Assembly: GCA_013360745.1 (NCBI GenBank)
Contig: JABWBA010000025.1
Location: 1-43,128, forward strand
DNA length: 43,128 bases
Reading direction: 5' to 3'
DNA from: Chthonomonadales bacterium
Lineage (GTDB): Bacteria > Armatimonadota > Chthonomonadetes > Chthonomonadales > CAJBBX01
The translations under genes were made by a program, and so were the position numbers. Of this stretch, positions 1 to 43,128 are shown piece after piece. Under the pieces are notes generated by a model that worked only from the letters and a program-made list of their open reading frames with translations, made no database searches and was not told the origin of the DNA. Position 1 is the first letter of the stretch, and every line of letters begins with the position of its first letter.

Positions 1-215
1 GCGACGCCGCACTTGATGCGATGGAACTTCTCATCGTAGTCCTGCACATACATCATGGCGGAGGTCATCAGCTGCTTCATATTGGAGAGGCAGGAAGTCT
101 GTCGTGCCTTCTCGCGAGCCTGCGCGAAGACGGGGAAGAGGATCGCCGCGAGGATGGCGATGATGGCGATGACGACGAGCAGCTCGATAAGGGTGAAGCC
201 GTGTGCCTTACGCAT
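1..215 (-). CDS. Type II secretion/type IV pilin-like prepilin, N-terminal part (cut by window edge)
   Basis: The reading frame starts at ATG 215-213 and runs off the left edge, so only the first 71 residues are visible. The N-terminus [13 protein letters not shown] is a class III prepilin leader: cleavage by prepilin peptidase after Gly6, methylation of Phe7, and Glu at position 5 of the mature protein (Glu11). The following stretch is one hydrophobic helix. After it come '[20 protein letters not shown]' and 'YVQDYDEK', which match the DUF1559/pseudopilin proteins expanded in Armatimonadota and Planctomycetota. An AAGGAG ribosome site lies at 225-230 with 9 nt spacing, and a good promoter lies at 270-298. 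The C-terminal pilin domain is outside the window, so its subtype cannot be told. Role (inference): inner-membrane-assembled pseudopilus or surface fibre subunit. Confidence 0.9.
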
Positions 216-240
216 AGACGCGTTCTCCTTGCTCAGAGTT

Positions 241-253
241 GGTGCAATGCACC
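241..253. repeat. Short perfect inverted repeat in the prepilin leader
   Basis: GGTGCA-A-TGCACC is a perfect 6-bp inverted repeat around one central base. It lies between the predicted transcription start near 263 and the ribosome site of the prepilin gene. It could be an operator or a small hairpin in the mRNA leader. Nothing in the sequence decides between these. Confidence 0.4.
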
Positions 254-269
254 GTTTGTGCACGATAGT

Positions 270-298
270 ATTGTAGCGGATGGAACGATATTCCGCAA
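270..298 (-). promoter_or_regulatory. Sigma70-type promoter of the prepilin gene
   Basis: On the minus strand TTGCGG (293-298) and TACAAT (270-275) are separated by exactly 17 bp. This places transcription start near 263 and gives a leader of about 48 nt before the prepilin ATG at 215. The prepilin gene is therefore probably transcribed independently of purD upstream. Confidence 0.65.
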
Positions 299-366
299 GA
301 GGTATGCCTGCCCATTGATGTATGTCATAACTCAGCATCGATGGATCGATCGTTCAAGGACCTCCG

Positions 367-1644
367 TTATCCACCGATATCGCGTCGATAATGCATACCA
401 GCGAACTGGATCTGATCGATAGCCATATAGGCCGCACTTGATGCTGCGGATAGATCCTTGCCGACCGCAGTCACCCCGAGGACCCTTCCACCCGCCGTGC
501 ATATCCGACCGTCGCACTCCCTGGTTCCCGCATGGAACACCGTGCAGCTCTCCAGCTGTGCGGCGCGATCAAGTCCCTGTATCTCCAATCCGGTTTCGTA
601 CTCTCCTGGATAACCGCCGGCAGTCGCAACCACACAGACGGCGGCCTGATCGGATACTGCCAGATCGATCTCGTCGAGACGACCATTCACAGCCGCATCC
701 ATCACTTCGAACAGATCCGCCTCCATCAAGGGTAGGACCACCTGAGTCTCCGGATCGCCAAAGCGGCAGTTGAACTCCAATGCCTTGATGCCTTCGGAGG
801 TCACCATCAATCCAGCGTACAGCACCCCTTTGTATGGGATGCCCAGGTCCCGAATCGCGCTGATCGCAGGCTTGAGCACGAGTTCGAGAGCGTCTCGGAC
901 GATCGTATCGGGAAGGGTGGGCACCGGCGAATAGGCCCCCATACCGCCGGTGTTCGGGCCCTGATCACCGTCCCGCACGCGCTTATGGTCCTTTGCGGGC
1001 GCCAGCGGCACTACGGTTTCACCATCGGTAATCGCCATGACACTGACTTCGTGTCCGTCGAGACACTCCTCGATGAGGACACGGTCACCCGCTTCACCAA
1101 AGACTCGACGGACCATCATGGCCTCTATGGTCTCGTGGGCCTCTTCCTCGCTGGTCGCTACAGTGACACCCTTGCCGGCAGCGAGTCCGTCCGCTTTGAT
1201 CACGATACGGAAGCCGGGTTCGGGATGCGCCGCGTAGTGGCGTCGAACCGCATCATGGGCGCTCTCGGCATCCCCGCAGATACGGTACGGCGCTGTTGGA
1301 ATGCCATATCGTACCATCAGCTCCTTGGCGAAGCCCTTGCTCCCTTCGATGCGAGCCGGATCGGTGGAGGGTCCAAAGGCGCGCAAGCCTCGTGCCTCGA
1401 ATCGATCGACGATACCGGCGATAAGGGACGCTTCCGGTCCGATGACGGTCAGGTCGATGTTTTCAGCCGAGGCGAAGTTCGCGAGCCCGGAGATATCCGT
1501 CGCCTGCAGATTGATGCACTCAGCCAGGCGCGCAATACCCGCATTGCCCGGTGCGCAGTAGATCCGATCGACATGCCGGCTCTGCGCCAGCTTCCAGACG
1601 AGGGCGTGTTCGCGTCCGCCACCGCCGACTACCAGTACTCGCAT
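367..1644 (-). CDS. purD: Phosphoribosylamine-glycine ligase (GAR synthetase)
   Basis: PurD joins 5-phosphoribosylamine and glycine with ATP to make glycinamide ribonucleotide, the second step of de novo purine synthesis, in the cytosol. The 425-residue product has the family's normal length. It shows the N-terminal 'VLVVGGGGREHAL' motif, the ATP-grasp segment 'VIKADGLAAGKGV', the family signature 'DHKRVRDGDQGPNTGGMGAY' and the metal/ATP-binding 'LEFNCRFGDPETQ'. The start at ATG 1644 is supported by GGGAGGT just upstream. It lies about 100 bp downstream of dnaB on the same strand and may share its transcript. No other purine gene is visible nearby. Confidence 0.97.
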   Translation of the reverse strand: MRVLVVGGGGREHALVWKLAQSRHVDRIYCAPGNAGIARLAECINLQATDISGLANFASAENIDLTVIGPEASLIAGIVDRFEARGLRAFGPSTDPARIEGSKGFAKELMVRYGIPTAPYRICGDAESAHDAVRRHYAAHPEPGFRIVIKADGLAAGKGVTVATSEEEAHETIEAMMVRRVFGEAGDRVLIEECLDGHEVSVMAITDGETVVPLAPAKDHKRVRDGDQGPNTGGMGAYSPVPTLPDTIVRDALELVLKPAISAIRDLGIPYKGVLYAGLMVTSEGIKALEFNCRFGDPETQVVLPLMEADLFEVMDAAVNGRLDEIDLAVSDQAAVCVVATAGGYPGEYETGLEIQGLDRAAQLESCTVFHAGTRECDGRICTAGGRVLGVTAVGKDLSAASSAAYMAIDQIQFAGMHYRRDIGG

Positions 1645-1710
1645 GGCCTACCTCCCAACCATCGCGCACACGCCTCTCAGGTATCTCGAGCATAGCTCGA
1701 TGGAGTTCAC

Positions 1711-1734
1711 CCTCGGGCCAGTGGCGCCCAGAGG
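1711..1734. repeat. GC-rich hairpin between dnaB and purD
   Basis: CCTC-G-GGGC pairs with GCCC-A-GAGG (4 bp, one mismatch, 4 bp) around a 7-nt loop, just after the dnaB stop in the minus direction. No T-run follows, so it is a weak terminator candidate at best. It may reduce readthrough from dnaB into purD. A second short palindrome, TCGAGC-ata-GCTCGA, lies at 1686-1700. Confidence 0.3.
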
Positions 1735-1744
1735 CCCTCCCTGA

Positions 1745-3169
1745 TCACGGCGCGTGCATCCAGCCGTCCGCAAGGTTATCGAACCGGGCATAGGCCGGAT
1801 GAAACGCCACCTTCACCTTACCAGTGGGCCCGTTTCTTTGCTTGGCGATGATGAGCTCTGCAACATCCACATGCTCGCCAGTTCGAGCATCGGTGGTCTG
1901 AGTCGGACCGTCTTCATCCTCACCATCGGCGTTCGCCGCTTTCCGGTCCTTACCGATGGCCTGATAATAGGACTCCCTGTAGATAAAGATCACCATGTCG
2001 GCTTCGGCTTCGATGCTTCCGGACTCGCGTAGATCCGAGAGCATGGGACGCTTATCCTGACGGGACTCGACGGCTCTCGACAACTGAGAGAGTGCGATCA
2101 CCGGCCGTCGGAGCTCCCGCGCCAGGGATTTGAGGGATCGGGCGATCTCGCTCACTTCCTGATTCCGGTTCTCTGTCGTCTTGTGGCCCCGCATGAGCTG
2201 CAAGTAATCAACGACAACCAGCCCCAGATCCTTCTGTTCGGCCACGAGACGTCGGCACTTGCCGCGGATATCAAGGGCCGAACAATCGGGACTATCATCG
2301 ATAAATATCGGCGCTTCGGTCAGCCGGGCGCAGGCGGTGCCGATCCGGAGCCACTCGTCTGGTTGCAGCCGTCCCGTACGCAGCGTGTGGGCGTTCACAC
2401 GCCCTTCGGAGCACATCATCCGCAGGCACAACTGCTCCTTGGACATCTCAAGGCTGAAGATCGCGACGGGGAGTTTACGTGTCAGGGCGATGTGTTGGGC
2501 CAGGTTGAGGGCCAGCGAAGTCTTACCCATCGACGGGCGGGCGGCGAGGATGATCAGATCCGAATCCTGAAGGCCAGCCGTCATCTCGTCGAGCTTCGGA
2601 AACGAGGTCGGTTTGCCGGTGATCGAACTACCGTCTTCGGAGCGGCGCTCCAGCTCATCCATGACTTCATGAGCGAGGGTATGCATCGGAGTAAAATACC
2701 GCGCCGATCGCCGCTGAGCGATCGAGAATACGACCTGCTCAGCCCGATCTACGACCTCGGTGACATCGGAATGGTCTTGATACGCGAGTTCGCGTATCTG
2801 CGATGAGGCATCGATCAGCCGCCGCAACACTGCCGTCTGCTCGACGCGCCCAGCGTAATAGCTTGAGTTCGCGACGCTCGCGACGGCGTCCGTCAACTGG
2901 ATAAGATAGGGAGCCCCCCCAGCCTCCTCAAGCAGGTTGACCCGCTTCAGCTGTTCCTGGAGCGTCATAAGATCGACGGGTTCGTTCCGTTCGTACAGCG
3001 ACAGCATCGCCTCGTAAATAACGCGATGCGCTCGGCGATAGAAGTCCTCCGGCGCGACAATATCGCGTACACGATCGATCGAAGAACGATCGATCAGCAT
3101 GGAGCCGAGAACGGCCTGCTCCATGTCGAGGCTCTGTGGCGGAATACGATCGTCGATAGCCGTCGTCAT
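1745..3169 (-). CDS. dnaB: Replicative DNA helicase DnaB
   Basis: This hexameric 5'-3' helicase unwinds DNA at the replication fork and recruits primase. The 474-residue product has the N-terminal DnaB domain (about 1-120, with 'PQSLDMEQAVLGSML'), a linker, and a RecA-like ATPase domain. Walker A is 'ARPSMGKTS' at 210-218, Walker B 'VVVDYLQLM' at 318-326, and the DNA-binding/arginine-finger end is 'IIAKQRNGPTGKV' at 440-452. No intein is present. A slightly extended acidic segment (about 405-435, 'ADGEDEDG') sits before the last motif, where most homologues have a short loop. A GAGGG ribosome site precedes ATG 3169. It follows rplI by 136 bp, the usual neighbour order in bacteria. Confidence 0.97.
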   Translation of the reverse strand: MTTAIDDRIPPQSLDMEQAVLGSMLIDRSSIDRVRDIVAPEDFYRRAHRVIYEAMLSLYERNEPVDLMTLQEQLKRVNLLEEAGGAPYLIQLTDAVASVANSSYYAGRVEQTAVLRRLIDASSQIRELAYQDHSDVTEVVDRAEQVVFSIAQRRSARYFTPMHTLAHEVMDELERRSEDGSSITGKPTSFPKLDEMTAGLQDSDLIILAARPSMGKTSLALNLAQHIALTRKLPVAIFSLEMSKEQLCLRMMCSEGRVNAHTLRTGRLQPDEWLRIGTACARLTEAPIFIDDSPDCSALDIRGKCRRLVAEQKDLGLVVVDYLQLMRGHKTTENRNQEVSEIARSLKSLARELRRPVIALSQLSRAVESRQDKRPMLSDLRESGSIEAEADMVIFIYRESYYQAIGKDRKAANADGEDEDGPTQTTDARTGEHVDVAELIIAKQRNGPTGKVKVAFHPAYARFDNLADGWMHAP

Positions 3170-3219
3170 GATACGGCCCTCGGCCCAGCGGCTTCATCCA
3201 TACCGGTTCCCGTTACGCA

Positions 3220-3244
3220 CCTGGGGAATACCAACGCACCCAGG
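3220..3244. repeat. Hairpin in the rplI-dnaB spacer
   Basis: CCTGGG (3220-3225) and CCCAGG (3239-3244) form a 6-bp stem with a 13-nt loop in the 136-bp spacer between rplI and dnaB. There is no T-run after it, so it is not a typical intrinsic terminator. It could be an mRNA-processing or attenuation element. Confidence 0.3.
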
Positions 3245-3305
3245 CATACAGGCCAGATTATGGAGGGGCCTCGTGAACGAAGTCGCGGGGCTCGAACCGG
3301 GGGTC

Positions 3306-3830
3306 CTAATCGGCTTCGATGGCCTGTGCGCCCGCTTCAGCGGCAGCCTGCGCCTCAGCTTCAGCGGCGCGTCGTTCGAGCTCCGCTTCGGTGGTGACAT
3401 CGACGTTCACCGTGACATGATGATCGCTGCCCAGCCGTACCGGTACCGAATAGACGCCAAGGGACTTGATCGGATCGACTAGACCGATGCGACGCTTGTC
3501 GATCTCAATACCCGTCGCTCTCATGATGGCCTCAGAGACGTCCTGGGCCGTCACAGACCCGTACAGCTTCGTTCCGGATCCGACCTTGCCCAGGATCGTC
3601 GCGGTTACTCCGGCAAGCTTCTCCGCCTGCTGCTCCGCTTGTTGATGCTGCTGATCGCCAACGGCCTTCAGCCGGGCATTCCGGGCTTCGTGATGCTTCA
3701 GGTACCCGCCCGTTGCGGGTACCGCGTATTGCCGGGGGAAGAGATAGTTCCTCGCGTAGCCATCCGCCACGGTAACGATATCGCCGCCACGCCCCACCTT
3801 CGGAACATCGCGCTGCAGAATAACCTTCAT
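3306..3830 (-). CDS. rplI: 50S ribosomal protein L9
   Basis: L9 binds 23S rRNA at the base of the L1 stalk and helps keep reading frame. The start MKVILQRDVPKVGRGGD at ATG 3830 is the canonical L9 N-terminus, although the frame stays open upstream to 3941. A GGGAG ribosome site lies before it. The N domain (1-50) with 'GYARNYLFPRQYA', the long connecting helix and the C domain ending near 'DHHVTVNVDV' are all present. The product is 174 residues, longer than the usual ~150, because of an Ala/Glu-rich tail of about 25 residues. It sits 49 bp after mlaD and upstream of dnaB. The usual partners rpsF, ssb and rpsR are not here. Confidence 0.96.
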   Translation of the reverse strand: MKVILQRDVPKVGRGGDIVTVADGYARNYLFPRQYAVPATGGYLKHHEARNARLKAVGDQQHQQAEQQAEKLAGVTATILGKVGSGTKLYGSVTAQDVSEAIMRATGIEIDKRRIGLVDPIKSLGVYSVPVRLGSDHHVTVNVDVTTEAELERRAAEAEAQAAAEAGAQAIEAD

Positions 3831-3847
3831 ATCTTCTGTCTCCCATC

Positions 3848-3864
3848 GTCGGCCAACTGCCGAC
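3848..3864. repeat. Inverted repeat in the rplI leader
   Basis: GTCGGC-caact-GCCGAC forms a perfect 6-bp stem with a 5-nt loop in the 49-bp gap between mlaD and rplI, 18 nt ahead of the L9 start. It could act in the mRNA as a processing or translational-control hairpin, or be a weak mlaD terminator. No T-run follows it. Confidence 0.35.
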
Positions 3865-3879
3865 CGAAACCGTTTTGTG

Positions 3880-5322
3880 CTAACGCTCGAGCCGTAGACC
3901 GATGGTAGGCGTTGCATGCCGCAGCCATCCATCGACGCCAACCCAGAGCGAGAAGTCGCTGTTCAACTTGATAAACGCCCGGGAGTCTACCTGCAACTGA
4001 TTGGGATTATGGGCGTCAAGCCGGAGCTGCACTCCGTAGGGCAAGGGTGTATCGAGGCCCACACCGAGCTTGGACGCATACAGCCCGTATCGGAACGCGC
4101 CGAGGCCTGTTCGTGTCTCGTACTGGGCTGTCAACTTGTTCGTCTCAGCCAGATCATAGATGCCAAGATGGAATGCGTTGTTGCCCATCGGAAATCGGAG
4201 CCCAATGTTGGATCGAAAGTACGGGTGTGAGCTCCTTCCTCCCATTTCGATACTCAGGCCAGGTTGGCCAATCCCAAAACTCGGTCGCGTACTCGAGGAA
4301 CCCAATCGATCGACCAGCCGTGATACATCCTCCGCAACTTTCTTACCCGAGGCCGTGGCATCACGCACGGACGCAAGGGTCGTTTTGAGATCGCTCTGGA
4401 CCTCGGCATCACCCAGGAGCGCATGGATATCCGACGCAACCTGATTGAACCGCGCGATCGTCGCCCTGGTTAGCTCGAGCGTCTCCTGCAACGACTGCTG
4501 CAACCGCGGATTGTTGACCTGTTCGGACAGCCTGCTCACTAGACTCCGCGCAGCATCCACCGTATCCGTAAAACGCTGAAGAAGATCAAACAGGCCCGTC
4601 ATCAGATCGTCCACGCGGCCCCCGCTGCGAGCCATCAGCGATTCGAGCTCAGTGCCGAATGATACCGTTGTCCGACGAGCCTGACTTGAGATCACCTGCA
4701 GATCACGAAGCGATGATCGAAGCGTACGCTCTATCTGAGGATCCGATGCGAGATGTCGTGCGCGATTCGAGACCACCCCGAAATCCCCCATCATCACCTC
4801 GGTCCGTTTGAGTATACCCTCGATGTGCTCCATCGATCGATTGAGCCGCGGCGTCATCGCCTCCATCGCTGTGGAGAACTGCTTCACAACACGATCGGTT
4901 TCGGGCGATATCTGCGACAACATGCTCTCCGGATCAGCGCCTCTGTAGGTTCTGCCGGCCTTCATCATCACGGATGAGCGCCCCGGCGCCACCTCGATCT
5001 GCGGACTGGATACCAGAAGGCCCGTCGTGATCATGACGCGGGAGTCCACCGGGATACCGCTTTCGTATTTTGACTGCAGTCGCAGCGTTACGATCGGCTG
5101 TCGCGTCCGCAGGTCGAGTTCAATATCCTTCACCTCCCCGATCTTGACCCCATTCATCAGGACTGGAGCCTGAATCTGCAGCCCTCTGGTATCCGTGAAT
5201 CGGATCTTCAACGGGTAGGTGTTCCAGTCCCAATGGGCAAGATAGGACCATAAAACGGCAAGCATCACGCCGCTAACGAGGATCGTTATTCCGACTTTTT
5301 GCGCAGTACGCCGTTCGTTCAT
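3880..5322 (-). CDS. mlaD: MlaD/MCE-domain lipid transporter with long helical linker and beta-rich C-terminal domain
   Basis: MCE proteins form hexameric rings that carry phospholipids between inner and outer membrane. I place the start at ATG 5322, which overlaps the mlaF stop by ATGA; the frame is open to 5409 but those residues look unlike the family. The 480-residue product has an inner-membrane helix (about 10-29), an MCE domain (about 36-118, with 'TDTRGLQIQAPVLMNGVKIG'), a long helical region (about 135-342), and a final ~130 residues of alternating polar/hydrophobic strands rich in aromatics (about 348-480). E. coli MlaD is under 200 residues. The layout matches the single-protein transenvelope bridge described for Veillonella MlaD, where the C-terminus is an outer-membrane beta-barrel. 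That reading is inference here, and the last residue is Arg rather than an aromatic. Confidence 0.88.
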   Translation of the reverse strand: MNERRTAQKVGITILVSGVMLAVLWSYLAHWDWNTYPLKIRFTDTRGLQIQAPVLMNGVKIGEVKDIELDLRTRQPIVTLRLQSKYESGIPVDSRVMITTGLLVSSPQIEVAPGRSSVMMKAGRTYRGADPESMLSQISPETDRVVKQFSTAMEAMTPRLNRSMEHIEGILKRTEVMMGDFGVVSNRARHLASDPQIERTLRSSLRDLQVISSQARRTTVSFGTELESLMARSGGRVDDLMTGLFDLLQRFTDTVDAARSLVSRLSEQVNNPRLQQSLQETLELTRATIARFNQVASDIHALLGDAEVQSDLKTTLASVRDATASGKKVAEDVSRLVDRLGSSSTRPSFGIGQPGLSIEMGGRSSHPYFRSNIGLRFPMGNNAFHLGIYDLAETNKLTAQYETRTGLGAFRYGLYASKLGVGLDTPLPYGVQLRLDAHNPNQLQVDSRAFIKLNSDFSLWVGVDGWLRHATPTIGLRLER

Positions 5323-6122
5323 GGCCCTGCCCTCAGCGTCTGCGCAGACCGTAAATCGGGCGTTTCGTAGCCGGTGCGCAATGGAGCGATCTCCTCCATG
5401 AACCGACACACTCTCGGGTCTGCGGCTTGAAGGAACTCCTCTGGGAGCCCTGTCATCACAACAGCGCCATCGTCAATCATCGTCATGCGGTTGCTAATCC
5501 TCAGCGCAGCGCCGATATCGTGGGATACAACAACGGAGGTTACTCCTCGGGCGTCTCTCGTGGCAACGATCAGATCATCGATGGCTCGCCCGATGACGGG
5601 ATCGAGACCGCTCGTAGGTTCATCATAGCAGAGTATATCAGGGTCCATAGCCAGCGCCCGCGCCATACCAACTCTTTTTCGCATACCTCCGGACAGCTCC
5701 GATGGATACTGTTCTTCCACCCCCTCCAGGTTCACCTCGTGAAGACGTTGACGGACAACCTCGGGAATGTGACGCTCCGCAACCGTACGATGCTGGCGAA
5801 TCCCGAAGGCAATGTTCTCGAAGACGGTCATCGAATCGAACAGCGCAGCATATTGAAAGACGAAGCCGATCCGCCGGCGGATGCGATTGAGTGCGGTTTC
5901 GTCCATCGCTGCAATGTCCTCATCTCCGATGCAGATCGTGCCTGAAGTAGGACGGAGCAGGGCTCCGATACACTTGAGCAAGGTCGTCTTTCCGCTTCCT
6001 GAGAGGCCCAGGATCGAGTGCACCTCTCCTGAATGGATCTCGAGCCCGACATCCCTCAGGATCGCGCGACCATCCGGCAGGCGCATCGACACGCCCCTCG
6101 CCGTAATGCCGACGCCGCTCAT
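5319..6122 (-). CDS. mlaF: ABC transporter ATP-binding protein of the Mla phospholipid transport system
   Basis: This is the cytosolic ATPase that powers the MlaE permease for lipid transport. The start ATG 6122 overlaps the mlaE stop by ATGA, and the stop overlaps the mlaD start the same way, so the three are translationally coupled. The 267-residue product has Walker A 'GLSGSGKTT' at 39-47, a Q-loop 'FVFQ' near 87-90, the ABC signature 'LSGGMRKRVGMARAL' at 143-157 and Walker B 'ILCYDEPTSGLDP' at 163-175, followed by the H-loop 'VVVSHD'. 'LSGGM' rather than 'LSGGQ' and 'DEPTSGLDP' are typical of the MlaF/Ttg2A subfamily. The frame extends upstream to 6296, but that part overlaps mlaE and lacks family similarity. 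Confidence 0.94.
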   Translation of the reverse strand: MSGVGITARGVSMRLPDGRAILRDVGLEIHSGEVHSILGLSGSGKTTLLKCIGALLRPTSGTICIGDEDIAAMDETALNRIRRRIGFVFQYAALFDSMTVFENIAFGIRQHRTVAERHIPEVVRQRLHEVNLEGVEEQYPSELSGGMRKRVGMARALAMDPDILCYDEPTSGLDPVIGRAIDDLIVATRDARGVTSVVVSHDIGAALRISNRMTMIDDGAVVMTGLPEEFLQAADPRVCRFMEEIAPLRTGYETPDLRSAQTLRAGP

Positions 6123-6922
6123 CGCCCCGCGACCGAAGCGCCCATCAACAACTGGGCGAGGAAAAAGTCCGATACGAAGATGAGGACGACGCAGAGGACG
6201 ACCGAACTCGTCGTCGAACGGCCAACTCCGGCAGCCCCTCGACTGGTAGCCAACCCCTGCCGACAGGAGACCGCGGAGATGGTAAGACCGAACCACAGCG
6301 TCTTGATCAAGCCCTTCAAAAGGTCGGTCTCCGTTGCCATGGTACGAACGGAATCCATATACGCCGCCGGAGGTACGCCGTTACCTGCCGCCATGAGGAT
6401 GGATCCACCGAGGCCCGCAACATCCGAAACCAGACCGCAGACCGGCAACATCAATACGCACGCCAGCACCCGGGGAACGACAAGGTACTGAACCGGCGAC
6501 ACCGCAAGAGATCGAAGGGCATCGACCTGCTCGGTGACTACCATCGATCCGAGCTCTGCCGATATTGCCGCACCGCTGCGGGCCGCCACCATGATACCGG
6601 CTAGGAGAGGACCGAGCTCCAGCAAGAACGAGAGGGCCAGGGTCCCGCCAACAAACACACCTGCACCGAAGCGAACGAAAACGCCGCTGGTATAGAAGGC
6701 GAGAACGCCGCCTGTAGATACCGCTGTCACGACGATGATCGGTATGGCATCAACTCCGATGGCCGCCATCTGCGATACCACATCCCGCAGGTTGAAGCGC
6801 CCTCTAACAATACATCGTGCCGCCTGGAATACAAGCACTGTCGTCTCGCCGACGAAGAGGAGGCCATTCTGAATGGTCTGGACCAACGGCGTTCCGGTTC
6901 GGCTCCCACTCGCAACGATCAC
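6119..6922 (-). CDS. mlaE: Mla/MCE-type ABC transporter permease
   Basis: MlaE is the integral inner-membrane subunit that passes phospholipid to or from the MCE protein. The sequence shows about five to six hydrophobic segments and the family features 'IPIIVVTAVSTGGVLAFY', 'LELGPLLAGIMVAARSGAAI' and 'AELGSMVVTEQVDALR'. I choose GTG 6922 because a perfect sigma70 promoter has its -10 at 6929-6934, putting the +1 on this GTG. The alternative ATG at 6943 lies inside the promoter spacer and could not be on that transcript. A TTG at about 6889 is a later alternative. From GTG the product is 267 residues, the normal family length. Downstream it overlaps mlaF by ATGA. Confidence 0.93.
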   Translation of the reverse strand: MIVASGSRTGTPLVQTIQNGLLFVGETTVLVFQAARCIVRGRFNLRDVVSQMAAIGVDAIPIIVVTAVSTGGVLAFYTSGVFVRFGAGVFVGGTLALSFLLELGPLLAGIMVAARSGAAISAELGSMVVTEQVDALRSLAVSPVQYLVVPRVLACVLMLPVCGLVSDVAGLGGSILMAAGNGVPPAAYMDSVRTMATETDLLKGLIKTLWFGLTISAVSCRQGLATSRGAAGVGRSTTSSVVLCVVLIFVSDFFLAQLLMGASVAGR

Positions 6923-6928
6923 AGCCGG

Positions 6929-6957
6929 ATTATACTGAGGCATCCCTCGGGTGTCAA
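6929..6957 (-). promoter_or_regulatory. Perfect-consensus sigma70 promoter of the mla operon (leaderless type)
   Basis: TTGACA (6952-6957) and TATAAT (6929-6934) on the minus strand are separated by exactly 17 bp, a full match to both consensus hexamers. Six bases separate the -10 from GTG 6922, so transcription should begin at or next to that start codon. No ribosome site is available in the transcript. It probably drives mlaE-mlaF-mlaD and perhaps rplI-dnaB beyond. Confidence 0.85.
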
Positions 6958-7007
6958 CGAGACCACCTTGTGGATCAGGGAGGAGAGCTCGGGAGGAATC
7001 GGCGCGT

Positions 7008-7030
7008 GCGCCGGCGAATCGATCCGGCGC
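7008..7030. repeat. GC-rich inverted repeat in the mlaE/DUF6754 divergent region
   Basis: GCGCCGG (7008-7014) and CCGGCGC (7024-7030) form a perfect 7-bp stem with a 9-nt loop. A second palindrome, GGCGC-gt-GCGCC, overlaps it at 7001-7012. They lie about midway between the divergent starts at 6922 and 7089. A regulator-binding site or a structured leader for the plus-strand cluster are both possible. No clear plus-strand promoter was found. Confidence 0.35.
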
Positions 7031-7088
7031 ACTGGTCGACCTTGCGGCATTCGGTTCCGCTGGCACGACCGGGTACGCAGGAGTCCGT

Positions 7089-7877
7089 ATGGAACACGCA
7101 TCATGGACGGGAGCGATCCTACTCACGCTTTTGTGCGGCGCGATCGGCATGCGGATCGCGACCGCTCGGCGTGGCCGTCCGATCTACATCCGGAGAATCA
7201 CGGGGCTCGACCATCTGGATGACGCGCTCGGTCGGGCGACGGAGATGGGCCGCCCGATCATCTTCAGCCCGGGGTTCGGCGATCTCGGCCAGATGTCGAC
7301 GTATGCTGGACTGGCTTGCCTTGAGTATGCGATCCGCCGATCGGCCCGTTTCGGCCTCCATGTGATCGTCCCCGTAGCGGGCGCGACCATGTATCCGGTG
7401 ACACAGGATATCGTCCAGGACGCCTATACGGCAGAGGGTCGCCCAGAACTATACGATCCCAATGATGTCCTCTATCTATCCGGCGATCAGAACGCCTTTG
7501 CGGCCTCGGTAAGCGGCCTCATGGAGCGGAGGCGTGTCGGTGCGGCGTTCTATTTCGGCAACTATGGCTTCGAGTCGCTTCTCATGGCGGAGACGGGTCA
7601 GAGGGTCGGCGCCATCCAGGTGGCTGCTACCGATTCGTTCTTTCAGGTACCGTTTTTCATCGCGGCCTGCGATTACACCATCATCGGTGAGGAACTCTAC
7701 GCGGCGGGCGCCTACCTATCGCGCGACTCAACGATGCTGGGCAGCCTTTCAGGCCAGGACTTCGGCAAAGTAATCGTCGCCGCCTTGCTGATCCTGGGCG
7801 TTGGGGCTTCGCTGGTCGCGACCCTGATGGGCGAAACCGGAAGCTTCAATCCGCTCGTCGGGCTCCTGGGTCGCTGA
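7089..7877 (+). CDS. DUF6754-like membrane protein
   Basis: The start ATG 7089 has AGGAG six bases upstream; the frame is open further upstream but would run into the divergent mla promoter. The 262-residue product has an N-terminal hydrophobic helix (about 8-24), then a basic stretch, a soluble domain of about 190 residues, and a second helix near the C-terminus ('KVIVAALLILGVGASLVATL'). The soluble part contains 'YIRRITGLDHLDDALGRATE', 'RPIIFSPGFGDLG', 'YFGNYGFESLLMAETGQ', 'ACDYTIIGEELYAAGAYLSR' and 'GSLSGQDFGK', which I recognise from DUF6754 proteins of Armatimonadota and related phyla. No catalytic motif or function is known to me. It is first of four closely spaced membrane-protein genes (3 bp to the next). 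Confidence 0.8.
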   Translation: MEHASWTGAILLTLLCGAIGMRIATARRGRPIYIRRITGLDHLDDALGRATEMGRPIIFSPGFGDLGQMSTYAGLACLEYAIRRSARFGLHVIVPVAGATMYPVTQDIVQDAYTAEGRPELYDPNDVLYLSGDQNAFAASVSGLMERRRVGAAFYFGNYGFESLLMAETGQRVGAIQVAATDSFFQVPFFIAACDYTIIGEELYAAGAYLSRDSTMLGSLSGQDFGKVIVAALLILGVGASLVATLMGETGSFNPLVGLLGR

Positions 7878-7880
7878 CGA

Positions 7881-9416
7881 TTGAAGCGCCGCACCATCGT
7901 AACGGCGACGTTCGTCGCCGGCCTCTACTATCTGCTCGTTTTCCTCCTGCCGCCCCGCATTGGCGGCTCGGCTGATGCCGACGGAGCGTCTGGCGCGACT
8001 CTCGTCCATCGCCCAGGATCGGCTCAAGAGACCGTCATCTATACCGGTACGCGCACGGACCGATTCCCTGTCCTCCTTGAAGCGTCGAAAAAGGGAACCG
8101 GACCGAAGCGACTCCTCCTGGCCCCAGCCTTCAACCGACCGGATGATTATCGCGGGGCGATGAATCCGCAGTTTGTTGCGCCCAATCGGCTCTACTACAT
8201 CGGGCTGGGCTGGGACGATCGCATCCCGAGAGTGTGCATGGCCCAACTCTCGGGCGACCGTATTCGGCCATCGGCACGGGCGGTGCTGTCCAACGGGAAG
8301 GCGGGTGAACCGGACGTCTCCGGCATCACCTGGGCCTCGGTTGTGCGCACCGATTCGGGAGCTAATCCCTGGCGCATGTGGTACGTCGGCAGGCTCGGCG
8401 ACGCATCTACGCTGTGTATGGCAGAATCGACCGATGGCCTTCGTTGGCGCAAACGAGGTCCGGTCACTGCGCCGGAGCTCGCGAACGACACCATCCTGAG
8501 CGTAAACGCCCGCGCAACTGCCGATGGGTTCGAACTGTGGCTTCTGATCGAGCACGCAGACGGGCGACGTTCGCTCGTCCTATCGGCCCTGCACGAGGAC
8601 GGCCTCCGATTCCGCGGTCGTCCATATTCCGTAGCGCTGGTTCTGCCTGACGGCACCCATCTGGACGATCTCCGGCTCTCCGAAACGGGGACGATCCTGT
8701 ACGGTAGTCTTCGGAAACAGAGCGAAGCGCCTCGCATCGGGATGCTTCGCGCCGCCCCCAGGAGTGTCTCCGCGCGCAGGCTCGACATCGTCGAACCGAA
8801 CCTGATCGTGCCCGGAGCAAGGCCCCGTTCCACGCTTCTGTACGACGTCCGGGACCAGATCGACAATATCCTCGTCGTGATCGGAGCCTTCGCCGTCGGC
8901 CTCGGCTTGATCGGCTTGGCGCAGGTGCACGGCAAACGGGTCCTGCGAGCCCAATCGGGCTGGCCTGAGAGCGTCACGTTTTTTGTTGCCGCGGTGGCAA
9001 TGGCCTCCTTCGCGGTCTACGCGCGCACTCAACCTGACGCAAAGAACTGGGGCAGCCAGGGGTATCACCTCCTGTTTTACGGCCTGCTGCAGCCGCTTGG
9101 GGCATCGATGTTTTCTCTCCTGGCGGCCTATCTGGTCTCCGCGTCGTACCGCGCGTTCCGCATACGGAGCTTTGAGGGCGGACTGCTCGCCGGCTCGGCC
9201 CTTCTCATCATGCTCGGACAGGTGCCCGTGGGCAACTGGTTGACAGCCAACCTGCCCCCCTATCTCCAGATCCCGCGCATCATGGCCTGGGCGCTCTTCG
9301 TGAACAACACGGCCGTGGTCCGCGCTGTGAACTTCGGCATCTTCGTCGGCGCGCTGGCCACCGCGCTCAGGGTCTGGTTGAGCATGGATCGCGCGAGTAT
9401 GCGGAGCATCGACTGA
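7881..9416 (+). CDS. Membrane protein with extracytoplasmic beta-propeller-like domain and C-terminal multi-TM region
   Basis: The frame begins at TTG 7881, three bases after the preceding stop; no ATG near the start fits better, so the start is tentative. The 511-residue product opens with a signal-anchor (about 6-25), followed by about 300 residues with blade-like repeats. One blade, 'WRMWYVGRLGDASTLCMAES' followed by TDGLRW, resembles the five-bladed propellers of GH32/GH43/GH130-type enzymes, but I see no acidic catalytic triad I can name. From about 330 onward come roughly six transmembrane helices. It may sense or bind a glycan outside the membrane (inference). Its function is unrecognised. 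Gene order and spacing suggest a complex with the DUF6754-like protein and the next two products. Confidence 0.8.
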   Translation: MKRRTIVTATFVAGLYYLLVFLLPPRIGGSADADGASGATLVHRPGSAQETVIYTGTRTDRFPVLLEASKKGTGPKRLLLAPAFNRPDDYRGAMNPQFVAPNRLYYIGLGWDDRIPRVCMAQLSGDRIRPSARAVLSNGKAGEPDVSGITWASVVRTDSGANPWRMWYVGRLGDASTLCMAESTDGLRWRKRGPVTAPELANDTILSVNARATADGFELWLLIEHADGRRSLVLSALHEDGLRFRGRPYSVALVLPDGTHLDDLRLSETGTILYGSLRKQSEAPRIGMLRAAPRSVSARRLDIVEPNLIVPGARPRSTLLYDVRDQIDNILVVIGAFAVGLGLIGLAQVHGKRVLRAQSGWPESVTFFVAAVAMASFAVYARTQPDAKNWGSQGYHLLFYGLLQPLGASMFSLLAAYLVSASYRAFRIRSFEGGLLAGSALLIMLGQVPVGNWLTANLPPYLQIPRIMAWALFVNNTAVVRAVNFGIFVGALATALRVWLSMDRASMRSID

Positions 9417-9417
9417 G

Positions 9418-10257
9418 ATGCGCTGGTTCACCCGGCTCCAGGCGATCGACAACCGTCTCCTCTATTGCCTGCTCGCCATAGCGGTCACCATTCCCGTGTT
9501 CGTCGATGTGCGAATGCCGATCCGACCGACGGTTGAGACGCTCGGCGCCTATCGCGCCGTCGAAAACGTTCCGCCGGGTCGTCTCGTTATGGTGCAGAGC
9601 ACCTGGGACGCCGGCACGATTGGCGAGTGCGAGGGGCAATGCAGGGCCGTCATCGAGCACCTGATGCGACGGAGCCAGCCGTTTGTGATCTGGACGTCCA
9701 ATCCCTCGTCTCCGCCGTTCTACAATCGGATCATCGAGGAGACGGCCCGACGATATGGCCGGCGATACGGCCGCGATTGGGTGGACTTCGGCTACAAAGT
9801 CCCGGGAGGTTCTCTGGCGTTCGGGGTTCAAGCGATGGCGAAGGACTTCCCCGGCTACATGGAGCGCGACGTGCGCGGCACACCGGTGAACCGAATCCCC
9901 GCACTGCGGGGCGTCAAGGACGCCACGGACTTCGACCTCATCATCACCATCGGCTATAACCCCATCGGCGAGTTCATCCAGTTCGTACAGGCAGTCTATG
10001 GCACCCGCGTGGTCTTCGGAATCGCCGCTATCAACTCGACGACGACCTATTCCTACCTCGATTCGAGGCAGATCGTCGGCATGCTGGTCGGGGCCCGGGG
10101 AGGAGCGGAATACGAGGTGCTGGTGGGCCGCCCCGGTCGAGGCGTGCAGATCATCATGGCGCAGAGTTTCGGCCATCTGCTAATCGTAGTATTGATCGTC
10201 ATCGCCAACATTGCCGCAACCGCTCAGCGACGCGCAGAGCGGGGCCAGAGCGTATGA
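9418..10257 (+). CDS. Bitopic membrane protein of unknown function
   Basis: The start ATG 9418 lies one base after the preceding stop and the end overlaps the next gene by ATGA. The 279-residue product has a hydrophobic helix near the N-terminus (about 14-30), a domain of about 210 residues, and a C-terminal helix ('LLIVVLIVIANIAATAQ') followed by Arg. Notable segments are 'FDLIITIGYNPIGEFIQFVQ', 'FGIAAINSTTTYSYLDSRQI' and 'GMLVGARGGAEYE', which look like a conserved core. A Cys pair sits at 'CEGQC'. I do not recognise the family. Context says it belongs with the DUF6754-like membrane cluster. Confidence 0.8.
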   Translation: MRWFTRLQAIDNRLLYCLLAIAVTIPVFVDVRMPIRPTVETLGAYRAVENVPPGRLVMVQSTWDAGTIGECEGQCRAVIEHLMRRSQPFVIWTSNPSSPPFYNRIIEETARRYGRRYGRDWVDFGYKVPGGSLAFGVQAMAKDFPGYMERDVRGTPVNRIPALRGVKDATDFDLIITIGYNPIGEFIQFVQAVYGTRVVFGIAAINSTTTYSYLDSRQIVGMLVGARGGAEYEVLVGRPGRGVQIIMAQSFGHLLIVVLIVIANIAATAQRRAERGQSV

Positions 10258-10949
10258 ACTCCCTGATTCCCCATCCCGTCAGTCCGTTCTCGCTCACCGG
10301 TCTGACCATATGGCTCGGTGCGCTCGCAACCCTCGCGATCCTTTCGTTTCTCTTTCGCGAGAACCGGCTCTATCGCTTCGCTGAGCATACGCTGCTCGGC
10401 CTCGGCATCGGATTTGGCGTCGCAACGACCATCACCGACATCCTCATACCCAAGTGGTGGGCGCCGCTCAGCGAGGGCTGGCAGCAGCGCCACTGGGGCG
10501 CCATCGGAGTTGGGCTCGCAGAGATCATCCTTGGGCTCGCCCTGTACGGCCTGTACCACAAGAAGACGGTCTGGCTATCGCGGGCCGTTCTGGGACTCGT
10601 GATGGGCGCGGGCGCAGGGATGGCCTTCAAAGGGGAGATCAACGACAAGCTTCCGCAGATCATCGCGTCCTTCAAGTCGCCCTACGTGCCCGCATCCCAG
10701 ACGACGATGTTCAACAACACGCCGAGCAACATCGTGTTTATCATTGTGATGCTGAGCGTTCTCTCCTACTTCTTCTTCTCAGCCGACCAGCAGAGGCCGA
10801 CGCTCCGAGTGAGCTCCCGTATCGGACGCATTTTCCTGATGCTCACTTTCGGCATCTTTTTCAGCAACGCGATCATGACCCGTATGAGCGTCTTTATCGA
10901 ACGGATCTGGTTTCTACTTACTGAGTGGCTTCGAATCGGCGTTCCGTGA
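10254..10949 (+). CDS. Polytopic membrane protein of unknown function
   Basis: The start ATG 10254 overlaps the stop of the preceding gene (ATGA), indicating translational coupling. The 231-residue product has about six hydrophobic segments: near 15-35, 43-62, 78-97, 104-122, 158-176 and 186-215. A hydrophilic loop (about 125-156, 'EINDKLPQIIASFKSPYVPA') lies between the fourth and fifth. There is no signal peptide, no transporter signature and no recognised family. As last gene of the four-gene cluster it could be the channel-like or scaffolding member of a complex (inference only). Confidence 0.8.
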   Translation: MNSLIPHPVSPFSLTGLTIWLGALATLAILSFLFRENRLYRFAEHTLLGLGIGFGVATTITDILIPKWWAPLSEGWQQRHWGAIGVGLAEIILGLALYGLYHKKTVWLSRAVLGLVMGAGAGMAFKGEINDKLPQIIASFKSPYVPASQTTMFNNTPSNIVFIIVMLSVLSYFFFSADQQRPTLRVSSRIGRIFLMLTFGIFFSNAIMTRMSVFIERIWFLLTEWLRIGVP

Positions 10950-11060
10950 TTCCCGATTCTCGAGCCATGTAGCATTCCACCCGATATCCGTTGTACACTG
11001 AGGCGTACGAACGCCCCGGCTCTTCAGGGTGGGTGAATCGCAATAGGTCAGGAGAGTGCC

Positions 11061-12308
11061 ATGGTACAGCCGAGATTACCGCTTCTCAGCGCGCTCATGC
11101 TGGCGGGCGCGCTGTTGCAAGGCTGCGGAGGAGGCGAGGAAGCCGTGACCACACGTGGACCCCGATCCGCGGATCTCGCCGTCGATTCCAAGCTCGTCAC
11201 CGCGACCAATGACTTCGGCTTCCGGCTCTATCGGGAGCTGGCGGCGACTGAGGGCAACATCTTTTTCTCTCCGGTGAGCATTGAACTGGCCCTCGGCATG
11301 GCGTATAACGGCGCACGAGGCTCGACCCGCGACGCCATGGCCCGCGCTCTCGGCTACGGAGACCTCTCCCTCGATGCCGTTAACGGAGCGAATGCCCAGC
11401 TGCTCCAACTGCTGGCCAACCCGGATCCGAAGGTCGACCTCTATATCGCCAACGCCGTGTGGGCGCGACAGGGCGTGACCTTCGACACGGGCTTCATGGA
11501 GCGCTGCAGAACCAGCTTCCTCGCCGAGCCGTTCACGGTGGATTTCAAGAACGCCGACGCAGCCAACCAGATCAACGCCTGGGTCAAGGGCAAAACGCGG
11601 GATAAGATCAACGAGATCGTCAGCGCAGACGCCATCCGCGAGGCGCTCATGGTCCTGACCAATGCCCTCTACTTCAAGGCCGGCTGGACCGATGCGTTCC
11701 CGCAAGGAGCAACAACAGAGGCCCCGTTCACGACGGGCGACGGCAGCAAGCTGACCGTACCGTTGATGCATCGCTCAGGCTCCTTCGAGTATATGGAGAA
11801 CGAGCAGGTCCAGATGATCCGAATCCCCTATCAGGGTCAGTTCGTCGGCATGACCGTGATCCTGCCAAAGCCCGGGATCACTGTGGCCAGCGTTGCGGAG
11901 AGCCTCAATGGCGAGACGTGGAAGACGTGGTCGAAATCGATGACACCGCAATCCGGACGGCTCGCCCTCCCTCGCTTCAAGACCGACTTCTCCACCTCGC
12001 TGAAACCGGCTCTCTCAGCCCTCGGGATGGGCGTAGCCTTTGATCCATCCCAGGCCGATCTGAACGGAATCCTGCCCCCAGACGCAACGTCCGAACGGGT
12101 CTATATCAGCGATGCTCTCCACAAGACCTATCTATCCGTCGACGAGCAGGGCACCGAAGCGGCCGCGGCGACCGCGGTCATTATCGGGATAACGAGCGTC
12201 CCGGTCGATCGCTTCGAGATGATCGTCAACCGCCCGTTCTTACTAGCCATCACGGATAAGCCGACCGGCGTCGTGCTGTTTCTGGGTTCGATCAGCAAGC
12301 CCCGGTAA
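11061..12308 (+). CDS. Serpin-family protease inhibitor, predicted lipoprotein
   Basis: Serpins trap serine or cysteine proteases by a suicide conformational change. A strong AGGAG site precedes ATG 11061. The 415-residue product begins with a lipoprotein signal ending LLQGC (Cys22), so it is probably anchored in a membrane. The serpin core follows: 'NIFFSPVSIELALGMAYNGA', 'ANAVWARQGV', 'LTNALYFKAGW', 'VTVILPKPG'-like strand and the C-terminal 'NRPFLLAITD' and 'VLFLGSI'. The reactive loop hinge GTEAAAAT (364-371) has the small residues required for inhibitory serpins. Counting from the hinge puts P1-P1' at about Thr378-Ser379, but the segment to 'NRPF' is three residues longer than in alpha-1-antitrypsin, so P1 is uncertain. 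It stands alone on its strand and is convergent with the DUF1080 gene. Confidence 0.95.
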   Translation: MVQPRLPLLSALMLAGALLQGCGGGEEAVTTRGPRSADLAVDSKLVTATNDFGFRLYRELAATEGNIFFSPVSIELALGMAYNGARGSTRDAMARALGYGDLSLDAVNGANAQLLQLLANPDPKVDLYIANAVWARQGVTFDTGFMERCRTSFLAEPFTVDFKNADAANQINAWVKGKTRDKINEIVSADAIREALMVLTNALYFKAGWTDAFPQGATTEAPFTTGDGSKLTVPLMHRSGSFEYMENEQVQMIRIPYQGQFVGMTVILPKPGITVASVAESLNGETWKTWSKSMTPQSGRLALPRFKTDFSTSLKPALSALGMGVAFDPSQADLNGILPPDATSERVYISDALHKTYLSVDEQGTEAAAATAVIIGITSVPVDRFEMIVNRPFLLAITDKPTGVVLFLGSISKPR

Positions 12309-12325
12309 TCGGATCCTCCTGGCCG

Positions 12326-12997
12326 TTACTTTCGGATCGGCCGGAGTCGTATGTTGCGAAAGTGGATCTCCGAGCCTTCGGATTGTAAACCGATCCTGCC
12401 GCTCAGGAGATCCGCACCGGTTCCTTCGTTGACCGTTTCGCCATTGACCTTTAGGACCACCCGGTCGCCATGGCACAGAATCTCGTAGGTGTTCCACTCG
12501 CCGATCGGCTTCTCATTCGTTCTCGTCCGCAGACGGTGGCGGGGTGTGCCCTGATCGACCCTTTCGGGCGGGGTGTCCAGTCTCGCCCCCTCGATGAGCC
12601 AGAAATCGCCAGCCGCTTCGCTCTGGAGCTGGGCCTCAATGGACCTCGGCCAGATCATATCCTTGCCGACCATGCGGAGCAGCACGCCGCTGTTGCCCGC
12701 TTGCCTGGTAATCGGGTTGAAGCGCCACTCAAGACGCAGTATGAAGTCGGAGTATTCCCTGTCGGTCTTGATATAGCCGGCGGGATTGCCGCGACAGATC
12801 AGGATCTTCTCCGCCGTGTCGACGGTCCACACATCCGAAGCAGGGACGTTCGGATCGCTAAGAAACGGGGTCCAGCCGCGTAGATCCTTGCCGTTGAACA
12901 GCTGGATTTCCTTGCCCAGTTTCAGTCGCTCCGCCTTCTGAGCCATGATCGGTGAACAGGCAAGCGCCAGGGCTGACACAAACAACAACCGTACCAT
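12326..12997 (-). CDS. Secreted DUF1080 protein (3-keto-disaccharide hydrolase domain)
   Basis: The start ATG 12997 is chosen for its excellent AAGGAGGG site and because it opens a signal peptide (MVRLLFVSALALA, cleavage near 'IMAQ'). The 223-residue product is one DUF1080 concanavalin-like jelly-roll domain: 'IQLFNGKDLRGWTPF', 'DFILRLEWRF', 'AGNSGVLLR', 'IEAQLQ', 'WNTYEILCHGDRVVLKVNG', 'GRIGLQSEGSEIHFRNIRL'. Members have been reported as 3-keto-glycoside hydrolases; the family is common in Planctomycetota, Verrucomicrobiota and Armatimonadota. Its gene starts 13 bp after the prolyl oligopeptidase stop, so the two likely form an operon. Activity on a particular sugar cannot be read from sequence. 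Confidence 0.92.
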   Translation of the reverse strand: MVRLLFVSALALACSPIMAQKAERLKLGKEIQLFNGKDLRGWTPFLSDPNVPASDVWTVDTAEKILICRGNPAGYIKTDREYSDFILRLEWRFNPITRQAGNSGVLLRMVGKDMIWPRSIEAQLQSEAAGDFWLIEGARLDTPPERVDQGTPRHRLRTRTNEKPIGEWNTYEILCHGDRVVLKVNGETVNEGTGADLLSGRIGLQSEGSEIHFRNIRLRPIRK

Positions 12998-13010
12998 AAC
13001 GATTCCCTCC

Positions 13011-15122
13011 TTATAGGTCTCGTGTCGTAGGTGCGAGCGCAACCGAACGGAGACCCGTCTCGTTGTACAGAAACGCCAGCACATGACTGCGACGTTGAAC
13101 GCGGCTGGCGACGGGTTCGCCTCCAGAATGGCCGACGCTGGTTTCATAGTACAGCAGAATGGGTCGGCGCTGGCGTTCGAGTCCCTGCATCAGAGCGGTC
13201 ATCTTCCGGGCGTGCAGCGGAGCCACTCGCGTATCGGCGTCACCGGTGGCGAAGAGAACGGCTGGATACGCCCTGTCGGCGCGGATGTTGTGATACGGTG
13301 AGTACGCGTGAAGGATCTCAAAATTGGCAGGATCCTCTGCAGAGCCATACTCCGGCACCCACTGTGGACCTTGCAGGAACCGATGGTAACGGAGCATGTC
13401 CAGCAACGGCACCTCACAAACAGCCGCCGAAAAAAGCTCGGGGAACTGGCACAGCGCCGCGCCGACGAGCAGTCCGCCATTGCTCCCGCCCGTGATCGCC
13501 AGCCTATCGGGGCGCGTGATCCCTTCCGCGATCAGATAGCGCAGCGTCGCCTGCAGATCATCGAAGACGGTTTGTTTTTGATCAAGCATCCCGGCACGAT
13601 GCCACGCTTCGCCAAACTCGCCGCCACCTCGCAGCGCGGGTACAGCAACCACGCCGCCGTCCTCAATCCAGAGCGCCATCTCGGGATCGAACCACGGTGT
13701 GAGCGACACGCCGAAACCTCCGTAAGCCGTCACCCGCGTAGGGCGATCGCCGTTCATTCGAAGGCCTTTCCGATGTACGACAAAGAGCGGGATGGCCGTC
13801 CCGTCCTGGGAGGTTGCCCACAGTTGCCGGGTGACGAACGCGCGACTGCGGAAACCGGTCCGGATTTGGTTCCATAGATGCGAGCCGCCCGTGCGCGAAT
13901 CGTAGCGGAGAATCAGGCCCGGCTCGGTAAACGAGCTGAAAGAGAAATACGCCTCAGAACCCGCCCACGCGCCCGAGGGCAGGGTGGCGGTCCCCTGTTC
14001 GGGCATCTCGATGGGGCCGATACAGGCGCCTTCGAGCGTATAGGCCGTGAGCTCGGTAGCGACATTGTGCAAGCGCGCGACGAAGAGCCGACCCGCGGCC
14101 GCTGACGCCCCCTCAATCGTGTCCTCCCCCTCCGGCACAACCTCCGTCCAATCGTCAACGGCATTTATCGGCGCCAAACTGGCCTCCAGGATCCGCCGCC
14201 GGGGAGCCTGAAAATCGGTCAGCACATAGAGCCGATCGCCCGCGACGATCGGAGTGAAGGTCGCCGGCAATCCAGCGACGAGAGGCCGAATCCCATCGCC
14301 GGATTGGAGATCCTGCACGAACAGATCGTTCTGAGTCCAGCCCCGATACACCGCGATGATGAGCCAGCGACCGTTCTCGGATAGCGCCTGGCCGACCATG
14401 TCCTCGGGGCCGTATTCGGTGCCGAAGACCAGCTCGTCCGCGGCTGGGTCGTCGCTGAGCCGATGCAGGTATATGCGTCGCCCGATCAGCGGCTCCAGTT
14501 TGCTGTAATAGACGGTCCGGCCATCCGGCGTAAGCGAAACGCTCTCAATGTGACCGCGAGCCAGGCGGTCTCCCAGCTCATCGCCGGACTTCACTTCTAC
14601 GAACCGAACCTCGACTTCGTCTTCCCCGCCACGGCGAACTCCGATGGCCGCAACGGAGCCATCCGCATTGATGTCCATTAACACGGCCGATGTGGTGCGG
14701 TCATCGGACAGCGGATTCGGATCGAGCAGAAGCCGCTCCCTCCCACGGCGTCCGACGCGCCAGTAGAGAACCGCCTGTTCGTCCTCCGGGCGCCGTCGAC
14801 TGTAGAACAGACGTCCGCCACGGGAGACCGGAACGCCGATGCGTTCCACCCGCAGGAAACGCTCCATCCGATCGGCCAATCGCACACGCTCCGGCAGCGG
14901 GCTCAGTACCGAACAGCAATACTCCATCTGAGCGCCGATCCAGGCTCGCGTTTCCGGACTCTCCTGATCCTCCAGCCATCGGTACGGATCGGCGATGTCG
15001 ATGCCGTGCAGGTGATCGACGATGTCGTCACGGCGAGTCGAGGGTGGCCTGCCGTGGGCATAGGCGGCGACGGCGACGGCAACGGAGAGCGACACCACCG
15101 CCAACCATACGGGTATGATCAT
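13011..15122 (-). CDS. Secreted prolyl oligopeptidase family serine peptidase (S9A)
   Basis: Prolyl oligopeptidases cleave short peptides after proline. I use ATG 15122, with GGAG six bases upstream, rather than GTG 15134. The 703-residue product has a signal peptide (about 1-25), the N-terminal motif 'DIADPYRWLEDQESPETRAW', a seven-bladed propeller domain, and the alpha/beta hydrolase domain. The catalytic serine is in GGSNGG (Ser547), the acid in 'ATGDADTRVAPLH' and the histidine in 'SVGHSGG'. 'AYGGFGVSLTPWF' and 'VPALRGGGEFGEAWHRAG' are typical S9A sequences. The signal peptide makes it extracytoplasmic, unlike cytosolic eukaryotic homologues. The DUF1080 gene follows closely. A lipoprotein serpin lies two genes away, though S9 enzymes are not usual serpin targets. 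Confidence 0.95.
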   Translation of the reverse strand: MIIPVWLAVVSLSVAVAVAAYAHGRPPSTRRDDIVDHLHGIDIADPYRWLEDQESPETRAWIGAQMEYCCSVLSPLPERVRLADRMERFLRVERIGVPVSRGGRLFYSRRRPEDEQAVLYWRVGRRGRERLLLDPNPLSDDRTTSAVLMDINADGSVAAIGVRRGGEDEVEVRFVEVKSGDELGDRLARGHIESVSLTPDGRTVYYSKLEPLIGRRIYLHRLSDDPAADELVFGTEYGPEDMVGQALSENGRWLIIAVYRGWTQNDLFVQDLQSGDGIRPLVAGLPATFTPIVAGDRLYVLTDFQAPRRRILEASLAPINAVDDWTEVVPEGEDTIEGASAAAGRLFVARLHNVATELTAYTLEGACIGPIEMPEQGTATLPSGAWAGSEAYFSFSSFTEPGLILRYDSRTGGSHLWNQIRTGFRSRAFVTRQLWATSQDGTAIPLFVVHRKGLRMNGDRPTRVTAYGGFGVSLTPWFDPEMALWIEDGGVVAVPALRGGGEFGEAWHRAGMLDQKQTVFDDLQATLRYLIAEGITRPDRLAITGGSNGGLLVGAALCQFPELFSAAVCEVPLLDMLRYHRFLQGPQWVPEYGSAEDPANFEILHAYSPYHNIRADRAYPAVLFATGDADTRVAPLHARKMTALMQGLERQRRPILLYYETSVGHSGGEPVASRVQRRSHVLAFLYNETGLRSVALAPTTRDL

Positions 15123-15171
15123 CTGACACTCCACTCCTTAGCCGGCGGTGGCAGCAGCGCTGGACACGGGT

Positions 15172-16611
15172 TCAATAGGATCGGCCGAAGATGGCAATCC
15201 TCGATGTCGGCCTTCCGGTCGACACGCACGTGCCCGTACGTTCGGGTTGTTCGAGGGGAATCGCGCGAACCGTCGCCCGCGTCTCCGCCTGAACGGCAGC
15301 TTCGTCGTCGGACGATCCGGCCCAGTATGCGCGCGCGAAACCGTGCTCGACCGCTTCCTTCAACTCCTCGAATGATGTCACATCATGTGTACGCTCATCA
15401 CGATAGGCCAGGGCGCGAGCGTACAGGCTGGATTGGATATCCTCAAGAAGCGTCGCCAATCGATCGACCAGCCCCTCCTGCGGCACGAACTCCTTGCCCG
15501 CCTTACCCGGAACATCACGTCGGGCGACGGCCACCGTGCCTTTCTCAACATCACGAGGTCCCACTTCCACGCGTACCGGAACGCCCTTGCTTTCCCATTC
15601 ATTGAACTTGTAGCCGGGTGTCAACTGGTCGCGATCATCGAGCTTCACACGGAACCGCCCTTCCCATCCTGCGATGATCCGTTCAATCGCTTCGAGAACG
15701 GTCGTCCGTTCGGTGTCTCCCTTATAGACGGGTACCACGACGATCTGGATCGGCGCCAGCGCTGGCGGACAGACAAGCCCCTCATCATCCGAATGGCTCA
15801 TGATCAACGCTCCGATCAGTCGCGTTGAGACGCCCCACGATGTGGTCCAGACGTATTCCTCACGGTTTTCGGTCGTCTGGTACTTGATGTCGAACGCTCG
15901 GGCGAAGTTCTGTCCAAGGTTGTGCGAGGTGCCCGCCTGCAGGGCGCGGCCGTCCTGCATCATCGCTTCGATGCAATAGGTTCTGAGCGCTCCGGCGAAC
16001 TTCTCCCGATCGGTCTTGATCCCTTTGATCACCGGAATCGCGAGCACCTTCTCGGCGAAATCCGCGTAGACCTCATGGAGGATGGTAAGCGCTTCCTCCT
16101 CGGCTTCCTCCTCGGTGGCGTGAGCCGTGTGGCCCTCCTGCCACAGGAACTCTGTCGTCCGGAGGAATAACCGGGGCCGCATCTCCCAGCGAACGACATT
16201 GGCCCACTGGTTGATCAATAGCGGCAAATCGCGCCACGAATGGATCCAGTTGGCGAAACTCGGGCCGATGATCGCCTCGGACGTTGGGCGGACGACCAGC
16301 GGCTCAGCGAGTTCCTCACCACCGCCATGGGTGACCACGGCAACCTCAGGAGCGAAACCGTCTACGTGGTCCGCTTCCTTCGTCAAGAAGCTCATCGGCA
16401 CGAAGAGAGGGAAGTAGGCGTTCTGATGCCCTGTGGCCTTGATCCTTTCGTCGAGCGCCTTCTGGATCCGTTCCCATATCGCGTAGCCCGTCGGGCGAAT
16501 CACCATACACCCTCGGACGGGAGCGTAGTCAGCCAGCTCCGCCTGCGCGATGACATCCAGGTACCACTGGGCGTAGTCCTTCGAGCGTGGGGTAATCGTA
16601 TCCTTGGGCAT
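15172..16611 (-). CDS. proS: Prolyl-tRNA synthetase, type without insertion domain (archaeal/eukaryotic-like)
   Basis: ProS charges tRNA-Pro with proline. The 479-residue class II enzyme lacks the editing insertion found in the common bacterial type and matches the ProS type 3 layout. Motif 2 is seen in 'TEFLWQEGHTAH', motif 3 in 'SWGVSTRLIGALIMSHSD', the anticodon-binding domain follows 'APIQIVVVPVYKGD', and the chain ends in Tyr ('IFGRSY'), a family hallmark. The C-terminal zinc domain normally holds four Cys; here the first pair is replaced ('AGSSDDE') and only one Cys of the second remains ('GTCVSTGRP'), so zinc binding is probably lost. A GGAG site precedes ATG 16611 and a promoter lies at 16669-16697. 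Confidence 0.95.
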   Translation of the reverse strand: MPKDTITPRSKDYAQWYLDVIAQAELADYAPVRGCMVIRPTGYAIWERIQKALDERIKATGHQNAYFPLFVPMSFLTKEADHVDGFAPEVAVVTHGGGEELAEPLVVRPTSEAIIGPSFANWIHSWRDLPLLINQWANVVRWEMRPRLFLRTTEFLWQEGHTAHATEEEAEEEALTILHEVYADFAEKVLAIPVIKGIKTDREKFAGALRTYCIEAMMQDGRALQAGTSHNLGQNFARAFDIKYQTTENREEYVWTTSWGVSTRLIGALIMSHSDDEGLVCPPALAPIQIVVVPVYKGDTERTTVLEAIERIIAGWEGRFRVKLDDRDQLTPGYKFNEWESKGVPVRVEVGPRDVEKGTVAVARRDVPGKAGKEFVPQEGLVDRLATLLEDIQSSLYARALAYRDERTHDVTSFEELKEAVEHGFARAYWAGSSDDEAAVQAETRATVRAIPLEQPERTGTCVSTGRPTSRIAIFGRSY

Positions 16612-16630
16612 AACGGGGTCTCCAGCGGGA

Positions 16631-16643
16631 TTAGTGGGACTAA
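16631..16643. repeat. Small hairpin in the proS leader
   Basis: TTAGT-ggg-ACTAA forms a 5-bp stem with a 3-nt loop in the ~50-nt leader between the predicted proS transcription start and its ribosome site. I see no T-box features, and the leader is too short for a T-box. Confidence 0.3.
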
Positions 16644-16668
16644 CTGTACCTGATGGGCAAGGGCCGCG

Positions 16669-16697
16669 ATCGTACCATGCCGTTCACGTCGGTCCAA
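16669..16697 (-). promoter_or_regulatory. Sigma70-type promoter of proS
   Basis: TTGGAC (16692-16697) and TACGAT (16669-16674) on the minus strand are separated by exactly 17 bp. Transcription would start near 16662 and give a leader of about 50 nt with GGAG before the ATG at 16611. The rest of the 239-bp region between proS and the divergent sialidase-like gene shows no coding sequence. On the plus strand only an isolated TACACT near 16797 resembles a -10. Confidence 0.6.
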
Positions 16698-16850
16698 CAG
16701 ATCAACCTGAGCCGAGCTTCCAGCACGTCGAGCGCCCGGAAGGTTGTTCCTCAGCGTAGGCCAACGCGCTGCTAAGGGATTCGGACGGTCCTGGCGGTAC
16801 ACTGCTCAGAAACCTGCGAGCACTTCGCCCGGCGTCTGAGGAGTCACGCT

Positions 16851-18218
16851 GTGATATCTCCATTCTGTGCGGCACTCGCGCTATTCGGAATCCCTGTGAA
16901 TCTCTGTACCTCCGTACCGCCCACCGAGAAGGAGCGCCCGTTGACCTATCGGCGCATCGCCGTCGATGAGCGGGATAGCGTCGTCACCGCCATCACTCCC
17001 CTCAGTGAGGTCTCTCCGCCCCGTTGGGCGCGTGACGTTGCCCAGGTCCGGTTCGACTGGTCGACAACGGACCGAAACGGCGGCCCGTTCTTCGCACATC
17101 CGATACCGTTCGTGGTCCCGCCCGTCGATTCGGGAGAGCCGTTCTATCCGCATAACCATCAACCATCCATTACGTGGCTTCCGAACGGCGACCTGCTTGC
17201 AATCTGGTACTCAACCGCAGAGGAATCCGGCACGGAGCTTACCGTCCTTGCGAGCCGTCTCCGCGCAGGGGCGACAACGTGGGACCCGAGCAGCGAGTTC
17301 CTAAAGGCCCCGGATCGGAACATGCACGGTTCGAGCATCTTCCACGACGGTTCCGGAACCATCTACCATTTCAACGGTATGGGCCCTCGTGGTGGTCGAG
17401 GCTGGGCGAATCTCGCGCTTCTAATGCGTACGAGCAGGGATAATGGCGTGAGCTGGACGCCGGCAAAAGCCATCGCTCCCCGTATGGAGGGCCGGCATCA
17501 GGTGATTTCCGGGACGATCCGCACCCGCAACGGAACGCTGATCCAGAACTGCGATGCCGTGCCCGGCGGCAACGGTGGAACCGCCCTGCACCTCAGCCGC
17601 GACGGGGGCCGCACCTGGACGGATCCGGGTCGCGGCAAACCACCGCCAAGCTTCGAGACCGGGTCGATCGGTCGCGGCACCATCGCCGGTATCCACGCGC
17701 AGGTGGTCGAGCTTCGGGACGGGCGGCTGATGGCCCTCGGGCGGGGCGATGCGATCGACGGTCGTATGCCGATGAGCGTCTCCGACGACCTGGGCGTTTC
17801 CTGGACGTACCGGGCCAGCCCCTTCCCACCGATCAGCGGCGGCCAACGGCTCATCCTGCGACGGCTGAACGAGGGCCCGCTCCTGTTCGTCGGGTTCACA
17901 TCCGGGATCCGAGAGTCCGAGCCGAAGGGCATGGCCGTTCGGGATTCGCGCGGCAACGAGGTCATCGGATATGGCATGTACGCCGCGGTGTCCTTTGACG
18001 ACGGCGCTACATGGCCGCTGCGCAAGCTCCTGACCCCGGGCGAGGGGGAGTACGACGGCGGCGCCCATACAGGCAAGTTCGTCGCCACCCCTACGCGAGC
18101 GGAACCGGGCGGATACCTCGCCGCGACGCAGACGCCGGACGGGGTCATCCATCTGATCTCCAGCCGCCTGCATTACAGGTTCAACCTTGCCTGGCTCAAG
18201 GAAGGTTGGTCGGAGTAG
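16851..18218 (+). CDS. Secreted sialidase-like (BNR/Asp-box) protein
   Basis: The start GTG 16851 follows TGAGGAG with good spacing and opens a signal peptide-like segment. The 455-residue product is a six-bladed sialidase-fold propeller. Four Asp-box motifs (S-x-D-x-G-x-[ST]-W) are visible at about 195-202 (SRDNGVSW), 249-256 (SRDGGRTW), 311-318 (SDDLGVSW) and 381-388 (SFDDGATW). 'HNHQPSITWLPNGDLLAIWY' and 'HLISSRLHYRFNLAWL' are typical of the exo-sialidase-like subgroup in soil and freshwater bacteria. True sialidases need an arginine triad, Tyr and Glu, which I cannot confirm, so the substrate may not be sialic acid. It stands alone, divergent from proS and convergent with the phosphodiesterase gene. 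Confidence 0.9.
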   Translation: MISPFCAALALFGIPVNLCTSVPPTEKERPLTYRRIAVDERDSVVTAITPLSEVSPPRWARDVAQVRFDWSTTDRNGGPFFAHPIPFVVPPVDSGEPFYPHNHQPSITWLPNGDLLAIWYSTAEESGTELTVLASRLRAGATTWDPSSEFLKAPDRNMHGSSIFHDGSGTIYHFNGMGPRGGRGWANLALLMRTSRDNGVSWTPAKAIAPRMEGRHQVISGTIRTRNGTLIQNCDAVPGGNGGTALHLSRDGGRTWTDPGRGKPPPSFETGSIGRGTIAGIHAQVVELRDGRLMALGRGDAIDGRMPMSVSDDLGVSWTYRASPFPPISGGQRLILRRLNEGPLLFVGFTSGIRESEPKGMAVRDSRGNEVIGYGMYAAVSFDDGATWPLRKLLTPGEGEYDGGAHTGKFVATPTRAEPGGYLAATQTPDGVIHLISSRLHYRFNLAWLKEGWSE

Positions 18219-18291
18219 CGGCGGGCTCTACCGCGTCAAATCGATCGACCGCGCTGCGCCGATGTCAACACATATAACGCAGGAGCTGCCT

Positions 18292-19146
18292 TTAGCGCAC
18301 CGTGTTGCGCCGATGGTCGCGGAGATACGCGATGAGGCGTTCGGGGTGGTCGGTCTGCAGGCCGTCTACGCCCAGGGCCATTGCGGCCGCATAGCCCTCT
18401 GGCGTATCGGTTGGCCCCATCACATCCACGTATACCATGGATCCGGCCGCATGGGCGTCGTCAACCAGCTCCCGCGACCACGTGATCACGTGTCCGTCGA
18501 GGACCTCCGCAGGGCACGCCGCCAGAAACGCCGCGACCCCGCCCGGCCGTCGGAACTCACCCGGGAGACTCGGCATCACCGGTATACCGGGGGCGCGCCG
18601 CTTCCACTCCCGAACGCCATCGACGCCGTTGTAGACCACTACTCGACGCTCCATCCGATGCTTACGAACTGCAGCCAGAACCTTTCCGGTGTCCCCGTCC
18701 TTATGATCGAGGTAGACGTTCACTTTGCCGCGGCATGCCTCGAGCGCCTCGTCGAGCGTGGGAACCTTCTGGCCGTCGAACGCCGGACCGAACGCATTGG
18801 CAACCCTGAGACTTCGAACCTCGGCCAGGGTAAGTTCGCTCACTTTCCCATGCCCATTGGTCGTCCGATCCACCGATGAATCATGCATGATGACGAGCGC
18901 TCCATCGCTTGTTGCCCGGACGTCGATCTCGACATAGTCCACCTTGAGTCGGATCGCCTCTCGAATGGCCGCGAGGGTATTCTCCGGTGCGACACCCGCC
19001 CCGGCACGATGCGCGATGACCGCGACCGGCCATCGGAGCCTCGGCAGAGGCGCTTGCTTCGGGGCTTCGGCCATGACCGCAGCAACCGCAAGTCCTATCA
19101 GACCCGCCACAACGGTCCGAGCCGCCAACGGTGTCGTGCCCTTCAT
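18292..19146 (-). CDS. Secreted glycerophosphodiester phosphodiesterase
   Basis: GDPDs hydrolyse glycerophosphodiesters to glycerol-3-phosphate and an alcohol. I choose ATG 19146 because GGAGGAG lies just upstream and a signal peptide (about 1-26) follows; the open frame extends to 19248. The 284-residue TIM-barrel product has the family's 'AHRAGAGVAPENTLAAI' (His46-Arg47, Glu55), 'VEIDVRATSDGALVIMHD' (Glu73, Asp75, His88) and 'DRTTNGHGKVSELTLAEVR', which supply the metal site and catalytic histidines. 'VDGLQTDHPERL' closes the barrel. It probably acts outside the cytosol on phospholipid headgroups (inference). Convergent with the sialidase-like gene; 73 bp between them hold nothing I can identify. 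Confidence 0.94.
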   Translation of the reverse strand: MKGTTPLAARTVVAGLIGLAVAAVMAEAPKQAPLPRLRWPVAVIAHRAGAGVAPENTLAAIREAIRLKVDYVEIDVRATSDGALVIMHDSSVDRTTNGHGKVSELTLAEVRSLRVANAFGPAFDGQKVPTLDEALEACRGKVNVYLDHKDGDTGKVLAAVRKHRMERRVVVYNGVDGVREWKRRAPGIPVMPSLPGEFRRPGGVAAFLAACPAEVLDGHVITWSRELVDDAHAAGSMVYVDVMGPTDTPEGYAAAMALGVDGLQTDHPERLIAYLRDHRRNTVR

Positions 19147-19232
19147 GACTCTCCTCCTCATTCGGGAGTGTACCGCGAACGTTTCCTCCCCTATTGCGCA
19201 ACCGCGACAGCGCACCAGCCGAGGGTGAAGGG

Positions 19233-19238
19233 TATACT
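19233..19238 (+). promoter_or_regulatory. Candidate -10 element for gltBD
   Basis: TATACT on the plus strand would place transcription start near 19245, about 20 nt before ATG 19266 of gltB. No convincing -35 lies 16-18 bp upstream, so this is a weak call. It supports the longer gltB start over the internal Met codons. Confidence 0.3.
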
Positions 19239-19265
19239 GGTGGCTCACCTTAAGTCACGGTTCCA

Positions 19266-22200
19266 ATGACGCCCGTGGCCGAAGCATCACGAGCGCCAAC
19301 CTGTGGTCGGCCGCCAGATGGTTCGGTTACGGGCTATTTTGATTCCCGAATGGCGGCTACGACAACAATGGCGCTTCAACCTGACCGAGATACTATTGGT
19401 CTGTACGATCGCGAATACGAACATGATGGATGCGGCGTCGGTTTCGTCGCGGACATCCAGGGTCGTCGGACCCATCAGATCGTCGAACAAGCCCTGCAGA
19501 TTCTTGTCAACCTCGAACACCGGGGCGCATGCGGCTGCGATCCCGAGACCGGCGACGGCGCCGGCATCACCATCCAGATCCCGCACGCCCTCTTCGCTCG
19601 CGACCTCGGCGATCGCCTCCCGGAGGCGGGGCGGTACGGCGTTGGGATGGTCTTCCTGCCCAGGGATCCGACGGAGCGGTTGATCTGCGAGGCGGTCATC
19701 CAGCATATCGTCACCCAGGAGGGCCAGTCGTTCCTCGGCTGGCGTGACGTGCCCGCGAACAGCGAGGCGATCGGCGCAAAGGCTCGCGAGACGGAGCCGG
19801 TCATCCGGCAGTTCTTCGTCGGCAGCAGCTCCGACATCGGCGACACTGTGACGTTTGAGCGGAAGCTGTACGTCATCCGCAAGACCGTCTACCGGACGCT
19901 GGAGAGCAAGGGCCTGCACTTGTGGTCGGACTTCTACGTCTGCAGCCTATCCTCACGCACGATCGTATATAAGGGCCTCCTGCTTGCTCGGCAGATCACG
20001 GACTACTACACCGATCTGGCGGATCCGGACCTCACGACTGCGCTCGCCCTGGTCCACCAACGCTTCAGCACGAACACGTTTCCCACGTGGCCTCTGGCCC
20101 ATCCCTATCGTATGATCGCCCACAACGGGGAGATCAACACACTGCGGGGCAACCGCAACTGGATGCGTGCGCGTCAGGCCCGGCTGACTTCCTCTCTCTT
20201 CGGCGACGATGTGAAGAAGCTGATGCCCCTCGTCAACGAAACCGGCAGCGACTCGGCCACGCTCGATAACGCCCTCGAGCTCCTTGTCATGGGAGGGCGC
20301 TCCCTGGCGCATGCGCTGATGATGCTGGTCCCTGAGGCCTGGGGCTCGAACCAGCGAATGGATCCGGAGCGTCGCGCCTTCTACGAATACCACGCATGCA
20401 TCATGGAACCCTGGGACGGGCCGGCGGCTATCGCGTTCACCGATGGAGTGCGTATCGGAGCGATTCTCGATCGGAATGGCCTCCGACCTGCTCGATACCT
20501 GGTAACACACGATGACCTTGTCGTGATGGCCTCGGAGACCGGAGTTCTGGATATCGCTCCGGAGAGGATCCGAGAGAAGTGGCGACTGCAGCCGGGGCGG
20601 ATCTTCATGGTTGATTTGGAGGAGCGGCGGATCATCGGTGATGATGAGCTGAAGAACCGCGTCGTGGCCCATAAACCCTACGGTCGCTGGCTGGCGAAGA
20701 ACAAGGTCGAACTCAAGGAGCTTCCCGACCCGCCGCACGTCTATATGCCGGATCACGATACGATCCTCGATCGGCAGCGCGCCTTCGGCTACACACTGGA
20801 GGACCTGAAGATCCTGATGGCCCCCATGGCGGTTAACGGCGAGCAGCCGCTCGGCTCCATGGGCAACGATGCGCCGCTCGCCGTCCTCTCGCGCCGGCCA
20901 CAGCTCCTGTACTCCTATTTCAAACAGCTGTTCGCACAGGTAACCAATCCGCCGATCGATCCGATCCGCGAAGAACTCGTCATGTCGCTGGTCCACTATA
21001 TCGGGGCGAACGGCAGCCTGCTCGACGACTCGGAAGCCAACTGTCGGCAGGTACGGCTCGAATCGGCGGTCCTTACGAATCTGGAACTGGAGAAGATCCG
21101 CCAACTCGGCGATCGTGGCTTGCACACAAGGACGCTATCGATCCTATTCGACCCATCGGCGGGAGCCGCTGGCATGGCGGCCGCGTTGAACCGCCTGTGC
21201 CGCGCCGCAGCACAGGCGCTGAATCAGGGCATCAACATCATCGTGCTATCGGACCGAGGCGTCAACAGGGAGAACGCCCCGATACCGGCGTTGCTTGCCG
21301 TCTCTGCGGTGCACCACCATCTCATCCGCGAAGGAAATCGGACCAACGTCGCCCTTGTGGTAGAGTCGGGCGAACCCCGGGAGGTCCATCACTTCGCACT
21401 ACTGGTCGGTTATGGCGCGAGCGCCATCAACCCGTACCTCGCGTTCGAGTCCCTCGCGGACATGGTCCGGTTCGGCGGCCATATACAGGGTGAGATGACG
21501 TACGAACAGGCGGAATACAACTTCATCAAAGCGATCAACAAGGGTCTGTTGAAGACGATGTCCAAAATGGGGATCTCGACGTTGCAGAGCTACCGTGGGG
21601 CCCAGATCTTTGAAGCGGTCGGGCTGAACCGGCAGATCATTGATCGCTACTTCACCCATACGCCCTCAAGGATCGGTGGGATCGGGCTTGATGTGATCGC
21701 GGAGGAAGCGCTCGCGCGTCATGCGTTCGCCTATCCCGAACATACCGTCGCGGATACGACGGAGTTGGATCGGGGCGGGCACTATAAGTGGCGCGTCGAC
21801 GGGGAGTTCCATCAGGTCAATCCGGACACGATCACCCTTCTTCAACGGGCCGTACGAGAAGACAGTTATGAGAAGTTCAAGGAGTTCAGCTCTACGGTCA
21901 ACCGTCAATCGGAAGAGCTTGCGACGCTGCGCGGCCTCTTCCGTTTTCGTGCCGCAGACGCCGTCCCTCTGGATGAGGTGGAACCAATCTCATCCATCGT
22001 ACGGCGGTTCGTCACGGGAGCCATGTCCCTCGGATCTCTGAGCCGAGAAGCCCACGAGACTCTGGCGATTGCCATGAACCGCCTGGCCGGAAAAAGCAAC
22101 ACCGGTGAGGGCGGCGAGGATCCGGCCCGATATCATCCCGATGCGAACGGCGATAGTCGTCGAAGCGCGATCAAGCAGATCGCATCCGGTCGGTTTGGTG

Positions 22201-23936
22201 TGACGGCCGAATATATCGTCAATGCGGACGAACTCCAGATCAAGATGGCGCAGGGCGCCAAGCCGGGCGAGGGTGGGGAGCTGCCCGGGCGCAAGGTGGC
22301 GCCCTACATCGCAAAGGTGAGGCACACGACCCCGGGGGTCACACTCATCTCACCTCCGCCGCATCACGATATCTACTCGATCGAGGATCTTGCCCAGCTG
22401 ATCTTCGACTTGAAGAACGTCAATCCATCGGCCCGCATCTCCGTCAAACTCGTGTCGGAAGTCGGGGTGGGCACGGTCGCCGCGGGCGTCGCCAAAGCCC
22501 ATGCGGATCATATTCTCATCAGCGGCTACGACGGCGGAACCGGAGCCTCACCGCTATCCAGCATCAAGCATGCCGGCATTCCCTGGGAGATCGGTCTGGC
22601 TGAGACACAGCAAACGTTGGTCCGCAATGACCTGCGCGGGCGCGTTGTCCTGCAGACCGACGGTCAGCTCAAAACGGGGCGCGACGTGGTAATCGCGGCG
22701 CTTCTCGGGGCCGAGGAGTTCGGCTTTGCGACCGCTCCCTTGATCTCCATGGGCTGCCTGATGATGCGCGCCTGTCATCTCAACACCTGTCCGGTCGGTA
22801 TCGCAACCCAGGATCCCGTTTTGCGTGAACGATTCCAGGGCAAGCCAGAGCACGTCATCCGCTTCTTTACCTTTGTTGCCCAGGAAGTACGGGAGCTGAT
22901 GGCTCAGCTTGGATTCCGTACGGTCGATGATATGGTCGGGCGCTCGGACATGCTCCGTCTCGTCGATGCGATTGACCACTGGAAGGCTGCGGGCGTCGAT
23001 CTGACCTCGATACTCTGGCAGCATGATGGTATCGCCGATATCCCCATCCGACGGGTACAAGCGCAGGATCACGGCCTGGATGAAGCCCTCGACTACCATT
23101 TGATCGAGTCCTGTCGAGCTGCAATCGACAACGGGCACGCGGTTGAGATAAGCGGACCGATTCGCAACTCCAACCGGACGGTTGGCGCGATGCTGAGCGG
23201 CGAGATCGCCAAACGGTATGGCTCTGGGGGATTGCCCGACGATACGATCACGATACGCTTTCAGGGCTCTGCAGGACAATCTCTGGGAGCCTTCCTTGCA
23301 CGGGGCATAACGATTATTCTAGAAGGTGATGCCAATGACTATCTCGGGAAGGGCCTGTCCGGCGGCAAGATCGTTGCGTACCCGCCGGTGGGCGCCGCCT
23401 ATCGCGCAGAGGAGAACATCATCGCCGGGAATACGATTCTCTACGGCGCCACCAGCGGGCAAGTGTATTTACGGGGTGTCGTCGGCGAGCGGTTTGCAGT
23501 CCGAAACAGCGGCGCCGTAGCCGTCGTAGAGGGCGCTGGCGACCATTGCTGCGAGTATATGACCGGTGGTATGGTGGTCGTACTTGGGGCCACCGGACGC
23601 AACTTCGCGGCCGGAATGAGCGGGGGCATCGCGTACGTCTTCGATATCGACGGAGAGCTCGACAACCGGATCAATCGCGGCCACGGCTCATTGCTCGTGG
23701 AGCGTGTGGTCGAGGACGAAGATCGGAAGATCCTGATGGACATGATCGAGAACCACCTGATGCATACGGGCAGCTTCAGGGCACGCGAGATCCTGAACGA
23801 CTTCGACGTACAGGTGACTCGATTTCGCAAGGTCTGGTCCATGGAGTACAGAACGATGGTGACTGAGATCGCCGCCGGCCGTCTCGCGATGGACGACGAG
23901 GAGCAAGCTATGGAAGTGGGGACCGTGCATGGCTGA
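19266..23936 (+). CDS. gltB: Glutamate synthase (NADPH) large subunit
   Basis: GltB converts glutamine plus 2-oxoglutarate to two glutamate, with electrons from GltD. The 1556-residue product has all four domains: N-terminal glutamine amidotransferase, whose Ntn nucleophile is Cys56 in 'YEHDGCGVGFVAD' after a propeptide; the central domain; the FMN-binding synthase domain with 'GEGGELPGRKVAPYIAKVRH' and 'ISGYDGGTGASPLSSIKHAG'; and the C-terminal GXGXG beta-helix. The 3Fe-4S ligands are Cys1164, Cys1170 and Cys1175 in 'GCLMMRACHLNTCPVG'. No ribosome site supports the start; Met29 (19350) and Met35 (19368) are alternatives that only shorten the propeptide. The end overlaps gltD by 8 bp. Confidence 0.97.
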   Translation: MTPVAEASRAPTCGRPPDGSVTGYFDSRMAATTTMALQPDRDTIGLYDREYEHDGCGVGFVADIQGRRTHQIVEQALQILVNLEHRGACGCDPETGDGAGITIQIPHALFARDLGDRLPEAGRYGVGMVFLPRDPTERLICEAVIQHIVTQEGQSFLGWRDVPANSEAIGAKARETEPVIRQFFVGSSSDIGDTVTFERKLYVIRKTVYRTLESKGLHLWSDFYVCSLSSRTIVYKGLLLARQITDYYTDLADPDLTTALALVHQRFSTNTFPTWPLAHPYRMIAHNGEINTLRGNRNWMRARQARLTSSLFGDDVKKLMPLVNETGSDSATLDNALELLVMGGRSLAHALMMLVPEAWGSNQRMDPERRAFYEYHACIMEPWDGPAAIAFTDGVRIGAILDRNGLRPARYLVTHDDLVVMASETGVLDIAPERIREKWRLQPGRIFMVDLEERRIIGDDELKNRVVAHKPYGRWLAKNKVELKELPDPPHVYMPDHDTILDRQRAFGYTLEDLKILMAPMAVNGEQPLGSMGNDAPLAVLSRRPQLLYSYFKQLFAQVTNPPIDPIREELVMSLVHYIGANGSLLDDSEANCRQVRLESAVLTNLELEKIRQLGDRGLHTRTLSILFDPSAGAAGMAAALNRLCRAAAQALNQGINIIVLSDRGVNRENAPIPALLAVSAVHHHLIREGNRTNVALVVESGEPREVHHFALLVGYGASAINPYLAFESLADMVRFGGHIQGEMTYEQAEYNFIKAINKGLLKTMSKMGISTLQSYRGAQIFEAVGLNRQIIDRYFTHTPSRIGGIGLDVIAEEALARHAFAYPEHTVADTTELDRGGHYKWRVDGEFHQVNPDTITLLQRAVREDSYEKFKEFSSTVNRQSEELATLRGLFRFRAADAVPLDEVEPISSIVRRFVTGAMSLGSLSREAHETLAIAMNRLAGKSNTGEGGEDPARYHPDANGDSRRSAIKQIASGRFGVTAEYIVNADELQIKMAQGAKPGEGGELPGRKVAPYIAKVRHTTPGVTLISPPPHHDIYSIEDLAQLIFDLKNVNPSARISVKLVSEVGVGTVAAGVAKAHADHILISGYDGGTGASPLSSIKHAGIPWEIGLAETQQTLVRNDLRGRVVLQTDGQLKTGRDVVIAALLGAEEFGFATAPLISMGCLMMRACHLNTCPVGIATQDPVLRERFQGKPEHVIRFFTFVAQEVRELMAQLGFRTVDDMVGRSDMLRLVDAIDHWKAAGVDLTSILWQHDGIADIPIRRVQAQDHGLDEALDYHLIESCRAAIDNGHAVEISGPIRNSNRTVGAMLSGEIAKRYGSGGLPDDTITIRFQGSAGQSLGAFLARGITIILEGDANDYLGKGLSGGKIVAYPPVGAAYRAEENIIAGNTILYGATSGQVYLRGVVGERFAVRNSGAVAVVEGAGDHCCEYMTGGMVVVLGATGRNFAAGMSGGIAYVFDIDGELDNRINRGHGSLLVERVVEDEDRKILMDMIENHLMHTGSFRAREILNDFDVQVTRFRKVWSMEYRTMVTEIAAGRLAMDDEEQAMEVGTVHG

Positions 23937-25368
23937 TCCCGCGGGTTTTTTGAAATATTCGCGCAGAGTTGTCCAATCGCGCCCCGTCGACGAGCGTATC
24001 CATGATTGGCGCGAGGTGCATGGCGCACCTGACGATGCGCTTCTGCATGAGCAGGCCGCCCGATGCATGGATTGCGGCGTGCCATTCTGTCACGTAGGCT
24101 GTCCGGTCGCGAACCTCATTCCGGATTTCAACGATCTGACCCATCGAGGTCGAATGCGCGAAGCTCTCGATCGGCTCCATGCCACGAATAACTTCCCCGA
24201 GTTTACGGGTCGCCTGTGTCCCGCCCCCTGCGAATCGGCCTGTGTACTGGGCTATAACCAGTCGCCGGTCACGATCAAGCAGATCGAGCATGCCATCATC
24301 GAGGAAGGGTTCGCGCAGGGTTGGGTGGTTCCGGAACCGCCGGCGCAGCGCACTGGCCGGACCGTGGCGATCGTCGGTTCAGGACCGTCCGGCCTGGCCG
24401 CGGCGCAGCAACTGAACCGTGCCGGTCATACGGTGACTGTCCTTGAGCGCTCGGATCGGATCGGCGGGTTACTCCGGTACGGCATCCCGGAGTTCAAGCT
24501 CGAGAAATCGATCCTGGATCGAAGGCTGAGGATCTTGGAGGAAGAAGGCATCCTCTTCCGAACGGGCGTCGATGTCGGCGTCGATATCACGGCTGAGGAG
24601 CTTCGGGCACAGTACGATGCGGTCTGCCTGGCTGGCGGTTCCACAATCCCGCGAGACCTTGGCATCCCAGGACGGGACCTGCAGGGGATCCACTTCGCGA
24701 TGGACTACCTGCCACAACAGAACCGGATCAACGCCGGCGATACGATCGCCGACCGTACGCGGATATGCGCGCACGGCCAGCGAGTAGTCATCATCGGCGG
24801 AGGCGATACCGGTGCGGACTGCCTCGGTACGGCCATACGACAGGGCGCTCGCGATATCGTGCAGATCGAACTGCTGCCCAAACCGCCCGCCGAGCGAGAT
24901 GCCACGATGCCCTGGCCCACCTACCCGATGATCCTCCGAACTTCCTCCGCCCACGAAGAGGGTGGTCGACGGGATTGGGCGATCAACACCCGGGCGTTCC
25001 TCGGCGAACAAGGCAGGGTGACAGGGCTGCAGTGCGTGCGCGTGGAGTTCGGACCACGTGATGCAGACGGACGACGACCCATGTCCGAGCTGGAGCAGTC
25101 AGAGTTCATCCTCGAAGCGGACCTGGTCCTCCTCGCCATGGGCTTCCTCCATCCCCAGCGCTCGGGTCTGCTCGATGCGCTCGGCGTGCGTCTGGATCCA
25201 CGCGGCAATGTCTGGACTGATGAGCGGCGCATGACCAGCGTACGAGGCGTATTCGCTGCCGGCGATATGCGACGCGGCCAATCGCTGATCGTCTGGGCCA
25301 TCGCGGAGGGGAGGGCAGCCGCGGCCGGCATCGATGCGTTTCTGATGGAGGAGAGTCGTTTGCCGTAA
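23929..25368 (+). CDS. gltD: Glutamate synthase (NADPH) small subunit
   Basis: GltD takes electrons from NADPH through FAD and 4Fe-4S clusters and passes them to GltB. The 479-residue product has the N-terminal cluster cysteines 46, 49, 54 and 58 ('CMDCGVPFCHVGC') and 97, 101, 105 ('CPAPCESAC'). The FAD Rossmann motif is 'VAIVGSGPSGLAAAQQL' (GxGxxG at 150-155) with 'GGLLRYGIPEFKL', and the NADPH motif is 'VVIIGGGDTGADCLGTAIRQ' (GGGDTG at 290-295). The C-terminal 'GVFAAGDMRRGQSLIVWAI' binds the flavin. The length is normal. ATG 23929 overlaps gltB by 8 bp, with GTGGGGA upstream, giving a coupled two-gene operon. Confidence 0.97.
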   Translation: MADPAGFLKYSRRVVQSRPVDERIHDWREVHGAPDDALLHEQAARCMDCGVPFCHVGCPVANLIPDFNDLTHRGRMREALDRLHATNNFPEFTGRLCPAPCESACVLGYNQSPVTIKQIEHAIIEEGFAQGWVVPEPPAQRTGRTVAIVGSGPSGLAAAQQLNRAGHTVTVLERSDRIGGLLRYGIPEFKLEKSILDRRLRILEEEGILFRTGVDVGVDITAEELRAQYDAVCLAGGSTIPRDLGIPGRDLQGIHFAMDYLPQQNRINAGDTIADRTRICAHGQRVVIIGGGDTGADCLGTAIRQGARDIVQIELLPKPPAERDATMPWPTYPMILRTSSAHEEGGRRDWAINTRAFLGEQGRVTGLQCVRVEFGPRDADGRRPMSELEQSEFILEADLVLLAMGFLHPQRSGLLDALGVRLDPRGNVWTDERRMTSVRGVFAAGDMRRGQSLIVWAIAEGRAAAAGIDAFLMEESRLP

Positions 25369-25424
25369 CAGCAGTTCCATGCAGATGGGATCATCGACAG
25401 CTATCGCACCGGCATCCAGGGGCG

Positions 25425-25430
25425 TATACT
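25425..25430 (+). promoter_or_regulatory. Candidate -10 element before the zinc-ribbon gene
   Basis: TATACT lies 31 nt before the ATG at 25462 in the 93-bp spacer after gltD, and sits in the loop of a small inverted repeat, GGCGT-atacttta-ACGCC (25421-25438). No good -35 is seen at standard spacing, so this is tentative. Confidence 0.3.
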
Positions 25431-25461
25431 TTAACGCCGGAACTATGAAGGAGAAGCATCG

Positions 25462-25752
25462 ATGAACTGCCCAACATGCACGGACACCCCTCTTGTCATT
25501 GCCGATCGTCTGGGTGTTGAGATTGACTACTGTCCGAGATGCCGAGGCGTCTGGCTGGATCGGGGCGAGCTGGATAAGCTTATCGAGCGCGCGAATAACT
25601 CAGCGCCACCGCCCCGTTACGATGACCGTGGCGGACCAAGCGACCGCGACCGCCGGTACGACCAACGAGACCGCGACCGATATTACGACGACGACGATGA
25701 GCGGCGTCACCGCAGGAAGCGGAGCTTTCTCGACGATATATTCGACTTCTAG
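25462..25752 (+). CDS. TFIIB-type zinc-ribbon protein
   Basis: The 96-residue product starts at ATG 25462 with AAGGAGAAG upstream. Residues 1-41 form the zf-TFIIB (PF13453-type) ribbon: Cys3-x2-Cys6 and Cys24-x2-Cys27, followed by 'GVWLDRGELDKLIE', the family signature. The rest is a highly charged, disordered-looking Arg/Asp tail ending in 'RSFLDDIFDF', a short hydrophobic-acidic C-terminus also seen in homologues. Function is unknown; a regulatory or chaperone-like role is speculation. It stands between gltD and the glycosidase cluster and is followed at once by a strong hairpin. Confidence 0.9.
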   Translation: MNCPTCTDTPLVIADRLGVEIDYCPRCRGVWLDRGELDKLIERANNSAPPPRYDDRGGPSDRDRRYDQRDRDRYYDDDDERRHRRKRSFLDDIFDF

Positions 25753-25755
25753 ACA

Positions 25756-25787
25756 TGTTGGGCGGATAAACCTTGATCCGCCCAACA
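25756..25787. terminator. Perfect 12-bp hairpin after the zinc-ribbon gene
   Basis: TGTTGGGCGGAT (25756-25767) pairs perfectly with ATCCGCCCAACA (25776-25787) around an 8-nt loop. It begins four bases after the zinc-ribbon stop and ends 13 bases before the next start codon. The stem strength suggests termination or mRNA end protection, but no T-run follows, so it is not a textbook intrinsic terminator. It may instead attenuate expression of the glycosidase cluster. Confidence 0.6.
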
Positions 25788-25800
25788 CCCCGGAGACTCT

Positions 25801-28425
25801 ATGGTCGCCTTCCTGTGCCTGATGAGTGCCCTCGCTTGCGCTCGGCGTGATCCGTCATCGTTGGGCGCCGTCGATATCGTCCTCGGGCGATCAGCAACCG
25901 CCGTAGAGCGAGCAGCCGCCGAACTGCTGCGCACGCGGCTTCTTGGTCTCGGCATTCGTGCGGCCAGATCCGAAGCCATGGGAGCCGGAACCGACGGGAG
26001 GCGCGGTACGACAACGATCCTTCTCGGCGTATCCGACCGTCATCGTCCTATTGCAGAACTCATGCAACGTGCGCGCATCGCCCCTCTGACGGAGCGATCT
26101 CCCGGTCCGGAGGGCTTCTTGCTGAAGATGTTGCCCGATCCGGGAGGCCGTACCATAGTCGCCGCGGGGGTAGACGAGCGGGGCGTCGTCTATGCAGTCG
26201 GCGAACTATTGCGGCGTATCGAGGTTCATCCCGATGGCGCCCGATTCACGGGACCGCTGGACGTTAGAACGGCTCCGGCCTTCGAGGTACGAGGAACCCA
26301 GATCGGGCAGAGCCGCGTTCTCCTGAAACAAGCCGGAGCTCGAAAATGGACCCGTGCCGAACTGGATGACGCGATCATCGACATCATCCTCGCCGGCGCC
26401 AATACGATCCAGGTTGACCCCGACGAAGACGAGCAGGCTACGCTCCGCCTTCTCCGCTCCCTGGGGATCAAGAGCCTGCTCCATTACAGCGTCAATGCCG
26501 GCACCGGACCGCCGGAATGGCAGGCATCGGAATCGATCGGGCGCACCGGTTACCTGTGCCCTTCGGTCCCGGAAGCGTACCAGGCGCTCCTGGCGAAGTG
26601 CGAGCGATACTTCAGCGCCTCGGGCCCGTATGACTACGTTCGGCTTGCAGCCGGTGACGGCGGCGGATGCGAGTGCGATCGGTGTCGACCCTACGGCCGG
26701 ATCTATATCCGTCTCTGCGAGGACCTCGCGGCCATCATCCACCGGCATCATCCGGCGACAGAGGTATTCGTCACCAACCAGAAGCTGGACAACGAGAGCG
26801 ATCTTGAGATCTTTCGGTACCTCCGCGAACAGCCACGAACGTGGCTCCGGGCTCTATGCTATGGGCCCGGCTCCGATGCGATGTCGTGGCAACCGGGTCA
26901 TCGGCGCAATCACAGGCTCGATCTCTTTCGCTATCCAGGAACCGGCCCATTCGGGCGATACCTCCAGGAGATGCTCCATGAACTCCCGCCAGAGCAGGAC
27001 ATCGTCTTCTATAACGAGATCACCCATTGGCGATATTCGCAGAACGGATTCGTGCAGGCGTATCCTCGGGCCGATACGGACGGCAACCTGCCGCCGCACT
27101 GGAGTCATTGGATCTATGAGCGCATGCCGGACCGATACCTCACCATGGTGTATGACCGGCTGACCTACTTCGCCTGCCCCCGCTACTATCACACCGTGTT
27201 CAGCCAACTCCTCCCGTTCGGGATCGGCGATTGCACCCACTCCAGCGGTACGCACGACCATGCCAATCAGTGGTTATGGCAGAGGCTGCTCTGGAACCCT
27301 CAGCAGAGCGTCGAGGATGTCGTGAACGAATACGCGAGGACGTGGTTTGGCCCAGCCGCGGCGCCATTGATGGCCGCAGCGATCTTTGAGCTAGAGAAGT
27401 ACATCCAGGACGATCCGAAGGTTCCCCTCGACCAACGGCCGGGTGTGCGACGCTACTACGCACTCGTGAAAGAGGCCGGCCGACGGATGCCCGCACAGAT
27501 CCGCGATCGCTGCAAGCCGTGGTATGAGCACATGCAGAAGGCGGCCATCGACCTCCACACGGCCCTAGCGGTCCGCGAGCAGCGTCGGCTCCAGCAACGG
27601 ATTGAGCGGACGGTGGCCCATGCTCTGAAGAATGACGATGGCACTGCGTCGCTCCGACGCTGCCTCGCCTGGCTATCGGGCTCCATCATGACCGGTGACA
27701 TGGAGCGATTACGAAACGAGGCTGAGGAGCTTGCCCGCCTTTCGAATGAGCGGTTCGGGGTTCGGAGCGAGGGCGTTACGAACCTCGACCACGACTTTAT
27801 CGGCCTCGGATGGATCCGACGTCAGCTCGAACGAGCCCTGGCCGCCGAGGGAGCGACGGGTCGTGAGCTTCTGAAAATGATCGTCGACTATGAGAATCCG
27901 GGTCCGGGCGGTTACTATGACAACTGCGGAGTCGCAGGCGGAGCCCCCCATATGGTACACGGCTACGCGTTTGACTTCGGCCAGCCCTTCGTGCCGGACA
28001 TGCTGGTGGAAGGGAATCGATATAGTCAGAAGACCATGGCCTACACGCAAGACGAGGCAGAGGGCGTTACGTTTCGGTACGACAACCTCGACCCGGATGC
28101 CCGCTACCGAGTGCGGTTCACCCTCGTGCGTCCCCGTTATCAGGACCGATACGCCCAGCGCATGAACCAGCGGACTCAGTCGATCTTCGCCGATAACCTG
28201 CTGCTGGCAGCCGATGTGGAGGTGCCCGAACGGATGGCTGACCACTTCACCTATGATGTCCCCGCCGAGGCCACGCGTGACGGCGCACTCACCATACGAT
28301 TTGCCCGGGCGACGGGCGTCGGTGTCGGAGATCGCGTCTCCGTGGATCAATGGCGCAACACCGGCGGCTGGGGCACCATCGTTAGCGAAGTCTGGCTGAT
28401 GAAGGAGGCGGCGACCGAACGATGA
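25801..28425 (+). CDS. Secreted GH67/GH115/DUF4838-like glycoside hydrolase candidate
   Basis: ATG 25801 has GGAG seven bases upstream. The first 14 residues form a short signal ending in LAC, a possible lipoprotein cleavage site at Cys14. The 874-residue product starts with an alpha-glucuronidase/hexosaminidase N-terminal-like domain ('VLGRSATAVERAAAELLRTR', 'AAGVDERGVVYAVGELLRRI') and then a TIM-barrel-like region beginning near 'FEVRGTQIG'. A Cys pair 'CECDRC' and 'DIVFYNEITHWRYSQNGF' are seen in DUF4838-type proteins. A C-terminal beta-sandwich ends the chain ('RYRVRFTLVRPRY'). Catalytic residues and substrate cannot be named, so the family call is approximate. It overlaps the GH172 gene by ATGA, implying coupled action on a plant or microbial glycan (inference). 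Confidence 0.8.
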   Translation: MVAFLCLMSALACARRDPSSLGAVDIVLGRSATAVERAAAELLRTRLLGLGIRAARSEAMGAGTDGRRGTTTILLGVSDRHRPIAELMQRARIAPLTERSPGPEGFLLKMLPDPGGRTIVAAGVDERGVVYAVGELLRRIEVHPDGARFTGPLDVRTAPAFEVRGTQIGQSRVLLKQAGARKWTRAELDDAIIDIILAGANTIQVDPDEDEQATLRLLRSLGIKSLLHYSVNAGTGPPEWQASESIGRTGYLCPSVPEAYQALLAKCERYFSASGPYDYVRLAAGDGGGCECDRCRPYGRIYIRLCEDLAAIIHRHHPATEVFVTNQKLDNESDLEIFRYLREQPRTWLRALCYGPGSDAMSWQPGHRRNHRLDLFRYPGTGPFGRYLQEMLHELPPEQDIVFYNEITHWRYSQNGFVQAYPRADTDGNLPPHWSHWIYERMPDRYLTMVYDRLTYFACPRYYHTVFSQLLPFGIGDCTHSSGTHDHANQWLWQRLLWNPQQSVEDVVNEYARTWFGPAAAPLMAAAIFELEKYIQDDPKVPLDQRPGVRRYYALVKEAGRRMPAQIRDRCKPWYEHMQKAAIDLHTALAVREQRRLQQRIERTVAHALKNDDGTASLRRCLAWLSGSIMTGDMERLRNEAEELARLSNERFGVRSEGVTNLDHDFIGLGWIRRQLERALAAEGATGRELLKMIVDYENPGPGGYYDNCGVAGGAPHMVHGYAFDFGQPFVPDMLVEGNRYSQKTMAYTQDEAEGVTFRYDNLDPDARYRVRFTLVRPRYQDRYAQRMNQRTQSIFADNLLLAADVEVPERMADHFTYDVPAEATRDGALTIRFARATGVGVGDRVSVDQWRNTGGWGTIVSEVWLMKEAATER

Positions 28426-30083
28426 AAGGTAAGGATTCCATGGTCTGGCTTATCATGATGACGCTTCTTGGTATTACGGTTCTCAGCGCCTACTCGATGG
28501 AGCCGGATCTCGGCATCGAAGGTCTGCCGACCATCAAACAAGGGGCGCGCCAGGGCTTTGCCAACGCTGGCTGGAAGTACGATCGCTATAAGGATCTGGC
28601 CTCGCTCGATGCGCGGACCAGAATGCTCGTAGCGGATCTCCAGGGGCCGGGAATCATCCGCCATTTTCACACGACACGGCATAATCCGGCCGACCTGTTC
28701 GCTCGAGGCATCGTGCTCGAGATCTGGTTTGATGATGCCGACACGCCAGCGGTCCTATCTCCCCTTGCCGACTTCTTCGGCGACGGATGCAATGGCGCGA
28801 GCATGCCCTTCTCAACACCGCTGATCGAATGCGCTCCCTGGAGCTACAACTGCTACTTTCCCATGCCCTTTCGGAAGCGCGCACGAGTCTACCTCCGTAA
28901 CGACACGGCACGGGATGCGGTCAACTACAGCTATGTGGAGTGGGAACCACTGAGCCGTTGGGACCCATCCCTTGGCTACTTCCACGCGTCCTATGCCCGC
29001 CGGCGAATCCAGCTGACCACGAAGACTTCCGAGACATTCCTAGACGTTCGGGGCTCCGGGCATATCATCGGCCGCCAGTTCAGTGTGATTACCGATGAAC
29101 CAGGGTTTCGCGACTTTAACGATGTTATGGAAGGCAACAACGAGGTCGACATTGATGGCCGCGAACTGGCCTTCGATTATCTCGGAAGCGAGGACTCCTT
29201 CACCTTCAGCTGGGGTTTTCGAGAGCCCTTCGCCGGCCTGCGTGCCGGCATGCCCCATGTCAAGCTCGGAACTAGGAACGAACTCTCCATCTACCGCTTT
29301 CACGATCACATGCCAATCCGCTTCGATAAGTCGCTGATATGGAGGATTAACTGGCAGCACGAGGCTGGTATGCTCACGAGAGCCGACGATCTGCAGAGAC
29401 GCGCTGATGAGGGGGGCGGATGGGTCGATTATGCGACGGTCCATTATTGGTACCAGGATGCGCCCGGAGGATACGCACATACAGAGCTGCCCGCGCCGGA
29501 ATGGCGCGGGAACGTCCAGCCGATCACAGACCGCGAGCTGGCCGGGATGATCGGCGCCATGCGACCGACGCCAGAGGCCCGGATCGACTTCAGCACAGCC
29601 GATAGCCTGAACTCAGTTCGCGTCGTCCATGCGTGGTCGCGAACGCATCCCTTCTGGATCGATGTGCCGGGGACCACCGGCGGCCACCCCGGGAATCCCA
29701 ATCCCAGACGACAGGGTGTTCTGGCCATGCATCCCGCAGGACCAACCTTGCCCGGATATGTGCTTGCCAGGTTATCCCGCGGTACGCCTTCCGCTGAACG
29801 GATTCGCATAAGGGTGTCGGGCGATCCCTATGAAGCCCCGGGAAAGAGCGACTTCGTCCTTGCGATCGGGGTCGCATCCAACGGAGGGATCACCTGGCTC
29901 ACCGAAGCTGTCGTCGATGCCGGGTCTCCCCCGGGCTCCGATAACTGGAGGACGATCGAATCTGCGCTCCCATCGAACCTCGACGGTCCGATCGGTATTG
30001 TCCTCAGGATCGCATACGGCGGAACGGTAGCGAACCTAAACGAGGAAGCGTTCATCGATGAGATCGCTATTGTGGCGGATTAA
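28422..30083 (+). CDS. GH172 (DUF2961) family glycosidase, secreted
   Basis: GH172 members include difructose-anhydride synthase/hydrolase and arabinofuranosidases. ATG 28422 overlaps the previous stop; Met7 (28440) with AAGGA upstream is an equally good start. A hydrophobic leader (about 8-25) suggests export. The 553-residue product shows the DUF2961 jelly-roll features: 'GPGIIRHFHTT', 'LEIWFDDADTPAVLSPLADF' with FFGDG, 'FPMPFRKRARVYLRND', 'EGNNEVDIDG' (237-246) and 'SEDSFTFSWGF' (256-266), the last two corresponding to the conserved acidic active-site segments. About 180 extra C-terminal residues ('DFSTADSLNSVRVVHAWSR' onward) look like an added beta-sandwich, perhaps carbohydrate-binding. 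Substrate unknown. Confidence 0.88.
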   Translation: MKGKDSMVWLIMMTLLGITVLSAYSMEPDLGIEGLPTIKQGARQGFANAGWKYDRYKDLASLDARTRMLVADLQGPGIIRHFHTTRHNPADLFARGIVLEIWFDDADTPAVLSPLADFFGDGCNGASMPFSTPLIECAPWSYNCYFPMPFRKRARVYLRNDTARDAVNYSYVEWEPLSRWDPSLGYFHASYARRRIQLTTKTSETFLDVRGSGHIIGRQFSVITDEPGFRDFNDVMEGNNEVDIDGRELAFDYLGSEDSFTFSWGFREPFAGLRAGMPHVKLGTRNELSIYRFHDHMPIRFDKSLIWRINWQHEAGMLTRADDLQRRADEGGGWVDYATVHYWYQDAPGGYAHTELPAPEWRGNVQPITDRELAGMIGAMRPTPEARIDFSTADSLNSVRVVHAWSRTHPFWIDVPGTTGGHPGNPNPRRQGVLAMHPAGPTLPGYVLARLSRGTPSAERIRIRVSGDPYEAPGKSDFVLAIGVASNGGITWLTEAVVDAGSPPGSDNWRTIESALPSNLDGPIGIVLRIAYGGTVANLNEEAFIDEIAIVAD

Positions 30084-30088
30084 CCCCT

Positions 30089-31291
30089 GTGTCGCAACGT
30101 AACAGGCAGCGCTCTTGCCGCGAGAGTCGGTCCGATCGCGCCGCTTCGATGACCCGACGGCAACTTCTCGCTGCGACTCCCGCGCTGATGTATGCAGCGT
30201 CGCATGGACCGAGACCCGACTCGGAGCTCGGGAACCTGCTGCAGGCTATCGTTGAGAAGAGAACGGCCCCGGCTCTTGCCGGCATCGCGATCACGGGCAA
30301 CCGACCTCCCCTCACCGCCGTCGTCGGAGTCCGCAAGCACGGTGATCCAACACCAGCCCGGCCCAATGATCGATTCCATCTGGGGTCGTGCACCAAGGCG
30401 ATGACCGCGGTCCTCATCGCCCAGTTGATCGAAGAAGGCAAGCTGGATTGGAGTACGAGACTCCCGGACGCTTTGCCCGATCTTGCAGCCCGTCTACCGG
30501 CCGAGATATGCGGGATCACAATCGACCATTTGCTGGCCCATCGCTCTGGCCTCTCATCAAAGCTCCATCCCAGGCCGACACTGGCGGAGCGGATCGCGGG
30601 GGCGCAGTCGCCAGCAGCAGCACGGGCGCAACGGACGGCGTTCGCCGCCGACGTCCTAACCCAGCCGCTGATCGCGCCGCCGGGAAACGCTTATGAGTAC
30701 TCCAACGCCGGCTATATCCTTCTCGGGGCCATCATCGAACGACGGCGGGACCGCCCGTGGGAGGAAGTTATTCGCGCCCGGCTGTTTAAGCCGCTTCGGA
30801 TGCGGAGCGCCGGGTTCGGGGCCATGGGCGCTCCGAACAGCGTCGACCAACCGTGGCAGCATCAGATCAAGAGCGGCAAGATACTCGCGATCGAACCCGG
30901 TGTGTTCGCCGATAATCCGGCCTCGCTGGGTCCCGCGGGCACCGTCCACTGCGCGCCTGCCGATTGGGCGCGGTTTCTCTCCGTCGCGCTCAGAGGCGAG
31001 ACGGCTGGGGGATGCGGGCTGCGAGCCGCCACATGGAAACGGCTTCTAACGCCGCAGTTTGGCGGCGATTATGCCGGAGGTTGGATCGTCACGGAGCGCA
31101 GCTGGGGCGGACGTGTCGTGACCCACGCGGGCTCCAATACCCTGAGCTACTGTGTCGCATGGTTGGCTCCCGATCGGGGTTTTGGCGCCGCGGCTATGAC
31201 GAACCTGGGCGGAAACGGGGCCGCTGAGGCATGCGACGACGCGGTCTCGGCCATCATCGGCAAGCTGGCATCGGGAGCCGCTCCACGCTGA
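30089..31291 (+). CDS. Exported serine hydrolase, class C beta-lactamase/penicillin-binding fold
   Basis: The frame begins at GTG 30089, five bases after the GH172 stop. ATG 30149 (Met21) would give a compact leader, MTRRQLLAATPALMYAASHG, that looks twin-arginine-like, and may be the true start. The 400-residue product has the three motifs of the family: SxxK as SCTK (Ser100-Lys103), YxN as YSN (Tyr204-Asn206) and HxG as HAG (His346-Gly348). 'GITIDHLLAHRSGL' and 'PPGNAYEYSNAGYILLGAII' are typical. Such enzymes may be D-aminopeptidases, esterases or peptidases, and resistance cannot be assumed. Position suggests co-expression with the two glycosidase genes; an esterase that deacylates a glycan would fit (inference). 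Confidence 0.9.
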   Translation: MSQRNRQRSCRESRSDRAASMTRRQLLAATPALMYAASHGPRPDSELGNLLQAIVEKRTAPALAGIAITGNRPPLTAVVGVRKHGDPTPARPNDRFHLGSCTKAMTAVLIAQLIEEGKLDWSTRLPDALPDLAARLPAEICGITIDHLLAHRSGLSSKLHPRPTLAERIAGAQSPAAARAQRTAFAADVLTQPLIAPPGNAYEYSNAGYILLGAIIERRRDRPWEEVIRARLFKPLRMRSAGFGAMGAPNSVDQPWQHQIKSGKILAIEPGVFADNPASLGPAGTVHCAPADWARFLSVALRGETAGGCGLRAATWKRLLTPQFGGDYAGGWIVTERSWGGRVVTHAGSNTLSYCVAWLAPDRGFGAAAMTNLGGNGAAEACDDAVSAIIGKLASGAAPR

Positions 31292-31330
31292 CGAACACCG
31301 GTTCGGATAGTCCGGGAGCTCCGGGTTATT

Positions 31331-31528
31331 CTATTCCGGCTCCTCATGCTGAGGGCATTCCTCGCACGGATGGTCACACTCCGATGACTCCAGGGTGCGC
31401 TGTTCCGGTTTATTCGCGTCGGAGACGACAGGAGGCGCTCCAGGGCCGATTGCGTGTTCCATCGTCCAGTTACCCGGTTCCTGAGGTCCTACCGGTATAC
31501 TGACAGGAATCGCGTTATGGCTCATCAT
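31331..31528 (-). CDS. Possible small protein with Cys/His-rich C-terminus
   Basis: A 65-codon frame on the minus strand ends in 'CDHPCEECPQHEEPE', a cluster of three Cys and two His in 11 residues that could bind a metal. The first Met has no clear ribosome site, and Met23 (31462) is a possible later start. The frame occupies most of a 353-bp stretch with no other gene. It may be real or chance; I found no family I recognise. Confidence 0.3.
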   Translation of the reverse strand: MMSHNAIPVSIPVGPQEPGNWTMEHAIGPGAPPVVSDANKPEQRTLESSECDHPCEECPQHEEPE

Positions 31529-31541
31529 CGTTGTGAGCCAT
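31517..31541. repeat. 8-bp inverted repeat upstream of the NMO-like gene
   Basis: ATGGCTCA (31517-31524) and TGAGCCAT (31534-31541) form a perfect stem around a 9-nt loop. No T-run follows on either strand. It lies about 20 bp after a TATACT element, so in an mRNA starting there it would be a leader hairpin; as DNA it could be an operator. Confidence 0.4.
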
Positions 31542-31644
31542 CCGGATCACGACAACTGAGTCTATTGTTGATCGCCGTACCGCACACCAGATCATCGATC
31601 CACACGGCTTCGCACACCAGTGCGGCCGGAAAGAGAACATAAGC

Positions 31645-33093
31645 TTGAGCCTTTCACCGGGCGCGATGCCCGAACTGATACAGGCGGGCATGGGCGCCTA
31701 TATCTCGTGCTCCCGCCTGGCCAATGTAACAGCACGTCTGGGAGCCCTCGGCGTCGTCTCGTCCGTCGGTCTCCGTCACATCATTCCCGAGCAGATCCGC
31801 AGCGGCGACGAAGTGGCGATCTCGCTCGCACGAACTTTCCCCATCGCTCGATACGTCGAGGAACTCCTATCCTACGCTCCGGGTGGGAGCCGGCATAAAC
31901 GAGCCATACCGATCGATGTTCCCGACCCGATCAAGGGCGCGTTCGCCAAGAGGCTGAGTGTGATCTCGGCCTATGTCGAGGTCGCACGGGCCAAACTCGG
32001 ACACCGCGGGTTCGTGGGCATCAATGTCATGTGGAAATGCTCCCTTACCGTCCTTCCGAGCATCTATGGAGCGCTGCTCGCCGGTGTCGATGCCTTTCTA
32101 TGCGGAGCCGGCGTACCGATGGAGCTTCCTGATATCGTGGGACGCATCCGAAGAGGCCAGCGCCTCGACTACGAACCGCTGACCGGTACCGGCACCCACG
32201 TGCACATGGACATCTCGGAGGATGGCGCAGAGAATCTTCTGCGCGATACGCCTGAACCGAGCCTGCTGCCGATTCTCTCCAACTTCGCGTTCTGCAAACG
32301 GCTGCTCGACACCTGGCAGAAGCGCTATGAAGGCGCCACACCCACGGCATTCGTTCTCGAGAACCATGCGGCGGGCGGACATAACGCACAACCACGCGAC
32401 AAAGTCGCCTTTGGCGAGTCCGATGACATCGACGCCTACTTCGATAAGGTGATGGAACTCGGAGTTCCGGTCTACGTGGCCGGCGCCTTCGCCGAGGGTG
32501 GTTCCAGAAACGATCTTCTTTACTGGCAAGGCCGGGGCGCCCAGGGTATTCAGGTCGGATCACGCTTCGCGCTGACCGATGAATCGGGGATGCGCAGCGA
32601 CCTGAGGGATCGCGCTGTCGAGGCGCAAGCAGAGGGAACGCTCGAAATCCGTACCGATCCCCGGCTATCGCCAACCGGGTTTCCGTTCAAGGTTGTTTCG
32701 ATGAAGGGGACGCTCAGTGAGCCGGAGATCCAGGCATCCCAACGGCGCGCCTGCGATCTCGGATATCTGCTCCAATCCAAGAGGATCCAGCGGCCTGACG
32801 GCACTGAGCACGAGGTCTATCTGTGTCCGGCCATGCCGATCCACACCTATCTCGCTAACGGCGGCGCCATCGAGGACACCGAAGGACGGGCCTGCCTGTG
32901 CAACGCTCTCCTTGTTACCGCCGGCTTCGAGAAGGAGGGCCGCGTGCCGCTGGTCACCCTCGGCGAAAGCGCAGCGGTCGGGCCGGTGAAACGGTCTGCC
33001 CGCGAGGTCGTCGAGGACATCCTGACGCCCGAGCGCGCCGCCGACAACGAACGACGTCTGGCGTTGCGGGAGCCCATCCCCGTCGCGTCGTAG
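31645..33093 (+). CDS. Nitronate monooxygenase/2-nitropropane dioxygenase-family FMN protein
   Basis: NMO-family TIM-barrel flavoproteins oxidise nitronates or act as related FMN oxidoreductases. The frame starts at TTG 31645; ATG 31666 (Met8) is likely better because the family usually starts just before 'P-x-IQAGMG', here 'MPELIQAGMGAYIS'. The product is about 480 residues, longer than the usual 320-380. Visible features are 'LGALGVVSSVG', 'VGINVMWK', 'NHAAGGHNAQP' near the catalytic His position, and the FMN phosphate-binding 'VAGAFAEGGSRNDLLYWQGR' followed by 'GAQGIQVGSRFALTDESG'. An additional C-terminal part has several Cys ('LCPAMPIH', 'CLCNALLVTAG'). The real substrate is unclear. It ends 19 bp before a good terminator. 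Confidence 0.85.
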   Translation: MSLSPGAMPELIQAGMGAYISCSRLANVTARLGALGVVSSVGLRHIIPEQIRSGDEVAISLARTFPIARYVEELLSYAPGGSRHKRAIPIDVPDPIKGAFAKRLSVISAYVEVARAKLGHRGFVGINVMWKCSLTVLPSIYGALLAGVDAFLCGAGVPMELPDIVGRIRRGQRLDYEPLTGTGTHVHMDISEDGAENLLRDTPEPSLLPILSNFAFCKRLLDTWQKRYEGATPTAFVLENHAAGGHNAQPRDKVAFGESDDIDAYFDKVMELGVPVYVAGAFAEGGSRNDLLYWQGRGAQGIQVGSRFALTDESGMRSDLRDRAVEAQAEGTLEIRTDPRLSPTGFPFKVVSMKGTLSEPEIQASQRRACDLGYLLQSKRIQRPDGTEHEVYLCPAMPIHTYLANGGAIEDTEGRACLCNALLVTAGFEKEGRVPLVTLGESAAVGPVKRSAREVVEDILTPERAADNERRLALREPIPVAS

Positions 33094-33111
33094 ACGGCGC
33101 CCGGGATCACC

Positions 33112-33150
33112 AAGCGGTTCCTGTCGCGAATACCGATCGGAACCGCTTTT
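33112..33150 (+). terminator. Intrinsic terminator of the NMO-like gene
   Basis: AAGCGGTTCC (33112-33121) pairs perfectly with GGAACCGCTT (33139-33148) around a 17-nt loop, with TTTT spanning 33147-33150. It lies 19 bp after the stop at 33093 and in the 79-bp gap to the convergent membrane-protein gene. In the minus direction there is no T-run after the stem, so it acts mainly for the plus strand. Confidence 0.7.
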
Positions 33151-33172
33151 CCATTATCCAGCAATCCAATCC

Positions 33173-35101
33173 CTAGCGTTGCAGCTCGAGCTTGCCGACG
33201 TCCGTCGTTCCTCCGGGTGTATCGATGTATATCGGCAGTGCGGCTCGCGGATCGTTCGTTATCGTAAGCTCACGAATATCTCCTCGACGCGGCGCCTGAA
33301 TCAGATAGAGCAGTCGGTACTGGCCTTCGCGGATACCGTTGAGTTCGAACCTGCCGAGCGCATCCGGACGAGCGCTTCGGATAATCTCGCGCAGGGCGAA
33401 CGGAGCAATCGGACGCCATCTACCGGGCGCCGTCATCGACGCCAGAACCGATGAGCCCGCAGGCGCCAGCGCCGCGCGCGGATCGAGCCCATCGATGGCT
33501 CCAACGATCGTCCCCGCGACACGCCCCTGCAGACCCCTGCGCCGTTCTTCGGCCCGCTCACGCGCTCGCCCAGCCGGCAAGCCGGCATCGGCATACCAGC
33601 GCAGCGCATCGGCGGTATCTCCGGCAAACGCGTATAAATCGCCGATCGGCAACCGCGTATCATCGGTCGGAAACCCAATGACACCGCCGCGCTGGAAGAG
33701 CTTGAAGGCCTCACGACGAACTCTCCGACGATCGGGGCTTCCGGTTGCGATGGCAAGGTCCTCGATCAACAGCCGTAGGAACATCGGTTCGCCAAGATGC
33801 CGGACCGCTTCTGCAGCGGTCTCGACACGCAGCCACGGATCACCATTGAGGCAGGCGCGGTCATAGAGCGCTGCGAATGCGGCAGGCGCCAGGGCAGTGC
33901 GGTAACCCCGGGCCTTGAGATGAGATCGAATGCGCCGAAGATGCGCCGGGTTGAGCGGGATGCCCGAGAACCCATGGGACAAGGTTCGGAGCACACGGCC
34001 CGAACCCGCAGTCGGAAGATACAGCATGATCCCACCGTCTTCGCTCCCGGCTCGTTGCCACCAGGTCGGCTCCAGAGGAACAGAACGTACGAAGTCGGCG
34101 TCGTAGCGAGCGGCAGTGTATCGGGGTAGCCAGACATTCCCCCAAAATGCGAGGCCGATTGCGCCGAGACAGGCCACACAGGATTGGACGGCGCCACGCG
34201 CGCTCCTGCGCCCGAGCCCGATCGCCCCAAGACACAATAGTGCAGCCGCGAAAGCCGCACTCCCCAGCCATGCAAGAGCCGCCGGTCGCCAGGCGCTCTC
34301 ACCGACGCCGCCGAGTAGGCGTACAAGGCGGATCCAGCGCTCTGGAGGCGCCGCCATCAAACCGTACATCGCAACCCAGACGATCAGGCCAAAGAGCGAG
34401 CCGCGAAATAACAGCGAAAGGGCTTCCCGCGCGCGTGGCAACAGATAGTTACCACTGTCGCAGTCACCGACGAAGCCGCTCCGCGCAAGGCTCAACCATA
34501 GACCGGCGCTGACCAGGGCTGTGGACGGCAGGGCGTCGGGAATCCATCGGGGTACAAAGCCGGATACCAGCGCCCAGAGCAGATAGATCACGACGAGAAC
34601 CGGTACAACGGTGACAAAGGCCTTGATCAACGGTGCGGTGTGCATATACGTCCGAACCAGAATCCGGCTGTTCCAATCCACTCCCGTGGACAATCGAAAT
34701 GTCGGATTGATCGCTTTGATCAGGCAATAAGCGCCACAGCCGGCGAAGAACAAGTAGAGCGTGAGCGCGGCGGCCAGCGGCAGACTGCCCAGGGCGGTGA
34801 GCAGACGATAGGTGAACGGGCTCCATAGCAGCGCCGACGGAACAGGCTGTGTATCATCCGGGATCGGCTGGATGTTCAACGGCGACCCATCCCAGAGAAG
34901 CATGGCGCACGTATACTGCGCCAATGGTATAAAGGCCGCACCAATGGCCGCGAAGATCGATACAGCAACGAGGCTGTACAGATCCGCGTTCGACTTCGTC
35001 GGTTGCGCAGGGGGAGCCGTTTCGGCCAGAGCCGCCGTTATCTCGGAGGAACCGGCCCCACCGCTGGCTCGCTCGGCCTCGGTAGTGGAGATCTCCGTCA
35101 C
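33173..35101 (-). CDS. Polytopic membrane protein with soluble C-terminal domain, unknown function
   Basis: GTG 35101 overlaps the stop of the Gfo/Idh/MocA gene (GTGA), so it is probably coupled to it. The 642-residue product starts with a polar Ala/Glu/Thr-rich segment (about 1-37), then about seven hydrophobic segments between 40 and 325. 'FFAGCGAYCLIKAINPTFRL' and 'RSGFVGDCDSGNYLLPRARE' lie in the loops; a Yip1/DUF-like permease fold is possible but not certain. The remaining ~300 residues are soluble: an alpha-helical HEAT/TPR-like part ('ETAAEAVRHLGEPMFLRLLI', 'YAFAGDTADALRWYADAGLP') and an end resembling a carboxypeptidase-regulatory beta-sandwich ('GRFELNGIREGQYRLLYLI'). No function is recognised. 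It may be unrelated to the sugar genes despite the overlap. Confidence 0.85.
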   Translation of the reverse strand: MTEISTTEAERASGGAGSSEITAALAETAPPAQPTKSNADLYSLVAVSIFAAIGAAFIPLAQYTCAMLLWDGSPLNIQPIPDDTQPVPSALLWSPFTYRLLTALGSLPLAAALTLYLFFAGCGAYCLIKAINPTFRLSTGVDWNSRILVRTYMHTAPLIKAFVTVVPVLVVIYLLWALVSGFVPRWIPDALPSTALVSAGLWLSLARSGFVGDCDSGNYLLPRAREALSLLFRGSLFGLIVWVAMYGLMAAPPERWIRLVRLLGGVGESAWRPAALAWLGSAAFAAALLCLGAIGLGRRSARGAVQSCVACLGAIGLAFWGNVWLPRYTAARYDADFVRSVPLEPTWWQRAGSEDGGIMLYLPTAGSGRVLRTLSHGFSGIPLNPAHLRRIRSHLKARGYRTALAPAAFAALYDRACLNGDPWLRVETAAEAVRHLGEPMFLRLLIEDLAIATGSPDRRRVRREAFKLFQRGGVIGFPTDDTRLPIGDLYAFAGDTADALRWYADAGLPAGRARERAEERRRGLQGRVAGTIVGAIDGLDPRAALAPAGSSVLASMTAPGRWRPIAPFALREIIRSARPDALGRFELNGIREGQYRLLYLIQAPRRGDIRELTITNDPRAALPIYIDTPGGTTDVGKLELQR

Positions 35102-36450
35102 GAATACGGATTTCTACCCACGACTGCCTGCTTCTCCCGGTCGAAATAGACCGCACGCCCCGTACGATAGGCGATGACGGACAGCGCAATGGGCACCATC
35201 ACCCGGTACGCGAGATCGGCGTTCATGGTTGGCTGCTGACGAGATCGTATGCAGTCGAGCCAGTTGCCAAGATGATCATAGGCGAAGCGGGGCGACACTC
35301 GGATCTCATCGAGCACGGTACGGTCGCCGTCCTTATGGGTGATCAGTTCGGCGCCCTTATAACACTCAAGGCTCTGGGCGAGCTCCATCATCGGTCCGCG
35401 GAAGGCGTTCTGCGGTCGTACGATCATGCCCGGGCCGCCGGGCGTCAGCACGGCCTTCTGGCCCCGAACGGTGTCGGGTATCCCGTCGTCGCATTCCTGG
35501 CTGCCGATCATGAAACAGGTGCTCTGATTCGGGTAGTCGGCCTGGATGGTAAAGAGAGTCGGCACCTCTCGATGGTCGTTCTGGAGATTATGGATCGGCT
35601 GTCCGCCGTTGGCGGTCACCCTGTAGGGGAGGTCGTGGCCGATCGAGAGCGCAAGATGGGCGTAGACATGATAGAGCAAGTCCGTTGCCAGTCCGCCGCT
35701 ATAGTCCCAGTACTTCCGGAATCGGCTGTAGCGTTCTGCGTCATAGGGCCGTTTCGGCGCAAGGCCGAACTTGTGTCCCAGCCATAGGTCCCAGTCCAGG
35801 TCGACTCCCGGCTTGCATGGCTGGATACCCCAGTTCCAATCGCCGTTGGGGTCGTTCCGAAAGGCGCCGCCCTGCAGCCAGATAACCGGACCGATGCCGC
35901 CCCCTTTGATGATCTCGCCGGCGGTCCACCAGTTGCCGTCGGAGCCCGATCCTGCCCCGCATTGCAGCACTTTCCCCGTTTCCCGCGAGACCTGCGCTAC
36001 CTCCTTCGCCTGCTCCCAGTAGAGGGTCAGGGGCTTTTCACAGTAGACATCCTTGCCGGCTCGCATGGCGTCGATGGTCTGTTTGGAATGCCAGTGGTCC
36101 GGTGTGGCGATGACTACGGCGTCAACGCCCGGCTGAGCCAGCAGCTCCCGATAATCCCGATAGCCTCTGGCGCGACCGCCGGTGTCTCGAACCCGATCTT
36201 CGGTTCGACGATCCCAGACGTCACAAACCGCGACGATCTCGATCCGATCCGAACGCTGCTGGAACTCCCGAAACAGGGCCGAGCCGCGGCCGCCGACACC
36301 GATGAAGCCCAGGCCTATCTTGCTGTTGGCCTGAGTCGATGCCGCCTGCGCCGACCTCGCGAGGCCCGTGGTGGCCGCGCCGGTCATCGCGGCTGCGGTG
36401 AGAGAACCAAAGACGAACGTCCTGCGACTGGTTCGTTGATCCTGATCCAT
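35098..36450 (-). CDS. Gfo/Idh/MocA-family oxidoreductase, Tat-exported
   Basis: These NAD(P)-dependent enzymes oxidise or reduce sugars and inositols, and many use a tightly bound cofactor. GGGAGGATG precedes ATG 36450. The 450-residue product has a twin-arginine leader ('SRRTFVFGSLTAAAMTGAA', Arg9-Arg10) with likely cleavage near 'AQAAS'. The Rossmann motif is 'IGLGFIGVGGRGSALFREF', followed by 'VDAVVIATPDHWHSKQTIDA' and 'GKDVYCEKPLTL', whose Glu-Lys-Pro is the family's active-site motif. The C-terminal part contains 'YWDYSGGLATDLLYHVYAHL' and 'LGNWLDCIRSRQQPTMNADL', typical of the planctomycete/armatimonadote secreted subgroup. Export folded with cofactor fits the Tat signal. It lies 75 bp after the second dehydrogenase gene, in the same apparent operon. 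Confidence 0.94.
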   Translation of the reverse strand: MDQDQRTSRRTFVFGSLTAAAMTGAATTGLARSAQAASTQANSKIGLGFIGVGGRGSALFREFQQRSDRIEIVAVCDVWDRRTEDRVRDTGGRARGYRDYRELLAQPGVDAVVIATPDHWHSKQTIDAMRAGKDVYCEKPLTLYWEQAKEVAQVSRETGKVLQCGAGSGSDGNWWTAGEIIKGGGIGPVIWLQGGAFRNDPNGDWNWGIQPCKPGVDLDWDLWLGHKFGLAPKRPYDAERYSRFRKYWDYSGGLATDLLYHVYAHLALSIGHDLPYRVTANGGQPIHNLQNDHREVPTLFTIQADYPNQSTCFMIGSQECDDGIPDTVRGQKAVLTPGGPGMIVRPQNAFRGPMMELAQSLECYKGAELITHKDGDRTVLDEIRVSPRFAYDHLGNWLDCIRSRQQPTMNADLAYRVMVPIALSVIAYRTGRAVYFDREKQAVVGRNPYS

Positions 36451-36525
36451 CGTATCATCCTCCCAATGGTATACGCATGTTTCGGTTCCATATGGTGTAT
36501 CGTGCGCGAACGTCCGGCGGTACGG

Positions 36526-37569
36526 CTAGGCGTGCGGGTGCAGAGCGACCTTCATGCCTCGGCGTTCCTTCATCACCGCCAGACCCTCCGAAATCCGCGA
36601 TAGCGGGAATGTGTGCGTGATCAGCGGTTGAACACGAACCGCACCCTGTTCGAGGAGCCGTACCGCCATTTCGTGGTGTCGCGGTACGCAGCCGTGGGAG
36701 CCCGTGACAAAGCACTCCTTGTAATGGATCGTATTCGAGAGGATCGACATCCGTCGAGCATCGCTCGGGAGACCGCCGAACAGATTGACGACGCCCCGAT
36801 GCGCCACCATCTCGATCGCCTGTTCATGGGCTTCCACGGATCCGCAAGACGTAATCACGATATCCGGCCCGTCACCACGGGTCGCCTCCTGGCACCGTTC
36901 CACAATGTTCCCATCATCGGGCGTGAAGTAGGCATCGGCGCCGTAGGACCGGGCAAGGTCCAGCCGCAGGCCCGGGCGTTGGACCCCGATGACTCTGTCC
37001 GCTCCCATAGCGCGAGCAAGGTCGATCAGCATACAGCCGATCGGCCCCAGACCGATGATCACCACGCTCTTCCCGAGGGCCATACCGGCGAGTTCGAGGC
37101 CGTTGATGGCGCACGCCAGAGGCTCCGCAAGTGCCGCCTCGTCGAAGCTCAACCCGTCGGCGATCCTGGTCACCGGGCCTTGTTCCAGAACGAGACGGGA
37201 GAGAGGCAGGTATTCGGCAAATGCTCCCGGCAGTTGATAGCCGATCGCGTAGTTGATCGCGCAGTTATTGCCCAGACCGTTCCGGCACCAGCGACACTGG
37301 CCACATGGGACATCCGCCCCGATGGCGACACGATCGCCCACCCGCACACGCGTGACAGCCGAGCCCGCTTCCACGACGACGCCTGCGCATTCGTGACCGA
37401 TCACCGCAGGCGGGCGGACGCGCGGATTTCCGTGTTGAAGGATCCGCATGTCGGAACCGCAGATCGCCGCCGCCTCAACCCGTACGAGGGCCGAATGATC
37501 GTCGACTTCGGGATCCGGCACATCTCGGTAGATCAGATTGCCCGTCGCCTCCAGTACCGACGCTTTCAT
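36526..37569 (-). CDS. Zinc-dependent medium-chain dehydrogenase (sorbitol/threonine dehydrogenase-like)
   Basis: This cytosolic enzyme should oxidise a secondary alcohol, probably of a polyol or sugar acid, with NAD. The 347-residue product has the catalytic zinc ligands Cys37 ('ICGSD') and His59-Glu60 ('GHE'), and all four structural zinc cysteines 89, 92, 95 and 103 ('CGQCRWCRNGLGNNC'). The Rossmann fold is marked by 'VVIIGLGPIGCMLIDLARAM'. The start ATG 37569 overlaps the stop of the first dehydrogenase gene (ATGA). With another MDR next to it, it probably acts on a neighbouring step of one pathway. The specific substrate is not readable from sequence. Confidence 0.93.
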   Translation of the reverse strand: MKASVLEATGNLIYRDVPDPEVDDHSALVRVEAAAICGSDMRILQHGNPRVRPPAVIGHECAGVVVEAGSAVTRVRVGDRVAIGADVPCGQCRWCRNGLGNNCAINYAIGYQLPGAFAEYLPLSRLVLEQGPVTRIADGLSFDEAALAEPLACAINGLELAGMALGKSVVIIGLGPIGCMLIDLARAMGADRVIGVQRPGLRLDLARSYGADAYFTPDDGNIVERCQEATRGDGPDIVITSCGSVEAHEQAIEMVAHRGVVNLFGGLPSDARRMSILSNTIHYKECFVTGSHGCVPRHHEMAVRLLEQGAVRVQPLITHTFPLSRISEGLAVMKERRGMKVALHPHA

Positions 37570-38654
37570 GGTTCCGCTCCTGCCTCAGTCTTCGGCTCTT
37601 CGCCGATCAACACCTTCATCCATGTCGTGTTGCGATGGTACATCGCCGCCAATAACTCGGGCGCGGATGCCAGGGACACGCGATGGCTGACCAGCGGATC
37701 GGGCGATAGACGAGCGGTCCTCATCGCGTCCAACGCCACATGCCAATCATCATCCGTGCGATGCAGGCTGTACCATGAGTTCCATACCCCCACGAGCGCC
37801 GCTTCCGTCCGGAGCAGGCGGGACAGAAGCGGGACCGGCAGGCTCACATCGGCGGACGGATTGCCGAGAGCCACAACGGTCCCACCTCGAGCCACCGATG
37901 CAAGGCACTGGCCGAGTGTGGCCGGTACGCCTGCGGCGTCAATGCAGACATCGGCCCCGCGCCCAGCGGTCCGATCCATCACCATCCGACTCGGTTCTGT
38001 ACCTCCGACACCGAATGCCTCCTGTACGCCGAATCTTCGTAGGAGATCCAGTCGATGCGCATCCGGATCAAACGCCAGGATGCGGCCTACGCCCATCACC
38101 TGCAGCCATTGCGCGGCCAGTTGACCGATGGGTCCAGCGCCGAACAACGCGATCGTCCTGCCCGTTAACGGGTGTCCCACGCGTCGGAGGGCATGCAGCG
38201 CAACGGCGGTCGGCTCGGTCATGGCGGCCGCTTGAAGCGAAACGCCGTGCGGGATCTTGCGGATATTGCGGGCTGGAGCGAGCACGTACTCCGCCATCGC
38301 TCCGTCTCGTCTGGATCCGATGTAATCGTAATCTCGACATTGGGCATAAACGCCGACCTCGCATGCGTCGCACCGCCCGCACCAGAGCAGAGGATAGACC
38401 ACAACCCGGTCCCCGCAATGTAGATCAGCTGCTTCGTCACCGAGAGCCGCAACCGTTCCGCTGAACTCATGTCCCGGGATCAGCGGATGGCGATGCGCTC
38501 CCGTCGTGAAGATGCGGGGGAGATCCGAACCGCAGACGCCGCACCACGCGACCCGGATCAGCGCCTCGGAGGGGCCGGGAGTCGGCACAGGAATCTCCTC
38601 ACAGCGCAGATCGCCGGGAGCGTGCAGCGCCAGGGCCAGCATCGTTTCAGGCAT
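37566..38654 (-). CDS. Zinc-dependent medium-chain dehydrogenase, galactitol-1-phosphate 5-dehydrogenase-like
   Basis: The 362-residue product resembles the GatD subgroup in 'VAWCGVCGSDLPRIFTTGAH', 'PLIPGHEFSGTV' and 'YDYIGSRRDGAMAEYVLAPA'. Catalytic zinc ligands Cys41, His62 and Glu63 and structural cysteines 92, 95, 98 and 106 ('CGRCDACEVGVYAQC') are intact. The cofactor motif is 'IALFGAGPIGQLAAQWLQVM'. GatD enzymes oxidise galactitol-1-phosphate to tagatose-6-phosphate, but close homologues use other polyols, so I do not give a symbol. ATG 38654 overlaps the epimerase fusion by 8 bp; ATG 38642 (Met5) is an alternative. No phosphotransferase genes are nearby, so a phosphorylated substrate would need to come from elsewhere. 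Confidence 0.92.
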   Translation of the reverse strand: MPETMLALALHAPGDLRCEEIPVPTPGPSEALIRVAWCGVCGSDLPRIFTTGAHRHPLIPGHEFSGTVAALGDEAADLHCGDRVVVYPLLWCGRCDACEVGVYAQCRDYDYIGSRRDGAMAEYVLAPARNIRKIPHGVSLQAAAMTEPTAVALHALRRVGHPLTGRTIALFGAGPIGQLAAQWLQVMGVGRILAFDPDAHRLDLLRRFGVQEAFGVGGTEPSRMVMDRTAGRGADVCIDAAGVPATLGQCLASVARGGTVVALGNPSADVSLPVPLLSRLLRTEAALVGVWNSWYSLHRTDDDWHVALDAMRTARLSPDPLVSHRVSLASAPELLAAMYHRNTTWMKVLIGEEPKTEAGAEP

Positions 38655-40293
38655 CGCTGCGCCGCTCCAGGCCGTCCCGGATCCGTGCCCGTACTGTATC
38701 GAAGTTCGCGGTTAGCGTGCCTGCCCGGTGATAGACGCTGCTAGAGCCGCACACCAGCACATCAGCCCCTGCCGCCACCATCTCCGGAATGTTGGTGAAA
38801 CTCACGTTTCCGTCAACCTGGATCGGTATCGCACGCGCGTTGCGGCGAAGAAACCGCCGACAATCCGTGATCTTGTCGATGCACGCGGGTATATGGGCCT
38901 GGCCAGCGAAGCCCGGGTTCACGGTCATGATCAACACGTAATCCAATCGATCGAGGACGTGGCCGATCGTCTCGACGGGCGTCGCTGGGTTCAGCGCCAC
39001 GCCGGCCTTCATCCCAAGCTCCCGTATGCGACCGAGTGTCCGATCAAGATGTCGTGCGGATTCCTGATGAACGGACACCGAACTTACGCCCATATCAGCG
39101 AGGAGTGTAATAAAGAGCTCGTTATCCTCCACCATCAGGTGCACGTCGACAGGCGCCTGTGCGACATGCGCCACGGCTCGAACCGTTTCCAATCCCACGG
39201 GCATGTTCGGCGTGAAACGTCCGTCCATCACGTCAAGGTGCAGCCAATCAGCTCCCGCACGTTGCGCCTCCTCGACGGCGCTGCCGAGTCTCAACGCATC
39301 CGCGCACATCAACGACGGCGCGATGATCACGCCATCCTCCCTGCCTATTCGCGTTGAACACGGTTCATCAGGAGCGGAGCCCAGGACCCTGACGCAGTGC
39401 TCGAGCGATTCCCTTAGCTGGCCTTCGAGCAGACCGTCCGAATAGTCCCTTCCCAGCTTCGGGCCTCCGATTTCTAGGTACGCAATCAGCTCAGACACCG
39501 GAAGCTCGGACTGTCGTCGGCGCAGGAGCGCCACGACATCGGTCAGATCGATCACGCCTCTACCGCGCTCCGCAGAGCCAAAGCCGTAGGTAGCGGAATA
39601 TCGAGTGTCGGTGTTTTTCAGATGGAGTTCGGTGATGTACGGCAACCCGGCCTCCAACAGCGACCGATGGTCCCAGATCACGCGCCCCGAACCATCCGCG
39701 TAGCCATGCGCCACATCCGCGCACAGTCCGATATCCGCAGTCTCGTTCGGGCGATTACGGTGATACTCCTTCAGCTCGCCCGCGATGTGCGCGATCTCAC
39801 CGGGCAGCGTCGGAGGTTCGGCCAGACACGACATCGGTTCCAACGTCAATCGTTCGAGTCCGTTCGCGTGGGCCACATGCAGCAGACGCTTCATTGCGTC
39901 GAGATATCGCTGAACGCCTGCGGACTTCGTCTCCATCGCATCACGCAGTACCGCTCCCGCATTACTCCCCGCGGAACGTGCCCCGACCAGCGCGGCCACT
40001 TCGATAAGTCGTCGGTAGCTGGCTTCGGCAGCCTCCGCCCACCCCGGCTCGCCACGAAAAAACCCGCCCAACTCCCGGTGCGCGGTGAATACGCTGCTGA
40101 TACGAACGCCATGGTCCGCGGCCTCGTCGCGCAGACGGCGAAAGGCGTCGTCCGGCAGGTGGTACAGCTCGAAAAAGGAGCCCAGCTGCAGATCGGAAAC
40201 GCCGCACTCCCGCATGATCTTGAAGAGCCAGGGATAGGAATACCGGTATTCGATGGGATCCGATTTTACGCCTACTCGGAGGTGAACGGCCAT
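38647..40293 (-). CDS. Fusion of AP2Ec-type sugar isomerase/epimerase and ribulose-phosphate 3-epimerase
   Basis: Two TIM barrels are joined in one 548-residue chain. Residues 1-305 form a xylose-isomerase-like/AP2Ec domain (tagatose 3-epimerase type) with candidate metal ligands Glu152 ('LEPMS'), Asp193 and His196 ('CADVAHG'), His224 ('ELHLKNTD') and Glu274 ('AYLEIG'). Residues 320-545 form a ribulose-phosphate 3-epimerase domain with all expected catalytic residues: Ser327 ('IIAPSLMCAD'), His352 and Asp354 ('LHLDVMDGRFTPNM'), His385 ('VDVHLMVED'), Asp494 ('IQVDGNVS'), plus 'TVNPGFAGQ'. There is no frameshift or stop between them. It lies 64 bp after the YfhO-like gene and overlaps the GatD-like dehydrogenase, so it probably starts the sugar catabolic group. 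Both halves look active. Confidence 0.93.
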   Translation of the reverse strand: MAVHLRVGVKSDPIEYRYSYPWLFKIMRECGVSDLQLGSFFELYHLPDDAFRRLRDEAADHGVRISSVFTAHRELGGFFRGEPGWAEAAEASYRRLIEVAALVGARSAGSNAGAVLRDAMETKSAGVQRYLDAMKRLLHVAHANGLERLTLEPMSCLAEPPTLPGEIAHIAGELKEYHRNRPNETADIGLCADVAHGYADGSGRVIWDHRSLLEAGLPYITELHLKNTDTRYSATYGFGSAERGRGVIDLTDVVALLRRRQSELPVSELIAYLEIGGPKLGRDYSDGLLEGQLRESLEHCVRVLGSAPDEPCSTRIGREDGVIIAPSLMCADALRLGSAVEEAQRAGADWLHLDVMDGRFTPNMPVGLETVRAVAHVAQAPVDVHLMVEDNELFITLLADMGVSSVSVHQESARHLDRTLGRIRELGMKAGVALNPATPVETIGHVLDRLDYVLIMTVNPGFAGQAHIPACIDKITDCRRFLRRNARAIPIQVDGNVSFTNIPEMVAAGADVLVCGSSSVYHRAGTLTANFDTVRARIRDGLERRSDA

Positions 40294-40357
40294 TAGAGAT
40301 CAACTCGCTCCGTCGGTAGGTCCCGCGATACGCTCAAAACCATGATCCGGGTCATCA

Positions 40358-42925
40358 TCACCTGCGCGCCAGGATCCGACCGCCCGCGAGCGCAGCGACG
40401 AGAGCGCCGATCGCCATACAAGTCAGAAAGCCACCGACCATCCACGAACCCGGCGCGTAACGCATCTCGATGGTGGAGGCTCCGGCGGGCGCTTCGACAG
40501 CCCGCAGCACGCCATCCGCGATCAGAATCGGCGTTGGCCTCGTCCCGTTCTTGTCCGTTATGTACGCCCTCCAGCCGGGATACGCAGGTTCCGATGTAAC
40601 CAGCAACGATCGACGCCGAGCTCGGATTGCGTACATCATGGTATGGGAGCTCATTCGGGATAATCGCACGGATCCGGGATCGATTCCTCCGAGAGGCGCC
40701 GCGCTGAGGCGGGCAGCCGCGTCCGCGGCGGCGGCATCGCCTGCTCGAACCTCGACGGTCGCATCCCGATCCACCTGGAAGCTCGGCGCCGTCATCGCGC
40801 GAACCGCCGAGACGGGACCATCGACGGTCTGGATGGCGGAGGCAAGCCAGGCTGGACCCTGCGCCCGAGGGTTACGCCATACGGTTAGCTCGGCGTCTGC
40901 CTGAGGTTCGAATCGTCCTTCAGGCAGCCCGTTGCTCGATGCAGTCGTGATATGGGCCACGTTCAGCGCGTCCAGCAAGGGATGATCCGCGCCCGGAAGG
41001 CGAACGGTGTTGCCGTCGGGGAACACAGGCCGGCTTGTGGACAGGGTCTCCGCCACGGTTTCCATGGCAAGATGATATCGGCGCGAGTGGACGGAATCGG
41101 CGCCCTGAACCTCTCGATAGCCGACGACGGCGTTGTAGTTGGGGACGATCAGCCCCTTGAGCCCCAGCGTCCGCTCCTCCAGGGACAGAACACGGCTCGA
41201 CGGGCTCGCAAGGAGAGCCTGCGTCGTTTGCGTCGCGCCGCCCAGCATCCGTGGGTCCGTCGCCGGATTGAAGCCATGGCTCCATATCAACAGGTCGACG
41301 GCGCAAATCACCGGAACCATTACAGGCGCCAGACGGTTCCACACATCCCGGGATGGCCGCATGCGAATGCTCCACAAGGCAGCGCCTGTTAGCGCCGACA
41401 CGAGGACTGCGTGTCGAATGCCGGAGGCTTCATAGGCGATCCATCCGCTCGTGCGCAGCGCCGGATACGCGATGGAGGCGAGCGGCCAGACGAGCGCCGC
41501 AACGAGAGCGAGGCCTGCGGTGATACCTGCGACGACATATCCGTCTGCGATGTCGGCAGGCCGAACAGTCGTCCCGGTTTTCTGCCCTGCAGCGGCATCC
41601 TCATCAGCGAGTGCGCTGGCATCCTTCCGGGCTAGCGCCGCCTCGATGCCCTGGGCTGCAAGGGCGGCGAACGCAAAGGACACCATGCACAGAGCCCGGG
41701 CCGGGGCCTGAAACTGCGCATAACCGGGCACGAGCCGAAAGAGGATGAGGCCGACCGGCGTTCCGAGCGCAAGCGCGATCCCGATCAGCCCCATCGTGGA
41801 GAAGAAACGAACCTCTGGCATGTCAAACCGCCATAATAGAGCGAGCATCACGAGGACCAGGGCGCCGATGCCCACGTAGTGGGTGTACTCGATGAAGTCG
41901 TAGGCCCCGATATACGGATTGCCGGGCCGGGCCACACCATCCTCCACCTCGACGTAGTCTCTCGGATTGCCGAGGGCGTTCGGCAGGAGGAGCCCGCCCA
42001 GATAGGCTGGAGGCAGGCGAAGCCGTATGCTCTCGCCGTACGTGCGGATACCGCGACGGTGGTTGATGCGACTGGCCTCGGCCACTGGAAGCAAGGTGGA
42101 GGCGCCGAGCAGAAACGCAGCAAGCAGCGAAATCGGGACAGCCCACAGGGCCTTGCGCGGCGTCCGCCATAGGATGTAGAGCGCTGTCATACCGGCGACG
42201 TACATCGCGAACTGCGGATGGCCGGCAACGAACGAAAGCGCCAGCGCGCCGCTGACGCCGCAGAGCCCCAGCGCCGTTCGCCCCGATCGTCGGGCGAACT
42301 CCCATGCCCAGAGCGCACCCGGGAGCCAGCACAGCACGGCGGTCGGCGTCTGAAACTCCGTCCAGACGACCTGCAATCCGCACAGCATCCACACGAGGGC
42401 GCCGGTCACTGCCGCGATCGGCTGCAAGCGGAGCGCACGGCAGAGTCCGTACATCAGAAGGCCGGTTACGACTGTATGGAGTAAGGTGACGAGATTGATC
42501 CCAAGCCATAACGGGAGCAGATAGAGCAGCACGTTCGGAGGATATAGCACGGCCGATTGGCTATTGCCGAGGAGTACGTTCCCGCTGAGCTCCATCGGGT
42601 TCCATAGTGGAATCTCGCCCGCGCGGATCCGTTCTCGAGCCGTGAAGCGCCAGGAGTAGTACTCGAAGATCGGCCCCAGCATCTGGTTCTGCGTGAAACG
42701 GAAATCGGGGAAGCGCTCCGCAGCCGAAGCCCCCCATGGGCGCATCAGAAGTACGACGTCCGCGGGGAGGAGGACGCGACCTCGTGCAAGGCCGGGGCTG
42801 TGCAGCAACAGAGCTGCGCCGAGAATCGCCAGGACGCAAACTAGATCGGCGCGGCGGGTCGGTCTGGCATCGCAGTTGAACGTACGAGCGTCCGGTGTCG
42901 GCGAGCCTCCATTGGTCGCAGCCAT
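40358..42925 (-). CDS. YfhO-like polytopic membrane protein
   Basis: YfhO proteins are large membrane proteins with a GT-C-like glycosyltransferase core; in Firmicutes they modify teichoic acids. I choose ATG 42925 because a TTGCTT-N17-TATAAT promoter ends seven bases upstream, making it leaderless; the frame is open to 43021. The 855-residue product has about 12-13 hydrophobic segments. The first loop carries 'LLPADVVLLMRPWG' and 'IPLWNPMELSGNVLLGNSQS', and a later part 'FVAGHPQFAMYVAG', all typical of the family. A large soluble region with beta structure (about 600-820) precedes a final helix near the C-terminus. An exported glycan modification role is inference. It is 64 bp upstream of the epimerase fusion. 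Confidence 0.9.
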   Translation of the reverse strand: MAATNGGSPTPDARTFNCDARPTRRADLVCVLAILGAALLLHSPGLARGRVLLPADVVLLMRPWGASAAERFPDFRFTQNQMLGPIFEYYSWRFTARERIRAGEIPLWNPMELSGNVLLGNSQSAVLYPPNVLLYLLPLWLGINLVTLLHTVVTGLLMYGLCRALRLQPIAAVTGALVWMLCGLQVVWTEFQTPTAVLCWLPGALWAWEFARRSGRTALGLCGVSGALALSFVAGHPQFAMYVAGMTALYILWRTPRKALWAVPISLLAAFLLGASTLLPVAEASRINHRRGIRTYGESIRLRLPPAYLGGLLLPNALGNPRDYVEVEDGVARPGNPYIGAYDFIEYTHYVGIGALVLVMLALLWRFDMPEVRFFSTMGLIGIALALGTPVGLILFRLVPGYAQFQAPARALCMVSFAFAALAAQGIEAALARKDASALADEDAAAGQKTGTTVRPADIADGYVVAGITAGLALVAALVWPLASIAYPALRTSGWIAYEASGIRHAVLVSALTGAALWSIRMRPSRDVWNRLAPVMVPVICAVDLLIWSHGFNPATDPRMLGGATQTTQALLASPSSRVLSLEERTLGLKGLIVPNYNAVVGYREVQGADSVHSRRYHLAMETVAETLSTSRPVFPDGNTVRLPGADHPLLDALNVAHITTASSNGLPEGRFEPQADAELTVWRNPRAQGPAWLASAIQTVDGPVSAVRAMTAPSFQVDRDATVEVRAGDAAAADAAARLSAAPLGGIDPGSVRLSRMSSHTMMYAIRARRRSLLVTSEPAYPGWRAYITDKNGTRPTPILIADGVLRAVEAPAGASTIEMRYAPGSWMVGGFLTCMAIGALVAALAGGRILARR

Positions 42926-42932
42926 GGCTCTG

Positions 42933-42961
42933 ATTATAGTCGCCCTGACGTATCGAAGCAA
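42933..42961 (-). promoter_or_regulatory. Sigma70-type promoter of the YfhO-like gene (leaderless type)
   Basis: TTGCTT (42956-42961) and TATAAT (42933-42938) on the minus strand are separated by exactly 17 bp. Seven bases separate the -10 from ATG 42925, so transcription should start at or beside the start codon. This is the same arrangement as at mlaE. No ribosome site lies ahead of the ATG. Confidence 0.75.
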
Positions 42962-43021
42962 GCCAGATCTGGCGCGAGGGGATGCAATACGCGCGATGAG
43001 GTGGATGCCGCGAAGGGACAA

Positions 43022-43128
43022 AGGAATGCGCCCCTCTCAGGAGGCAGTGCATTCTCTGAAAACCGGGCAGGTGGCGGCAGAAGGGTCTGCGTCGTAGTGG
43101 CTTGGGTTGAGGCATCGACCTGAGGATG
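43022..43128. other. Right edge, no feature seen
   Basis: The last 107 bases contain no coding region, RNA gene or repeat that I can support. They lie upstream of the YfhO-like promoter and may belong to the spacer to a gene beyond the window. Confidence 0.4.

Follow-up and report, generated by a model that had tools for sequence, protein, structure and literature searches.

The third gene of a compact mla operon in a Chthonomonadales bacterium (Armatimonadota) encodes what is very probably the MlaD of a minimal Veillonella-type lipid transporter, MlaEFD, built from three genes; as a single protein it could, by analogy, link the inner and outer membranes across the whole envelope. The window analysed is a stretch of 43,128 nucleotides from a 3.32 Mb MAG that is ~97% complete, and the features discussed are collected in Table 1. 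An earlier note on this DNA had described the product of mlaD as an inner-membrane helix followed by a single MCE domain, a helical linker and a beta-rich C-terminus. AlphaFold bears out that layout, placing the four parts at residues 3-28, 35-127, 134-340 and 355-479, respectively.

Table 1 Features of the mla operon and of MlaD, with positions in the window
Feature	Position	Strand	Basis or detail
mlaE, permease subunit, 274 aa	6119..6943	(-)	start 6943; PF02405, TIGR00056
mlaF, ATPase subunit, 267 aa	5319..6122	(-)	PF00005 E=8.6e-33; motifs intact
mlaD, long MCE protein, 480 aa	3880..5322	(-)	ATG at 5322, stop 3882-3880
Single inner-membrane helix, MlaD residues 3-28	5239..5316	(-)	AlphaFold helix and hydrophobic run
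MCE domain, MlaD residues 34-114	4981..5223	(-)	PF02470 above cut-off
Amphipathic helical linker, MlaD residues 134-340	4303..4923	(-)	putative periplasmic tube wall
Ten-stranded beta-barrel, MlaD residues 355-480	3883..4260	(-)	probable outer-membrane seat
Last strand TIGLRLER, MlaD residues 473-480, invariant Gly475	3883..3906	(-)	alignment

The operon reads mlaE-mlaF-mlaD, with each start codon overlapping the preceding stop: the mlaE TGA and the mlaF ATG overlap as ATGA, and the mlaF TGA overlaps the mlaD ATG likewise. These overlaps, together with the PF02405 and ABC ATPase matches of the first two products, confirm that mlaD directly follows mlaE and mlaF, as had been proposed. The mlaE product is matched by PF02405 with E=1.2e-65 and by TIGR00056 with E=1.7e-61, and the mlaF product retains Walker A (GLSGSGKTT), signature (LSGGM), Walker B (ILCYDEP) and H-loop (SHD) motifs. 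Its match to the NCBIfam MlaF model (E=3.1e-56) falls below the cut-off of that model, and other ABC ATPases score similarly. On the 3' side of mlaD lie rplI, with L9 domains, and then dnaB; the plus strand of 3880-5322 contains many stops and no long frame. Divergent from the mla operon, four genes at 6951-10949 (+) form a compact unit, the first of which encodes a DUF6754 protein (E=3e-88) and the other three products without a confident family. Beyond them, 11061-12308 (+) encodes what, by eye, is a serpin-like protein with a lipoprotein-like signal, serpins being uncommon in bacteria, and a 642-aa ORF at 33173-35101 (-), which has no Pfam match at E<=1e-5, adjoins a GFO/IDH/MocA oxidoreductase gene.

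At its inner-membrane end MlaD combines a PF02470 (MlaD/MCE) domain (E=1.7e-16, 60.7 bits vs a cut-off of 25.1) with genetic partnership with MlaE and MlaF, and on both counts it belongs to the MlaD/MCE family. In the full-length AlphaFold model, which is a monomer built with 46 phylum sequences, the MCE strands have a pLDDT of about 95, and the model superposes on the MCE core of E. coli MlaD (5uw8) with a Z of 17.2 and an rmsd of 1.5 over 98 residues. The linker of ~205 residues that follows is modelled as helices at residues 134-138, 140-188, 196-232, 238-268, 272-302 and 306-340, with low confidence in the monomer (pLDDT 41-75). In all five long linker helices the hydrophobic moment reaches its maximum at 101-102 degrees per residue, an angle close to that of a coiled-coil heptad, and the moments are far above those of shuffles (p of 0.0005 or less for each helix). 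Amphipathic helices of this kind would be suited to packing together, as a bundle or as a tube, with one side hydrophobic; the calculated length of a straight ~203-residue helix is about 30 nm. Across the phylum the stretch from the MCE domain to the barrel ranges from 184 to 274 residues and the barrel only from 126 to 134, a pattern that would follow from a linker that determines the span and a barrel that serves as an unvarying module.

The C-terminal part of MlaD is predicted to be a complete barrel, with strands at residues 355-363, 369-379, 382-389, 396-405, 408-415, 418-427, 431-438, 444-452, 457-464 and 471-479 (pLDDT 92-97 in the full-length model). Modelling of the C-terminal 135 residues alone returned the identical ten strands, with a pLDDT of 95.0 and a pTM of 0.85. 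Here the analysis departs from the earlier note, which had left room for a short, partial or atypical barrel: the sole atypical feature is the non-aromatic last residue. We also considered that the C-terminus might be a degenerate or partial barrel, or might supply one strand per monomer to a shared barrel as in Mce1, a reading that would accommodate the small size (only about 126 residues) and the missing terminal aromatic and that has a counterpart in the known shared six-strand barrels of mycobacterial Mce1. It appears extremely improbable given ten confidently modelled strands in each monomer, a strand number equal to that of Veillonella MlaD, conserved residues distributed across the strands and a domain length that is near constant.

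Comparison with solved structures using a structural aligner gave OpcA (Z 16.2, rmsd 2.5, 130 residues) and Pla (Z 14.6) as the top matches of the barrel; the designed TMB10 matched at Z 12.6, and the soluble ten-strand barrels DUF3598 (Z 11.8) and nitrobindin (Z 10.8) fell below OpcA and Pla. Outer-membrane barrels were likewise ahead of soluble ones when the full-length model was used. OpcA and Pla/OmpT share with the MlaD barrel ten antiparallel strands; they differ from it in having long extracellular loops and in being stand-alone adhesins or proteases, and identity is ~10%, with no sequence homology found. Foldseek with the barrel returned no match at E<=0.001, its list mixing outer-membrane barrels with lipocalins, and a sequence search of solved structures with the barrel profile found nothing significant. 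Homology of the barrel to TamB was considered because the Pfam TamB model matched weakly in 5 of the 46 homologues (best 2.4e-4), and was dropped since the barrel profile matches neither TamB nor BamA of the same genome. The match to DUF3598 and nitrobindin, the mixed Foldseek list and the non-aromatic C-terminal residue would all be compatible with a different assignment, in which the barrel would act in the periplasm as a soluble domain, lipocalin- or nitrobindin-like, binding a lipid and passing it to an outer-membrane partner, and MlaD itself would not reach the outer membrane. OpcA and Pla, however, outscore the soluble barrels, and the two faces of the strands are distributed in the opposite sense to that of a soluble lipid binder.

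Alternate residues are hydrophobic in all ten strands, and the mean difference between the faces is 1.91 vs 0.84 +/- 0.19 in within-strand shuffles, of which 0/5000 reach the observed value. Over the 46 homologues, charged residues account for 3% of the hydrophobic face, which is thus nearly uncharged, vs 37% of the polar face. Conservation above 60% is seen at 19/46 polar-face positions vs 4/44 hydrophobic-face positions (Fisher p=0.0006), the conserved polar-face positions including Arg370, Asp/Asn372, Gln400, Arg411, Asp424, Asp436, Asp446, Arg448 and several glycines; by mean entropy the polar face is again the more conserved, a difference that is not significant (p=0.10). With inside and outside assigned from these residue patterns rather than from coordinates, a polar conserved interior and a variable hydrophobic exterior are what would be expected of an outer-membrane barrel and the reverse of what a soluble lipid-binding barrel would have. 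The soluble or unclosed C-terminus that had been named beforehand as the contrary outcome was not found, the residue pattern being of the outer-membrane type and the best matches outer-membrane barrels. We therefore regard the soluble periplasmic domain as quite unlikely, and the modelled C-terminus of MlaD as very probably a small outer-membrane barrel. The loops of this barrel, measured between the AlphaFold strands, are 5, 6, 2, 5 and 6 residues for the odd connections and 2, 2, 3 and 4 for the even turns; the tendency of the odd loops to be longer fits a barrel with both ends toward the periplasm.

The C-terminal aromatic of the canonical beta-signal is common in BAM substrates and is not obligatory, and the usual signal carries a Gly plus an aromatic or hydrophobic residue. 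MlaD ends in Arg instead, and in the 46 homologues the final residue is R in 24, K in 5, P in 5, Y in 4, Q in 3, N in 2, F in 2 and E in 1, so that F or Y ends only 6/46. In this genome BamA and TamB both have Phe as their last residue. Gly475 and Leu478 of MlaD occupy beta-signal positions, indicating that the register of the signal is retained but its final aromatic residue is missing. The terminal Arg, on which the earlier note had remarked, is real: judged from the alignment it is a family-wide trait, and a sequencing accident is ruled out.

We searched the genome for the remaining components of the pathway. It encodes one MCE protein, and there was no match to MlaA (PF04333), MlaC (PF05494) or LolA in the genome, each of these searches being positive in the E. 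coli and Caulobacter controls. The proposed Veillonella-type architecture operating without MlaA and MlaC is thus supported, with an outer-membrane-type barrel of ten strands predicted on MlaD and no separate MlaC and MlaA genes found in the genome. MlaA was present in 0/151 genomes of the phylum sample (also counted as 0/116), and for MlaC the same 151 genomes gave one partial match only, below the cut-off; incompleteness of one MAG is therefore no explanation for the absence. As candidates for MlaB we rejected two above-cut-off STAS matches, which sit on other contigs and not in the mla operon and which both carry DSS[AG]LG, presumably the anti-anti-sigma factor motif. Contig C65 groups BamA (Omp85 E=5.2e-38, with POTRA domains), TamB, an OmpH/Skp protein beside BamA, and LpxA, LpxB, LpxC and LpxD, which taken together suggest that the organism is very probably an LPS-type diderm. 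The order on this contig (locus L112, 231-14345) is tamB, a sigma factor gene, bamA, ompH/skp, a gene for a 368-aa unknown protein, lpxD, lpxC, lpxA and lpxB; the sigma factor gene between tamB and bamA is sigma-70-like, and its end overlaps the start of the longest bamA frame.

The closest described counterpart is MlaD of V. parvula, a protein of 419 residues in which a TM helix and an MCE domain are followed by a helical stretch of about 150 residues and by a barrel of ten strands (Grasekamp et al. 2023, PMC10665443), and which by fractionation is found in both membranes (PMC10665443). The likeness lies in this published layout rather than in a comparison of barrel sequences: common to both are the TM helix, one MCE domain, a long helical linker and a ten-stranded C-terminal barrel, an mlaE-mlaF-mlaD operon without mlaB, the absence of MlaA and MlaC, and an LPS-type diderm host outside Proteobacteria with BamA and TamB. 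The protein described here is longer (480 aa vs 419), with a linker of about 205-228 vs about 150 residues, and its operon is followed by rplI-dnaB rather than by the tolC-tamB of Veillonella, tamB-bamA-lpx lying on another contig. MlaD of E. coli, Acinetobacter and Pseudomonas (MlaFEDB) shares the inner-membrane helix, the MCE core and the MlaE and MlaF partners, but at about 150-230 aa has no long linker or barrel and works with MlaC and MlaA, undetected here, where MlaB is also outside the operon. The system is accordingly not the six-component E. coli type, as it has no MlaA or MlaC and its MlaD is 480 aa vs about 183. Mce1A-F, PqiB and LetB resemble MlaD in that their MCE ring or rings are continued by a periplasm-spanning tunnel; mycobacterial Mce1, however, is a heterohexamer without complete barrels, and E. 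coli PqiB and LetB have several MCE domains and no outer-membrane barrel.

From Veillonella and E. coli we infer the hexamer and its tube, and likewise membrane insertion, transport and the direction of lipid movement. Six MlaD subunits would place an MCE ring on the MlaE2F2 ABC transporter in the inner membrane, and their six linkers would form a periplasm-crossing tube with a hydrophobic lining. BamA would insert the barrels, which would fasten the far end of the tube to the outer membrane, and ATP hydrolysis by MlaF would power the movement of glycerophospholipid, most likely in the retrograde direction (outer to inner membrane) with TamB opposing. Since the putative lumen of the barrel is charged, polar and conserved, lipids probably do not cross any single barrel; a role of the barrels as anchors or docking elements is more likely than one as lipid channels, and lipids may enter the tube between or beneath them. 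Phylum-wide alignment thus informs the mechanism, a charged conserved face opposite a hydrophobic one favouring an anchor over a channel, as does the fixed length of the barrel vs the varying linker. The same conserved charged face, the variable linker and near-fixed barrel, and the judgement that the Veillonella barrel is too narrow for lipid, its role being left open (Grasekamp et al., PMC10665443), could also be read to mean that the barrel is a mere tether and MlaD mainly a membrane spacer, with lipids moved via other factors. This is very unlikely, as the mlaD operon also encodes a permease together with an ATPase whose motifs are intact, and as Veillonella mla mutants have lipid-asymmetry phenotypes that are suppressed by tamB mutations. 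Within the preferred reading of MlaD as an envelope-spanning transporter subunit, one specific version, which we put forward tentatively and consider unlikely, has six outer-membrane barrels with sealed, charged lumens ringing the end of the MCE tube, inserted by a non-canonical C-terminal signal and gating lipid entry between, not through, the barrels. If true, a ring of six barrels round a single MCE tube would be an arrangement undescribed for any outer-membrane complex.

The architecture is widespread in Armatimonadota. With the full-length protein as query, one MlaD of the same architecture was found in 29/31 genomes of the order, and the MlaD profile matched 176/179 good-quality genomes of the phylum sample, the matches extending as far as the barrel end in most listed cases. 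The order mlaE-mlaF-mlaD-rplI-dnaB(-purD) was kept in nearly all loci examined, and this spread, with the conserved gene order, argues against chance. The named relatives in the barrel scan were Chthonomonadales/Armatimonadetes genomes; the single-protein scan of genome_contigs found no relative and the barrel scan of viral_contigs no match. The arrangement itself was already published in 2023 for Veillonella (PMC10665443), and that paper describes long MlaD with a barrel as widespread among diderm Terrabacteria, finds most long MlaD proteins in its survey to be without a barrel and leaves Armatimonadota unnamed in its main text; our literature search found no paper joining MlaD/MCE barrels with Armatimonadota. 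Its conservation through another phylum, one with few cultured members, lends independent support to the idea that many diderms beyond Proteobacteria move phospholipids by a single envelope-spanning MlaD in place of the E. coli MlaA-MlaC shuttle. The position of the operon is also characteristic, mlaEFD being fixed beside rplI-dnaB-purD in Armatimonadota (loci L002-L029, L081-L105) vs tolC-tamB in Negativicutes.
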